NCBI GenBank assembly: GCA_024641335.1
Contig: JAHEDG010000012.1
Span: forward strand, 1-64,000
DNA length: 64,000 nt
Direction of reading: 5' to 3'
DNA from: Candidatus Zixiibacteriota bacterium
GTDB lineage: Bacteria; Zixibacteria; MSB-5A5; UBA10806
Position 1 is the first letter of the stretch; each line of letters opens with the position of its first letter. The notes below the pieces were generated by a model that saw nothing but the letters and a program-made list of their open reading frames with translations, made no database searches and was not told the DNA's origin. Made by a program: the position numbers and the translations under genes. Below, in pieces: positions 1-64,000 of the stretch.

Positions 1-1266
1 AGGGCTGATAAGAGCTGAAAGCAGCGGCCCATCGGAGTAGCTGCCGGCGAGTTTGGTAGCCCAGAGGTTATCTCCGGAGTGTCCGGAACGCGGTCCGGAA
101 GTGGGGGCTCCCCATTCCCAGTCGTTATCGCCGGTGAAGAAACCGTTGCCCAATTCGAAATCTTCGAGGTAAATATTAGTATAGGCATTGAACTCGGTTC
201 GGAGAGTGTCATTTCCGATCAGTTCGTCGGATGAAAGTTCGGATATGGCCACCAATTCAAAAATCCCATCCTCGACGGGAGTAAATGGAGGAAAGGCAGC
301 GTCCGCTGATTCGCTGGGGGGAAGATCAGCAACCTGCTCTACCTGATTATAGACCTGGCCGTTATGATTGATCAGCAATCTTGCCGGGAAGCTCTCATTG
401 GCGATACCGCTGTTTAAAAATCTGACATTGAACGAAACAGAATCGCCGACCCGTCCGATCTCATTAAATCCAGGAAAGTCAGTGGGGCGAACATCATGCT
501 CGGCGTAAAGAGGACCCTGCAGACCGAAATATATAGATGTCTCGGTTTCATCGCGCGATGTATTAAAGACATATTCCAGGCCGATATCACCGCCGCTGTT
601 TTCGATTCCTATGCAATGAGAATCGGATACCCCGGTCATCGACAAGTACTGATAGAGAATATTACCATCGGCTGTGATTATAATCTCGAAGGTATAATCG
701 CCATCGCCTGAATATCTGCCGAAATTGTGCCAGGCAATTACGCAGGTATCGGCGTCATTGGTATAGTAATAGGCAAAACCGCTTCGGGGATGAAGATCAT
801 CCCAGTAAACGGCCAGAAGATCATTCGGATCACCGGCGGTGGGGATCGTCTGGTTTCCGTAAGCGTTGGATCCCGAAGTAAAGGAGGCCCAGCCGTTGGA
901 GCAGGCCCGGAAGGTGGTGTAGTCATTGCCATAGTAATTGAATGTAAAACCCAATTCGAAGGGTCCGACATTCTGATCGTCGGCGTTTATGCCCATATCT
1001 TCGCCGATACCAGAGATATCGATCCAATTGAAATCGGGGGCGTTATTGGCATCATCATCGGAATCGATAAAATAATACCCGAAATCGTCCGGGCCGCCGA
1101 CATCGAGAATAGCGGGCGGGAGTTCGGGCCGAATAATAAGGCTTTGGGCGTTATCTTTGAGCCATTGTTCTTTTACAGACAGGGCGTTGGAATCGGAGTA
1201 TGCCGCCAGGAAAGAAACAGCCGCCGCTATCGAGAAAAGCCAACGTAACCTTAAGAGATATTGCAA
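1..1266 (-). CDS. Secreted/extracellular protein, C-terminus beyond window edge (absent from ORF track)
   Basis: Open minus frame from TTG at 1264-1266 (SD GGAGGATAAC directly upstream) to the window edge; reads LQYLLRLRWLFSIAAAVSFLAAYSDSNA (signal-peptide-like) ... VGGPDDFGYYFIDSDDDANNAPDFNWIDISGIGEDMGINADDQNVGPFELGFTFNYYGNDYTTFRACSNGWASFTSG. Confidence 0.8.
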   Translation of the reverse strand, partial: MQYLLRLRWLFSIAAAVSFLAAYSDSNALSVKEQWLKDNAQSLIIRPELPPAILDVGGPDDFGYYFIDSDDDANNAPDFNWIDISGIGEDMGINADDQNVGPFELGFTFNYYGNDYTTFRACSNGWASFTSGSNAYGNQTIPTAGDPNDLLAVYWDDLHPRSGFAYYYTNDADTCVIAWHNFGRYSGDGDYTFEIIITADGNILYQYLSMTGVSDSHCIGIENSGGDIGLEYVFNTSRDETETSIYFGLQGPLYAEHDVRPTDFPGFNEIGRVGDSVSFNVRFLNSGIANESFPARLLINHNGQVYNQVEQVADLPPSESADAAFPPFTPVEDGIFELVAISELSSDELIGNDTLRTEFNAYTNIYLEDFELGNGFFTGDNDWEWGAPTSGPRSGHSGDNLWATKLAGSYSDGPLLSALISP

Positions 1267-1456
1267 GTTATCCTCCGTCTCCGGGCAAAAGCCCAAGTCA
1301 GTTACCAATACTTTATCAGTATTTCCAATAGATCCTATGCCCTGAAACATCGATGAGGGCTCAAGATACGACTTTGCAGATAAAGATAAATAAACGACGG
1401 TTTTTGTCAAGTGCTTTTCACCTTGAGCGTCGGGGTCAATCATTAGAAGTGACGAA

Positions 1457-2179
1457 CTATCGAGTGATTTGCCAGAGCTTATCGGGAATAGGTGGATTTA
1501 TTTTTAGTTTTTTAATCCGGGCGGATATTCGCCATTTGCTGTTATCAGGGGTAATTTCTATCGAGGAGGGGTAATATCCGCCATCGAATTCTTTTCTACC
1601 GCTATAAGCCGCCATAAATCGCGAATTAACTTCGGCAAGAACAAACGAATTTTGTTTTTTCGGCTGATGAACGGCAAACTCGAACCGGCCGCTGATCAGG
1701 TTATCGCCTGAGAGGGATTCGGAGAATTTGATTCCGCCGAAATACAATTGGGGAAAGCAATAAATGCCCAGCAAGAACGGATTCAGCTCGACGATCTCAT
1801 ATTCGGGTATATCGAATAAATCCCCTGTATGATAAATCTCCCATTCAGGCAGGTTTTTGGATTTTATGAAGGCGGTATCTCCGATAACGGCCATTTGAAA
1901 CAAATCGATTCCCAGGGGTCCTTCCACAAAAATCAGCAGAGAATCTTCGGATTTTGCCAGGAACTGGAACGAAGCCGATTCCGATGATCGGCCGTCATCG
2001 AATTCCATAGTGCCTTTCACCGCGATGGTCTCGGCATCTTTCAGGAAATCAGAGCCTATAGTAAACAGGAGTCGAGGATCGAGCGGTTTTTCCTGCTTAG
2101 GCGGCTGGCAAGAGACCAAAACGGCAATTGATAGAACAAGCGGGGCAAAAGAGTATTTAATAACCGGCGTTTTGCCCAA
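1457..2179 (-). CDS. DUF4292-like lipoprotein
   Basis: 240 aa ORF with lipobox-like LVSC after hydrophobic N-terminus; DUF4292-like overall pattern. Confidence 0.65.
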   Translation of the reverse strand: MGKTPVIKYSFAPLVLSIAVLVSCQPPKQEKPLDPRLLFTIGSDFLKDAETIAVKGTMEFDDGRSSESASFQFLAKSEDSLLIFVEGPLGIDLFQMAVIGDTAFIKSKNLPEWEIYHTGDLFDIPEYEIVELNPFLLGIYCFPQLYFGGIKFSESLSGDNLISGRFEFAVHQPKKQNSFVLAEVNSRFMAAYSGRKEFDGGYYPSSIEITPDNSKWRISARIKKLKINPPIPDKLWQITR

Positions 2180-2801
2180 GAAGAAATCCTCCCAGGACCC
2201 TGATAAAGGGAGTAAAGATTATGGAGAATATATTGAATCCGGTGAAACTGCTAAGAAAAACCAACCCGAGCAAAAGCATCGGACCGACCGTTCTGATTCG
2301 CTGCAATTTCAGGTAGATCTCATTGGGAACCAATCCTTCGAGAATGTGGAAACCATCGAGGGGAGGCAAAGGCAGAAGATTGAAGACCATGAGAATAATA
2401 TTCAAGGTGACTGAAAATCCGATCATATTGAGAAAGAAAATGCCTGTTTGAGATTCAGTCAGGATGGGGGCAAAGGTTCTGAATATCAGTCCCGAAAGAA
2501 CCGCGAGGAGGAAATTGGAGGCCGGACCGGCCAGTGAGATCCAGAGATTATCTTTGACCGGGTTTTTCAGGTTAGCCAGATTGACCGGAACCGGCTTGGC
2601 CCATCCGAAATGAATGAGAAAGAGCGCGATAAATCCGAACAGATCGAAATGCGGGATGGGATTAAGAGTAATCCTGCCGAGGTTTTTGGCGGTCGGATCG
2701 CCCAGCCGGTCGGCGACATAGGCATGCGCGCTTTCATGGGCGGAGATGGCCAAAAGAAATGGCGGAACGAACAGAATGGCTGATCCCAGAAAATCGTTCA
2801 T
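2157..2801 (-). CDS. Site-2 protease family (M50) membrane metalloprotease
   Basis: HESAH zinc motif, multiple TM segments, NLLPLPPLDGFHIL motif; likely start is MNDFLGS at 2801 rather than the ORF-track start. Confidence 0.85.
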   Translation of the reverse strand: MNDFLGSAILFVPPFLLAISAHESAHAYVADRLGDPTAKNLGRITLNPIPHFDLFGFIALFLIHFGWAKPVPVNLANLKNPVKDNLWISLAGPASNFLLAVLSGLIFRTFAPILTESQTGIFFLNMIGFSVTLNIILMVFNLLPLPPLDGFHILEGLVPNEIYLKLQRIRTVGPMLLLGLVFLSSFTGFNIFSIIFTPFIRVLGGFLLGQNAGY

Positions 2802-2802
2802 A

Positions 2803-4074
2803 TCAGGCGTAGACTCCGCGAAGCATGGTGACTTCGAGCACTCTCTTGATAGCCAGCAAAAAGGCGGCAATTCTCATATTGCAGTTATACTCCAGAGAGA
2901 CCTTCAGAACATCATTGAAAGCCTTGACCAGAATTATCTCCAGCCTTTTATTAACTTCTTCTTCTGTCCAGAAATACCCCATTCTGTCCTGCACCCATTC
3001 GAAGTAGCTTACGGTAACGCCTCCGGAATTGCAGAGGATATCCGGAATAACCATAATACCCCGCGATTGAAGGATTTTATCGGCGTTGGTAGTGGTCGGT
3101 CCGTTGGCGCCCTCTGCTACAATGACAGCCTTGATATCGTCGGCGTTTTTCGAAGTTATCACGTTCTCCAAAGCGGCCGGCACCAGGACCTCGCATTCCA
3201 ATTTGAGAATTTCGTCATGAGTTATGGGCTGGGCTCCTTCGAATCCGACGACTTTGCGGTTCTTGGCGACATATTCCAGAAGGCCGAATATATCTATGCC
3301 TTCGGGATTATAAAGTCCGCCGTGAACGTCACAAACCGCGATTATTCTGGCGCCGTCACGGTATAGAAGATCGGCCGTAACGCTTCCGACGTTGCCGAAC
3401 CCCTGGACGACGCATCGAGCGCCTTTCAATTCGATATTTTTATATTGGCAGGCTTCGCGTACCGCGAACAACACGCCCCGGCCGGTAGCCTCGCGTCTCC
3501 CCAGAGAGCCGCCAAGCTCAATAGGTTTGCCGGTAACCACCGATGTTACAGTATGTCTGGCATGCATTGAGAATGTATCCATGATCCAGGCCATCGTCTG
3601 GGAATCGGTGTTGACATCAGGCGCGGGGACATCGATTTCAGGTCCGATAACATCCGTCAGGTCGGCGGTGTAACGTCTGGTCAGCCTTTCGAGTTCGCTT
3701 TTGGAGAGTTTTGAGGGATCGCAGGCGATACCGCCCTTTCCACCACCGAAGGGAATACCGACGACAGCGCATTTCCAAGTCATCCAGGCTGCCAGGGCCG
3801 AAACCTCGTCGAGATTAACATCCTGATGAAACCTGATCCCTCCCTTGGCCGGTCCCCTGGCGATATTATGTTGGACCCGGTAGCCTGTAAATACCTGGAA
3901 ATCCCCGTTATCCATCAATATCGGGAGCTTCACTATCACGGCTCGCCTGGGCTGTTTCAGGATCTCGAGCATCATTTTATCGACATTAAGAACCTCGGCG
4001 GCCTCGTCGAACTGCCGCATAGCGTTTTCCAGAGCTGAAAGCTTAATATCGTCAGATTGTCGCGTTGGCATCAT
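2803..4074 (-). CDS. gdhA: Glu/Leu/Phe/Val dehydrogenase (glutamate dehydrogenase)
   Basis: 423 aa; [38 protein letters not shown] motifs. Confidence 0.95.
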
Positions 4075-4177
4075 TCCTCCATAATAAAATTCGCCCTAAT
4101 CATATCAGCGGAGAGTGTTTTGTCAATATAATTCAATCATATGAAGTCCGAAAGTTAAGGAATATCGGTTTATATGG

Positions 4178-4825
4178 TCATTGGCGCAGGGAAAATCCAT
4201 TTTTTCGGGCGTCGGCAAGCGGACGGCTCGATTCTTTGATCGAGCGGGTCTCGCCGGAAACATGGGGATTATCGCAGGCGTAGAATCTCCAGAGCTTATC
4301 ACTTCCGGGATTCCCGATTCCTATCCTGGTCGAGGCCCAAATATCGGAGTCGACATTGCCGGGTCCGAGCAGCGAGATATCGCCTTTGACCAGATCGGCG
4401 CCGTTTTGGGCAGTGGTAATATCGAGGGATCGGGCCAGTTTTCCCGGGCCGGATGATATATTGAAATAATCATCGGTTTGCCGTCTGGCGGACATAACCT
4501 CGATATTGTATAACGGTTCCAGGCCGCGTAAGAGCACCGCCGCGGGGAATCCTTCTTTCTCAGTTACCACGTTAAGCATAAAGTGATTTCCGTAGGTAAA
4601 ATAAACATAAAGGAAACCGGACGAACCGTACATTATTTTATTTCTCGGGGTAAGACCCCTGGAAGCGTGACAGGCGGGATCGTTCTCCCCGACATAGGCC
4701 TCGACTTCGACGATCATCCCTCCTGTTTTGATACCATCAGAATCGCGTATCAAGTGACATCCGAGCAAATCGAGGGCGACCTCCAGAGTGGGGCGGTTAT
4801 AGAATTCGGCAGGGAGTCTTTTCAT
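4178..4825 (-). CDS. DNA-3-methyladenine glycosylase (AAG/MPG family)
   Basis: LGCHLIRDSDGIKTGGMIVEVEAYVGENDPACHASRG...RNKIMYGSSGFLYVYFTYGNHFMLN. Confidence 0.93.
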   Translation of the reverse strand: MKRLPAEFYNRPTLEVALDLLGCHLIRDSDGIKTGGMIVEVEAYVGENDPACHASRGLTPRNKIMYGSSGFLYVYFTYGNHFMLNVVTEKEGFPAAVLLRGLEPLYNIEVMSARRQTDDYFNISSGPGKLARSLDITTAQNGADLVKGDISLLGPGNVDSDIWASTRIGIGNPGSDKLWRFYACDNPHVSGETRSIKESSRPLADARKNGFSLRQ

Positions 4826-5649
4826 AGAGATCGGGGAAATTCTGGAGTAAGGTAATGTTTCCGCAAATACTGATATGCTTCGGGAATACCGGCGCCCAGA
4901 TCTTCAGGTCTGTGGCTATCCGACCCGACCGAAACGATAGATACTCCGGCATCGATAGCCCTGTCCAGAATTTCCACAGTCGGGTGAAAGGCTTTCATAC
5001 TTCTCTTGTAGGGTCCGGTATTGATCTCGATCCCCAATCTGTTGGCCGCGAGTATCTCGAAGACAGGATCGAACCGTTCGACCCGGATATCGTTTATCCG
5101 ATGGCCGTAGTATCTCCAGGCGAATCGAACATAATAATCGAGGTGGCCGAGGGAATCGAAGGATTCGCATCGGGCCGCTGAAACCAGAAGGCTGATATAA
5201 TCGTCCATCATGGTTTCCACTGATCTGGACTCGAAATAGGGCCGAGCCTCATGTTCGTCGGAGATGGCAATATTTTCTATGCAATGAACCGATCCGAGGA
5301 CGAAGTCAATCGGGAACTTCTCCTTTATCCTGCGGGCCTCCTCCTCCACACCAGGGTAATAGTCGATCTCCAGGCCGCAGAGAACTCGAAGACCTTTATG
5401 GCGGAAGCTGCCATCGGCTCTATGAATATCATCGACGTAAATTTCCATCAGCCGATCGGAATATTTGGCGCGGGAACCGTTATGACCCCAGTAACCGTCG
5501 AGTCCCTCTCTAAGAGGATTGGTATCATAATGGGTGGTAAAACATACAGTATCGAGGCCGATCTGAAGCGCCCTGGCGCAGTACTGATCTATTGTCCCGG
5601 AGGCGTCGACCGAATAATCCGGGTGCACATGGAAATCGGTTAATTTCAT
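4822..5649 (-). CDS. PHP-family histidinol-phosphatase
   Basis: DFHVHPDYSVDA and LGSVHCIENI / VGSDSHRPEDLG PHP motifs. Confidence 0.85.
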   Translation of the reverse strand: MKLTDFHVHPDYSVDASGTIDQYCARALQIGLDTVCFTTHYDTNPLREGLDGYWGHNGSRAKYSDRLMEIYVDDIHRADGSFRHKGLRVLCGLEIDYYPGVEEEARRIKEKFPIDFVLGSVHCIENIAISDEHEARPYFESRSVETMMDDYISLLVSAARCESFDSLGHLDYYVRFAWRYYGHRINDIRVERFDPVFEILAANRLGIEINTGPYKRSMKAFHPTVEILDRAIDAGVSIVSVGSDSHRPEDLGAGIPEAYQYLRKHYLTPEFPRSL

Positions 5650-6287
5650 CAGGCGATAAAGGGATTGAATTCCGATTCCTGCTCGATAGTGGTATCGACT
5701 CCGTGGCCCGAATAGACGACGGTATCCCCCGGCAGGGCTAACAGTTTTGATTTAATGGAATGGATAAGGGTTTCATAGGATCCGCCGGCAAAATCGGTTC
5801 GTCCGATGGAGCCGAAGAAAAGAGCGTCACCGGTAAAGACCGCGCCATGGCCAAATAGAGAAATGGAGCCGGGAGTATGTCCGGGAGTTTCCAGAACCTT
5901 GAATTTGAAACGTCCTACGGCAACAATATCTCCCTCTTTGAGCAGTTGGTCCGGCGGGCCGACGTCCAGGCTGCCTCCGCTCATAGTCGAGAGATTGGCC
6001 GACGGATCGGTGAGCATGGGAGCGTCCTTTTCTCCGATCAGCACAGGGACATTGAAGTGCTTTCTGATTTCGTACAGGGCTCCGATATGATCGGCATGGC
6101 CATGGGTGATGACGATATTTTCGATTTTCAGGTCGAATTTACCGACATGAGCGATAATCCTGTCGGGATCCCACGAGGGATCGATAATAATCCCCTGCCG
6201 TGTGTTCGGATCTCCGAGGATATAGCAATTTACGAAATAAGGGCCGAGCTCGAGTATTTCCAGTATCAGTTCATCATTCATTGTCAC
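5649..6287 (-). CDS. MBL-fold metallo-hydrolase (glyoxalase II-like)
   Basis: THGHADHIG, ETPGHTPGSI, FTGDALFFGSIGRTDF motifs. Confidence 0.9.
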   Translation of the reverse strand: MTMNDELILEILELGPYFVNCYILGDPNTRQGIIIDPSWDPDRIIAHVGKFDLKIENIVITHGHADHIGALYEIRKHFNVPVLIGEKDAPMLTDPSANLSTMSGGSLDVGPPDQLLKEGDIVAVGRFKFKVLETPGHTPGSISLFGHGAVFTGDALFFGSIGRTDFAGGSYETLIHSIKSKLLALPGDTVVYSGHGVDTTIEQESEFNPFIA

Positions 6288-8106
6288 TCCGTTGATTGAA
6301 TTGATCCCATATAGCCAAGGCGATCTTCTCCGGCAGACCTGGAACGGCCTTGAGATCGTCCAAGGATGAATTCCTTATTCTCTCCAGCGATCCGAAAACC
6401 GCCAGGAGATCCATCTTTCTTTTTCTGCCTACTCCCGGTATCTTATCGAGCAGAGAATCCTCGATATCCGCGGACCTGAGCTTACGGTGATAACTTACAG
6501 CAAACCGGTGGGCCTCGTCACGTATATTCTGCAGGATTTTGATCGATGAAGAGGTTTTGGGAATAGATATCGGCTCGGATCTGCCCGGCATATAGACTTC
6601 CTCGTATTTTTTAGCCAGCGAGACTGTTTGCTGGTCGGAAATGTTCAGATCCCGCAGAGCCTCGAGAGCGGCGTTTAGCTGTCCTTTGCCTCCGTCGATG
6701 AGGAGCAGATCGGGATTATCGAGACCGTTTTCGGCCAGCCGGGTGAAATATCTTCCGACGACCTCCCTAAGCATGGAGAAATCATCCTGCCCTTCCACAG
6801 TCCGGATTTTCATATGTCTGTATTCCGATTTTTTAGGGCGTCCATCGGTGAAATAGACGACCGATCCTACGGCGTTCTTTTCTCCAAGATTGGAGATATC
6901 GCAGGCGGCGATAGTTCGCGGAAGTTTTTCCAGATACAGATCCCTGGCCAGAGAGTGAATGGTCCCGGGTGCTTTTTTCTTAAAAGCGTCTTTTTGCGCC
7001 AGTCTCAATTCGAGATTATGCCGGGCGTTAGTCAGGGCCATTTTCAAAAGTTCGGCCTTGTTGCCGCGTTGTGGAACAACGAGGCTGATTTTCCTGCCTG
7101 ATTTACCCTGAAGGAAATCAGCCACGAGGTCTATATCGTCGAAAGCCTCCGGTATCATGATTTCGTCGGGATAAATATCGGCGGTATTGTAGTATCTGGT
7201 CAGGAAGCCTCTGATAATATCGGGGACATCGAACCCGGCGGTACCGGCGTCAAAATGTTTCTGCCCCAACAAGACACCTTCGCGCACCTGCATCAGGACT
7301 ACGCAGGCATCGTTGCCTTCGACCGCCACGGATATGACATCACGGTCGATCAGATCGTGACTCACGACCCTTTGTTTTTCTATAACTGAGGCTATTCCTT
7401 TGAGCTGATCCCTGACTTTGGCGGCCTCCTCGAATTTCAACTCGTCGGAGAGCGTTTCCATCCTGGCCCGCAGCCGGTTTCTGATCTCGTTGGATTTCCC
7501 CGCCAAGAACAGAATTACTTCGTCGATCATCCGGCGATACTCTTCCGGATCGCTTTTGCCCACTTCACAGCATCCGGGGCAACGTTCTATGAAATAGTCG
7601 AGGCAAACCCGGTATTTTCTTTTGGACGGCAATTCCAGCGCGCAGGAGCGTACGGGGAAAATCCGGCGGATCAATTTCAGGGTTCTCCTCATACCGGCGG
7701 CGCTGGTAAAGGGTCCGAAATATCCGGCCTTATCATCGAGAACCCGTCGGACCACGAGAAGCCTCGGATAAGTTTCATAGGTGGTGATTTTTATATACGG
7801 GTAGCGTTTGTCGTCCTTAAGATCGATATTATATCGCGGTTTGTGTTCCTTTACAAGGCTGGCTTCCAGAATCAGGGCTTCTTTTTCCGATGGTGTTATG
7901 ATGTATTCGAGGCCGGCAATGGCAGCTATCAATTTTTCAGTTTTGGCATCCCGCGCCGATTTCTGAAAATAGGACCTGACTCTTTTTTTTAGGGAACCGG
8001 CTTTGCCTATATAAATTATTTTGTTTTCATCGTTTTTAAAAAGATAGCAACCGGGATTATCCGGTAGATTGGAGAGTTTAGTTTCAAGTTCGACGGCCGG
8101 TTTCAC
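6274..8106 (-). CDS. uvrC: Excinuclease ABC subunit C
   Basis: 610 aa; GIY-YIG-type N-terminus (PGCYLFKNDENKIIYIGKAGSLKKRVRSYF), UVR motif, C-terminal HhH. Confidence 0.97.
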   Translation of the reverse strand: MKPAVELETKLSNLPDNPGCYLFKNDENKIIYIGKAGSLKKRVRSYFQKSARDAKTEKLIAAIAGLEYIITPSEKEALILEASLVKEHKPRYNIDLKDDKRYPYIKITTYETYPRLLVVRRVLDDKAGYFGPFTSAAGMRRTLKLIRRIFPVRSCALELPSKRKYRVCLDYFIERCPGCCEVGKSDPEEYRRMIDEVILFLAGKSNEIRNRLRARMETLSDELKFEEAAKVRDQLKGIASVIEKQRVVSHDLIDRDVISVAVEGNDACVVLMQVREGVLLGQKHFDAGTAGFDVPDIIRGFLTRYYNTADIYPDEIMIPEAFDDIDLVADFLQGKSGRKISLVVPQRGNKAELLKMALTNARHNLELRLAQKDAFKKKAPGTIHSLARDLYLEKLPRTIAACDISNLGEKNAVGSVVYFTDGRPKKSEYRHMKIRTVEGQDDFSMLREVVGRYFTRLAENGLDNPDLLLIDGGKGQLNAALEALRDLNISDQQTVSLAKKYEEVYMPGRSEPISIPKTSSSIKILQNIRDEAHRFAVSYHRKLRSADIEDSLLDKIPGVGRKRKMDLLAVFGSLERIRNSSLDDLKAVPGLPEKIALAIWDQFNQRSDNE

Positions 8107-8155
8107 ATGGGGAAAATAGGGCCGCCGTAATGAAAGTCAAGACGTTAGAATATTC

Positions 8156-8266
8156 CTAATTGAAAGGAACGAAAATAATCGTTAACACGGCTAAGAAGAC
8201 CCCGATAATGACGGTCAGCATTCCCGCGCTCATTTTCCTGGGGTTTTCCTTGATTACGATCATCAT
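8156..8266 (-). CDS. 36-aa single-TM microprotein
   Basis: MMIVIKENPRKMSAGMLTVIIGVFLAVLTIIFVPFN; SD AAAGGGAG upstream of tandem ATG; one hydrophobic helix. The longer track ORF (to 8398) runs through the upstream inverted repeat and is unlikely. Confidence 0.6.
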   Translation of the reverse strand: MMIVIKENPRKMSAGMLTVIIGVFLAVLTIIFVPFN

Positions 8267-8289
8267 CACAAGACTCCCTTTAAAAATTC

Positions 8290-8362
8290 CATGGGAGTGG
8301 CGGAGGGGGATCCCCGAATCATTCGGGGGGGCTGGTTGGTGGTCCAGCACACCACTCCCATG
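8290..8362 (-). ncRNA. Candidate structured leader RNA (multibranch: 11-bp closing stem plus two internal hairpins)
   Basis: Perfect CATGGGAGTGG (8290-8300) / CCACTCCCATG (8352-8362); internal CCCCGAA-TCA-TTCGGGG (8312-8328) and GCTGG...CCAGC (8331-8348). Confidence 0.5.
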
Positions 8363-8629
8363 TTTTGCCCTACTTCTTTTCGCCTTCGAACTATACATTT
8401 TGCAAGAATGATGCCAATATTACCATAATTGCCTGTTATTATCAGACTCTTAATGTTTCTTGTCAAATTTGTTGATATAAAGGCAGTTATGAGACATGGC
8501 CCGAGAGGATTATTTCGGGAAGCAAAAGGATGGAGGATAGAAATCCCGCATAGAAATGCGGTATGAAGTTATAATGTGCAATAAAATGCAGCTACAATAA
8601 TCTGTTCGGTCGTGAAAAGCGTGATATGA

Positions 8630-9511
8630 TTACTTATAGTGTTCCAACTTATTTTTAACTTCAGAGATATCATTGACATAGATCTTTGGAGCCGTATTCA
8701 GGAACTCCTGGAAATAGATTCTGGCCATTCCAGAGTCTCCCATGATTTCGTAAATTTCCCCGATTCTCTTATTAGCTCCGAAAAAGCCGGTATCGAGCGC
8801 CAGAGATTGCTGGAAATTATTGATCGCTCCTTCGTAAATTCCAAGTGAGGCGAGTATCTCTCCGGAGTTATAGAAAGCTTCGGGCGAATTCGGATTAATT
8901 CCCATCGATTTTTCGGTAAAGATCCTGGCCGAATCCAATTTGCCCTGCACGGCCATAATCGCGCCGATATTAAGGAAGGCTTGATAATCGAGGGAATCGA
9001 ACTTCATGGCTCCGTAATAATAAAACAGGGCGGAATCGGTTTCTCCCAGCATATCGAAGGAAAGGCCGTAATTATAATACAGGCTTTCCGGAGCAGGGGC
9101 AAAAGTAATAGCGTTCTTTAGGCAGGAATTCATATTTTCATAGTCTGAGAATATATCGTAAAGAAGCCCCAGATCGCGATATGATCGCCAAAAGGTGGAA
9201 TCGTGTTTGACGGAGAGTTTGTAATATTCCATAGCCTGACCGATATTTTCGGAAAGATCGAAAACTTTACCGTATAAATAATATGCCCGGGCATTAAGGC
9301 TATCGACGGCGATATAATCTTTCAGAATTTTACCGGCGGATACATAATCTTCATGGTCTATATAGAAATTCGCCAGTTCGGAGACTTGTTCGAAATTTCC
9401 GGGCTGTTCGGCAACAGCCTGCCGAAGATCGTCTATGCGGTCCGCTTGAACCAGTTGAGGCGTATTTACCGCCAGCAACACCGCGATGATAACGCTGTTA
9501 ATATGTTTCAT
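8630..9511 (-). CDS. TPR-repeat protein, secreted
   Basis: 293 aa, signal-peptide-like N-terminus, repeated ~34-aa TPR pattern. Confidence 0.85.
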   Translation of the reverse strand: MKHINSVIIAVLLAVNTPQLVQADRIDDLRQAVAEQPGNFEQVSELANFYIDHEDYVSAGKILKDYIAVDSLNARAYYLYGKVFDLSENIGQAMEYYKLSVKHDSTFWRSYRDLGLLYDIFSDYENMNSCLKNAITFAPAPESLYYNYGLSFDMLGETDSALFYYYGAMKFDSLDYQAFLNIGAIMAVQGKLDSARIFTEKSMGINPNSPEAFYNSGEILASLGIYEGAINNFQQSLALDTGFFGANKRIGEIYEIMGDSGMARIYFQEFLNTAPKIYVNDISEVKNKLEHYK

Positions 9512-9526
9512 GAGTTTATTATCGGC

Positions 9527-9558
9527 AAAAAAAAGGCGACCGTTATGAATCGGCCGCC
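9527..9558 (-). terminator. Intrinsic terminator downstream of cysS
   Basis: Minus strand GGCGGCCG-ATTCATAA-CGGTCGCC followed by T8. Confidence 0.85.
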
Positions 9559-9572
9559 CATGAGGTTAAATT

Positions 9573-10970
9573 TCAGATTTTTCTTTTCCATTTCGTGCCG
9601 GATGGGGTATCCTCGAGGATTATTCCCCTGTTTAGTAGATCGGCGCGGATTTGGTCGGCCTTTTTGTAGTCTTTATTTTTTTTGGCATCGATCCTGTTTT
9701 GAATAAGGGTTTCGATTTCGGAATCTATATCTCTTTCGGCGGTAAAAACTATCCCCAGGACACTATCGAATCGCCGGAGTGTATCCATAACCGCGGTCCT
9801 GTCGGACTCGGAGAGGCCGGTTTTGGCGATTATGGAATTAATCTCCCGAACAAAATCGAAAACCGCCGCTAAAGACGGCGAGATATTGAGATCGTCATCC
9901 ATGCCGGCTTCGAACCCGGTTACGGCCTTATCGATTGTGGATCTGACGGCATTCGTATCGCTATCGCCATGAGCGTTTTCCACATTGGTTTTGAAGTCTT
10001 TCAGCCTGGTAATGGCGGCTTTAGCGCCTTCGAGCCCTTCTATGGTAAAATTAAGCTGCTGCCGATAATGGGTGGCCATGAGGACATATCGTATGGCCAG
10101 CGGATTGTGTCCCTGACCTACCAGATCCTCCACGGTAAAATAATTTCCTTCGGACTTGGCCATTTTCCTGCCCTCGACAATAAGATGCGCGTTGTGCATC
10201 CAGCAATTCACGAATTTTTCTCCGGTCGTTCCCTCTGATTGGGCGATCTCGTTTTCGTGATGCGGAAAGATATTATCAACACCTCCGGTATGAATATCGA
10301 AATGTTCGCCAAGATATTTCATGGACATGGCCGAGCACTCGATATGCCATCCGGGACGGCCCTTGCCGAGAGAGGTTTCCCAGAAGACAGGGCCGTCTTT
10401 ATCTGTCCATCCTTTCCAGAGAGCAAAATCGGAGGCGGTCTCCTTTTCGTATTCGTCGGAATCGACCCTGGCTCCGGCCATGAGGTCTTCCATCTTCATA
10501 TGGGAAAGAGATCCATACTTCGGAAAGGAGGAGATTTTGAAATATATCGAATGCCCTGAACGGTAAGCGCAACCATTTTCCAGAAGTTTATTGATCATCA
10601 CGACCATCTCCGGGATATGCTCGGTAGCGGCGGGGTAATGTTCCGCCCTTTGGATATTGAGTCTGTCGAGATCGCGGAAGAACATGTCCTTGAATTTACG
10701 GGTATGGTCAGAGAGGGAGATACCGGCGGCGTTGGAATCGCGAATGGTTTTATCATCGATATCAGTTAGATTCATCACCTGGGTAACATGGTACTTCTTG
10801 TAAAGCAGGTAACGTCTTAAGATATCCTCGAAGGTATAGGCTCTGAAATTGCCGATATGGGCGGGCCCGTAAACGGTGGGTCCGCAGGTGTACATCCTGA
10901 CAATGCCCTGTTCAATCGGTTCGAAGTTCTCGAGTTTTCTGGTTAAGGTGTTCAGGAATCTCAGCGCCAT
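9573..10970 (-). CDS. cysS: Cysteinyl-tRNA synthetase
   Basis: CGPTVYGPAHIGNFRAY (HIGH), KMAKS motif, GWHIECSAMS. Confidence 0.97.
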   Translation of the reverse strand: MALRFLNTLTRKLENFEPIEQGIVRMYTCGPTVYGPAHIGNFRAYTFEDILRRYLLYKKYHVTQVMNLTDIDDKTIRDSNAAGISLSDHTRKFKDMFFRDLDRLNIQRAEHYPAATEHIPEMVVMINKLLENGCAYRSGHSIYFKISSFPKYGSLSHMKMEDLMAGARVDSDEYEKETASDFALWKGWTDKDGPVFWETSLGKGRPGWHIECSAMSMKYLGEHFDIHTGGVDNIFPHHENEIAQSEGTTGEKFVNCWMHNAHLIVEGRKMAKSEGNYFTVEDLVGQGHNPLAIRYVLMATHYRQQLNFTIEGLEGAKAAITRLKDFKTNVENAHGDSDTNAVRSTIDKAVTGFEAGMDDDLNISPSLAAVFDFVREINSIIAKTGLSESDRTAVMDTLRRFDSVLGIVFTAERDIDSEIETLIQNRIDAKKNKDYKKADQIRADLLNRGIILEDTPSGTKWKRKI

Positions 10971-11043
10971 TTTTTCGTATCCTCCGGGATTTTCAGCCTA
11001 ATGAAATTATCGAACGATGCCGGCGAAGCTTGAGCCAAAGATG

Positions 11044-12114
11044 TTATCTATTGGTAAAGGACGCCACGGTTTTGGCATCGAGTTTTTTAATGACCTCGAC
11101 CATGAGCTTTACGAGGTTTTCAAAATCATCTTTATGAATTACGCCGGTGTGGCTATGAATATAGCGGGTGGCGACTCCCAGGTACAAGGCTGGTACTCCG
11201 GCCCTGCTGATATGAATCCGTCCGCCGTCCGTGCCGCCCCTGTCCAAGGCCGCGAAATGGAAGGGTATCTTGAACTCCGCGGCTGTATCGACCACGAAAT
11301 CTCGCAGCTTTCTGTTGGGAATCATGGAGCCATCGAGAACAGTAATTGACGGCCCGGACCCGATCCTGCCGGATGATTCTTTGGAGGATCCCGGTCCGTC
11401 AGTAGCTAACGACACATCGGGGATCAGGGCGACATCGGGATCGATAACATGGGCGGCCGTACCCGCTCCGCGAAGGCCGACCTCTTCCTGAACTGTGCCG
11501 ACACCATAAACCGTATTAGGGTGATCGATCCCGGCCAGTTCGTTTATCACAGCCACCGCGGCGGCGGCGCCGATCCGGTTATCGAAAGCTTTGTTCATAT
11601 ATAGATTGGGATTGGCCATAACTTTGAAGCTGGAATCCGGAACGATCGGATCACCCGGCCTGACACCGAGCGAGGCCACGTCGAAACCGTCGCAGGCGCC
11701 GATATCGATGAACATTTCTTTTAGCTGCTGGACTTTTTTTCGTTCCTCGTCTTCGAGAATATGAGGGGGTTTGGAGCCGATGATTCCGGGAATATCCCCT
11801 TTTGATGTCTTAACAATCACTCTCTGGGCCAGGGCGACATGCCCCCACCATCCGCCCAGAGGCAGGAATTTGATATAACCATCGGATGTAATTTCTTTGA
11901 CTATGAACCCGATCTCGTCGATATGGCCGGCGATCATCACTTTGGGCTTATCGGATTTGCCTTTTTTCTTAGCGATCAGGCTTCCCATTTTATCGTAGGT
12001 GATTTCATCGGCGGCTTTGATATGTTTTTTCATAACCCCGACGGCTTCATCTTCGAAACCGGGAACGCCGTGGGCATCGGTTAGTTCCTGCAGCAACTTC
12101 TGATATTTTCCCAA
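11044..12114 (-). CDS. M42-family metallopeptidase
   Basis: GHIDEIGF, KAFDNRIG, TVQEEVGLRGA, RGGTDGGRIH motifs. Confidence 0.95.
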   Translation of the reverse strand: MGKYQKLLQELTDAHGVPGFEDEAVGVMKKHIKAADEITYDKMGSLIAKKKGKSDKPKVMIAGHIDEIGFIVKEITSDGYIKFLPLGGWWGHVALAQRVIVKTSKGDIPGIIGSKPPHILEDEERKKVQQLKEMFIDIGACDGFDVASLGVRPGDPIVPDSSFKVMANPNLYMNKAFDNRIGAAAAVAVINELAGIDHPNTVYGVGTVQEEVGLRGAGTAAHVIDPDVALIPDVSLATDGPGSSKESSGRIGSGPSITVLDGSMIPNRKLRDFVVDTAAEFKIPFHFAALDRGGTDGGRIHISRAGVPALYLGVATRYIHSHTGVIHKDDFENLVKLMVEVIKKLDAKTVASFTNR

Positions 12115-12130
12115 AACTCCTCCTCGTTAG

Positions 12131-12853
12131 TTAAAAAAGAATATTTTCCAGCTCCCCTAATTCATGAATAGTGGCGAAAGGTTTGATATCGGCCGAATAA
12201 TCTCGTCCGTCGGTATATTTCAGCACCCCGTCGATCCCTACGGACTGCGGCCCGCCGACATCCTCGATGAGCCTGTCTCCTATAAATATCGAGTTTTCCG
12301 GTTTGGTTCCGCCCAAGGAAAGAGCGGCCAGATAAAATTCCTTATTGGGTTTGCGGATTTTCCGCTCGGACGAGAAAAGAGTAAAGTCGAAGTAATCGAA
12401 AATTCCGAAATTTCTCATTTCCCGGCGGTGATATTCGGCGGGGAAAATGGTATTCGAAACCAGCCCAATTTTCATTCCGGCCTTTCTAATTTCGGTCAAT
12501 ATCTCGACCGCGCCCGGGATCAGGCTGACCTGCTCGGTAACCGGCTGATAATAAGCTTCGATGAATCTCAGCGGCAGTCCGTCGGTTACCCCGATTCCAA
12601 AATCGGCCAGGATTTCAGATGTAACGGCTCGCAGATCAATCTCTCTTAAGTCTTCAGTATTGACTTTAAACATTTGGTCGATAGTCAGGCTGAAAGCGTC
12701 CCAAAGCCTGGCCGGCGAGATTTCGATTCCGGTAACCTCTTTTATCATCGGCGCGGCGTTCCGGCAGCCCATCATCCCAAGTTCGGTCCAAGGGTGATTT
12801 TCGTAATTAATAAGGGTGCTGCCGAGATCGAATATAACCATTTCGTATTTCAA
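12131..12853 (-). CDS. HAD-family hydrolase
   Basis: FDLGSTLINYE and FIGDRLIEDVGGPQSVG motifs; TTG start at 12853 overlaps the ddl stop codon (TTGA), so the ORF-track N-terminus is likely too long. Confidence 0.85.
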   Translation of the reverse strand: MKYEMVIFDLGSTLINYENHPWTELGMMGCRNAAPMIKEVTGIEISPARLWDAFSLTIDQMFKVNTEDLREIDLRAVTSEILADFGIGVTDGLPLRFIEAYYQPVTEQVSLIPGAVEILTEIRKAGMKIGLVSNTIFPAEYHRREMRNFGIFDYFDFTLFSSERKIRKPNKEFYLAALSLGGTKPENSIFIGDRLIEDVGGPQSVGIDGVLKYTDGRDYSADIKPFATIHELGELENILF

Positions 12854-13908
12854 ACATTTTTCCTTTTCTCGAAATCTTCGATGGCGATTTGGGCAATGCG
12901 GTCCAGAAGCTGATGGAATTCCATTCCCGCCGATTTGGCCGCTTTGGGTACAAGCGACGTTTGGGTCATGCCGGGAAGAGTATTGGCCTCCAGAAAATAC
13001 CATTGGCTATCGGGAGAATATCTGAAATCTATACGGGCGTACCCTCTGCACCCCAGGGCTTTGAAGGCCGAGAGAGCCAGGGCCGAAACAATCTTCGTCT
13101 CCTCTTCGGTCAGAGGAGCCGGAACCAGGTATTCAGTCATTCCGGAGGTGTATTTATGATGGTAATCGTAAAAACCTCCTTTGGGACGGACCTCGGCTAC
13201 CGGCAGCGGTTCATTGCCGAGTATGCCCACAGTCAGCTCACGGCCGGGAATGAATTTTTCGAACAGGACTTTATGGGAATATCCGGCGGCGGTTTTGGCT
13301 TTTTCGAACAGATCGTCGGGCGATTTGGAGATATCCAACCCGACTGATGATCCCTGATCGTGGGGCTTGACCACGAGAGGGAAACCGATAGTATTCAGGG
13401 CCTCGTCAATTAACGCTTTTTCGTCGGTGATTTCATCGGATGACCTGACGAAATAATCCGGGGTGGGGATACCGGAGGCGATCATAATCTTCTTGGCGAC
13501 GATTTTATCCATAGCGGCCGCTGAAGCAAGAACACCGGATCCGGTATACGGTATTCCGACCATATCGAGAAGGGCCTGGATAGTGCCGTTTTCTCCGATT
13601 CCGCCGTGAAGAGCGATGAAAACCAGATCGACATTTTTCAGATCTGGAGAGCTGACAGTTCTGATGGTCGCCTCGCTGTCGATAGCCGCGAGATTTATTG
13701 TGTCGGGAGGATTCTCGTCGATACGAGCAGTTTCGGCATGTTCATTCGAGAGCTGACCGGTTCCCAGAGCGGTATCGATTCCGGTAACGTCATAGCCGGC
13801 CTTTCTCAAGCTGGCGACCACTCCCGCTCCGGAAGCCAGAGAAACATCCCGTTCGGCGGAATTACCGCCCATCAGGACGGCTATTTTTAGTTTTTTCTTT
13901 TGATCCAT
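12850..13908 (-). CDS. ddl: D-alanine--D-alanine ligase
   Basis: MGGNSAERDVSL, LHGGIGENGTIQ, GSSVG, YFLEANTLPGMT. Confidence 0.96.
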   Translation of the reverse strand: MDQKKKLKIAVLMGGNSAERDVSLASGAGVVASLRKAGYDVTGIDTALGTGQLSNEHAETARIDENPPDTINLAAIDSEATIRTVSSPDLKNVDLVFIALHGGIGENGTIQALLDMVGIPYTGSGVLASAAAMDKIVAKKIMIASGIPTPDYFVRSSDEITDEKALIDEALNTIGFPLVVKPHDQGSSVGLDISKSPDDLFEKAKTAAGYSHKVLFEKFIPGRELTVGILGNEPLPVAEVRPKGGFYDYHHKYTSGMTEYLVPAPLTEEETKIVSALALSAFKALGCRGYARIDFRYSPDSQWYFLEANTLPGMTQTSLVPKAAKSAGMEFHQLLDRIAQIAIEDFEKRKNV

Positions 13909-14495
13909 TTTGTTTTCAATATCAGAATTATAATTATTAACGCCCCGACTGACAACAATACGATATGGTATCTCTTAACCAGATCTATAATCATTATCCA
14001 GTTCGATTTGGTATATATCATCAACCCGATCAAAAAGCCGTTCCAGAGAATATTGCTGACCAATGAGAGGATCATCATACGAACCGGCGCAACATTGCCA
14101 ACACCGGCGGCCAGGGCGATAGCCGATCGTATCCCGGCCATGAAACGGGAAAAAGTGATAACCGCGCCACCATACTTTTGAAATAGCGATTCGACCTTGA
14201 GCAACGATTCTCTTCCGAAATATCTGCTATCTCTTTTTTCAAAGAAGTGCCGGCCTTTTATCAAGCCTATGTAATACAGAGTCATAGCACCCAGAACTCC
14301 TCCCAGCGTTACCGATATCAGGACACCAATATAACCAATATTTCCCTCCCCCGCAACAAAAGCGCCAGCCAAAGTGGTGGTATCCCCCGGAAACGGCGGA
14401 AAGACATTCTCAATGAAGGCGCTGACAAAAAGAATAGCGTAGACAATAAACTCATTCTGCGATTGGATGAATCCGAGGATATCATGAAAACTCAT
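13887..14495 (-). CDS. DedA-family membrane protein
   Basis: FIENVFPPFPGDTTTLAGAF and FSRFMAGIRSAIALAAG motifs. Confidence 0.93.
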   Translation of the reverse strand: MSFHDILGFIQSQNEFIVYAILFVSAFIENVFPPFPGDTTTLAGAFVAGEGNIGYIGVLISVTLGGVLGAMTLYYIGLIKGRHFFEKRDSRYFGRESLLKVESLFQKYGGAVITFSRFMAGIRSAIALAAGVGNVAPVRMMILSLVSNILWNGFLIGLMIYTKSNWIMIIDLVKRYHIVLLSVGALIIIILILKTKWIKRKN

Positions 14496-14971
14496 TTATA
14501 TAACAGGGCAATAGACAACGCGGCTATCCCCTCTCCCCTTCCCAACGCTCCCAGCCTCTCATGGGTAGTGGCTTTTACAGATATATTGTCAATCGGAACG
14601 GCGAGCGCTGAAGCCAACCTGTCTCTCATCTTCTCGATATAGGGGGACAGCTTTGGTTTTTCGGCGATGACCGTGATATCGATATTACCGATCGAATACC
14701 CTTTTTCAGAAAGCAAATTCAGGATAGAACCCAAAAGCGCCATAGAATCGGCGTTCTGATAGGCAGGATCAGTATCGGGGAAATGCGAACCGATATCCGC
14801 CAGCGCGGCGGCTCCCAGCAGAGAATCGATCAGCGCGTGGATTGCGACGTCAGCGTCGGAATGGCCGTCAAGCCCCAGATCGAACGGGATCTCGACGCCC
14901 GCAAGGATCAATTTGCGTCCGGATACCAATCTATGGATGTCGTACCCTTGTCCGATTCTAAAAGAGCTCAT
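14492..14971 (-). CDS. ispF: 2-C-methyl-D-erythritol 2,4-cyclodiphosphate synthase
   Basis: GQGYDIHRL, LDGHSDADVAIHALIDSLLGAAALADIGSHFPDTDP. Confidence 0.97.
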   Translation of the reverse strand: MSSFRIGQGYDIHRLVSGRKLILAGVEIPFDLGLDGHSDADVAIHALIDSLLGAAALADIGSHFPDTDPAYQNADSMALLGSILNLLSEKGYSIGNIDITVIAEKPKLSPYIEKMRDRLASALAVPIDNISVKATTHERLGALGRGEGIAALSIALLYK

Positions 14972-15663
14972 AAGATCTCCCCGGCCAGCACCTGGGCCAT
15001 AGCGAAATCGCCTTTGGTGGTAATCTTGATATTGTTATAGCTTCCGCGAACAATGGCAACCTGACCGCAGTATTGTTCGTAAAGCTCGGCATCGTCAGTG
15101 GCTTCGTTACCAGCGGTTTCGGCCCGCCGATGAGCGTTGAGTATATCGTCAAATCTGAAAACCTGCGGGGTCTGCGCGATCCAGATAGTGTCCCGTTTCA
15201 ATGTTCTTTCGATAACCTCGCCGTCGGCCAGTTTGATGCTCTCCCTGGCGGGCACCGCCAGGATCGCCGCGCCGGTTTTATCTGCTTTTACTACGAGCTG
15301 GTCGAGAAGATCCATCGAGAGGAAAGGCCTCACGGCATCGTGAATGACAGCCAGATCGATCCCGCCGGGACAGGCCGAAAGACCGGCGAATACCGATTCC
15401 TGTCGAGTTTCCCCTCCAGCTGTGATTTTTTTTATTTTTCTCAAGTTGTATTTATCCACGATCTCTCGTGAGGCGTAAGCTACGAATTGTTCCGGCACGA
15501 CCAGTATTATTTCGTCAATCAACCTGTTTCGTTCAAAAAGCCCGAGGCAATGTACGGCAAGAGGTTTCCCGGCCAGTTCAACGAACTGTTTGGGGATCTC
15601 TCCTCCGAACCTGCTGCCGATACCGCTGGCAACTACGACCGCAATGTTTCTTCGAGTTTTCAT
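14968..15663 (-). CDS. ispD: 2-C-methyl-D-erythritol 4-phosphate cytidylyltransferase
   Basis: VVASGIGSRFGGEIPKQFVEL, VIHDAVRPFL, ATDDAELYE. Confidence 0.96.
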   Translation of the reverse strand: MKTRRNIAVVVASGIGSRFGGEIPKQFVELAGKPLAVHCLGLFERNRLIDEIILVVPEQFVAYASREIVDKYNLRKIKKITAGGETRQESVFAGLSACPGGIDLAVIHDAVRPFLSMDLLDQLVVKADKTGAAILAVPARESIKLADGEVIERTLKRDTIWIAQTPQVFRFDDILNAHRRAETAGNEATDDAELYEQYCGQVAIVRGSYNNIKITTKGDFAMAQVLAGEIL

Positions 15664-16700
15664 ATTATCAGCATGGCATCGCCATAGCTATAAAACCTGT
15701 ATTCTTTTTTCACCGCTTCCTCGTAGGCGGCCAGCACCCGCTCCCGTCCGGCAAGGGCGGATATCATCAGAAGCAATGTTGATTTGGGCAGATGAAAATT
15801 AGTTAACAAACCGTTAATTACCTTAAATTTGTGAGGCGGTTTAATGAACAGATCGGTTGCTCGCCAATCGGCAGGCTCGACAGTACCATCGGGACCGATA
15901 GACGATTCCAGGGCGCGAACGGTCGTTGTGCCGACAGCAATTATCCGGCGTCCCTCGCTTTTGGCGAGATTGACCGCGTTGGCGGTTTCTACAGGGATCG
16001 AGTACTTTTCCTGGTGCATCTTATGCAGGTTTATATCGCTTGCGGTAATGGGGCGGAACGTACCCAGACCGGGGTGCAGAGTAAGGAAGGCGGTTCTCGC
16101 TCCCAGTTCATCGATCTCTTTGAACAGTCTGTCGGTAAAATGAAAACCGGCGGTCGGCGCCGCGACAGCTCCGACATTTTCAGCGTAGATAGTCTGGTAA
16201 CGGGATTTATCCTCTTCCTCGGCATTACGGGCTATATATGGGGGAAGAGGTATCTCGCCATATTCCCAGATGATCGGCATGAGATCGCTATCGGTTTTGA
16301 ACTCGACCTTTCTTCCGCCGCTTTCGGTCCTCTCCCCCAGGATCGCCGAGAGTTTATTTTCGAAGAATTCGATTTTTGTTCCCGGCGGGAGACGTCGTCC
16401 CGGACGGACCAGAGCTTCCCAGGAACCGTTATTCAGTTTCCCCAGGAGAAAGATCTCGACTTTGCCCCCGGTTCCTTTTTTCCGTCCGAAAAGCCTGGCA
16501 GGGAAAACCTTTGAGTTGTTCAGTACGAGCAGATCTCCGGAACGCAGGAAACCGGGCAGATCGGTGAATATTCCATGCTTTGTAACTCCACCGTTCAATG
16601 GCAGGATCAACAGCTTCGAGCTGTCTCGCGGTTCCGCCGGATAGAAGGCAATTCTCCCGTCGGGGAGATCATAATCGAAGAGATTTATATCGAACTTCAT
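15660..16700 (-). CDS. queA: S-adenosylmethionine:tRNA ribosyltransferase-isomerase
   Basis: FDYDLPDGRIAFYPAEPRDSSKL, VGAVAAPTAGFHFT, TNFHLPKSTLLLMISA. Confidence 0.97.
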   Translation of the reverse strand: MKFDINLFDYDLPDGRIAFYPAEPRDSSKLLILPLNGGVTKHGIFTDLPGFLRSGDLLVLNNSKVFPARLFGRKKGTGGKVEIFLLGKLNNGSWEALVRPGRRLPPGTKIEFFENKLSAILGERTESGGRKVEFKTDSDLMPIIWEYGEIPLPPYIARNAEEEDKSRYQTIYAENVGAVAAPTAGFHFTDRLFKEIDELGARTAFLTLHPGLGTFRPITASDINLHKMHQEKYSIPVETANAVNLAKSEGRRIIAVGTTTVRALESSIGPDGTVEPADWRATDLFIKPPHKFKVINGLLTNFHLPKSTLLLMISALAGRERVLAAYEEAVKKEYRFYSYGDAMLII

Positions 16701-16924
16701 TTTTTCAGGTAGTTAATGAGAAAAAATACAGAGCTCAAAAGGAGGCTTAGCAAAATGGATGTGCCAAGCGGAAAATAGAATGAGAATTCTTGTTTTTTGA
16801 TAATAATATCTCCGGGAAGTTTGCCCGGTAGGGGGAATCGACCGAAAAGCATAAGAACCGCTCCGAGAATCATAACCGCCGCCCCTGAGACAAGAAGTAT
16901 TTTCCCCAAAGTTTCGGAATTCAT
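16697..16924 (-). CDS. DUF2905 small membrane protein
   Basis: 75 aa, GRFPLPGKLPGDI motif, two TM segments. Confidence 0.88.
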   Translation of the reverse strand: MNSETLGKILLVSGAAVMILGAVLMLFGRFPLPGKLPGDIIIKKQEFSFYFPLGTSILLSLLLSSVFFLINYLKK

Positions 16925-17943
16925 AGCATATCCTGCTGAGATCCGCCTTTTTTCTTCAGCTTGAGATGTTTTAGCGCAAGATCGCCGACCTGTCTGCCGT
17001 TGCGGGTACGTTTTAGAAAGCCGATTTTAAGCAGAAACGGTTCGACCATCTCCTCCAGCGTTCCGGTTTCTTCGTTGAGAGTAGCCGCTATCGATTCGAT
17101 TCCAACGGGTCCGCCGTTATAGAAATTCACCATTGTGGTCAGCAGACGTCTATCGAGATCATCGAGGCCCATGGAGTCAATCCCCTCCATATCGAGGGAA
17201 TCGGCAACGGAGATCGAATCGATTGTCTCGATATTTTTCACCTGGCAGAAATCCCGCACCCTTCTCAGGAGCCTGTTGGCGATCCGAGGAGTTCCCCGAC
17301 TCCTCCGGGCAATATCATAAGCCGACTCGTCATTAATATTTACATTCAGAATCCCGGCGGAACGTATCACTATTCGAGCCAATTCCTCCGGAGGATAAAA
17401 ATCGAGATGATGGACGATTCCGAACCTGTCGCGCAGAGGGGCGGACAGTAATCCCGCTCTTGTTGTGGCGCCAATCAGCGTGAATTTTTTTAAAGCGACA
17501 TTAATAACCCTGGCGAAGGCTCCTTTATCAACCACGAAATCGACTTTGAAATCCTCCATGGCCGGATAAATGAACTCTTCTACCGCCGGGGCTAGTCTGT
17601 GGATCTCGTCGATCAGCAGGACATCGCCCTCTTCGAGATTGGTCAGTATCCCCATCAGGTCACCTGTTCTCTGAAGTGTCGGGCCGGAAGAGACGATAAG
17701 ACGGGTACCCATTTCGGCAGCCAGAATATGGGCCAGAGTTGTTTTTCCCAGCCCGGGCGGGCCATAAAGAAGCAGATGCTCATGTGATTCGCCCCGCTGG
17801 GTAGAGGCCATAATGGATACCGACAGTTTTTCGACTACTTTGGTTTGGCCGACATATTCCGAGAGGCGTCCGGGACGTAGACTGGCTATGTATTTCTCGT
17901 CGTCCTCGGAGAATTTATCGGGGGTAACTATACGTTCTCTCAT
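16921..17943 (-). CDS. ruvB: Holliday junction helicase RuvB
   Basis: LRPGRLSEYVGQ, GPPGLGKTTLAHILAAEMG, IGATTRAGLLSAPLRDRFG. Confidence 0.98.
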   Translation of the reverse strand: MRERIVTPDKFSEDDEKYIASLRPGRLSEYVGQTKVVEKLSVSIMASTQRGESHEHLLLYGPPGLGKTTLAHILAAEMGTRLIVSSGPTLQRTGDLMGILTNLEEGDVLLIDEIHRLAPAVEEFIYPAMEDFKVDFVVDKGAFARVINVALKKFTLIGATTRAGLLSAPLRDRFGIVHHLDFYPPEELARIVIRSAGILNVNINDESAYDIARRSRGTPRIANRLLRRVRDFCQVKNIETIDSISVADSLDMEGIDSMGLDDLDRRLLTTMVNFYNGGPVGIESIAATLNEETGTLEEMVEPFLLKIGFLKRTRNGRQVGDLALKHLKLKKKGGSQQDML

Positions 17944-18578
17944 TTAGCCGCTCCGGGCGAAGTCTGTCTGAATATCTGCTGGAGCAGTTCTTCCGACGAT
18001 TTGTATCTTTTGCCTATAGCGATAGCCCGATCGAGCATCGCCTGGGCCTCGCTCCTTCTGTATTGAAGCTGGAGCAAAACAGCCAAAGTCTCTTCGGCGA
18101 AATCGGGTTTGACCTCGGGTTTGGCCAGCGGTTTGCTTTCTTTAGCCAGGGCGAAACGGGCAGTTTTTCCTTTCAGTTCGGCGATGATTTTCTCGGCCAG
18201 CCGTCCGCCGATACCCGGCAGTTTGGTAAGTGTGGACGTTTCCTCGGTTTCGATAGCCCGGGCTATTTCGCTTATGGGGATGGTCAGGGATTTCAGCGCC
18301 TTTTTGACTCCCAGGCCCGGTACCGATGTATAAACCCTGAAAAATTCTCTATCGATAGCATCGGCGAACCCGATCATGCGGGGATACTGATTTCCTACCT
18401 GGCCTCCCTCGATGTAATCGAGAATGTGCAGGGTAATATTGTTCCCGGGGGGGGCGTTTTGCCTGATAGACTCGGCCAGCGCGGAAGGAAGCATAATTTC
18501 GTAATATATTCCGCCGACGTTGATAACAGCCATACCGTCGTCGACATTATCGAGCAGTCCCTTGATTTTCGAGATCAT
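17940..18578 (-). CDS. ruvA: Holliday junction helicase RuvA
   Basis: MISKIKGLLD..., VPGLGVKKALKSL, LPGIGGRLAEKIIAELKGK. Confidence 0.95.
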   Translation of the reverse strand: MISKIKGLLDNVDDGMAVINVGGIYYEIMLPSALAESIRQNAPPGNNITLHILDYIEGGQVGNQYPRMIGFADAIDREFFRVYTSVPGLGVKKALKSLTIPISEIARAIETEETSTLTKLPGIGGRLAEKIIAELKGKTARFALAKESKPLAKPEVKPDFAEETLAVLLQLQYRRSEAQAMLDRAIAIGKRYKSSEELLQQIFRQTSPGAAK

Positions 18579-19054
18579 TTGAAAGCCTCGATATGGCAGA
18601 GAGCGGCGGCAATGGCATCGGCAACATCCGGGGGCTCCGGCAATTTTTTCATTTTCAAGATATCTTTGACCATTCTTTGCATTTGCAGTTTGGAGGCTCG
18701 TCCGTTGCCGGTGAGAGCTTTCTTGATACGAGTTGAAGCGTAGCTCTCGACCGGGATATTATGATTGGCGGCGCACAAGAATATTATCCCCCTGGCATGT
18801 CCCATAACAACGGCGGTTTGTGGATGTTTGTAATGGGAATAAAGTTCCTCCACCGCCAAGGCGTCCGGCTGGAATTCGCTAACGACTTCCTCGACGTTGT
18901 CATAAATCGACTTCAATCGTACCGCCAGGCGCTGTTTATCATCAGTTTTAAAAATACCGGCCTCGCGCACGCTAACTCCCGAACCGTTTTCGGAAACAAC
19001 CGCGTAGCCGGTGATACGCAATCCGGGATCTATGCCCAGTATGGTCCGCGCCAT
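18575..19054 (-). CDS. ruvC: Crossover junction endodeoxyribonuclease RuvC
   Basis: ILGIDPGLRITGYAVV, AVEELYSHYKHPQTAVVMGHARG, PPDVADAIAAALCH. Confidence 0.97.
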   Translation of the reverse strand: MARTILGIDPGLRITGYAVVSENGSGVSVREAGIFKTDDKQRLAVRLKSIYDNVEEVVSEFQPDALAVEELYSHYKHPQTAVVMGHARGIIFLCAANHNIPVESYASTRIKKALTGNGRASKLQMQRMVKDILKMKKLPEPPDVADAIAAALCHIEAFK

Positions 19055-19807
19055 TTAAGCCTCGGAGAGCTCCTCCATGATCGATTCGTCGATATCGAAA
19101 TTGGCGTAGACATTGACCACATCATCGTTATCATCGATTGCCTCGTAGAGCTTGAGCATCTGCTCGGCATGTTTGCGGTCTAATTTGATGGTATTTTGAG
19201 GAATCATAGTGGGTTCGGTGGAGGTCATCTCCACTCCTTCTTTTTCGAGGGCGGAGCGAACGGATTCAAGATTGGTGAATTCGGTATAGATCTCAAATAC
19301 GTCCTCGCCTACCTGGATATCTTCGGCGCCGGCTTCGATAGCCTTTTCCATCAATTCTTCTTCGGAAATCTTGCTTTTATCGACCACAATGTATCCTTTG
19401 CGGTCGAACATCCAACCTACGCATCCGACCTCTCCGAGAGAGCCGCCGTACTTGGTGAAGATATGCCGGATTTCCGAAACCGTCCGGTTTTTATTATCCG
19501 TAAGAGATTCGACTAGAACGGCCACACCGCCGGGTCCGTAACCTTCGTAATTGGAGGATTCGTATCTGGCGCCTTCCAGCTCTCCCGTACCCTTCTGAAT
19601 TCCTCTTTTTATATTATCCGCGGGCATATTGGCGGCTTTGGCCGCGGCTACCGCGGTTCTCAATCTGGGATTGGATTCGAGATCGCCGCCGCCTTCTTTG
19701 GCGGCAACCGTAATTTCGCGAATCAGCTTGGTAAATACCTTGCCCCTTTGAGCATCGGTTTTACCTTTTTTCCTTTTTATAGTGGACCATTTGGAATGGC
19801 CGGACAT
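19055..19807 (-). CDS. yebC: YebC/PmpR-family regulator/translation factor
   Basis: [32 protein letters not shown]. Confidence 0.97.
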
Positions 19808-19898
19808 GGCTCCTCCTTCTCAGCAACAAAATGGCGTCAATAAGTCAAATTAACACAACTATAATTCAATGGCAATATGTTTCTAACGTTTTTCATTC

Positions 19899-22800
19899 TC
19901 AATCTGAATCCTTGAAATCGCCGCCGTTCATTTCGAATTTGCTCATCATGTGGTGAATCTGCGATCTATCCATTCCCGACAATCTGGCCGCTTTCATGAT
20001 ATTTCCATTGGCTTTTTGTAAAAGATGAACAAGGAACAATTTGTCCAGTTTGGATTTTTGGGCTTTCAGCTCGGCTTTGGTTGCGGGGATACTCAACCCA
20101 ACGGGCGCGGCGTCACGCGAATTTTTCAGGGTTTTGATTTCGGCCGGCAAATGATCGATATCGATTAAATCGCCTTTGGAGAATATGATGGCCCGCTCGC
20201 AGATATTCTCCAGTTCTCTGACATTGCCCGGCCAGGGATAAAGCAGGAAGGTATCGACCGCGGCGGTGGAGAATGATTTTGGAGGGATTTTCATTTTATT
20301 GCATATCTTTTCAAGAAAATACCCGGCCAGAATAGGTATATCCTCACTCCTTTCCCGGAGGGGAGGCAGGGTTATGTTAACCACATTCAGGCGGTAATAC
20401 AGGTCTTCGCGGAAATTTCCGGCTTTGACCTCGTCTTCGAGAGATTTGTTGGTAGCGGCCATAACACGGACATTGATAGAGCGGGTTTTGCTGTCTCCCA
20501 CCCGCCTGATCTCGTTCTCCTGCAGGACCCTCAGCAGCTTGGCCTGAAAACCGGTGCTGGTGTTGGATATCTCATCGAGGAAGATCGCCCCTCCCTCGGC
20601 AACTTCGAATAAGCCGGCCCTGTCTGAGGCTGCTCCTGTGAAGGCTCCCTTGACATGGCCGAAAAGCTCGGATTCGAGCAGGGTTTCGGTAACCGCGCCG
20701 CAGTCGACCGGCACGAAACGGGCGTTCTTACGTGGACCTGTAAAGTGAATAGCCCTGGCGAGAAGCTCCTTGCCGGTTCCGGATTCTCCGGTGACAACTA
20801 CGGTAACATCGGTACTGGCCACTGACTCGGCCATGCGAAACACCCTTTGCATGGGAGATGATCGTCCCACAATACTGCCGAAACCCCAGATGGATTCTAC
20901 CTGCTTTTGGAGATAGACGTTTTTTTCTTCGAGTTTTTCGGCCATTCGAGCGTTATCTATGGCTATAGCAGCCAGATCGGCGAAACTGACCAAGAACTCA
21001 AGATCATCGTCGGAGAAGACAATTCCGGAGCGGCTGTCGATATAGACGATTCCGAGGATCTTACCCTTGACCGCCAGAGGCACGCAAAGCAGAGAAGATA
21101 TCTTAAATTCCACTACCGACTGATGTGATGCGAGATCGTCGTCGGTGCGACTGACCACCAGCGGTTTGCCCGACCGGGCGACCTCCATAGCGCTCGACCG
21201 GGAGATAGTTGTTTCCCCGAGAATATCTTTCCGGGCGATATTGCGGGCCACGACAGTTTCGAGGGAGTTTTCGGAATAGAGCATGATAAATCCTCTTTCC
21301 GCCTCCAGGGTTTCCAGTGCCAGATCCAGGATCTTATTCAGAAGAGGATCCGACTCTCTGATCGAATTGATGGTTCGGGCGATCCTCAATAGAACCGCCA
21401 GACGTTCACTGCCGGAAATTTTACCCATGGAAATCTCACCGTCCTTCTCTCCCTCTTCTACTTTCAGGGAGAAAAACCGTTTTAAATTATCAACAATATT
21501 ATCTTCCAATCCGGATGTAGACCCGGCGATTTCTTCGGAGAGCTTATCCCTTTGTCTGGCGGCGGCGAAGGTATCGCCGATCGATTCCAGAAGATCCGCT
21601 TTTTGAGCCATCAGCCTGAGACGTTCACCGTAATGAAAATACTTGTAGGAATTCCGGAGGGCTTCATCGAGGCGGGCGATCCAGATCTCCGGAGCCATCC
21701 CCGATTTTTCCGAGAGGGCGATTCGGCAACGCAGTCTGGTTATGATAGGTTCGATATCGGGGTTGTTTTCACTCAAGGCCGAAATTCTGGATTCTATTTC
21801 CCTGTGGTCAACATTCAGCTTTGCGGAGTAACCGGAAGCCAGAATCAGGGTCTTAATTCTCTGTCTCGGTTCGCCAAGACTGTCTGGGATTTCAAGAGAT
21901 TGTCTTACTAAATTCAGGGATTCCGCGATATCTCCCATCTCGTGGCGTATTTCGGCCCAGAGCGGCATAATTACAGATAGTTGTTCTCTGTCATCGATCT
22001 CCCCGGCCAGTTCCGCGGCCGATCTGGCCGTATCATCCGCCCTGGAAAAATCGGCTACGGCGGCGAAATCTTCAGCCAGCCCTATACGATTGGCCAATTC
22101 GATCCTGGGCTGATTTATCTTCAGGCTGATCTCCAAACCGTTTTGATAATTAATAATAGAATTGAGAACCTCGCCCTTCCTGAAATACAGAAAACCGAGA
22201 TTGTTGAAGGCGATGGCCTCGGAACCTTTATCTCCCACTCCTCTTAGTCTGTCAATCGCCTCGAAAAACCGTTTTTCAGCTTCATCGAGTCTGCCGATCT
22301 GGTTAAGAGCATGACCGATATTGAGCAGGTTGATACTTTCGATGCGCCGGTCGGAAATCTCTCTGGAGATTTCCAGTGATTTGGTGTAATATTCCCGTGC
22401 TTTATCATAATCGCCCCTGGATGAACTCAGATTGCCCAGATTGCCATAGAGGTTCATGGCCGACCATATGAATCCCTTTTCCAGGCAAATATCGAGCGCC
22501 CGCCTGTAAAAATCCTCGGCCCCGGCCAGATCACCTCTCCTCTTACGGGCAATTCCCAGGTAGTTGAGAATACGGCATGACCCTTCCGGGAAATCGACTC
22601 CGGCAAAAAGATCGAGGGCGTCCAGATATGACCGTTCGGCTTCGTCGAGTTTGCCCATTTTATCAAAAACAAATCCTCGCGCGACTTCCGCCTCGCCGAG
22701 CAGTTTTTTATTGGAGACGGCGTTAGCGGCTTTCCTGGCTTTTTCTATCGATTCGAGGGCATTTTCGTTTAAGCCTATATGAAGGTAGTTTTGGCCCAGG

Positions 22801-25085
22801 GCGATAGAGGCCTCGGCTAATTCAGCTCCGGCATGATCCAGAGATTCAGCAATGGCCACGGTTTTTTCCAGTATCGGGGCGGCGTCCTTGGGCGAGGTGT
22901 AATTGGCGGCCCTGCCCAGTCCCAGATTGACTTTGAAAAAACGGCTGTCGCGAGTTTCGAATTGAGGCGATTTCTCAAAACATTCGAGGGCCGCGCCATA
23001 AAGGCCGGCAGCCTGGTTATAGGAAAATATTTTTTCGGCGGCTACCGCGGAGTCGAACAGATATTTGAAACCGTTTTCGTTGTCTCCGGAGGCGGCGTAG
23101 TGATATCCAAGGAATTCGCCTCGCCCTCCTCTTTGGGCAAAATAATCGGCGATAATACCATGGTGTTTCCGACAAGAATCACGGGGCAAAGATTCATAGG
23201 CGGCCCGGGCCAATTGTCCATGGGCAAACGAGATCCTATTTTCCCGTCCGAATTCCGATTTTTGGAATATTCCGACCCTGATCAATTTATCGATATTGCG
23301 CGTTCCCGCTGATATATCAGCTATATCCAGAATTTCCGATTCGAGAAACGATTGTCCCCAGACAGCGGCGATTTCCACGAGTATTTTTTGATCTGGAGTC
23401 AGGCGATCGATTTTTCGGCTGTGCAATGTCCTGATGCCTTCGGGGACCTTGATATTATTTTCCCATCCGGGCCGCAATATCCAGGCGCCCCGCTTCCTGA
23501 CCAGAAAGCCGGCGGCGACGAGCTCTTTGAGAACCTCTTCGGCAAAAAGGCAGTTGCCGCCGGTTTCCTCATACAATATCCGCGAGAGATCGTCGGTATA
23601 GTCGATCTCCCCGAGAAGTCCTTTGAGAAAATCGTGCCAGCATTCCGTATCGGCCGGGAACAGGATTCGATAATTTTCATTTTTCGCCGTCAGAAAATCG
23701 GGGTAAGAAAACTCCGCGTCGGTCTGGCCTACACAGAGCATGAAAACCGAACCGCGATCGGTATTCCGCGAGGTTAGAAACTCCAGGAAATCGACAGTAT
23801 CCCGATCAGCCCACTGCAGATCCTCTATGGCGAAAATGAGTTTGTGTTTCCCGCTGAAATCGCCGAGGTATCGGAGAAGGTTATCGAACATTCGGCGACG
23901 GGTCGATTGGATATCGACATCGGTAGGCTCTACCGGACCGGAAATACCGGAGAATCGATCGGGAAACAACCTCTTCAAATCAGGCCCGTATCCCGAAAAC
24001 AGTTTGGCATTTGGATCGAACTCGATGAAAATATATTCGAGCAATTTGATAAGCGGAGAAAGCGGCTTGAGATCATATTCCCGGCAATAAACTCTGAAGA
24101 ATTTATGGCCGTCAATCTGCGCTTTGATTCTGAATTCATCTAGAAGCCTGCTTTTGCCCACGCCGGGAGCGCCGCCGATAAATAAAAGAATATCTCGTCC
24201 GGCGTTATGATGTTCCAGGCTTTCTGTCAGCCAGCGGAGTTCGTTGTCGCGGCCCACAAATTCGGAAATCTCGATAGAAGATATATTGATCCCGCCGGTC
24301 GAATCGCCGGTATCGAGAACGGCTTGAATATCATCCAGGACGGAGCCGGCGGAATTATAGCGGTTGGCGGGGTCCTGATGAATCATTTTAAGCAGGACTG
24401 TCCGCATGGATTTGCCGCCGAATTCATCCGGAACCTGAGGTATGCAGATCTCGCCGGATAATTTCTTGCCGATAATCTCGCCGGCCGACCCCTCAATTAC
24501 AGGTTGGCCGAAGATCAATTCGGCGAATAATAGCCCGAGGGAATAAATATCGGAACGATTGGAGACTTTTTCCTTTCGAATAAGCTCGGGCGAAATGAAA
24601 GCGGCGCTGCCGGACGAACCGGTCTGGATATGACCGGCGGCAAATGACAGGCCAAAATCGACCAGCCGATAGTTTCCGTCAGAATCTACGAGTATATTGC
24701 TCGGTTTCAGATCGCCGTGAATCACTCCCCGGCCATGGATATAATCGAGGGCGGAGCAAATCGAGACCGACGCGGCGAAAAAGTCCTGTCCGGACATGCC
24801 GCTCAAGTCTCCCAGGTCGCCTCCTGAGGCGTAATCCATGGTAAAAAACGGACAACCATCATCGTCAGCGCCGAAATCGAAAACATTTATCAATCCCGGA
24901 TGTCGTAGCTGGGATAGGATTTTAAATTCACGGGCCAGATCGTCTTTGCTTTCAAATTCCCCGCCCTTGAGAAGCTTTAGGCATATTTCCCGTTTTTCCC
25001 GAAGATCCCTGACCAGAAAAACATCGCCAATAGAGCCTGATCCGAGTTTTCGAATTTCCTGGTATCTTTTGCCGATGATTTTCAT
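19899..25085 (-). CDS. Multidomain Ser/Thr kinase - AAA ATPase - TPR - GAF - sigma54 AAA+ - Fis-type HTH regulator (~1728 aa)
   Basis: KLGSGSIGDVF, HGDLKPSNIL, DFG (kinase); GAPGVGKSR and LIFAIEDLQWAD (AAA/STAND-like); TPR array; GAF segment; GESGTGKELLARAIH, ELFGHVKGAFTGA (sigma54 AAA+); C-terminal HTH NIMKAARLSGMDRSQIHHMM. Start taken at MKIIGKRYQEIRKLG (25085). Confidence 0.92.
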   Translation of the reverse strand: MKIIGKRYQEIRKLGSGSIGDVFLVRDLREKREICLKLLKGGEFESKDDLAREFKILSQLRHPGLINVFDFGADDDGCPFFTMDYASGGDLGDLSGMSGQDFFAASVSICSALDYIHGRGVIHGDLKPSNILVDSDGNYRLVDFGLSFAAGHIQTGSSGSAAFISPELIRKEKVSNRSDIYSLGLLFAELIFGQPVIEGSAGEIIGKKLSGEICIPQVPDEFGGKSMRTVLLKMIHQDPANRYNSAGSVLDDIQAVLDTGDSTGGINISSIEISEFVGRDNELRWLTESLEHHNAGRDILLFIGGAPGVGKSRLLDEFRIKAQIDGHKFFRVYCREYDLKPLSPLIKLLEYIFIEFDPNAKLFSGYGPDLKRLFPDRFSGISGPVEPTDVDIQSTRRRMFDNLLRYLGDFSGKHKLIFAIEDLQWADRDTVDFLEFLTSRNTDRGSVFMLCVGQTDAEFSYPDFLTAKNENYRILFPADTECWHDFLKGLLGEIDYTDDLSRILYEETGGNCLFAEEVLKELVAAGFLVRKRGAWILRPGWENNIKVPEGIRTLHSRKIDRLTPDQKILVEIAAVWGQSFLESEILDIADISAGTRNIDKLIRVGIFQKSEFGRENRISFAHGQLARAAYESLPRDSCRKHHGIIADYFAQRGGRGEFLGYHYAASGDNENGFKYLFDSAVAAEKIFSYNQAAGLYGAALECFEKSPQFETRDSRFFKVNLGLGRAANYTSPKDAAPILEKTVAIAESLDHAGAELAEASIALGQNYLHIGLNENALESIEKARKAANAVSNKKLLGEAEVARGFVFDKMGKLDEAERSYLDALDLFAGVDFPEGSCRILNYLGIARKRRGDLAGAEDFYRRALDICLEKGFIWSAMNLYGNLGNLSSSRGDYDKAREYYTKSLEISREISDRRIESINLLNIGHALNQIGRLDEAEKRFFEAIDRLRGVGDKGSEAIAFNNLGFLYFRKGEVLNSIINYQNGLEISLKINQPRIELANRIGLAEDFAAVADFSRADDTARSAAELAGEIDDREQLSVIMPLWAEIRHEMGDIAESLNLVRQSLEIPDSLGEPRQRIKTLILASGYSAKLNVDHREIESRISALSENNPDIEPIITRLRCRIALSEKSGMAPEIWIARLDEALRNSYKYFHYGERLRLMAQKADLLESIGDTFAAARQRDKLSEEIAGSTSGLEDNIVDNLKRFFSLKVEEGEKDGEISMGKISGSERLAVLLRIARTINSIRESDPLLNKILDLALETLEAERGFIMLYSENSLETVVARNIARKDILGETTISRSSAMEVARSGKPLVVSRTDDDLASHQSVVEFKISSLLCVPLAVKGKILGIVYIDSRSGIVFSDDDLEFLVSFADLAAIAIDNARMAEKLEEKNVYLQKQVESIWGFGSIVGRSSPMQRVFRMAESVASTDVTVVVTGESGTGKELLARAIHFTGPRKNARFVPVDCGAVTETLLESELFGHVKGAFTGAASDRAGLFEVAEGGAIFLDEISNTSTGFQAKLLRVLQENEIRRVGDSKTRSINVRVMAATNKSLEDEVKAGNFREDLYYRLNVVNITLPPLRERSEDIPILAGYFLEKICNKMKIPPKSFSTAAVDTFLLYPWPGNVRELENICERAIIFSKGDLIDIDHLPAEIKTLKNSRDAAPVGLSIPATKAELKAQKSKLDKLFLVHLLQKANGNIMKAARLSGMDRSQIHHMMSKFEMNGGDFKDSD

Positions 25086-25094
25086 AATCAAAAA

Positions 25095-25144
25095 GTGTTG
25101 TATTTTTCTACAACACAATATAACATAATCTCCCGTCTTGACAA
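25095..25144 (-). promoter_or_regulatory. Predicted sigma70-type promoter with palindromic operator/attenuator-like element upstream of the kinase-EBP gene
   Basis: Minus strand TTGTCA (25139-25144), 16-nt spacer, TATATT (25117-25122), then GTGTTGTA-GAAAAA-TACAACAC (25095-25116) followed by TTTTT. Confidence 0.6.
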
Positions 25145-25193
25145 GAGGAAAAGATCGACTGGACACTTAAATTGTTGATTTGTTGTAAATTAA

Positions 25194-25224
25194 AGACCGC
25201 ACCCGTATTTTACGGGTACGGTCT
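25194..25224 (-). terminator. Stem-loop terminator downstream of etfB
   Basis: AGACCG.ACCCGTA / TACGGGT.CGGTCT, 14-bp stem with one wobble and short loop, then TTTAATTT on minus strand. Confidence 0.65.
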
Positions 25225-25266
25225 GATTGCTTTGTTAACCGTGACGATTTTTAAAACGGTAGGGTT

Positions 25267-26028
25267 TTAGAGGAGTTGATCTGCTTTTAGCTTATCGATC
25301 AGCATACCTATGACCTGCTCCGGCTCTCCCTGCAAAATTTCTCCCTGTGGTCTCGCCCGGGGAGGGTTTAATCCTTTAACTTGAATGAGGGAATCGGAAG
25401 TTAGCCCGAGATCAGGCAGCGAGAATTTGGTTATCTCGACTTTTTTAGCTCTCATTTTCCCTTTTAGGGAAGGGAGGCGCGGTTCGTTGATCTCCTTGAC
25501 GACTGAACAGACAGCCGGGAGGTGGGCCTCGATTAAATCGTAGCCGAGGTCTGTTGTGCGGCGCGCAACTATTTTGGAATCATCTATCTGATCGATTTGT
25601 TTTACAAATCCGATCTGGGGCCAATCCAGATATGCGGCTACGGACGAGGCGACCATGGTGGAATCGTCGTCACAGGCCTGTTTTCCGGTCAAGACCAGAT
25701 TTATATCCGGAATTTTTCGAATAGCCGCTGCCAGTATCATGGCGGCGTTTTGAGGGTCGATGGCCGAGTAGTTATCGGCTTCGATATGAACCGCCTCGTC
25801 GATACCGAGCGCCAGAACGTCTCTCAACGCCTGGACCGCAGCAGCCGGGCCATAGGTAATGGCAACTGTAGTTCCTCCGGTTTTTTCTTTGATTCTGAGA
25901 GCTTCCTCGACCGCATATTCGTCGAATGGATTAACCGCGAGAACATCATCGGACCACTTGAGGCTGTCTCCACCCCAGGCGACTTCGGACAGCTGGGGAG
26001 TCTGTTTAACCAGAACCGCTATTTTCAT
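25267..26028 (-). CDS. etfB: Electron transfer flavoprotein subunit beta
   Basis: MKIAVLVKQTP, NPFDEYAVEEALRIKE, EINEPRLPSLKGKMRAKK ETF-beta signature. Confidence 0.93.
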   Translation of the reverse strand: MKIAVLVKQTPQLSEVAWGGDSLKWSDDVLAVNPFDEYAVEEALRIKEKTGGTTVAITYGPAAAVQALRDVLALGIDEAVHIEADNYSAIDPQNAAMILAAAIRKIPDINLVLTGKQACDDDSTMVASSVAAYLDWPQIGFVKQIDQIDDSKIVARRTTDLGYDLIEAHLPAVCSVVKEINEPRLPSLKGKMRAKKVEITKFSLPDLGLTSDSLIQVKGLNPPRARPQGEILQGEPEQVIGMLIDKLKADQLL

Positions 26029-26086
26029 ATTCCCGATCTCCTGAAATATTCAGATTCCATTTCACCAATTTCTATCATCATATCCG

Positions 26087-26815
26087 CTAATTCCCAATGT
26101 TATTTTTAATATTTTCCAATGCCATCCTGGCGGCGTTTTGTTCGGCTTCTTTTTTTGTCGAACCGCGTCCGTTGCCGACTTTTCTGGATTCGATCGAAAC
26201 GGCCACGAAAAATTCCTTGCCGTGATCCGGACCGATTTCATCGACAACTTCGTATCTCGGAGTTCCCTTACCCTCGCCCTGCATCATCTCCAGGAGTTCC
26301 CCTTTGTAATTATAGGTGGCTTTATCATTGATAAGATCTTTGTAATCGCCGAGAATCATTCGGGCAATAACATTCTTTGCGGCCTTCAATCCGCCGTCCA
26401 AATAGACGGCGCCGAAAATAGCCTCGACGGAGTCTGCGGTGATGGACGGTTTGCTTCTTCCGCCTGATTTTTCCTCTTCGGGGCTCATCAAAATAAAATT
26501 ACCAAGGTTGAATTTGGCCGAGACTTTCGAGAGGACCGCTTCATTAACCAGGGAGGATTTCATTTTGGTCAGATCGCCTTCGTTAAGCACGGGGAATTTT
26601 TCATAGAGAAATTCCGACACCACCAATCCGAGGACCGCGTCTCCGAGGTATTCGAGCCGTTCATTGGCCGGGCCGTTTTCCACGCTGGATCTGTGGGACA
26701 GTGCTTTTTGAATCAGTTCTTTATGATCGAATTTGTACTTAATGATTGTTTCGATCTCATCCAGGGGCTTTTGATCGCCCCCGGAAAAGATCCTTTTAAT
26801 AATTGAAAAGGCCAT
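26087..26815 (-). CDS. rnc: Ribonuclease III
   Basis: NERLEYLGDAVLGLVVSE, ADSVEAIFGAVYLDGG, C-terminal dsRBD. Confidence 0.97.
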   Translation of the reverse strand: MAFSIIKRIFSGGDQKPLDEIETIIKYKFDHKELIQKALSHRSSVENGPANERLEYLGDAVLGLVVSEFLYEKFPVLNEGDLTKMKSSLVNEAVLSKVSAKFNLGNFILMSPEEEKSGGRSKPSITADSVEAIFGAVYLDGGLKAAKNVIARMILGDYKDLINDKATYNYKGELLEMMQGEGKGTPRYEVVDEIGPDHGKEFFVAVSIESRKVGNGRGSTKKEAEQNAARMALENIKNNIGN

Positions 26816-28069
26816 TTATCCGTTATCTTGGTATTTTTTCAAAACCAGCGAAATATTATGCCCTCCGAATCCGAAGGAATTGGAGATGGCGCAATTAATC
26901 TCGGCTTTCCTGGCTTTATTGGGTACATAATCGAGATCACATTCGGGATCCGGGGTGTCGAGGTTGATGGTGGGATGCAGCATTCCATTGTTCATCTGCA
27001 GAATTGTGGCGGCGAGTTCGGCCGAACCGGCAGCTCCGAGCAGATGCCCGATCATCGATTTTGTGGAATTTATCGGTACATTATAGGCATGTTTGCCGAA
27101 AGCGGTCTTAATGGCAGTCGTTTCGGCTATATCTCCGAGACCGGTAGCAGTACCGTGGGCGTTGATATAATCAACATCTTCGGGCGATATTCCAGCGTCA
27201 TCGAGAGCGGCTTTCATGCTTCTGGCGGCCCCGTTGCCATCGGGCGCTGGAGCTGTAATATGGTAAGCGTCGCCCGAAAGCCCCATACCGATTATCTCGG
27301 CATAGATTTTGGCGTTTCTGGATTTGGCGTGTTGGAGTTCTTCGGCAACAAAGACGGCGGAGCCTTCGCCCATAACGAAGCCATCGCGATCATTATCGAA
27401 GGGGCGGCAGGCTTTTTCAGGTTGATCATTTCTGGACGACAGAGCCTTGGCCGAACAGAATCCCGCCAATGATGTGATAGTGATGGAGGCTTCGGTTCCT
27501 CCTGTAAGCATCATATCGGCCGAGCCTCTCTGAATTAGCGAGTAAGCGTCGGCAATGGCGTTGCTGGAGGAGGCGCAGGCCGAAACGGTGGCGAAATTCG
27601 GCCCCCTGAATCCGAATTGGATACTGACCAAGCCTGCGGCCATATCGGCGATCATCATGGGGATGAAGAAAGGAGAGACTTTCAAGGGGCTGTTTCCGAT
27701 GATAATGGAATGCTGTTTTTCGAAAGTCTCCAGCCCGCCCACGCCCGAGCCCAGCACGACCCCGGCCCTGTCCAGGTTGATCGAGGCCAGATCGATATTG
27801 GAATCCTCGACAGCTCCCGCGGCAGCGTGGATAGCATATTGCTGGGAGAGATCCATCCGTTTAGCGGATTTTTTATCGATGTACTTCAGGGGGTCAAAAT
27901 CTCTAACCTGTGCCGCGATCCTGGTGGGCAATTCGGAAACATCGAGCCTATCGATGAGAGAGACTCCGGAATTGCCGGAGATCAGGTTATTCCAGAATTC
28001 TTCTATGGTGTTTCCGATAGGGGTAATAAGCCCAATACCGGTAATAACTACTCGTCGAGACACAGGCAA
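26816..28069 (-). CDS. fabF: Beta-ketoacyl-ACP synthase II
   Basis: RRVVITGIGLITPIGNT, VSACASSSNAIADAY, NAHGTATGLGD, NSFGFGGHN. Confidence 0.97.
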   Translation of the reverse strand: MPVSRRVVITGIGLITPIGNTIEEFWNNLISGNSGVSLIDRLDVSELPTRIAAQVRDFDPLKYIDKKSAKRMDLSQQYAIHAAAGAVEDSNIDLASINLDRAGVVLGSGVGGLETFEKQHSIIIGNSPLKVSPFFIPMMIADMAAGLVSIQFGFRGPNFATVSACASSSNAIADAYSLIQRGSADMMLTGGTEASITITSLAGFCSAKALSSRNDQPEKACRPFDNDRDGFVMGEGSAVFVAEELQHAKSRNAKIYAEIIGMGLSGDAYHITAPAPDGNGAARSMKAALDDAGISPEDVDYINAHGTATGLGDIAETTAIKTAFGKHAYNVPINSTKSMIGHLLGAAGSAELAATILQMNNGMLHPTINLDTPDPECDLDYVPNKARKAEINCAISNSFGFGGHNISLVLKKYQDNG

Positions 28070-28074
28070 TATCC

Positions 28075-28320
28075 TTACTCCTTCTTATCAGCGTGCGCGT
28101 TGATATAGTTAATAGCTTCGCCGACAGTGGTTATTTTGGAAGCTTCATCCTCGGGAATTGTGCAGTCGAATTCTTCTTCGAGCGCCAGGATCAATTCTAC
28201 CTGGTCGAGAGAATCGGCATCCAGATCATCAACGAAAGAAGCATCAGGGACAACTTTCTCGGTATCCACGCCCAGATTCTCGGCGATGATCTCTTTTACT
28301 CTTTCCTCAATTGACGCCAT
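28075..28320 (-). CDS. acpP: Acyl carrier protein
   Basis: [22 protein letters not shown] (phosphopantetheine Ser); SD AGGAGG before [11 protein letters not shown] at 28320. Confidence 0.97.
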
Positions 28321-28383
28321 TGCTACCTCCTGAATGTTAACGATTAGTTTATTTTCTTTGACATTATTATCATCACCCAAATA

Positions 28384-29124
28384 TTACATTACCATTCCGC
28401 CGTCGCAATGAATTACCTGGCCGGTTACATATTCAGCTAAATCCGAAGCCAGGAATGAAACAACTCCGGCAACATCGACTGGTGTTCCGGGTCTTTTAAG
28501 CGGGATAACGGTCAGGAAAGCTTCCCTGGCGGCCTGCGGGAGTTTTTCGGTCATTTCGGTTTGAATGAACCCGGGCGCGACAGCGTTAACAGTGATATTT
28601 CTTCCGGCCAGTTCCTTAGCCGAGGTTTTAGTCAAACCGATCAGACCGGCTTTCGAAGCCGAGTAGTTGGCTTGTCCGGCATTGCCCATAACACCGACCA
28701 CCGAGGAGATATTGATAATCCTGCCCCAGCGATTTTTCATCATGATTCTGGAGGCGGCTTTGGTGCAGAGAAAAGAGCCTTTCAGATTGATATTCATCAC
28801 CAGATCCCAATCCTGCTCGCTCAATCGGAGAAGGAAATTATCCCTGGTAATACCGGCATTATTAACCAGCACGTCCACCCGGCCGAAACGATCGACGGCG
28901 GAGTTAAGCATCGAATCGACATCCTCCGGCTTGGAAACGTCGCCGGCAACAGCCATAGTTTCGATTCCACCCGCGGCAAGTTTGGCCGCCGAATCCTGGG
29001 CCACGCTCGAGAGGATATCAGCGATGATTATGGAATGACCGTCATTAGCCAATTTTTCGGCTATGGCATAGCCGATACCCCTGGCTCCGCCGGTTACCAT
29101 CGCGACTCTTTTTTCCTGGCTCAT
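28384..29124 (-). CDS. fabG: 3-oxoacyl-ACP reductase
   Basis: TGGARGIGYAIAEKLA, VNNAGITRDNFLLRL, YSASKAGLIG. Confidence 0.96.
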   Translation of the reverse strand: MSQEKRVAMVTGGARGIGYAIAEKLANDGHSIIIADILSSVAQDSAAKLAAGGIETMAVAGDVSKPEDVDSMLNSAVDRFGRVDVLVNNAGITRDNFLLRLSEQDWDLVMNINLKGSFLCTKAASRIMMKNRWGRIINISSVVGVMGNAGQANYSASKAGLIGLTKTSAKELAGRNITVNAVAPGFIQTEMTEKLPQAAREAFLTVIPLKRPGTPVDVAGVVSFLASDLAEYVTGQVIHCDGGMVM

Positions 29125-30071
29125 ACCGACCCAACTTTCGCGTTATTATTCAGGAATTGATCCAGACTTTCCAGGTTATCGATCCCTATTATTTCTATAT
29201 CAGGATCGTCCAGCGAACGTTTTACCAGGCCCTGAAGGACTTTTCCCGGTCCGACCTCAACGAATTTGCGGACGCCGTCTCTGTACATATTCCTGATTGT
29301 CGGATACCAGAGAACCGGGCTGGAAATCTGTTTGGCCAGAGCTGATTTGAACCGGTCCTCATCCGAAAGCGGTTCGGCTTCGACATTGGAGTAGACGGGG
29401 AAATTGAATTTGGTAAAGTTCATTTGGTTTAAGATAAACTCCTTCATCAAATCGGACGACTTTTCCATAAGCGGGGAATGATAAGCTCCGCCCACCGGAA
29501 TTGGCAAGGCTCTTTTCGCGCCGGCTTCTTTCAATTTATCGCAGGCCAGCAGAACCGCGGCAGATTCGCCCGCGATGACAACCTGGCCGGGCGAATTATA
29601 ATTGGCGGGCACGACGATCCCGGAGAGGTCCTTCAGAGCGGCGACGACATCATCGAATTCCAGTCCGATAACGGCGGCCATAGTCCCCGGATTTTGATCG
29701 CAATCATTTTGCATGGATCGGCTTCTGATGGCAATAGCCTGGATACCGTCCTCGAAGCTGACCGCTCCGGCCGATACCAGAGCTGAGTACTCGCCGAGAG
29801 AATGACCGGCGGCGGTTTCAGGTATCACTCCGTTTTCTCTTAGAACCATATCCAGAGCGCAGGAATGAACAAAGACAGCCGGCTGGGTAAAAGCGGTCTG
29901 CCTGAGTTTTTCCTCCGGACCATTAAAACAGACATCGGCCAGATCGTACCGGAGTTTTTCGGAGGCCAGTTCGAACATCTCTTTTGCCGAGTCGAATTCT
30001 TCGAATAAATCTCTGGCCATTCCAACATATTGAGAGGCCTGGCCGGGAAAGACAAAGGTTGTTTTTTTCAT
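29121..30071 (-). CDS. fabD: Malonyl-CoA-ACP transacylase
   Basis: FPGQASQYVGMARDL, AGHSLGEYSALVSAGA. Confidence 0.97.
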   Translation of the reverse strand: MKKTTFVFPGQASQYVGMARDLFEEFDSAKEMFELASEKLRYDLADVCFNGPEEKLRQTAFTQPAVFVHSCALDMVLRENGVIPETAAGHSLGEYSALVSAGAVSFEDGIQAIAIRSRSMQNDCDQNPGTMAAVIGLEFDDVVAALKDLSGIVVPANYNSPGQVVIAGESAAVLLACDKLKEAGAKRALPIPVGGAYHSPLMEKSSDLMKEFILNQMNFTKFNFPVYSNVEAEPLSDEDRFKSALAKQISSPVLWYPTIRNMYRDGVRKFVEVGPGKVLQGLVKRSLDDPDIEIIGIDNLESLDQFLNNNAKVGSV

Positions 30072-30072
30072 T

Positions 30073-31059
30073 TCACCACTCTATCAGCGCCGATCCCCAA
30101 GTAAATCCGGCTCCGAAAGCCACAAGCATGACATTATCGCCGGGCTTAATCAGACCGTTTCGGTTGGCCTCATCAAGAGCTATGGGGATGGAGGCGGCGG
30201 AAGTATTTCCATATTTTTGAATGTTGACGAATACCCTATCCATAGGCAGTTTGATTCTCCTGGCGGTAGCTTCTATTATCCTGATATTGGCCTGATGAGG
30301 AATCATCAGGCTGATATTGTTCGAATCGATTCCGGTTTTCTCAATCAGCTTAGTGGCTGCCTCACCCATCGCCTTGACAGCCGATTTGAACACATCGGGT
30401 CCTTCCATTTGAATATACCTGGCTCCATTGCCAACGATCTCTGGTGTAATTGGCTGCCTGCCTCCGCCGGCAGGGACCTGTAACAGATGCGCCAGGGATC
30501 CATCGGCTTTGATATACGTATCCAGAATTCCTCCGGGTTGATCCGCCGCTGTTACGATAGCGGCGCCGGCTCCGTCGCCAAACAGGACGCAGGTATTTCT
30601 GTCCTTCCAGTTGACTATTCTGGAGAGAGTCTCCACTCCGATAACCAGTATTTTGTCATGCTGTCCGGTCATTATCAGAGCGCGGGCAAAGGATAACCCG
30701 TAGATAAATCCGGAGCAGGCGGCGACGATATCGACGACGGCCGCGTTGACCGCGCCGAGCTTATCCTGAAGGATACATGCGGTGGAAGGCAAAGGGGCGT
30801 CGGGGGTAACCGTGGCCAGGATAATCAAGTCGATTTCTCCAGCCGTAATTCCCGCCATCTCCATCGCCTTCAGAGAGGCTTGATAAGCGTAGTCGGAGGC
30901 GGCCATACCGTCAGGAGCTATTCGCCTTTCTTTAATTCCGGTTCTGGAGGTGATCCAATCGTCGGTCGTATCGACCATTTTTTCCAGATCGGCGTTGGTC
31001 AAGATATTATCCGGCGCGGCCGAGCCGGTTCCTGTAATTCGGGCATATTTCTTTTTCAT
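30073..31059 (-). CDS. fabH: Beta-ketoacyl-ACP synthase III
   Basis: DDWITSRTGIKERR, VDIVAACSGFIYGL, MIPHQANIRIIEA, GAGFTWGSALI. Confidence 0.97.
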   Translation of the reverse strand: MKKKYARITGTGSAAPDNILTNADLEKMVDTTDDWITSRTGIKERRIAPDGMAASDYAYQASLKAMEMAGITAGEIDLIILATVTPDAPLPSTACILQDKLGAVNAAVVDIVAACSGFIYGLSFARALIMTGQHDKILVIGVETLSRIVNWKDRNTCVLFGDGAGAAIVTAADQPGGILDTYIKADGSLAHLLQVPAGGGRQPITPEIVGNGARYIQMEGPDVFKSAVKAMGEAATKLIEKTGIDSNNISLMIPHQANIRIIEATARRIKLPMDRVFVNIQKYGNTSAASIPIALDEANRNGLIKPGDNVMLVAFGAGFTWGSALIEW

Positions 31060-32108
31060 GATTGTTTGACTTTCAAATCGGAGGCGATAAATGACCCGCT
31101 GGCGGCGATTCTGTTTTCTATTTGATCGTTTAAATTCTTTTCTATCATTGTCTTAGCCATCCTGACAGCATTTTTAAAAGCTTTGGGAGATGAGCCTCCG
31201 TGGCAGATTATGGAGACGCCGTTAATACCCAAAAGCGGGGCTCCCCCGTATTCGGCGTAATCCAGGTTTTTTTTCAGGTCTTTGAAAGCCGGTTTGAGGA
31301 GCAGGGCGCCTATCTTGGCGAAAATATTGGAGCGTACCCTTCTTCTGACCAGTTCTCCGAGAAAGCTTTCGATCGATTCGGCAAATTTCAGAATGATATT
31401 GCCTACGAAACCGTCACAAACAACAACATCCACCTTGCCCTTAAGAATATCCCGTCCTTCGATATTGCCGGAGAAATTTAGGTCGGCGGTGGAAATAAGC
31501 TTGTGTGAGGCTATAGTGAGTTCGTTGCCTTTGGATTTTTCCTCCCCGATAGACAAGAGGCCTACGCGGGGATTATCATTGGAGAACATTTGGGAGAAAT
31601 AGAGCGCTCCCATGAGGGCGAACTGATAGAGATTGATGGCTTTGCAATCGGAGTTCGCTCCGACATCGAGAACAATGGCCGATCCTTTTTCTGTGGGGAA
31701 GAACGAGCCGATAGCCGGCCTGTTGACTCCTTTGAGCCTGCCGAGTGTCAGAAGGGAGGCAGCCATGACCGCGCCGGTATTGCCGGCCGAAATAAAACCG
31801 TCGGCTTTGCCTTCTTTATGGAGCTGGAGACCTACGACGATGGAGGAGTTCGGTTTTTTTCGAACAGATTCGGCCGGCTCGTCGCCCATACCGATAACCT
31901 CATCGCAATGAACTACCTCGATCGGGAGTTTCTCGGCGCCCAGGGTTTGCAGTTCGAGAGCTATTTTTCCGGCTTGTCCGACCAGAATCAGCTCGATAAA
32001 ATCGCCGTAGCATTTTTCGGCCAGCACAGCGCCCGCTACAACGGATTGGGGGGCGTGATCTCCCCCCATAGCGTCTATGGCTATTCTGATTTTTTTCGTC
32101 TGGGGCAT
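31056..32108 (-). CDS. plsX: Phosphate acyltransferase PlsX
   Basis: IAIDAMGGDHAPQSVVAGA, SAGNTGAVMAAS, GFVGNIILK. Confidence 0.97.
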   Translation of the reverse strand: MPQTKKIRIAIDAMGGDHAPQSVVAGAVLAEKCYGDFIELILVGQAGKIALELQTLGAEKLPIEVVHCDEVIGMGDEPAESVRKKPNSSIVVGLQLHKEGKADGFISAGNTGAVMAASLLTLGRLKGVNRPAIGSFFPTEKGSAIVLDVGANSDCKAINLYQFALMGALYFSQMFSNDNPRVGLLSIGEEKSKGNELTIASHKLISTADLNFSGNIEGRDILKGKVDVVVCDGFVGNIILKFAESIESFLGELVRRRVRSNIFAKIGALLLKPAFKDLKKNLDYAEYGGAPLLGINGVSIICHGGSSPKAFKNAVRMAKTMIEKNLNDQIENRIAASGSFIASDLKVKQS

Positions 32109-32293
32109 TATTCCGTTTCGGTTACGGCAACAACTTCCCGACCTTTATACCAGCCGCAATGAGGGCATATCTGATGCGAGAGCTTGGGCTCATGACAATG
32201 CGAGCATTCCGCCAGATTCGGTTTATCGAGTTTCCAGTGAGTACGTCTTTTCGCGCCTCTGGTGTGCGAATGTCTTCTTTTAGGTAACGGCAT
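32108..32293 (-). CDS. rpmF: 50S ribosomal protein L32
   Basis: MPLPKRRHSHTRGAKRRTHWKL, zinc CSHC...CPHC. Confidence 0.96.
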   Translation of the reverse strand: MPLPKRRHSHTRGAKRRTHWKLDKPNLAECSHCHEPKLSHQICPHCGWYKGREVVAVTETE

Positions 32294-32361
32294 AACAATC
32301 CTCAATTCGAAAAAAATTACGACCGGCAGAACCGCCGGATACTCCACGAATTTCCAAAAAA

Positions 32362-32871
32362 TTAATCTTCAAACAGCTGACGCAACGAATCCCATCTTTC
32401 GTCGGTTTTATCCGGAGCACAATCGCATTCGCTCTCGTTCAAATTAACGCCGCACATGGAGCAAAGCCCGCGGCAGGATTCAGAACAAAGGGCTTTTAGC
32501 GGGAGTTCCAGGATAATGACTTCCCTGACCCTCATCGAAAGGTCGTATTCCTGCGTGGTCTTCGGCAGGACCACGAAATCGTCATCGCCGGTTTCGTGTT
32601 TGCTGTTGTCATCCAGCAGCTGCACGACAAACTGCAGCTTTGAGCTAACCGGCTGCCGGAATTGTTCCAGGCATCTCGAGCACTCCATTTCCACTACGGT
32701 CGATGTGAATCCCTGAAAGATAATTTCGTCACCCGATTTGCTTACCGACAATTCGACCTCTATCGGTTCGGGGAAATCGAAGCCATCCGCCATGAGATCC
32801 AAGTCGTCCGCCGACGCCGAGTAACTTAACTCGACTCCTCCAGGTGTAACCTGCCGGAAATCGACCTTCAT
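32362..32871 (-). CDS. yceD: DUF177/YceD-family protein
   Basis: ECSRCLEQFRQPV and C-terminal CRGLCSMCGVNLNESECDC; located next to rpmF. Confidence 0.9.
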   Translation of the reverse strand: MKVDFRQVTPGGVELSYSASADDLDLMADGFDFPEPIEVELSVSKSGDEIIFQGFTSTVVEMECSRCLEQFRQPVSSKLQFVVQLLDDNSKHETGDDDFVVLPKTTQEYDLSMRVREVIILELPLKALCSESCRGLCSMCGVNLNESECDCAPDKTDERWDSLRQLFED

Positions 32872-33102
32872 AAAGGCGCAAATTAATAGCGTTTAACCCA
32901 AAGTGTCAAGGCAATTTTAACCCGGCGGGGATTCCCGGAAACGCCGGCGGATCCGGGAAGCGGCCGAATCGGGCATTAAAACGGCGATATTTCGGGAGCC
33001 GGGTATGTCTTCCTGATATAATCGGGGGAATCGGCTTTTATTGCCGTTGATTTTTAGAATAATTTTCTTTATATACCGGTTCATAATGAATGGGAGATAA
33101 TT

Positions 33103-34491
33103 TTGGATTATTTCAAACGCTCGAAAATAGCATCGATACTGAAAAACCCGGAAAAGTCTGATAGCGTTATTGTAATGGGCTGGGTAAGAACCCGGCGTGA
33201 TTCGCAGAATTTGACATTTCTGGAGATCAACGACGGCAGCTCTCTGGCCAACCTTCAGATAGTAATCGAAAAACTGGAAAGATTTAAGGAACTGGAGAAT
33301 ATCAAACTGGGCGCGGCGGCGAGGATTGTCGGCAAGCTGGTTCCTGTTCCGGAGCGAAAGCATAAGATAGAACTGCATCCGGACGAACTTTTGCTTGTGG
33401 GAGACTGTCCGGCAGATTATCCGCTGCAAAAAAAGAGGCATTCGTTCGAATACCTGCGCGAGATCGCCCATCTGCGTCCCCGGACCAACACGTTCGGGGC
33501 TGTCAACCGTTTCCGAAGCAGGATCGCCTACGCTATTCATAAGTTTTTCCAGGAGCGGGGATTCTACTATATCCACTCCCCTATGATCACCGCCACGGAC
33601 GCCGAGGGGGCGGGAGAGCAATTCTGGGTAACCACGTTCGATCTGGACAAGATCCCCATGAAGGACGGCGAAGTCGATTACGATCAGGATTTCTTCGGGC
33701 AGCAGGCGTTTCTGACCGTATCAGGGCAGTTGGAGGCCGAGATCATGGCCACGTCGTTGGGCGACGTTTACACGTTCGGGCCGACATTCCGGGCCGAGAA
33801 ATCGAACACGTCGCGGCACCTCTCGGAATTCTGGATGATCGAGCCGGAGATGGCCTTCTGCGACCTGGCCGAGGATATGCGTCTGGCCGGCGAGTTCCTG
33901 ATGTACCTCTTCCAATACGCTTTGGATAATTGCCAGGAGGAGATGGAGTTTTTCAACGCCTGGGTCGAGAAAAACCGGATCGCCACGTTGGAGTCGCTGT
34001 TGAAATCGAAATTCGAGATTATCACCTACACCGAGGCGGTGGCGATTCTCAAGAAAGCCAAAAAGACGTTTGAATTCCCGGTTGACTGGGGAGTCAGTCT
34101 GCAGGCCGAGCATGAAAGATACCTCTGTGAGGAGCATTTCAAGGCACCGGTCATGGTGCATGATTATCCCCGAGATATCAAGGCGTTCTATATGCGGCTC
34201 AACGACGACGAGAAGACTGTGGCCGCGGTGGACGTGCTGGTCCCGCAGATCGGCGAGATTATCGGCGGCAGTCAGAGGGAGGAGCGGCTCGATATTCTTA
34301 AAAAGCAGGTGGAGTTCTTCGGGGTCAAAGAGGAAAGCATCTGGTGGTATGAAGAGTTGCGCCGTTACGGTACCTGCCCGCATGCCGGGTTCGGATTGGG
34401 GTTCGATCGGGTGCTGATGTACATGTCCGGTATGGCCAATATCCGCGACGTGGTGCCGTTCCCGCGATATCCGAGAAGCGCCAAGTTTTAG
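33103..34491 (+). CDS. asnS: Asparaginyl-tRNA synthetase
   Basis: 462 aa; [75 protein letters not shown] start. Confidence 0.95.
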
Positions 34492-34516
34492 GTGTTACAT
34501 CATTGTTTATAACCGC

Positions 34517-34544
34517 GTAGGGGTTTGATTAATCAAACCCCTAC
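34517..34544. repeat. Perfect 28-bp palindrome, copy 1
   Basis: GTAGGGGTTTGATT|AATCAAACCCCTAC. Confidence 0.9.
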
Positions 34545-34593
34545 AATCGTATTTTGAGGGCTAAAATCCTCGAATTATATGGAGGCAAGATAG

Positions 34594-35121
34594 ATGGAAA
34601 CAACGGAGAAAATAGTTGAAGCCTATGTGCGATACATCAAGGGATGGTTCACTATCCCCAACATCAAATGCAAGGGACAAATGGAAATCGATCTTCTTGC
34701 CATTGATGCCTCACGGCCAGGGATGATTGAACGATACCATATTGAAAGCGGTGTTTCCATTGCCGGTGGTTTTTCGAAATTGAACAACGAGCCGTATTCA
34801 GATGCCAAATTAAAGTCGAGGGTAAACCAGTCAAAGCAGAGACGGACGCTGGGATATTTTGCTAAGCGAAAGTTTGGGGACCGTGGAGTTAAAGAGAAAT
34901 TGAAATCCATCGGTTTTCTGCCGGGTAAATACAAAAAGGTTATTGTTTCGTGGGGATGGGAGGATAATGTTCCAGTCGCTGCAAAAAAGGCAGGAATCGA
35001 ACTATGGGATTTCAAAGATAATATCCTAAACGAGATTGCGTACCATACTAGAAAAAACAGCACATATTTCACGGATGATACAATGAGAACCTTACAACTG
35101 ATGACGAAAGCCATTCGGTGA
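34594..35121 (+). CDS. Hypothetical protein, possibly PD-(D/E)XK/restriction-endonuclease-like fold
   Basis: 175 aa; EIDLLAID...RYHIESGVS resembles the E-x-D-LLA-(I/V)-D ... (H/V)E-x-K/S core; orphan + strand ORF. Confidence 0.5.
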   Translation: METTEKIVEAYVRYIKGWFTIPNIKCKGQMEIDLLAIDASRPGMIERYHIESGVSIAGGFSKLNNEPYSDAKLKSRVNQSKQRRTLGYFAKRKFGDRGVKEKLKSIGFLPGKYKKVIVSWGWEDNVPVAAKKAGIELWDFKDNILNEIAYHTRKNSTYFTDDTMRTLQLMTKAIR

Positions 35122-35260
35122 TGCGCAATATCTCTGACTATTCGAGGCGTTGCCACATTAATTCTTCTATATTGTAATAGTTCACGGTGCCGAGGGAACG
35201 GATTTCCGGCAGCAAGCGTTATACTACTTCAAAGCATTCTGTAAAAGCTTTGTCTCACCT

Positions 35261-35290
35261 TGTAGGGATTTGATTATTCAAACCCTTACA
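35261..35290. repeat. Palindromic repeat, copy 2 (diverged)
   Basis: TGTAGGGATTTGATTATTCAAACCCTTACA; 25/28 identical to copy 1 in the aligned core. Confidence 0.85.
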
Positions 35291-35383
35291 GATATTATCA
35301 TGATTCCTGATTTAGGAGAACTTAGTTAGATTATCGCGTCGTCCCGTCTTCGACGATACTCCTCATAATGACGAAGCAGGCAC

Positions 35384-36442
35384 TCATCTCGCCCCGGGGT
35401 GCCCGTAATCCATGTTGTTCATATTCCCTATATGATAAATATACTCGCTTTGGGAGATATTATTCTGCCAATGGCCCGTGGCTATGGCCGCTATATAAAA
35501 CGCCAGGAATATCGCCACTGCTCCTATTGCGAACGTTCGCCCCGAAATCGGCTTTCTGATTCCGGCAATCACCGGCTCCAATGTCTTCTCCACGGGGCAA
35601 ATATCCACACAGGCCAAGCATCCCATGCACTCATCGGAGCGGACAATCGTCTCCTTGTGCACCTGGATCATAGCCGGGCAGACTTTCGTGCAGGCCAGGC
35701 AATCGGTGCAGGTAGGTATGTTACGTCGTATTTTTACAGGGCTTAGAAAACTGACCAATCCCAATAGGGCGCCGTAAGGGCAAAGATAGCGGCACCAGAA
35801 ATTAGCTATAAACAGCGAAACGACGGCGAGAAGTAGAATAACTCCAAGAGCGAAGCCTGACATATCGGTGAAAAACAGGAGCATTTTGACATCGGCCACT
35901 TTGTTATACGGCGAATTAATAAAGGATTCGAGGGCGGAGGAACTCATAAGCAAAAGTATGGCGTTGACAAAGAAAGCCAGAAGCAGATATTTTATCGATC
36001 TTAAGGGGTAATCGATCCATTTGGGCAGGCGCCATCCCCAGGGGGCCGAGGCCTTTTTTCCGAATAGTTTATGACTCAATTTCCAAAACCATTCAGAGAT
36101 AAGCCCGACAGGACAGACAAAGCCGCAGAAGCTTTTTTTGAAAATCAGGCTCATAGATATAATAGCCAGGAAAATGACCAGGGCCGACGGATGAACCATG
36201 GTAAAAATTCCTGTCAGAATCCAGTATTTCAGGTTGATAAGAGCCGAGATCGGCAGGAATCCCTCGACACCCGCGGGGCGGGAGACGCTGAAAAGCTTCC
36301 CCCCTGTCTGGTAGAATTTGTACCAGAGATAGAACTGGACGCCTATCCAGATGACAGTGAGGAAGAAGCCATACTGGATGATCTTCCGCAGCTTGTGGCC
36401 GTAGACAAGCCAGGATCTCCAACCTTTTACCCTGCGACTCAT
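35384..36442 (-). CDS. 4Fe-4S membrane protein, NapH-like
   Basis: CGFVCPVGL, CRYLCPYGALLG, CTDCLACTKVCP, CMGCLACVDICPVEKT; several TM helices; start at MSRRVKGW (36442). Confidence 0.85.
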   Translation of the reverse strand: MSRRVKGWRSWLVYGHKLRKIIQYGFFLTVIWIGVQFYLWYKFYQTGGKLFSVSRPAGVEGFLPISALINLKYWILTGIFTMVHPSALVIFLAIISMSLIFKKSFCGFVCPVGLISEWFWKLSHKLFGKKASAPWGWRLPKWIDYPLRSIKYLLLAFFVNAILLLMSSSALESFINSPYNKVADVKMLLFFTDMSGFALGVILLLAVVSLFIANFWCRYLCPYGALLGLVSFLSPVKIRRNIPTCTDCLACTKVCPAMIQVHKETIVRSDECMGCLACVDICPVEKTLEPVIAGIRKPISGRTFAIGAVAIFLAFYIAAIATGHWQNNISQSEYIYHIGNMNNMDYGHPGAR

Positions 36443-36479
36443 GAGATTTTCCTCTTCTCCCCGGTCATCCATAACGCGC

Positions 36480-36690
36480 TGTCAGGAGTCCTTCCCTGAA
36501 AGCGATTTGGAATCGTCAGGAAGGGATTCCCGACGACGCTGTCAAACTGCCGCTCCTTTGGCGAACCGGTTCTCATACTGTCTGCCAATATAGGATAATT
36601 TTTAGGATTTGGAATTGATAAAAATCAAAAGAGAGGAATTCTTTGTTGCGTCAGGATGTCGTCCGTACCGATAGACTCCTTCCTGACACA
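36480..36690. repeat. Cluster of short related inverted/direct repeats (GTCAGGA(A)GG... family)
   Basis: TGTCAGGAGTCCTTCCCTGA (36480-36499), CGTCAGGAAGGGATTCCCGACGACG (36514-36538), GCGTCAGGATGTCGTCCG (36648-) and ACTCCTTCCTGACAC (-36689). Confidence 0.6.
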
Positions 36691-36806
36691 TCAACTCAAA
36701 AAAATACAATCGGATGAGAGAATCCGACCGCGCGGGCAAAAACAAATATTGACATTAGAGACCATTTAGAATAAGGTATAATCGGATTTTTCAAAAAGGA
36801 GGATAG

Positions 36807-37403
36807 ATGAATACTATTATTACGGGCTTGATGACGGTTTTCATCACGATGGCCGCGATCTCGCCCTGCCTGGCTTTCGACGGCAAAAGATCCGGATTCA
36901 TCCTGGGGGGCGGGATAGGATTCGGCCTGGCATCCTATACCCAGACTATCGAGGGATTCGGAATGTCGCTGACATCGGACAGAGAGAACAGCGGGGCCAT
37001 CGCGACCGATGTCAGGATAGGTTTTGCCAGCAATGAGCAGCTGGAAATATATTTCGCGTCGAAGGAAATCTGGTTTGGCTTGACCAACGCTTATAACGAG
37101 AAAGTAACAATAGACAACGCGGTCGTCGCTTTGGGCGTCTCCTATTATCTGAATCCGACCGTTCCGGCTTTCTTTGTTACCGGCGGATTGGGATTATCCA
37201 GCTGGAGCCTCCCTTTTGAAAGCCCATCACCGGATCCCTGGGTTGGTTTCGGGCTATATGGCGGAGCCGGATACGAATTTTCGAAGCATTACAGTTTTGA
37301 ACTAGACTTGATGTACGGCAATCCCAGTAAGTCCGAGGGGGGAATTACGGCGTCAAGCAATGCCTTATCGGTGAAAGTTACGGTTAATGCATTGGCATAT
37401 TAG
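36807..37403 (+). CDS. Outer-membrane beta-barrel-type protein
   Basis: 198 aa, signal peptide, alternating hydrophobic strands, SD AAAAAGGAGG. Confidence 0.7.
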   Translation: MNTIITGLMTVFITMAAISPCLAFDGKRSGFILGGGIGFGLASYTQTIEGFGMSLTSDRENSGAIATDVRIGFASNEQLEIYFASKEIWFGLTNAYNEKVTIDNAVVALGVSYYLNPTVPAFFVTGGLGLSSWSLPFESPSPDPWVGFGLYGGAGYEFSKHYSFELDLMYGNPSKSEGGITASSNALSVKVTVNALAY

Positions 37404-37459
37404 GAAATGCTCCGGAATGATAGCGGAACTTCGGGTATTAATCTCCACGCTGATACATG

Positions 37460-37489
37460 AAAAAACGGCCGGATGAACCCATCCGGCCG
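37460..37489 (-). terminator. Intrinsic terminator of NfeD-slipin operon
   Basis: Perfect 10-bp stem CGGCCGGATG/CATCCGGCCG with 4-nt loop; T6 on minus strand. Confidence 0.9.
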
Positions 37490-37511
37490 CTAGCGAATAG
37501 GCAATCTTCTC

Positions 37512-38282
37512 CTACTTCACCGATTTATCGAAAAACGGTTTGAGCAGGTCTATCGGGATCGGGAATAAGGTGGTCGAGTTTTTCTCCGACGATATCTCCA
37601 CTAATGTCTGCAGATAACGAAGCTGAATTCCGACCGGTGTCTGGCCCAGTATAGTGGCCGCATGATGGATTTTTTCAGCCGCCTGCATTTCGCCCTCGGC
37701 ATGGATGATTTTGGCCCGGCGTTCGCGTTCGGCCTCGGCTTGTCTGGCGATGGCTCTTTGCATCTCCTGCGGCAGATCGACGTTCTTGACCTCGACAACG
37801 CTGACCTTGACCCCCCAGGGCTCGGTCTGCTCATCAATAATCTTCTGCAATTCCATGTTGATTTTGTCTCTGTTTGATAGCAGATCATCGAGCTCGACCT
37901 GTCCGAGGATCGAGCGCAGGGTGGTTTGGGCGATCTGCGAGGTGGCGTAGATATAATCCTCGACGTCGACAATGGCTTTGTTCGGGTCCATCACGCGGAA
38001 ATAGGCTACGGCGTTGACTTTAACGGTTACGTTATCTTTGGTGATAATATCCTGCGGGGGAACGTCCATAGGGACAGTTCGCAGGCTGACTTTGACTAAT
38101 TTATCGACGATGGGAATCAGCAGGATCAATCCGGGGCCTTTGGCTCCGATAAGGCGTCCCAGCCTGAAGATTACACCTCGTTCATATTCTCTTAGTATCC
38201 TGACGGCGTTGCCAAGAATGAACAATCCGATCACGATAATGACCATTAATGGAAAGAACAGCGAGACATTGGCCGGATCCAT
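37512..38282 (-). CDS. Slipin/stomatin-like SPFH protein
   Basis: [44 protein letters not shown]. Confidence 0.93.
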
Positions 38283-38305
38283 ATTATCCTCCTAATCGAG
38301 CGAGA

Positions 38306-39610
38306 TTAATTTACTTTTTCAACTTTCAGTTCGAAGCCGATTACCCGGATGACTTTGACTTTCGCCCCCATCTCCACAGAATCGTCAGACACGGCTTTCC
38401 AGTATTCGCCGTGAATAAACACCGAGCCGCCATTGGAGTCGATAATCGATTTGGCCACGCCGTTCTCTCCCACGAGGCCCTCCTGCCCGGTGGCGATTTT
38501 CATGCGGTGGGCTCGGACAGCGAAATAAGCGGCCAGGAAAAAGAAGGCCGTGAAAACGATCACGGTTGGAATGATAACGGATAAGGAAATCCCTTTATAG
38601 GGCCATTCGGCATCATTGACCAGCATAAGCGAGCCGAAAAATAAGCTTAACACTCCACCACCTCCAAGGATTCCGTTACTGGCAATCTTAATTTCCAAAA
38701 GAAACAACACTACGGCCAGGAGAATGAACAGAACTCCCGCGAACCTTATCGGGAGGGCCTGGAAACTGAACAGGGCCAAAATCAGCGCGATTCCTCCAAG
38801 CACACCAGGTAATACAGCTCCCGGGTTGGAAAATTCAAAATAAAGTCCGAGCATACCGATAATCATCAGAATATATGCGATATTAGGATCAGAGACTATT
38901 TCCAGTATTTTGTTGGCAAATCCGACGTCCAAAGCGATTTTTTCGGCGTTTTCGGTATGAATAACAATCGGCCCTGAGACAATGTCGATAGAATCTCCAT
39001 CGATCTGATAGAGCAGATCGTCGAGATCATCGGCCACATAATCAACGACATTCATATCGACAGCCTCGAATTCAGTAATGGAAACCGATTTTCTGACAGC
39101 GTCCTCGGCCCACTCGATATTCCGCCCTCTTTTATTAGCCAGCGTTTTAATTTTGGCTACCGCGTCATTGGTGACCTTTTCGATCATGGTGGAATCGATC
39201 TGCGCGCCCCCCATAGCCACAGGGTGAGCCGATCCGATATTGGTTTGGGGAGCCATGGCGGAAATATGGGCGGCGTAGCTGATATATACGCCTGCCGAAG
39301 CGGCCCGCGAACCCTGCGGGTAGACATAAACGGCAACCGGTATATTCGATGTCAGAATGAGTTGGATTATATCCCAGGTCGATTCGGTATTGCCGCCCGG
39401 CGTGTTCAGCTCGATAACGAAGACTTCCGCGTTAAGCTTTTCTGATCTTCTGATACCATCTCTGATCTCTCTGACCGTAACCGGTCCGATGGCCGAGTTT
39501 ATTTTCATCACGGTGACAATGGTATCGGACGATGAGATCTCATCCGACCCGGTCGAACAGGAACAGATTCCACAGAAAAGTATAAGGATGGGTATAATCA
39601 GATATCTCAT
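38306..39610 (-). CDS. NfeD-family ClpP-like serine protease, membrane-bound
   Basis: ELNTPGGNTESTW, YPQGSRAASAGVYI; C-terminal NfeD OB domain. Confidence 0.93.
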   Translation of the reverse strand: MRYLIIPILILFCGICSCSTGSDEISSSDTIVTVMKINSAIGPVTVREIRDGIRRSEKLNAEVFVIELNTPGGNTESTWDIIQLILTSNIPVAVYVYPQGSRAASAGVYISYAAHISAMAPQTNIGSAHPVAMGGAQIDSTMIEKVTNDAVAKIKTLANKRGRNIEWAEDAVRKSVSITEFEAVDMNVVDYVADDLDDLLYQIDGDSIDIVSGPIVIHTENAEKIALDVGFANKILEIVSDPNIAYILMIIGMLGLYFEFSNPGAVLPGVLGGIALILALFSFQALPIRFAGVLFILLAVVLFLLEIKIASNGILGGGGVLSLFFGSLMLVNDAEWPYKGISLSVIIPTVIVFTAFFFLAAYFAVRAHRMKIATGQEGLVGENGVAKSIIDSNGGSVFIHGEYWKAVSDDSVEMGAKVKVIRVIGFELKVEKVN

Positions 39611-39704
39611 AATGATAACTTAGGAATTCGGCGGGCGGCATGTCAAGAGATATCGGAGAGAAAGACGGTTTTCACGCTTTTGACGCGCCGACTACCGAAA
39701 CAGC

Positions 39705-41300
39705 TTATGATGATAATTGCTTATTGCCATAGACAGCTTTGCCGTCGACAACCGTAGCGGCTACAGCCGTATCAGCGATCTCATCCGGTTTGATTTTAAG
39801 AATATTTCCGGATAGGACTACGAAATCGGCCCGCATACCGAGCCTTATGCTGCCGGAGATATCATCAAAACAGCAGGCCTCGGCGGAACCTCGGGTATAT
39901 ATTCGCAGGGCCTCGAGGATCGTTAATTTTTCTTCCGGGTACCATGATTTTCTGGTTTCGCCTGTTCTCTCGCGAGTTACCGCGGCATGAATACCGGCCA
40001 GAGGATTCGGAGTCTCGATGGGAGCGTCGGACCCGAAAGCCAAAACCGCGCCGGATCGCAGAAGGGTTTTGAACGGATAGGCGAATCTGGCTCGAGCGCC
40101 CCAATAACGATCGGAGATATCCCGGTCGGATGTCGCGTGGATCGGCTGCATCGAGGCGATGATCCCTCTTTTTTTAAACATGGAAATTTCCGATTCCCTT
40201 AATAACTGGGCGTGTTCAATTCTGGGCAGAAGTTTTTTGGCGGCGAATCGATCGGCATAATTTCCGAGCGCGGTCAGTGCCTGGCAGTTAGCCTTATCGC
40301 CTATAGCGTGTATGGCAACCGAAATCCCGATATCCGCGGCCCTGGCGATATAATGCTCCATCGCGGCGGTGGTCAGCGTTTCCACGCCATAATTATCATT
40401 CGATCCCTCGTAGGGCTCGAACATATAGGCGGTTTGCGAACCGAGCGCTCCGTCGGCGAAAAGTTTCAAACAGCCGATCCGCAGATGATCGCTCCCCACT
40501 CCCGTTTTGAGGCCGCTTTCCCCGTATTTATCCAGGTCATCGGGATGCAGCAATCGGAACACCCGCAATCGCAGTTTCCCGACTCCGTCAAGCTCGCGAT
40601 ATCTCGAAAGCAGACTATGTCTGGTTTCGCATTCGCCCACACCGATAACGCCCAGCTTCAGAAGATGTTTCTGCGCCGCCAGGAGCGATTCGGTCTCTTC
40701 CTCCGCTGTCTGACGAGGTATCCGGCTATAGACTAATTCGACAGCGTTCTCCTTCAATATCCCGTCAGGTTCGCCTTTATCGTCTTTAGCGATTACCCCA
40801 CCCGGCGGATTCGGAGTATCTCTATCTATTCCGCAGAAATCCAGCGCCGCTGAATTTGCCCAGAGAAGATGACCGTCCTTGCTGCCCAGCGCTACCGGAT
40901 TTTCGGTAATTTTATCGAGCAGGGATTTATCCGGGAATTCGCCGCCCCAGAGATTCTTGTTCCATCCTCGCCCGCGAAGCCACTGTCCCGGCTTCAATCC
41001 GGACGAGTATTTTTTTAAAAGAGCGGCGACCTTTTCGAGCGAATCGACGCCGTCCAGATCGACCCGTTTGAAAAGATTCCCTACCGAGAGCACGTGCAAA
41101 TGGGCGTCGGTAATTGCGGGAACCGCGAGCTTCTTTTTTAGATCATATACCGAGTACCCTCGTCTGGTTAGCGGCTTGATTTCGAGATTGGATCCGATAT
41201 CGGTTATGATACCGTCCTCGACAGCCAGAGCCTGGCAATGATCTGTTTTCTTATCGAAAGTAAGAAAATCGCCGTTAATGAAGATCGATTTAATTTTCAT
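39705..41300 (-). CDS. Amidohydrolase (YtcJ-like)
   Basis: ITDAHLHVLSVG, RGRGWNKNLWG, AIHAIGDKA, FGSDAPIETPNPL. Confidence 0.9.
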   Translation of the reverse strand: MKIKSIFINGDFLTFDKKTDHCQALAVEDGIITDIGSNLEIKPLTRRGYSVYDLKKKLAVPAITDAHLHVLSVGNLFKRVDLDGVDSLEKVAALLKKYSSGLKPGQWLRGRGWNKNLWGGEFPDKSLLDKITENPVALGSKDGHLLWANSAALDFCGIDRDTPNPPGGVIAKDDKGEPDGILKENAVELVYSRIPRQTAEEETESLLAAQKHLLKLGVIGVGECETRHSLLSRYRELDGVGKLRLRVFRLLHPDDLDKYGESGLKTGVGSDHLRIGCLKLFADGALGSQTAYMFEPYEGSNDNYGVETLTTAAMEHYIARAADIGISVAIHAIGDKANCQALTALGNYADRFAAKKLLPRIEHAQLLRESEISMFKKRGIIASMQPIHATSDRDISDRYWGARARFAYPFKTLLRSGAVLAFGSDAPIETPNPLAGIHAAVTRERTGETRKSWYPEEKLTILEALRIYTRGSAEACCFDDISGSIRLGMRADFVVLSGNILKIKPDEIADTAVAATVVDGKAVYGNKQLSS

Positions 41301-41315
41301 AATTCTACCCCGACG

Positions 41316-43187
41316 TTAAGATGTTCCAGAAACCCTGAAATCCCCTTTGCGAATGGTAACACCCAGTTGATCGAGCCGTTCCAATATAGGGATAACGTAT
41401 TTTCGGCTGGTGTTAAGATGGGTTTTGATATCGGCGGCGGTGGCCTGTTTGGCTTCACCCAGAAAAGCGGCGACGTCTTGAGTTATTTTCTCAAAATCCC
41501 GGGTGGTGAAAAGGATTCCTCCCTTAAGCTCGATGATCTCGCCTCTATCTCGAAGAAAATTAATCACGACTTCATAGGTCGGGTCTTCGTCGACAAACTC
41601 CTTTTTTATCGGAGCAGCGAGAGGGCTGGCCGAGAGACGGGCCATTAATTTTCCTTTAAGCTGTTTTTGCTCCGGTTTGAGTTGTGCGTTGTGTTCAGGA
41701 AGTTTTATAAATCCCTTATCGAGCCTAACCTTGCCGGAGGAAACGAGGTAATCCAGAACCTCGGGTAGTTTGTCAGGTTCGAGTTTCAGCTTTTTGGCCA
41801 AAACCCCTATCTCCACTCCATCGGCCCATGGTCTCATCTGGTGATCCTGCTCGATGATCCTGCAGGTCGGGTCGGCGAATTTTTCGAGGAAATCTCTGGA
41901 GATGATATCGTCGCCGGAAATAACAATTTCATTCCTTTGTGTCATTTGTTCGAGAGCCCGTTCGAATACGGATATCGCGAAGGGAATATTCCTGCCAAGC
42001 TTCGAGCGGGATGCTTTCGCCCCTTTGAGCAGTTCGGATGATATAATTTTCTCGGGAACGAGATCATATCTCATTTTCAAAATATTCAGCTGCCTGTTTT
42101 TGTTCTTGCGGCCGACAATCACGTCGGTATCGAGAACTACGCCTCCCCCGATAGTATCCTGGGGGCTTATCCGCCGAAGTATGAATCTATCGCCAAGCTT
42201 GGCGGCAACCGGAGATTTCAGATGTATTCTGGCCAACGACTTCTCCCCCGGCTTGAGAAGATCGGTTTCCAGGAGATAGACACGGCCGTTCAGTTCGGCC
42301 GTACCGAGCAGGAATGAAATCTCAAAACCGTTTTTGAGAGGAAATCTGGATCTTTCCAAAAGAGATATTTCGGCCGCGATTCTTTCGGTCGGAATAACGG
42401 ATCCTTGCGAACAAACCGCGTCTCCCCTGTCGATCTGGGTTTTCTCCAGTCCTACCAGATTAACCGCCACCCGGCTTCCGGGCACGGCCTCTTTTAATAT
42501 CTCCTGATGAGTTTGCAGATTTCTTATACGGGAAGTCATATCGGACGGCAGTATCTCCACCTGTTGATCGAGCGCCAGCTTGCCTTCGAGAAGGGTTCCG
42601 GTAACAACGGTGCCGATCCCCTGAATTGTAAAACGGCGGTCGATGAAGAGCCTGGCCGCGCCTATATCGGGACGCTGGATATTCTCGGTCAACAGGGAAT
42701 CGAGGGATTTTTGAAGCTCATCAAAACCGTCACCGGTGATACTGGAAACCGGAATTACGGGGCAGTTTTCGAGGAAGCTCCCCCGGAGATGATCGCGGAT
42801 ATCCTCAATTTGAAGCTCCAGAAAGTCAGGCTCTACGAGGTCTTTCTTGGTCAAGGCGACCAGGCCGGTCTTAACTCCCAACAATTTAATGATATGAAAA
42901 TGCTCGTCGGATTGCGGCATCCAGCCGTCGTCGGCGGCGACAACGAATATGACAGCGTCGATCCCTCCCACTCCGGCGACCATGTTTTTCACGAAACGTT
43001 CATGCCCTGGAACATCGACAATGCCGATATCTCTTCCCGACGGCAGCCTGGCCCAGGCGAAACCGAGGTCTATGGTCATGCCGCGTTTTTTTTCCTCCGG
43101 CAAACGATCGGGATCGATCCCGGTCATTCGCAGAACCAGCGCCGATTTGCCGTGGTCTATATGACCGGCTGTACCTACTACAAACAT
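41316..43187 (-). CDS. selB: Selenocysteine-specific elongation factor SelB
   Basis: VGTAGHIDHGKSALVLRMTGIDPDRLPEEKKRGMTIDLGFA; C-terminal winged-helix region; neighbors selA. Confidence 0.97.
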   Translation of the reverse strand: MFVVGTAGHIDHGKSALVLRMTGIDPDRLPEEKKRGMTIDLGFAWARLPSGRDIGIVDVPGHERFVKNMVAGVGGIDAVIFVVAADDGWMPQSDEHFHIIKLLGVKTGLVALTKKDLVEPDFLELQIEDIRDHLRGSFLENCPVIPVSSITGDGFDELQKSLDSLLTENIQRPDIGAARLFIDRRFTIQGIGTVVTGTLLEGKLALDQQVEILPSDMTSRIRNLQTHQEILKEAVPGSRVAVNLVGLEKTQIDRGDAVCSQGSVIPTERIAAEISLLERSRFPLKNGFEISFLLGTAELNGRVYLLETDLLKPGEKSLARIHLKSPVAAKLGDRFILRRISPQDTIGGGVVLDTDVIVGRKNKNRQLNILKMRYDLVPEKIISSELLKGAKASRSKLGRNIPFAISVFERALEQMTQRNEIVISGDDIISRDFLEKFADPTCRIIEQDHQMRPWADGVEIGVLAKKLKLEPDKLPEVLDYLVSSGKVRLDKGFIKLPEHNAQLKPEQKQLKGKLMARLSASPLAAPIKKEFVDEDPTYEVVINFLRDRGEIIELKGGILFTTRDFEKITQDVAAFLGEAKQATAADIKTHLNTSRKYVIPILERLDQLGVTIRKGDFRVSGTS

Positions 43188-44542
43188 GATTTTATGGCAT
43201 CGATAAGAACGTTATCCTGACCGGGCAATACCGCGCGCAGATCTATCATCACGCCGTATGAAACCGATCTGGCTATTACCGGTGTGGAATGATGGCGGAG
43301 CTTATCCGAAAGCGCGGTCGGGTTGCCCGAAATCATGATACCAAAGCTGTCGAATTCATAATCCGGCAATGATCCTCCGCCGAAGGAGCTTTTAAGATCG
43401 GTCGGTCGGACTGTCGGACTATTAGCTGCCGAGATTATCTTATCTGCCCGTTTTTTCAATTCATCGATGGAACAGGAGGCCATCTCCCAGCATGGATTAT
43501 TGGCGTTATCGGCAAGATAGCCGAGAAGAGTTTTTTCCAGAAGCCCGATGACCAGTTTATCCGGCCGAACTACTCTATAGAGTGGGTCTTTTAAGAGGGC
43601 CGCTATATATTTCTTTTTTCCGACGATCAATCCAGCCTGCGGCCCGCCGAGAAGCTTATCTCCGGAGAAACAAACCAGGTCGGCGCCGGTTCTTACCGCC
43701 CCGGCGATATCCTCTTCGTCGATTCTAAAAGAAAGCCCGGTTTTCGGTGGAAGTCCCGAGCCCAGATCGTAGCAGAACGGGATTTTCTTTTGTTTGGCTA
43801 ACTCCGCGATCCTGGCCGGACCGGGCTCCTCGGTAAATCCCTTTTGAACAAAATTGCTTTTGTGCACCGCCAGGATTAGACCGGTGTTTTTGCAAATGGC
43901 CTTTTTGTAATCATTCAGAGAGGTTTTATTAGTGGTGCCTATCTCTTTCAATACGGCCCCTGATCTTTCGATTATTTCAGGTATGCGGAACCCTCCGCCT
44001 ATCTGGATCAACTGTCCGCGCGAGATTATGACTTCTTTGCCTTCGGCAAGATTGGCCACGACCATAAAGACCGAGGAAGCGTTGTTGTTGACCGCCATCC
44101 CCGCATCCGCGCCGCAGAGGGCCGCCAGTATCCGCCCGGCCATTGTGGCCCGTTTGGAGCGTTTGTTCGAGGCGATATCGAATTCGAGATTAGAATAGCC
44201 GCAGACCGAGTCGCGAAGATGATCGTAATGAGCAGGCGATATCGGCGCGCGTCCGAGATTGGTGTGCAGGATCACGCCGGTACCGTTAATAACCGGCTTT
44301 ATGAGATCGTTATCGAATTGTCTGAATAATTCTGATACTTTGTCTGTGATATCCTCTTTCGACGGCAGCCTGCCGGATTTTCCTGTCTCTTTTTTCATCT
44401 CGGCGGCCAGACGTTTAACCTCGGCCGAGACAAACTGGAACGACCATTTTTCCATTAACGGCTTTAGAGAGCCGTCCTCCAAAACGGATGAAATGCTGGG
44501 GAATTCGGATAGTTTTAGTTTTTTATTACTTTTATCAGCCAT
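43178..44542 (-). CDS. selA: L-seryl-tRNA(Sec) selenium transferase SelA
   Basis: INGTGVILHTNLGRAPIS, EIGTTNKTSLNDY, CFSGDKLLGGPQAGLIVG. Confidence 0.97.
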   Translation of the reverse strand: MADKSNKKLKLSEFPSISSVLEDGSLKPLMEKWSFQFVSAEVKRLAAEMKKETGKSGRLPSKEDITDKVSELFRQFDNDLIKPVINGTGVILHTNLGRAPISPAHYDHLRDSVCGYSNLEFDIASNKRSKRATMAGRILAALCGADAGMAVNNNASSVFMVVANLAEGKEVIISRGQLIQIGGGFRIPEIIERSGAVLKEIGTTNKTSLNDYKKAICKNTGLILAVHKSNFVQKGFTEEPGPARIAELAKQKKIPFCYDLGSGLPPKTGLSFRIDEEDIAGAVRTGADLVCFSGDKLLGGPQAGLIVGKKKYIAALLKDPLYRVVRPDKLVIGLLEKTLLGYLADNANNPCWEMASCSIDELKKRADKIISAANSPTVRPTDLKSSFGGGSLPDYEFDSFGIMISGNPTALSDKLRHHSTPVIARSVSYGVMIDLRAVLPGQDNVLIDAIKSCL

Positions 44543-45588
44543 TTTTCTCTTTTGGTGATCTCGCCAATCATGGCGAAATTCAAACCTCTGTTTTTCATTT
44601 GGGCTTCGAGTTTATCCGCAAGATCGGGTTTTACGGCGATCAACAGCCCGCCCGACGTTTGAGCGTCGGCCAGGAGGAGCTTTTCATATTTTTCGAAATC
44701 GCGGTCCCAGAGCATATCGGGTTCCACGCTCAACAGATTGGATCGGCTTCCGCCGGGGAACAGGTCTTTTTCGGCCAGATTCAGGGCTCCCGGTATCGTT
44801 GGAATTTTTGAAAAATCGATCACAGCCGATGAATCAGACCCTAAAAGCATCTCGCTCAAATGCCCCAGGAAGCCGTAGCCGGTGATATCGGTCGCCGAGC
44901 AGATATATGACGACTCCGAAGCGCAGACCGACAATACGGCTTCGGAGGCCGCCCGGTTGAGCTCTTTCATTATCGCCACGGCTGCCGCCACAGTTTTATC
45001 GTCAGCTTTGCCATTCTTGTGCGCGGTGGTGATCACCCCGGTACCGAGCGGTTTGGTCAGATACAAACGATCACCGTCCCGGGCGGTGGAATTGGCCATG
45101 ATCTTTTTCGGGTTGATAACTCCGGTTATCGACATACCGTAGAACGGCTCCGGGGCCTTGATCGTATGCCCGCCGACTATCGGCATTCCGGCCTGTTTGG
45201 CTATTGATAAACCGCCGTTCATAATTTCCTTCAGGATCTCTATCGGGATATTCTTCTCCGGAAAACCTACGATATTCAACGCCGATATCGGCCGGGCTCC
45301 CATGGCATAAATATCCGAGAGGGAATTAGCGGCGGCAATCGCGCCGAAATCGAAGGCGTCATCGACTACAGGCGTAAAATAATCCACCGTAGTAACCAGA
45401 GCCAGATCGTCGCTGATCCTGACCACTCCTGCGTCATCATAAAGCGCCGTGCCGACCAGGACATTATCGTATTTTTGATTGTTCAATTGACCCAGAACCT
45501 GGGCCAGTTCAGTCTTGCTGAATTTAGACGCTCAGCCGGCGCAGGCCACATAATGAGTCAGCTTGAAAATCTCTTTTTTCCTGTCCAA
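44515..45588 (-). CDS. selD: Selenide, water dikinase SelD, selenocysteine-containing (UGA at 45532-45534)
   Basis: ORF track starts at 45486, but the frame continues upstream as LDRKKEIFKLTHYVACAG-U-ASKFSKTELAQVLGQLNNQKYDNVLVGTALYDDAGV, the SelD N-terminal catalytic loop with UGA; GGGGAGG SD before TTG TTG (45586-45591); exact start codon uncertain. Confidence 0.88.
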
Positions 45589-45720
45589 CAAACCTCCCCA
45601 TAAATTTCAGGGCTAAATATAGCCTATTCCCCGTAGATTATTCAAGCCATTTGCGAAAGCCCGGTTCCCGTATCAACGGATACCTTCGCTTTTGACCGGA
45701 TATCTCGATTTATCACGGCC

Positions 45721-47028
45721 TCATATCTTCTCGTACGGATAAAATATAAACAGGAGCATCGCTATCCCGAAGAGTATCCAACTGCCCCACGACAGTTCTC
45801 TGAATCTGCCCGATACGAGCTTGAAGACAGGATAGAGCACAAATCCCGCCGCCATACCGAATCCTATATTATAGGTAAAGCTCATCAGAGCGATAGTGGC
45901 TACCGACGGAAACAGCTCGGAATAATCGTCGTACGGTATATCTTTGATCGGGGATAACATCAAAAAGCCGACAACGATCAACGCCGCTCCATAAGCAAAC
46001 GGCGGTACGGCCACGAACAGAGGGGCCAGAAACAGGCAAAGCAGGAGCATTATCGCGGTCACCAGGGAAGCAAATCCGCTTTTAGCTCCGGCCTCAATAC
46101 CCGCGGTGGATTCGATGAAGGTACCAGTGGTGGTGGTTCCAAGCAGAGCTCCGGTTACGGTGGCGATAGCGTCGACCATCATCGGTTTCTCTATTTCGGG
46201 CAGGTTGCGGTTCTCGTCCAGAAGCCCGGCCCGAGCTGAGACCCCTATCAAGGTGCCCATGGTATCGACGAAATCAAGGATGAAAACAACTAAAACGACC
46301 GGGAGAAAATCCAAGGCCAGCGCTCCGGATATATCCAGCTCGAGGAACAAAGGCGATATCGACGGTGGCGGGGAAATCAGCGCCGCCGGCCATTTGGCCG
46401 CGCCGGTGATAAAGGCGATAACAGTAGTCGTCAATATTCCGATGACTATCGAGCCCGGGATTCTGCGGATCATGAGAATCGAAATCAGGATTACAGTGAA
46501 TATGCCGAGCATCGGCCCGATAGCGGAAAGCTGGCCGATTCTGACCGGCGCTCCTTCGATACCCAGGCGGATTATTCCGGTTTCATTGAGCCCGATGAAC
46601 ATGATAAAAAAACCTATCCCGACGGCGAAACTCAACTTCAAAGAATCCGGAATAGCACGCGAAAGCCAGCTTCGAACGCGAACGGCGGTGATCAGGATAA
46701 AAAGGATTCCCCCGATAAATACGGCGCCCAGGGCTGTTTCCCAACGATACCCCATACCGATGCATACAGTAAAGGCGATGAAAGCGTTCTCACCCATATA
46801 AGGCGCGATGGCGAAAGGACGTTTGGCGTAGAAGGCCATGAGAAGGGTGCCTACAGCCGCGGCGATGATAGTCGCGGTTACGGAAGCGTCTCTGGGAAAA
46901 CCGCCTTTTTCGAGTATTGCCGGATTGACGATTATAATATAGGCGATGGCGAAAAACGTGGTCAGCCCGCCCAATATCTCTTTTTGGTAGTTTGTGCCGA
47001 GACTATCGAAATTAAAGAATATTTTCAT
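45721..47028 (-). CDS. NCS2-family purine permease
   Basis: GLTTFFAIAYIIIVNPAIL, GENAFIAFTVCIGMGYRWETALGAVFI, ESTAGIEAGAKSG. Confidence 0.93.
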   Translation of the reverse strand: MKIFFNFDSLGTNYQKEILGGLTTFFAIAYIIIVNPAILEKGGFPRDASVTATIIAAAVGTLLMAFYAKRPFAIAPYMGENAFIAFTVCIGMGYRWETALGAVFIGGILFILITAVRVRSWLSRAIPDSLKLSFAVGIGFFIMFIGLNETGIIRLGIEGAPVRIGQLSAIGPMLGIFTVILISILMIRRIPGSIVIGILTTTVIAFITGAAKWPAALISPPPSISPLFLELDISGALALDFLPVVLVVFILDFVDTMGTLIGVSARAGLLDENRNLPEIEKPMMVDAIATVTGALLGTTTTGTFIESTAGIEAGAKSGFASLVTAIMLLLCLFLAPLFVAVPPFAYGAALIVVGFLMLSPIKDIPYDDYSELFPSVATIALMSFTYNIGFGMAAGFVLYPVFKLVSGRFRELSWGSWILFGIAMLLFIFYPYEKI

Positions 47029-47101
47029 GTTTTCGCTCCATGATTGGAATCGTCATTGCTATCGATGATAAATTAACAATATAGATCGACAACCTGGCAA
47101 T

Positions 47102-47131
47102 AAAAAAAACGGCCCGGCCTTGGCCGGACCG
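47102..47131 (-). terminator. Intrinsic terminator downstream of the DUF5916-like gene
   Basis: CGGTCCGGCC-AA-GGCCGGGCCG then T8 on minus strand. Confidence 0.88.
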
Positions 47132-47166
47132 CGATGTAAAAGGTAGCCTGTTCGATTATAGTATTA

Positions 47167-49449
47167 TCAGGTTCTGAACAGGTATTGCAATTTCATGAAG
47201 AACTGGCGCGATGTTAGTTTCCAGTTATCCGGATCGGCGGGATTGACCGCCAGATCATCGTAATCATAGGTCGAGCCTATATAGAAAAGCGAAAACGTGC
47301 TTACTCGGTATGTCAATAGCGGGTCGAATTCCCATTTCCGGGAGAAATCGTTGAATTGAACCACGAAACGCAGCGAAAGTTCGCGATTGGCCTGGTAGAG
47401 GACCCTGGCGCGGGCTATATAACCACTGTAAAGCTCCTCGCCGGTTTCTGAGTTCGTGCTTCTGGCGTAGCTGATCGTCGGCTCGATAATCAGTCGATCG
47501 ATCGGTTTGAGATTAAGCGCTCCGAACAACGATGTTTCATTGCCTTCCACAAGAAGCCAGCGCGCGACTCCCCGGCCCCGATTGAAATAGAGATCATAGC
47601 CGACCTGATCGCTCAACCGGCTCCCTATATTCATCTCCGCGCTCCAGAGATTATCAAACTGAATTCCTCCCCATGACTCCTTTCCGGTACCATACCTCGC
47701 GCTGAAATAAGTTTGGGCGAATTTCAAATTGCTGTCGAAACCCAGATTGATATGCGTCCACTTTTCCTCGCTATCGAAATTCCATCTTCTATCCGCGTAT
47801 AACGCCGGCGAGATCCTCTCGAAAATCCCCTTCTCAAAATAGAAAATATAATTGGAGTAAACCGTGAGATTCCGGTAGTCGCTCCAGGGATCGTAACCTG
47901 TTTCGGTTCTATATGACGGCGCTACATGATCGTAATTTACCGTAAAATTCAGGTGCCGGGCGCGGCGTCTGAATTGGCATACGAAGGCGTCACCCGAATA
48001 TGATTCCCCGTCAAGGGCCGCATTGTACTTATCATGGTCGAATTTCACATTTTCCAAACCGACGCTTAAACTGCTGTCGATCGGTTCCTTAGTGTGGCTT
48101 TTGACATACTGCCCGACAACGCTATAATTTCGGCTTAATCTCAAATCGCCGTCGACGGCTACTATTGTCCCGGACCCCTCCGGCTCCATCCGGCGATCGG
48201 TAACAATAAATCCGAGATGGTTATCTCCCCCGAAAGTCCGCGATGCTCTTAATACGTTGACATAGCTCTCGCCGGTATTTCTGATAATACTCCTTTCTTC
48301 CAGAGGAATTATATAGGGAGTATTCTCATCGCGCGCGGAAAGAAAGCCCACGCTCAGGCGATTCATGCGCCCGGTCAGTTTTACCGCGAATTGCGGATCG
48401 TTGACAGTGCGGGTATAGAAAGAATTGAAAATAGTGCGGAATATATCGCTGCCCTCCTGGAAAAATGGCCGCCTTTCCGGGTAGAAAAGGGCGATAGTAG
48501 TATTGACATCGATTTGAGCAGCGTCCGCCTCTACCTGGCTGAAGTCGGGATTATAGCTCCCCTCGACCGTAATATCGGATGAAACCGAGTATTTCGCCCC
48601 CACGGAAATCTCGCCCTCCGGATCGGCGTTATCAAACGGCGAGCCGGGATCTCCGGGAATTCGCAGACTTCCGGATTGATTAGCGACAACGGTCGGCATG
48701 ATTTCAAATCCTCTGCCGGGACGAACATTGCTTATGCCGTTAAAGGTGCCGAACTGACAAGGGATACATTTCTCGTTTCGATCATAAGCCGCCCATGAAT
48801 ATTCCTTATAGCTATCGCGTGGACGATTACGACGAAAATCGACTTTCCACGACTGAACATCTTTATTGGGGAAACGCATGCTGGCAAATGGGACGGCTAT
48901 CTCGACCTGGTAGCCCGACTGCGTGATCCGGCCGGCCGATTCCCATATAAGGTCAAACCCGGGATCGTCTCCGCTGATACTCGACCAAAGGAAATCCTTT
49001 TGGATACCGTACGGGTTTACATACAATTCGTAACCCCAGGCGGCATCGCCATAAGTATCGATCAGGACACCTACGGCATCGTCGCCATGAAATTGATCGC
49101 GCTGAGTCATGCTGGCCCGGATTTCCGCCGGGTCATCATGGCAGATAAAGCCGATATAGAGGTTATGGTCATCATAGGTGACAAAGGTCTCGGTTCTGAC
49201 CTCCGGTTCGGTATTGTCTCCGGGATACCGTTCGACAAAACTATCGGCCCGCCCCGCGTTTTGCCATTCCGCGTCGTCCACGCTGCCATCGATTTTGATG
49301 GCCGCCGCGGCTTTTTTGATTTCGAGAGTCGGGCTGAACATCGGCTCGAAATTGGCAACGGCCGAGGTCGCCAGACCGAGAAGACAGGTTCCGGCGACTA
49401 TCCAAAGCCGGAGATTCGCTGATCTGTTTCGTGCGAGGATACTTCGCAT
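47167..49449 (-). CDS. DUF5916 / carbohydrate-binding family 9-like outer-membrane protein
   Basis: IKIDGSVDDAEWQNAGRADSFVERYPGDNTEPEVRTETFVTYDDHNLYIGF and C-terminal beta-barrel-type strands; signal peptide starting at MRSILARNRS (49449). Confidence 0.85.
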   Translation of the reverse strand: MRSILARNRSANLRLWIVAGTCLLGLATSAVANFEPMFSPTLEIKKAAAAIKIDGSVDDAEWQNAGRADSFVERYPGDNTEPEVRTETFVTYDDHNLYIGFICHDDPAEIRASMTQRDQFHGDDAVGVLIDTYGDAAWGYELYVNPYGIQKDFLWSSISGDDPGFDLIWESAGRITQSGYQVEIAVPFASMRFPNKDVQSWKVDFRRNRPRDSYKEYSWAAYDRNEKCIPCQFGTFNGISNVRPGRGFEIMPTVVANQSGSLRIPGDPGSPFDNADPEGEISVGAKYSVSSDITVEGSYNPDFSQVEADAAQIDVNTTIALFYPERRPFFQEGSDIFRTIFNSFYTRTVNDPQFAVKLTGRMNRLSVGFLSARDENTPYIIPLEERSIIRNTGESYVNVLRASRTFGGDNHLGFIVTDRRMEPEGSGTIVAVDGDLRLSRNYSVVGQYVKSHTKEPIDSSLSVGLENVKFDHDKYNAALDGESYSGDAFVCQFRRRARHLNFTVNYDHVAPSYRTETGYDPWSDYRNLTVYSNYIFYFEKGIFERISPALYADRRWNFDSEEKWTHINLGFDSNLKFAQTYFSARYGTGKESWGGIQFDNLWSAEMNIGSRLSDQVGYDLYFNRGRGVARWLLVEGNETSLFGALNLKPIDRLIIEPTISYARSTNSETGEELYSGYIARARVLYQANRELSLRFVVQFNDFSRKWEFDPLLTYRVSTFSLFYIGSTYDYDDLAVNPADPDNWKLTSRQFFMKLQYLFRT

Positions 49450-49652
49450 GCTTTGGCTCCTCTTATAAATTGGTGACTGTTCTAAAGGCAAAACGGTAGA
49501 GGCGCCTGTTACTATACTCAAATTCGAATAATGAACTAACGCGATAATGGCGGCCAACCATACCGGACTCCTTTAGTCCTTAGCTTTTCTAATTTAACTA
49601 CGGAAAAAGGGTCGGAAAAGTTTTATGATTTTTTGGGGGATTATTAAATTAT

Positions 49653-49745
49653 CGGAAGGGGGAGGAATCGAACCTCCCGCGCCCGGGAACACCGACCGCC
49701 AACGGCTTTGAAGGCCGCAGGGGCCACCAGACCCCATCCTCTTCC
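49653..49745 (-). tRNA. selC: tRNA-Sec (anticodon TCA)
   Basis: Minus GGAAGAGG AT GGGGTC TGGT GGCCCC T GCGGC CTTCAAA GCCGT ... long variable arm ... GGAGG TTCGATT CCTCC CCCTTCC G: 6-bp D stem, UCA anticodon, long variable arm, GGAAG acceptor, discriminator G; CCA not encoded. Confidence 0.92.
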
Positions 49746-49813
49746 GAAACCATTATAGCGTTTGGGATATGGTGAATCAAGGCAAAAGGGAATCTTATAT
49801 CGCGGGACGATTA

Positions 49814-50533
49814 TCAGATCGATTTGCCGGCCAGCTTCAACGGATCGTCGACCGAGAACTTCTCCTTTTGGATGAAGCATTCGGCATACCTGACCCCGAT
49901 CATATAGCCGTACTGACGATTCCTGATCTCCATATAATCGAAAATGTTCCGGGCGGGAGGATAAACCTCGCGCTGATCCGGCTTCTCCTCGAACTGGGTC
50001 TTGTAGCAGGCGACAGCCTCGCACTTACGTTGGAACTGCTCGCTGATATCGACTACAAAGGTCGGGGGCACGTCGTGGAAGGAGCTCGAATAGATGATTT
50101 TCCTCGGACGATATGGCTCGCCCCCTATCGGCATCTTACCCAGCCCAGCCAGAAAACATCCCCGATAGCCGATCTGGGAGGCGGTCGAGTGATCCGGATG
50201 ACGCTGCTCCCAATAGGGCAAAATGACAAGTTCGGGTTTTGTCCGGCGAATCACTTCGGCTACTTTAAGGGCGTTCTCCTGGGTGTCGTAGAGCCCGGCA
50301 TCAGGAAGCTCCAGATTGTGACGGTATTTTATACCCATGACCTGCCCGGCACATTCGGCCTCGTCGGCTCTGCTATCAGCGTCGCCGCGGGAGCCGGATT
50401 CTCCGGCTGTAAGATCGAGTATTCCCACAGCGTAATCCAAATCGACGAATTTAATAATCGTGCCGCCGCAGACTATTTCGGTATCGTCGCGGTGGGCGGC
50501 TATGGCCAGAACGTCAAGTTTGATATTATCCAT
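49814..50533 (-). CDS. bshB1: Bacillithiol biosynthesis deacetylase BshB1
   Basis: LAIAAHRDDTEIVCGGTI, DLTAGESGSRGDADSRADEA, RHPDHSTAS; adjacent to bshA. Confidence 0.93.
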   Translation of the reverse strand: MDNIKLDVLAIAAHRDDTEIVCGGTIIKFVDLDYAVGILDLTAGESGSRGDADSRADEAECAGQVMGIKYRHNLELPDAGLYDTQENALKVAEVIRRTKPELVILPYWEQRHPDHSTASQIGYRGCFLAGLGKMPIGGEPYRPRKIIYSSSFHDVPPTFVVDISEQFQRKCEAVACYKTQFEEKPDQREVYPPARNIFDYMEIRNRQYGYMIGVRYAECFIQKEKFSVDDPLKLAGKSI

Positions 50534-51650
50534 CAGCCAGGACCTCTTGATAGAGTGAATAATATTCCTTTATGATTTTTTCGGTGTTGAATTTTTCGAC
50601 CGCGATCCTCCTGGCGTTCAAAGACATTTTCCGATGCATCTCCGTATCAGACAGTATCTCTATCGATCTGCGAGCCATTGCCCCGATATCGCCTACGGGC
50701 TCCAGGTATCCGGTTTGACCGTCGCTGACCAGTTCGGGCAGGCCACCCACAATCGAGCCGACTACCGGCACTCCGCAGGCCATAGCTTCGAGAGCGGCCA
50801 ATCCGAAGGCTTCTGAGCCGGACGGCAGCAGGAAGAGATCGGCTTTGCAAAGAACCGACTCGACCATATCCTGCCCGCCGAGAAAGATGACTCTGTCTTT
50901 CAATCCCAAATCGGCGGCCAGCGACAGGATATTGGGAGCGTCAGGACCGTCGCCGACCAAGAGAAGTTTCGATGGTAAGCGCCTGTTAACGGTATCGAAT
51001 ATTTTAATAACATCGGCCGTGTTTTTTACCGGTCTATAATTGGACATGTGAACGATTATCTTTTCATTCGGGCCGGCAAACTCGGATCGGTCGCAGCCTT
51101 TTTGATCGGGCTTGAATCTGGAGATATCGACAAAATTGGGGATCATTTTGATCTCTTTGGTGATGCCGAACGATTCTTTGGTTCTGTCGACAATATATTT
51201 GCTGACCGTAGTCAAAGCGTCGGAAACCTCCATGGAGAACTTGGTGACCGAATAAAAGGACGGGTGCTGTCCGACGAGAGTAATATCGGTTCCATGCAGG
51301 GTGGTAATCAATTTGGGAGCGTCGGCGCCGAGAATCTGCTTGGCCAGATAACCGCTGATGGCGTGAGGTATGGCGTAATGAACATGGATTATATCGAGCC
51401 CGACCCTTTTGGATTCTTCGGCCAGCCTGGTCGCCAGAGAAAGAGTATACGGCGGATACTTGAACAACGGATAGTTGGAAACCTCGACCTCATGGAATAT
51501 GAAGTTGGAGTCGAATCCAGTCAGCCGGAAAGGCAAAGCGTAGGAGAAGAAATGCACCTCGACTCCCATAGCGGACAGCGCCAATCCCAGCTCCGAGGCA
51601 ACAACTCCGGAACCTCCCTTAACCGGATAGCATACGATTCCGACTTTCAT
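50526..51650 (-). CDS. bshA: N-acetyl-alpha-D-glucosaminyl L-malate synthase BshA
   Basis: MKVGIVCYPVKGGSGVVASELGLALS, HVHYAIPHAISGYLAKQIL, LHGTDITLVG, HMSNYRPVKN. Confidence 0.95.
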   Translation of the reverse strand: MKVGIVCYPVKGGSGVVASELGLALSAMGVEVHFFSYALPFRLTGFDSNFIFHEVEVSNYPLFKYPPYTLSLATRLAEESKRVGLDIIHVHYAIPHAISGYLAKQILGADAPKLITTLHGTDITLVGQHPSFYSVTKFSMEVSDALTTVSKYIVDRTKESFGITKEIKMIPNFVDISRFKPDQKGCDRSEFAGPNEKIIVHMSNYRPVKNTADVIKIFDTVNRRLPSKLLLVGDGPDAPNILSLAADLGLKDRVIFLGGQDMVESVLCKADLFLLPSGSEAFGLAALEAMACGVPVVGSIVGGLPELVSDGQTGYLEPVGDIGAMARRSIEILSDTEMHRKMSLNARRIAVEKFNTEKIIKEYYSLYQEVLADG

Positions 51651-51652
51651 GA

Positions 51653-53275
51653 TTATATCTCTATTATCTGATGCCCGGACGATTCCATATCGAGCTGGTC
51701 ATCTATGAGCTTGAAAATACCGTGACCGAATTTATTAATAAAATAAAGCGGCGATAGAACTCTCTCCTGAAATCTCCCCGCGGGAAACATGAAACCGGCG
51801 GCCCGATGTATCTGGTCCTTCACGGTATCGTGACGTTTTTTATGAACAGAGAACAGTTTTTTGGAAAGATGATTGAACTCGTGGTCGATTCTTTTTTGAG
51901 CATGCTCGATAGCCTGATGACTTCCCGGATCGCTTTTTTTCAGCGGCTCGGCGAGATCGACTAACTTATTTTCTATTTCACGTCTCATGGATTCGGTCTC
52001 GTCCTGAATGACGGCGGGGAAATTAGCCTTGATGACCCGGCTGATTTCATGCTCGGTATCGTTATATAAGGATACAAAATCAAGCGATAGTTTTTCGAAA
52101 TTCCTCTTGATCTGCGGTTCCATGACCGAGGAGAACAGGCGGGGCCTGATGACCGGCCAGGGAATATCGAGAAAGTTAAACAGCGGTTCGATCTGGGCAA
52201 AATAGGCGGCCTCAGACGGCCCCACGATTTGGGCGATAGTGGGAAAAGCGAAACATTGCGCAGCCGGTCGAAGGCAGACATTTGGTGAGAAGCTCTCCGG
52301 TCGGCTTTCGAGAATCTCCAGCAATTTTTCCTCTGAAAATCCAATATCATCATCCTGAAGACGGTATTGGACGTTGTCCCAGAGGATGTTTTTTCTCCCC
52401 TTTTCATTCAGGAAAAGATTCAGGCTGTCTTTGGTTTTGTGGACCTGACGATGATATCCGTCGGCCATAATCCGGCCGGACCGTGACTCGAACAGGTCGA
52501 AGATTTCAGCGTGATTTTCGATTTCCCTTTTGAACACCGGCAAAAAGACCCGTTTCATGCCGGGGAAATTGGGGTCCACCGGAATTACCCCGAAATCCCC
52601 CATAGTATTTAGAAACATCGAAAGGAAAGCGGCGGAGATACTCCGACCCGATCGATAGCTATCCTTGATTGAATCCATCACATCGGGAGTAAACTCGGTT
52701 TCGATAAGATTGCCTTTAACGGTTTCGATGAAGGAAACGATATTATCATCAAGAACAGTTTCAGCCATAGGAGCTCCGTAAAACGGACTAAGCGGCTGGT
52801 AGGATACGTCGGCACATTGGCCGGATCGATCGAGAAAGCGGGCGGTTTTAATCTCGTCAAAATCGTGATCATCGGTAGCTATCCAGAAACAGGGAACAAC
52901 CGGGCGACCGAGTTCGGCCTCCAGTTGCGAGGCCAGCTTGCGGGCGGTCAGAGCCTTGATAACGGTATACATCGGGCCCAATAGCATGCCGGCCTGCTGA
53001 CCGGCAAAAACCACCAGGGAATCCGGACTGGAGAGCTTATCCAAATTTCTCTTTAATTCCGGGGAAATATCATAATCCGATAGAGATTTTTCAATAATGG
53101 AGGTGATTTCGGTTCGCCTGAATGATTTTTTATCGATAGTTTCGGCGGCATCCAGATATGAGGTTTTGCTTTTGAAATCGTATTTGAAGAAGGGGAGGGA
53201 GGATTTCGAACTGTTGATGAAATCCAGAAAAAGACGTGTATTTCCGGTAAGGTTGTTAAAATCGACTGATATCAT
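51653..53275 (-). CDS. bshC: Bacillithiol biosynthesis cysteine-adding enzyme BshC
   Basis: VVFAGQQAGMLLGPMYTVIKALTARKLA, PCFWIATDDHDFDEI, SPNVCLRPAAQCFAFPTIAQIVGPSEAAYFAQ. Confidence 0.95.
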   Translation of the reverse strand: MISVDFNNLTGNTRLFLDFINSSKSSLPFFKYDFKSKTSYLDAAETIDKKSFRRTEITSIIEKSLSDYDISPELKRNLDKLSSPDSLVVFAGQQAGMLLGPMYTVIKALTARKLASQLEAELGRPVVPCFWIATDDHDFDEIKTARFLDRSGQCADVSYQPLSPFYGAPMAETVLDDNIVSFIETVKGNLIETEFTPDVMDSIKDSYRSGRSISAAFLSMFLNTMGDFGVIPVDPNFPGMKRVFLPVFKREIENHAEIFDLFESRSGRIMADGYHRQVHKTKDSLNLFLNEKGRKNILWDNVQYRLQDDDIGFSEEKLLEILESRPESFSPNVCLRPAAQCFAFPTIAQIVGPSEAAYFAQIEPLFNFLDIPWPVIRPRLFSSVMEPQIKRNFEKLSLDFVSLYNDTEHEISRVIKANFPAVIQDETESMRREIENKLVDLAEPLKKSDPGSHQAIEHAQKRIDHEFNHLSKKLFSVHKKRHDTVKDQIHRAAGFMFPAGRFQERVLSPLYFINKFGHGIFKLIDDQLDMESSGHQIIEI

Positions 53276-53277
53276 TA

Positions 53278-56200
53278 TCAGTCATCAACCGTCAAACCAT
53301 CAACCGAGGTTCCCGGAGTATGCCCGACTATTGATTTTTTCCTGTTTCCGGTAAAAAAAGCAACCATATCATCCAACAATGTATAAACAACAGGAACGAC
53401 GATCAAAGTCAACAGAGTCGACGATGTCAGACCTCCGATGATGGCCTGTGCCATGGGAGCCCGGAATTCCGCGCCCGGACCTACCCCAAGGGCGAGGGGA
53501 ATCATAGCCAGAATCATGGAAAGTGAGGTCATCAAAATGGGTCGAAGTCTTATGGATCCCGCCTTCAGGATCGCTTCGGTTCTATCGACACCCTTCGCCC
53601 GCGCCTGTTTGATAAAATCTATAAGCAGGATAGCGTTTTTGGTGACCAGCCCCATTAGAAAGACTATACCTATCAACGACATGATCGATATCGCCGATCG
53701 AAAAACCAACAAGGCGAGAATAGCGCCGACGGGCGCCATGACCAGCGACATGCCCATAGCAAACGGATCGAGGAAGGATTCGAATTGGGAGGCCAGGAGT
53801 AGATAAATGAATATGACAGCCAGCATCAGGGTGATCCCTATCTGTCCGAACGATTCCTGCATAATTTCCGATTCGCCGACCGGGGCGACGATATAACCGG
53901 TCGGAATATTGACCGCTTCCATTTTTTCGGCGACGTAACTATTTATATCGCCCAAAGTATAACCGGTCGCCGGGTTAGCGGTCATCCTGATTTCTCTTTG
54001 ACGTTCGAAACGTCTTACTTCGGTAGGGGCTTTTTCTTCGATAACCCTGGCAACCTGCCTTAACGGAATCGACATATCGGCGCCCCGATTTTTTTTCTCG
54101 GAGTTGATATAGATATTATTCAAATTTTCGATACTGGTCCGGTAGGATGGGGCGAGCCGTACCCTGATATCGTATTCCTCGTCACCTTCCTTGAGGCGGC
54201 CAACCCTGGCGCCATCAACCAGGTTCCTGACAGTCATAGCGATTGGCATCACGCTCAGGCCAAGATCCTTGGCCATGCCTCTATCCACGACGACCTGGTA
54301 TTCCGACCTGGACTGTTTTTCGCTGTTATCAATATCCACCGCACCCGGCGTTTCCTTTAAAATCTGTTCCAATGATGCCGCCAGGATTTTGATCCTGTCA
54401 TAATCAGGACCTCGGATAGAATACTGCACCAAACCTCCCGCGCCGCCATGCGCCGGCTCCGGGGCCACACTAAATGATACGCCCGGCACAGCAGCCAATT
54501 CATCGCGCAGGATATCGATAATTTCAAAGGCAGTCAAATCACGTTCACTCTTATCTGTCAGTTTGACGTAAATCTGACCCTCGTTAATAGGGGTAAGACC
54601 GCCACCGAGAGTCAGAAGCTGGTTTTTGACAACATCCTTATGTGATCCGATAATAGACTCGAGCTGCCCGGCCAACTCCGAGGATCTTTCGAGACTCGAA
54701 CCGGCCATAGTCTTGAAATCGACGAATAACTGGGCCTGATCAGCTTTGGGGGAGAATTCGACGCCGAGAAATTTAACAAGGTAAAGTGATAATACAAATC
54801 CTCCTATGGCGATAAGTAAAGTAATTATTCTGTTATTCAATGTCCAGGCAAGCGTGGTATGATAAATATCTCCGAATCTCTTAAAAATATAATTCCAATA
54901 GTACAAAACCGCGGTGACTGGATTTCCCGATCCATGCTTCAACGGTTTTTCTTTTTCCAGGAATTTCGAGGCCAGCATCGGAGTAAGTGTGAAAGCCACA
55001 AACAGCGAAACCAGTACAGCCACCGCGATGGTCATACCGAACTGATAGAAGAATCGTCCGATAATGCCGGACATGAAAGCCACCGGCAAAAACACGACCA
55101 CGACTGAAAAAGTGGTGGCCATAACCGCCAGGCCTATTTCGGCCGTGCCTGCTTTGGCCGCCTCCGCGCGGGATTTGCCCATATCGAGATGCCTGTAAAT
55201 GTTTTCGATAACCACAATGGCGTCATCGATAAGCAATCCTACGGCCAGCGACAGAGCCATCAGCGACATCATATTCAATGTAAATCCGAGAGCCTTCATA
55301 GCGGTAAAGGTCGCGATTATAGATGTGGGTATCGCTATAGCTGTTATTATGGTCGACGGCATATTGGCGAGGAACAGAAATATCGCCAGGATAGCCAGAG
55401 CCCCGGCGAAGAAAATGGTCACCTGGACATCATGCAATGATTCTTCGATAAATACCGAGTTATCCAGCGCTACCTCGGCCTTGACACCGGCGGGCAGGAT
55501 TTGATTAATTTCCGTAAGCCGTTGGCGCACTTTGGCGGCAAGATCTACCACGTTGGCGCCGGATTGGCTTCTTATATCCAGAGTAATCGCGTCTTTCTTC
55601 GAGTACCGGGCAAGACTTCGCCGCTCGGCCACTGTATCCAGAACAGTCGCGATTTCGCTCAACCGTATCGGTTTGCCGTTTATATTTTTCACTATAACAT
55701 CTTTAATATCATCGATACTCTCGAACCGTCCCATGGTTCGGACAAGAGTCTCGCTCGGTCCCTGGTTTAGGTGTCCGCCGGGAAGTTCGATATTCGAGCC
55801 CGATATGGCGAATGAGATATCATTGAATGATATCTCCCTGGCGTTCATGGCGTCGAGATCCAGAAGCGCCTGGAACTCCCTCTCGCTTCCGCCCAGAATC
55901 GAGACCGATCCAACACCCTCCACAGATTCAAGTCGTTCCCTGACGACTTTATCCGCAAGCGATGTCAATTCTCTCGGGGAACGATCTCCGGCCATGACAA
56001 CAGACATTATGGCTTTAGCCAGCGGATCCAACTTCTGCACGACGGGATCTTCGATATCCTTCGGCAAATCGGAACGGATCGAAGCTATTTTTTCCCGGAC
56101 ATCCTGTGTCGCGACTATCCCATCGGTTTCCAAAGTGAACTGGGCGAAAACGAACGATACCCCCTCGCTCGATCTCGACTCAATATGCTTGACACCGGCG

Positions 56201-56421
56201 ATCGGGTTTATGGCGTCCTCGATTTTTCTGGTAATATCGTTGGCTACCGCTTCGGGGCCGGCTCCTGGATAAATAGTGGTAACAGTCACAAAGGGGAAAT
56301 CGACATCGGGGAAAAGATCGACGTCCATGCGGCTATAAGAAACCACACCCAATACGATCAAGGCTGTGATGACCATGGTGGTGAAAACAGGCCGCTTTAC
56401 GGATAAATCGGATATATACAT
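53278..56421 (-). CDS. RND efflux transporter permease (AcrB/MdtB-type)
   Basis: 1047 aa; [60 protein letters not shown]. Confidence 0.96.
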
Positions 56422-56424
56422 ATA

Positions 56425-57507
56425 TTACCCTTCGGACTCCGGTATCGCCCTTTTGGAGTTTTCCACTGAGCTATCGAGTAGATTTGAGATTTTGACCAGG
56501 GTTCCGTCCTCGATCAGGTTGCGGCCGACGACCACAACAGTGTCTCCGGGAGAAGCTCCCGATATTACCTGGGCAAGCTCCTTTGTCGATTCGCCTATGG
56601 TAACCGTTCGCTCCACAGCCCGATCTCCGGACAGCATAAACAGTTTGTGAACTCCTTCGACCGAGAACACCGCTTCCCGGGGAACAGCGGGAACGTTTTT
56701 CAACTCCAATACAGTCAGCTCGGCCCGGGCAAACATACCGGGGATCAACTCACCTTTCGGATTCGGTATTTTCACTTCGATCCTGAAAAGTCTGGTTTGA
56801 GGATCGGCGGAACGGGCGGTTTCGATAACCTTCCCTGTATATTCTTCGAAGAGCTTTTCTTTTGAATCCACGGTGATAATAGCTTTATCACCGTTTTTGA
56901 TAATGGCCGCGCCCCGGCTATCGACAAACAACGTCAACCGCATGAAATCCGTTCTGGCGACGGTCGCGAGGGGTATTCCCATAGGAGCATACTCCCCGAT
57001 ATTTACGGAAATGTCGGTCAGGATACCGGAGATGGGGCTGGTAAGCTCTACCTGCTGACGTGCCGACGCGAAGTTAGCCTCGGCCACCTCGAGGCCTGTT
57101 CTGGCTCCGATATAAGCCTGCTCGGAAACAGCCCCCTGCTGATAAAGTTTGGCCATCTTATCAAAATTATCCCTGGCCTGCAACACAACCGCCCGAGACT
57201 GATTATAATGAGATGCCATCCCGTTTTTATCCAATAATATCACGGGAGCGCCGGCTTTTACTTCGCTACCCTCTTTGACAGGTAATTCGACTACGGCCTC
57301 GGGAATAGAGGCGAAAATCTGGGCCTGTTGTTCTCCTTCAAGAGTGCCGGAGTAGGTCATCTTCACTGAAATATCGTTAGATTCGACTTCAGCTATGGTT
57401 ACCGGTACAGCTTTTTCCTTATGCGCAACTTCAGTATCGTTGCCGCCGCAGGAGATAAGAACCGCCGCCGAGCCGATTATCAAGAAGAACGCCATTAATT
57501 TTCTCAT
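56425..57507 (-). CDS. RND periplasmic adaptor (membrane fusion) lipoprotein
   Basis: Lipobox LISC; SPISGILTDISVNIGEYAPMG; adjacent to RND permease. Confidence 0.94.
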   Translation of the reverse strand: MRKLMAFFLIIGSAAVLISCGGNDTEVAHKEKAVPVTIAEVESNDISVKMTYSGTLEGEQQAQIFASIPEAVVELPVKEGSEVKAGAPVILLDKNGMASHYNQSRAVVLQARDNFDKMAKLYQQGAVSEQAYIGARTGLEVAEANFASARQQVELTSPISGILTDISVNIGEYAPMGIPLATVARTDFMRLTLFVDSRGAAIIKNGDKAIITVDSKEKLFEEYTGKVIETARSADPQTRLFRIEVKIPNPKGELIPGMFARAELTVLELKNVPAVPREAVFSVEGVHKLFMLSGDRAVERTVTIGESTKELAQVISGASPGDTVVVVGRNLIEDGTLVKISNLLDSSVENSKRAIPESEG

Positions 57508-57525
57508 GATTACCTCAAATCTTTC

Positions 57526-58914
57526 CTAAAACAGCTCTATTTCCCGGCCGAGAGATCTCATCAGCAAAGCGTAACTGACCGCCAGATCATGAAAAGCCAT
57601 TGCCCTGTTTATCTCCGCGCTGGATAACGACAATCTGGCGTCGGCGACCTCAAGCTGGGTACCGACACCGCTTTCGTAGCGTACGTTGGAGATGCTCAAT
57701 CCGCGCCGGGCCAATTCCACAGCATCCCCCTGAGCCGAAAACCTCTGCCTGGCTTCATTGTATCGTCCGAAACCGGCCTTAAAATCGAGAACCATATTTT
57801 TAATTACCGCTTCTTCCTTAAGTTCGCTCTGAATCATTTCTATTTTCGCCTGTTTAACTTTGCTCGGCGTGCGCCAGGAATCGAAAATGGGCACCGAGAG
57901 CATAATAACACTGTTTAACGAACGGTCCCATTTTTTTTCGAAAACGCTTCCCCGATCGAATTGCGACTGGTATTGCAGGCTCGATGAGAAAAACAGGCTC
58001 GGCCTGTAGCCGGCCCTGGCGATCGAGATCATCTGTTTATTCAGCGAAGTTTGGAACGAAACCAATTTGACTTCAGGTCTGTTTCCCTTTAATTCGAGCA
58101 CCGCGTCTTCTGTGGATATGGGAGGGATGACGAAAAGATTGGAATCCATATCGGCATCCAGTTCAATTTGAATATCGGTATCGAACCCGAGCATATTTTT
58201 TAGGGCATTTTCGGCGACTTCGGCGTCGGTCCTGGCCTTGATAAGCATCGGTTCGACGTTAGCCACTCCGACTCTGGCCCGAAGATAATCGTATTCCGCT
58301 ACCATACCTTGATCATATAGTTTGCCCACGACCTCGAGATTTTCGCTGGCAAGGCCGAAAGATTCTTCATTAACCCTGTAAAGCTCCCTGGCCAGCAAGG
58401 CGCCGTAGAAACTTGTAAAAACCCTGATTTTCAAATCCTGGCGGGCCTGGCGGACCATCTCGGCAGTCATTTTTTTATAAATTCTGGCGATTTTCAGCGC
58501 GGTGATTGTCCTGCCTCCGGAATAGAGAGGCTGTGTCAGAGTCAAATCGGCGACATAGCTATTTTCAGTACCGAATTTAAAGGTGACAACCTCATCCCCC
58601 ATCTGGAAAACGCCGGTAGGTATCTCCCAATTTCGCAGAAATCGCATTCCACCGGTAATCTGGGGCAAAGCGCCGGAAACCGCTTCCACAACCAGGCTGT
58701 TGGCTTTATCTGTCTCTCTGGTGGCGGCAAGATAGGTCTCGTCCTCCCGCAACGCTCGATTGACCGCGTACTTGAGATCGATTTTAATGGTTTCGGCCGC
58801 AGAGAAGGACGCAGGTAAGTATATCAGTATCATCCCGACAATCACGGTTTTCAAAGAGATTTCCTTTATGACTTTTATCATATCTTTCATTTCGCCTACA
58901 ATAAATCGGGCCAC
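57526..58914 (-). CDS. TolC-family outer membrane efflux protein
   Basis: TLTQPLYSGGRTITALKIA, coiled-coil pattern; start codon uncertain (M at 58881 possible). Confidence 0.93.
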   Translation of the reverse strand: MARFIVGEMKDMIKVIKEISLKTVIVGMILIYLPASFSAAETIKIDLKYAVNRALREDETYLAATRETDKANSLVVEAVSGALPQITGGMRFLRNWEIPTGVFQMGDEVVTFKFGTENSYVADLTLTQPLYSGGRTITALKIARIYKKMTAEMVRQARQDLKIRVFTSFYGALLARELYRVNEESFGLASENLEVVGKLYDQGMVAEYDYLRARVGVANVEPMLIKARTDAEVAENALKNMLGFDTDIQIELDADMDSNLFVIPPISTEDAVLELKGNRPEVKLVSFQTSLNKQMISIARAGYRPSLFFSSSLQYQSQFDRGSVFEKKWDRSLNSVIMLSVPIFDSWRTPSKVKQAKIEMIQSELKEEAVIKNMVLDFKAGFGRYNEARQRFSAQGDAVELARRGLSISNVRYESGVGTQLEVADARLSLSSAEINRAMAFHDLAVSYALLMRSLGREIELF

Positions 58915-58967
58915 AGCCCGTATTTTGATAGGAACTACGAATAATCCTCAAAAAGTTGCAGGTTTTC

Positions 58968-59450
58968 CTAAATCAAGGCGGAAATTTTGCTTTTCAAGAG
59001 ATTAAAATCAAATTTTGAGACCTCATCCACCTCACTAACCCTATGTCTGACAATCCCTTCATCGTCAACAACAAAGACGGTGAAGTGTACGCCTGGCTTG
59101 GGATCGGAGCTGTTCACTACGTAAAATTTTCTGGAAACAACCATCCCGTTATCGGAAAGCACCGGGTAGGAAAGCTCCAGTTCCTCTTTCATTTGACTTA
59201 ATTTGCTGATTTTTTCGGGTGATACAGCTATTACTGATACAGGCAATCCCGACGCGGTTTCAGGCAACGCTGAATTAAGATCCTTAAGGTAGCTTTGTAC
59301 TCTGTCGGCCTGCTCATCTGAAAAGAAGCAAACGGCCGCAAAAGAATCCCGGATAAACTCTTTTAGGGATAAGATATTCCCCTGGGTATCGGGAAGGGAA
59401 AAATCCGGGGCCATAAATCCGGTTCTAATTACATTTACATTATCCATCAA
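58968..59450 (-). CDS. Peroxiredoxin-like (redoxin) protein lacking the canonical peroxidatic Cys
   Basis: APDFSLPDTQGNILSLKEF...FAAVCFFSDEQADRV...YPVLSDNGMVVSRKFYV; only one Cys, not at the T-x-x-C position. Confidence 0.75.
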   Translation of the reverse strand: MMDNVNVIRTGFMAPDFSLPDTQGNILSLKEFIRDSFAAVCFFSDEQADRVQSYLKDLNSALPETASGLPVSVIAVSPEKISKLSQMKEELELSYPVLSDNGMVVSRKFYVVNSSDPKPGVHFTVFVVDDEGIVRHRVSEVDEVSKFDFNLLKSKISALI

Positions 59451-59517
59451 ATCTCTCTTTGCGCGAACATTTCCAATTCGGAAATAAAATAATCGTGATT
59501 TTCACTGATGTCAACCG

Positions 59518-60483
59518 CTATAACCAGTCTTTTCGCTTAAAAAAGGCCAGGAGGCTGATAACAATCAGAGCCATCAGGCCCAGCACCATAAAATAGCTGC
59601 CGGGAATGTGCTTTTCCGGGAAATCGAGGTTCATTCCGTATATGCCGGAAATGACCGACAACGGCAGCAAAATAACTGTAAAAATAGTCAGGGTTTTCAT
59701 AATAGCGTTGGTCTTGTTCGATGTCATGGATAAGTAAACTTCCAGGATATTGGAAAGCAGTTCGTTGAAATTTTCAGCATGTTCGACCACGCTATTGATA
59801 TGGTCGTAGACGTCACGATAATATATCAAAGAATCCGATCCCACCAGCTTGTATTCGCCCCGGGAAAAACGCCAGAGAATCTGCCTCTGAGACGAGGCCA
59901 GCCTTCTCAAAGCCCCGATATCTTCTTTGAGCTCGAAGATTCTTTTCAAGATCTCCTGATCGGCCTGGCCGGAGAAAATACTCTCTTCGAGCTGGTCGAT
60001 AAATTTCTGGACCGCTTCTCGGACGTTTACAAATTCGTCGACCATATAGTCCAGGATAGTATGAAAGGCGAAATCCGCTCCTCTGGAGAGGACTCTTTCA
60101 TCTTTAAGGCATCGATTTCTGATTCTGTCCAGCACGGGGAAGGAATCGTTATGGATAGAAACTACATAATTTTTCCCAAAGAACAGGTCGATCTCCTTGG
60201 TTCCAAGTTCGCCCTCGCTTTTATAGTAAGACGTGTAGAAGACCAAAAAGAGGTAATTATCGAAAACATCGAGTTTGGGCAGTTCTTTTTCGGCGATAAC
60301 GTCCTCGATAACCAGTGGATGGAATTTAAAATCTGAGGTCAGGATATAGGCTTCTTCGTCCTCCGGTTTTTCGAGGTCGACCCAGAAGGTACAATCATGA
60401 TTGGCGGCCAGTTCTTTGAAATCGATCAGGCCGGCATGCTCCTTGACTCCTTCATCCGGATGATATGTAAGCGTTTTGATCAT
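59518..60483 (-). CDS. corA: CorA-family Mg/Co transporter
   Basis: C-terminal TVILLPLSVISGIYGMNLDFPEKH (GMN motif). Confidence 0.96.
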   Translation of the reverse strand: MIKTLTYHPDEGVKEHAGLIDFKELAANHDCTFWVDLEKPEDEEAYILTSDFKFHPLVIEDVIAEKELPKLDVFDNYLFLVFYTSYYKSEGELGTKEIDLFFGKNYVVSIHNDSFPVLDRIRNRCLKDERVLSRGADFAFHTILDYMVDEFVNVREAVQKFIDQLEESIFSGQADQEILKRIFELKEDIGALRRLASSQRQILWRFSRGEYKLVGSDSLIYYRDVYDHINSVVEHAENFNELLSNILEVYLSMTSNKTNAIMKTLTIFTVILLPLSVISGIYGMNLDFPEKHIPGSYFMVLGLMALIVISLLAFFKRKDWL

Positions 60484-61154
60484 TCGTCCTTACTCTCGAA
60501 AAACAGGCATTTTTTTTTAAGCCCGCAGTCCTGGCATTTGGGATTTGCGGGGCGACATAGAGTTCGGCCGTGCTGGATCATATTCAGATGCAGCTGATAT
60601 AGATCTACCGGCAATTTCTGTTCTCTGAACCAGTCATGCGCGCTCTCCGCAGATAGATTTTCCGGAATCAGGCCAAGCCTTTTGCTTATTCTATGAACAT
60701 GGGTATCCACAGGCATGGTATTTCTGCCCAGGGAAAACATCATGACACATGAAGCGGTTTTAGGGCCGACTCCATCGAAGGAAACAAGGTATTCCCAGAC
60801 TTCCGTGTCCGACATATCCTGAAGGAAAGTCAGGGAATAATCCGGAGACTTCAAACCGACCTGTTGCAGGATTTTTTTTATCCTTCGTGATTTCACCCCG
60901 GCCAGACCTCCGGTTTTGATAGTGTTCTCGATTACCACAGGCCGAGACGAAACGATATCGGCCCAGGCCGGAAATTTGGCCTTGAGGGCCCGGAAAGCCC
61001 GATCGCGATTGGTATCGTTTGTATTCTGGGAGAGGACAGTCAAAATGAGCTCCTCGGTCGGGTCACTGAATCTCGATTGTTTTTTGGCGCCATACATTCC
61101 CGCGAGTATTTTATCTATCGCCAGGGTTTTTGTTGTCAGCGCTCGCCGGTTCAT
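60480..61154 (-). CDS. nth: Endonuclease III-family HhH-GPD glycosylase
   Basis: LSQNTNDTNRDRAF, FDGVGPKTASCVM, PVDTHVHRI, CRPANPKCQDCGLKKKC 4Fe-4S. Confidence 0.93.
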   Translation of the reverse strand: MNRRALTTKTLAIDKILAGMYGAKKQSRFSDPTEELILTVLSQNTNDTNRDRAFRALKAKFPAWADIVSSRPVVIENTIKTGGLAGVKSRRIKKILQQVGLKSPDYSLTFLQDMSDTEVWEYLVSFDGVGPKTASCVMMFSLGRNTMPVDTHVHRISKRLGLIPENLSAESAHDWFREQKLPVDLYQLHLNMIQHGRTLCRPANPKCQDCGLKKKCLFFESKDE

Positions 61155-61250
61155 AACAAGGTCGGTAAAGTTAACTTCATAGGCACGTTTATGTCAATAT
61201 AAAAGGACTGCTTGATTATCTTTCCGTCATGACCCTGCCGATGGGGCTGA

Positions 61251-62300
61251 TCACTTGGATTCGGTTACGTCAGCAGTCTCCACGACATCGTTGGTGACAT
61301 CGATGCTATCGACGCCCTTTTCCCCCTCGACCCTCAGCTGCCTGTAAGTCAGGCCTTCCTTGAAAGAGAATATCGCTCCGAGGATTATGGGGGGGAGATA
61401 GATGAATATATGGAGGAGAAACGAAAAAGCCAGGGCTTCGGATTTACCGACGCCGAACGGGTGCATGGCAGCCACGGTGGCACCCTGGAATGTCCCTATA
61501 TTGCCGGGGGCAATAACCACAGTCATCATGACGCTGACCACGGCAGTAATAATTACGGCTCCCCAGATATTAATGGAGAATCCGAAGGCCAGAATCAGAA
61601 AATATACTATTGCGGCCTGGGCCAGCCATGATGATACCGACAATACGGATACGGCCGTAAGATGTCTGGAGCTTTTCAATGTTCCAAGACCGGAGAAGAA
61701 CGAAAACTTGATATCGTCGATTCTTTTTCGGGAATGCCTCGGCAGATGCCCACTGAATTTTTCCACGATATCATGAGTTAATCCTTTGGAGCGGGAAAGA
61801 ACAAATAATATCGCCATAGCTCCGAGGATTATGGCCGCCAGAACAATGAAATGCCAGGCCCGGAATTCGGCGGGCAAAACCACAAAAAGGGATGTGACGA
61901 AAATAATTCCCAGCAGAGCCATGCCGTCGAACAAAACCTCGAGGACGGTAGTGGTAAAGATGAAGGTTTTCTTAAGACCTATCTTTCTGCTGAAAAGGTA
62001 TACCCTGGCCACCTGCCCGGTCAGATATGGCATCAGCAGATTGACCATAATACCGATGCAATAAACCGGATATATCGCCAGGACTCCAACCTTTCTGGCG
62101 GTATCGACAAGAAACTTCAGCCTCGAAGCCCGAATCAAGGCTATCAAACCCTCCAGAAATAAAAGGGGGATAAGAAAGCGTGTATCGATGGCGATGATAG
62201 CCGACCAGAGAGCGTAAATATCCAAATCGTAGAAGCAGTATATCAGGAGGCCCGTGGTGAGCACCAGCCCCCAGAACTTTTTTTGTTTGATGATTTTCAA
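61251..62300 (-). CDS. Lysylphosphatidylglycerol synthase TM region/UPF0104 flippase-like protein
   Basis: Multi-TM; ALIRASRLKFLV, PGNIGTFQGATVAAMHPFGV. Confidence 0.88.
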   Translation of the reverse strand: MKIIKQKKFWGLVLTTGLLIYCFYDLDIYALWSAIIAIDTRFLIPLLFLEGLIALIRASRLKFLVDTARKVGVLAIYPVYCIGIMVNLLMPYLTGQVARVYLFSRKIGLKKTFIFTTTVLEVLFDGMALLGIIFVTSLFVVLPAEFRAWHFIVLAAIILGAMAILFVLSRSKGLTHDIVEKFSGHLPRHSRKRIDDIKFSFFSGLGTLKSSRHLTAVSVLSVSSWLAQAAIVYFLILAFGFSINIWGAVIITAVVSVMMTVVIAPGNIGTFQGATVAAMHPFGVGKSEALAFSFLLHIFIYLPPIILGAIFSFKEGLTYRQLRVEGEKGVDSIDVTNDVVETADVTESK

Positions 62301-63052
62301 ATTTCGATTACGGCGTCTTTTGTCACCCAGCCTTTTAAGCCGTTTCCTAATTCAATAAGGTAACTGTTTTCCCTGGTTTCCAGGATCCTGAACTCCAATC
62401 CCTCGTGTCCGACTTCGATTCTTTTAAAATCATCGCCGGGTCCTTCCCGAATATCCGCGGTTTGAGAGATCAACACCCCCCAGACGCTCAGACGATCGAG
62501 CTTGATTCTCCGGGCGGAGGCGGCACCGGCAAAGATAGCGATTACCAGTCCGAGTATCAACAGGTAATATGGCCATGAGCGGTCTTTGCCCCGAATCAGA
62601 ATATAGGCCAAAGAAGAGGCCAATAACCACCATGAAATAGTAAATATTATCAAAAACCCGTTCAGGCCCAAAAGAGCTGTAAAACCGTTCCAGAGATCCA
62701 GAATAAAGCCGCCTTTTTCCATCTGTATTTTATCGGTATTGAATGAGCGGGCATATTCGAGATTGACCGCGGCCTGGTTCATTCGAGGGTCGATTTTCAG
62801 AGCCCGACGATAAGCCCAGATGGATTCACCGATATCCCCGGCCATAAAATAGGAGTTGCCGAGATTGTAGAACAGTTTCGGATTAGAGTAACCGCGTTGA
62901 ATAATTTTGGTGTAGTTTTCAATGGCCGACACGAAATCGCCTTTATCATAATATTCGGCGGCTTGGTTCCAGAGGGTTTCGTTGTCGGCCGCGGAGGCGA
63001 CACTGAAGGCCGAGAGAATCGTTATCAGCATAAAACAGATAAACTGTTTCAT
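62297..63052 (-). CDS. BatE-like TPR plus SH3 protein
   Basis: TPR segment DFVSAIENYTKIIQRGYSNPKLFYNLGNSYF, TM pair, SH3-like C-terminus; adjacent to BatD-like gene. Confidence 0.82.
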   Translation of the reverse strand: MKQFICFMLITILSAFSVASAADNETLWNQAAEYYDKGDFVSAIENYTKIIQRGYSNPKLFYNLGNSYFMAGDIGESIWAYRRALKIDPRMNQAAVNLEYARSFNTDKIQMEKGGFILDLWNGFTALLGLNGFLIIFTISWWLLASSLAYILIRGKDRSWPYYLLILGLVIAIFAGAASARRIKLDRLSVWGVLISQTADIREGPGDDFKRIEVGHEGLEFRILETRENSYLIELGNGLKGWVTKDAVIEI

Positions 63053-64000
63053 AGCAGTTTTTCCAGTCGGCCGGAAAGATCGGACGCTTCATTAAGCAGC
63101 TGATCCGCGTGATTTTCGTCGTTGAAGAACGGGGCGAATCGGGCGGTCTGACATTTTTCCAGAAAAGCTATGAGATCCAGTCGAACAGTCTGATCGATTC
63201 TTTCATCCGATCTTATATCATCCAGGGTCAGGGCGGATTTGCCCAGATTCAGACGATCGGCAATAAACCCGACTATAAAATCATAAATCTCCGCGTAAAA
63301 TCCGGGATAATCGCCGGTTTTTTTCCTGCGGGCGGCCGATTTGAATATCCGTTTGGATCTTCTCCCCGCCCCGAACCGTCTGGCATAAGCCCGGTCACCC
63401 ATGAGTTTGATATAATGTTTTCGGAAGAGCACGGATCCGGCGATTCCGAAGACGGGAGTTATCTGCAGAATCCAGAACCAGGGGCTTCCGAACAGATCGA
63501 AGTATTCTTCTTCGCCCGGAAATTCCGTAATTATATATCCGAATGATTTTTTTCCAGCGGCGATAATATTCTTCGGAGCGCCGCCAACGTCGGTCAAGCC
63601 CTCACCGGAGGCGATTATATTTATCGGCTCCGCGGCTATAGTCACGTAAGAATTTTTGCCCGGATCGAAATAGCTGTATTTAAGCGCCGGCACAGTAAAT
63701 TCTCCCGATGTAACCGGGATTATGGCTTGTTCGAAAACTATAGATCCGGAGACAACTCCGCCGCTGTTATTTACGGACTCCTGCCGACCGGATTCATAAA
63801 CGCGAAAATCAGGCAGATCCGGGATATCCACTGAAGGCAGCGATTTGATATTACCGGTTCCGTATAATGTTATCTTCATGGTAATGGGCTCGTCTACGCC
63901 CACAGAATCTTTATCGATGCCGATTTTAATATTATATCTGCCCACGGCTCCATTGAAGTAATCTGGTCTGCCTTTTTGCGGTAGAGCTCTCACATTCAAC
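63049..64000 (-). CDS. BatD-like protein, N-terminus beyond window edge
   Basis: GRYNIKIGIDKDSVGVDEPITMKITLYGTGNIKSLPSVDIPDLPDFRVYE...; open to the window edge. Confidence 0.85.
   Translation of the reverse strand, partial: LNVRALPQKGRPDYFNGAVGRYNIKIGIDKDSVGVDEPITMKITLYGTGNIKSLPSVDIPDLPDFRVYESGRQESVNNSGGVVSGSIVFEQAIIPVTSGEFTVPALKYSYFDPGKNSYVTIAAEPINIIASGEGLTDVGGAPKNIIAAGKKSFGYIITEFPGEEEYFDLFGSPWFWILQITPVFGIAGSVLFRKHYIKLMGDRAYARRFGAGRRSKRIFKSAARRKKTGDYPGFYAEIYDFIVGFIADRLNLGKSALTLDDIRSDERIDQTVRLDLIAFLEKCQTARFAPFFNDENHADQLLNEASDLSGRLEKLL

Follow-up and report, generated by a model that had tools for sequence, protein, structure and literature searches.

A candidate family of small structured RNAs with a conserved, putatively anti-Shine-Dalgarno strand in Zixibacteria

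Introduction

SgrS/SgrT is a dual-function RNA, which joins base pairing to a small ORF. VcdRP is likewise of dual function, with a protein of 29 aa (PMC8672173). The alpha-r14 or "cuckoo" sRNAs are alpha-proteobacterial RNAs of three hairpins with variable stems, which carry an ultraconserved C-rich anti-Shine-Dalgarno (anti-SD) motif CCUCCUCCC in unpaired regions of each hairpin; one of them, NfeR1, silences the ntrB translation start through seed pairing (PMC10746234). In Campylobacter jejuni, the RpoN-dependent CJnc230 (FlmE) has a putative anti-SD single strand, CCUU; it is processed from the flgE mRNA and has been described only in Campylobacter species (PMC11187230).

Here we analysed a stretch of 64,000 nucleotides from Candidatus Zixiibacteriota bacterium (the window; positions 1 to 64,000 of contig JAHEDG010000012.1), in which a preliminary description had placed a riboswitch-like leader 5′ of a 36-aa membrane microprotein. 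The element resembles the alpha-r14 sRNAs in being a small RNA with a conserved unpaired C-rich anti-SD motif and variable stems, but differs from them in its closed three-way junction with one CCCCC(C)UCC, its sigma-54 promoter and its occurrence in Zixibacteria. Since it has no Rfam match, it is not an alpha-r14 member by the tests run. CJnc230, compared with the element by description only, differs in its processing from the flgE mRNA and its CCUU anti-SD. Similar to VcdRP and SgrS/SgrT, a base-pairing RNA and a small ORF share one predicted transcript, although base pairing is putative here, and the ORF, placed 3′ of the RNA, is confined to one order while the element spans the phylum.

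Results

Structure of the element in the source genome

Direct reading of the minus strand confirmed the perfect 11-bp closing stem reported previously, formed by CATGGGAGTGG (8362-8352) and CCACTCCCATG (8300-8290). Addition of a U-G and a G-C pair extends this stem, P1, to 13 pairs (8362-8350/8302-8290), with CATGGGAGTGGTG as its 5′ strand (8350-8362) and, by direct reading and folding, CGCCACTCCCATG as its 3′ strand (8290-8302). The 5′ strand shows compensatory T-A/C-G/A-T changes, and folding gave a mean pairing probability of >0.99 for P1. The two enclosed hairpins are also present as described, namely P2 (GCTGG/CCAGC, 8348-8344/8335-8331; 8331-8348 in full), which is variable in sequence with compensatory changes, and P3 (CCCCGAA-TGA-TTCGGGG, 8328-8312), the inner pairs of which swap across families (from G-C/A-U/A-U to C-G and the like). 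Between P3 and the 3′ strand of P1 lies the C-rich strand AUCCCCCUCC (8302-8311, minus strand) with the invariant core CCCCCUCC, a putative anti-SD seed, which folding predicts to be ~84% unpaired, compared to an average of 42% over the whole RNA. A U-run 3′ of P1 (8282-8286, minus strand) resembles a weak terminator or attenuator remnant. Further 3′, the SD GGGAGT (8278-8273) precedes ATGATG (8266/8263) and is indeed complementary to ACTCCC (8298-8293) within P1.

The minimum free energy is -50.3 kcal/mol, with a z score of -1.9 against dinucleotide shuffles, so the stability of the single sequence is only modestly unusual. We judge the element to be real not from its folding energy but from its single copy per genome, its 96% identity in another genus and its class-wide covariation.

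Distribution across the phylum

A first covariance model, built from five family sequences, matched 105 of the 134 class genomes with practically one copy each. The second model, built from 52 sequences, found the element in 106 of the 134 Zixibacteria genomes (~80%; E values of 1e-5 to 1e-16), the searched class being the entire searched phylum. The source genome has a single copy, and there is one locus per genome throughout except in G099, which has two. The second G099 copy (L083, G099:C26) is without a sigma-54 box and stands in another context; it is possibly a pseudo-copy or contamination. This single-copy pattern disposes of a MITE/REP repeat, the alternative named in the preliminary description, for which many intergenic copies would be expected. 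In all four other searched genomes of the source family the element has the same position, in the gene order TPR-protein gene, element, microprotein and uvrC as far as the stretches extend, and its identity between genera reaches 96% over 81 nt.

A pattern scan of 85,462 species returned nearly exclusively Zixibacteria records. The rest, from Streptomyces, Planobispora and similar organisms, were G/C-rich chance matches as judged from their sequence. Pattern matches labelled Calditrichota, Ignavibacterium or Bacteroidetes resemble ordinary Zixibacteria-type members, and loci L158 and L173 share coordinates with the class members G066 and G025. Among viral contigs the family pattern had 0 matches, and a phage origin was rejected. 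The element was not found in families f4, f9, f18 and f19, including near-complete genomes, and more sensitive settings recovered no divergent RNA there. RpoN is present in near-complete genomes of these families (e.g. G015, G083, G124 and G126).

The absence of a known class also held. Searched with Rfam 15, the source element matched nothing at the gathering score and only chance snoRNA models at E<=10, and no family matched any of 18 homologous loci. An open-access literature search for small or noncoding RNA in Zixibacteria found no description of such an RNA. Elsewhere in the window, a selenocysteine tRNA (Rfam RF01852) lies at 49654-49745 on the minus strand.

Conservation and covariation

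Covariation among the homologues is strong and class-wide. In the 52-sequence alignment, which was fitted to the covariance model, 94.8% of pair cells are standard and 15 of 25 pairs show two-sided changes, with a covariation score of 0.348 compared to 0.136 for shuffled and <=0.062 for slid versions. An independent MAFFT/RNAalifold analysis of 38 dissimilar members gave the same three-way junction with compensatory changes at 8 of 19 pairs, and recovered the closing stem, P3 and part of P2. One closing-stem position is U-A, C-G or A-U depending on the family. In f8, L119 and L126 another inner structure takes the place of the two hairpins while P1 and the C-rich strand are kept; because both persist in this way, we regard P1 and CCCCCUCC as the constant core.

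The motif CCCCCUCC is a conserved single-stranded C-rich anti-SD motif present in all collected members. It occurs in all 90 distinct elements collected by a pattern containing the C-rich core, which partly imposes its invariance there, and in 52 of 52 model-collected sequences, which are free of this pattern choice although the model was trained on motif-bearing sequences. The P1 strand is equally conserved at loci without a following SD. In f10-type families (e.g. L081, L084 and L095), an extra conserved single-stranded GAGTTGTTAGAGAT lies 5′ of the closing stem, and TTGTTR occurs within 45 nt upstream of 22 of the 90 elements.

Promoter, terminator and gene context

The sigma-54 -24/-12 consensus is GG-N10-GC. 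A promoter of this type, GGCA-TCATTC-TTGC, lies upstream of the source element on the minus strand (8402-8415), with a predicted transcription start at ~8390. GGYA-N6-TTGC occurs within 110 nt upstream of 75 of the 89 distinct loci, compared to 0 of 175 control windows, and sits 29-64 nt 5′ of the closing stem; the scan of the upstream regions found no recognisable sigma-54 box at some homologues (e.g. L077 and L129). RpoN was found in 125 of 134 genomes, the 79 near-complete ones all included, so that the consensus box and its sigma factor together argue for a sigma-54-dependent promoter. Upstream of this box, a sigma-70-like TTGACA-N17-GATAAT (8466-8438, minus strand) is possibly a second promoter of the element unit.

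A U-run (>=5 T of 7 directly after P1) is found at 69 of 81 loci outside the source order and at 5 of 8 inside. The downstream genes differ by family and include histidine kinase (HK) genes, a gene for what we take, from reading the sequence, to be a carbohydrate deacetylase-like protein, and unrelated or opposite-strand genes. In several large families, two PAS-type HK genes follow ~80 nt downstream, and a -10-like core, [GT][CT]CGATA, lies between element and HK at 45 of 89 loci compared to 8 of 176 controls, which suggests a separate promoter for the HK genes. A sigma-28-like promoter with TMAA-N14-16 before this motif fits at 15 loci and at 0 of 176 controls. A motif of this type, TMAA-N15-GYCGATA, separates the RNA from the HK gene pair in many Zixibacteria families, with L216 (7926-8003) as an example. 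The element's own promoter signal, the U-run after P1 and the differing downstream genes point to an independent small RNA gene of ~100-115 nt.

The microprotein of the source order

The source order comprises nine genomes, from families f1 and f2. Here an SD follows the RNA and leads into the ORF of a microprotein, which is 34-36 aa long and has a single hydrophobic helix. In the window the ORF occupies 8156-8266 on the minus strand, giving 36 aa from the ATG at 8266, whereas its homologues start at the ATG corresponding to 8263 (35 aa, MIVIKENPRKMSAGMLTVIIGVFLAVLTIIFVPFN); the SD GGGAG was read directly at 8274-8278. A full-length homologue stands directly 3′ of the element in eight of these genomes, and in the ninth it is cut by an assembly gap. 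The hydropathy maximum is 2.8. In comparable pairs dN/dS is ~0.1 (G001/G002, dN 0.08 and dS 0.86; G005/G006, 0.16 and 2.35), a rough value as each comparison spans ~100 nt. Such purifying selection indicates a real gene, and the membrane microprotein of the preliminary description is upheld. A profile search of the class gave convincing matches in the source order only, beside the element; those in other orders were weak, mostly short stretches within long reading frames, and were rejected. With a conserved small ORF under purifying selection on the predicted sRNA transcript, the RNA and microprotein of this order form a probable dual-function sRNA/mRNA, as judged from proximity and the shared promoter only.

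Discussion

Comparative evidence supports the predicted structure, its single-copy conservation, the promoter and the microprotein. We consider it fairly probable that the element represents an undescribed family of small structured RNAs, which act in trans as sigma-54-induced, Hfq-independent sRNAs occluding ribosome-binding sites, with a dual function at the level of one order. We infer transcription, termination, trans action, SD targeting and dual function along the following lines. The RNA would be transcribed from its own sigma-54 promoter under sigma-54-activating conditions and, in most of the phylum, would end at P1 and the U-run terminator, giving ~100-115 nt. The long P1 together with P2 and P3 may keep the invariant (C)AUCCCCC(C)UCC strand accessible as a seed, which would pair in trans with G-rich SD regions without Hfq and repress translation, much like the anti-SD sRNAs of alpha-rhizobia. 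In the source order, the terminator would be weakened, and transcription that starts at the sigma-54 promoter would run on into the microprotein of 34-36 aa.

An SD (GGAGG) with a G-rich spacer has (C)AUCCCCC(C)UCC as its complement, which with the C also covers a start codon. We favour trans occlusion of ribosome-binding sites because the alpha-r14 sRNAs work through C-rich anti-SD strands, and a putative one is found in CJnc230. Hfq (PF17209) was undetected in 134 of 134 Zixibacteria genomes in a search with working positive controls, so such an sRNA would act without Hfq. Apart from the RNA itself, the perfect 12-nt complement GGAGGGGGGATG turns up at about background level only, with no conserved target, and a universal target fully complementary to CAUCCCCCCUCC was rejected, as none rose above background. 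In the family, GGAGGGG-N-ATG is 1.7 times as frequent as its reversed control, an excess that is non-specific because ordinary SD usage would also give it.

The preliminary description had proposed that closing stem and anti-SD helix are mutually exclusive, and this holds for the source sequence, where the ACTCCC/SD pairing forms once P1 is forced open; the alternative pairing is not conserved in relatives. A cis-acting riboswitch or thermosensor that controls the microprotein by this competition would fit the position of the element, which precedes the microprotein in all nine order genomes, and a similar alternative pairing is seen in L036 and, more weakly, in L037 and L041. A leader of this kind would also share with SD-sequestering riboswitches a multi-helix RNA 5′ of an SD and an ORF. 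However, L039 and L040, which have AAGGAAG-like SDs, lack the pairing, and opening P1 costs 13-21 kcal/mol by folding in all nine genomes, so that no conserved mutually exclusive expression platform was found. The element lies in the 5′ UTR of a gene it might regulate in the source order only; unlike SD-sequestering leaders, it is phylum-wide and most of its homologues are without a dependent ORF. Moreover, an SD switch cannot account for the conservation of the P1 strand, which is equally strong at loci lacking an SD. We thus regard cis control of the microprotein as highly improbable. The U-run after P1 and the HK gene pair ~80 nt downstream in many families would instead suit a structured leader or attenuator of each lineage's downstream gene (HKs in many families, the microprotein in the source order), with P1 and the U-run as its regulated terminator and the C-rich strand as the sensor of a ligand or protein. 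Yet the downstream gene is completely different between families, the -10-like core suggests that the HK genes have a separate promoter, and no conserved anti-terminator was seen, which makes this reading quite unlikely.

A protein- or ligand-binding site could explain the extreme conservation of one strand equally well. The main rival of trans occlusion is a protein-titrating RNA, a CsrB/CrcZ-like sponge under sigma-54 control whose exposed C-rich strand would titrate an RNA-binding protein of the poly-C or ribosomal-protein type. A single invariant unpaired motif on a rigid scaffold, the lack of a conserved target complement and the absence of Hfq, by which another partner may be needed, are all in its favour. 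Known sponge RNAs, however, carry many motif copies compared to one per RNA here, and the motif is an exact anti-SD; we hold titration to be rather unlikely. The exposed strand may also mimic the 3′ end of 16S rRNA, which we take to be GAUCACCUCC for comparison with the C-rich strand. The element would then regulate translation initiation globally, across a phylum without Hfq: induced through sigma-54, it would be a decoy or competitor either for strong SDs or for a ribosomal or initiation factor, and one order would have fused it to a membrane microprotein. This we consider unlikely.

Anti-SD sRNAs and dual-function RNAs are already known kinds, and what is new here is the architecture, the phylum-wide conservation in single copy and the lineage-specific fusion to a microprotein. 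One copy of a structured RNA with a strongly constrained core, which belongs to no Rfam family, has been kept across an uncultured phylum. As a trans-acting sRNA it would open a way to study how RNA regulates genes where Hfq is not detectable, and would tie such regulation to the sigma-54 network. In one lineage, it looks as if an apparent standalone sRNA has become the 5′ part of a microprotein mRNA.
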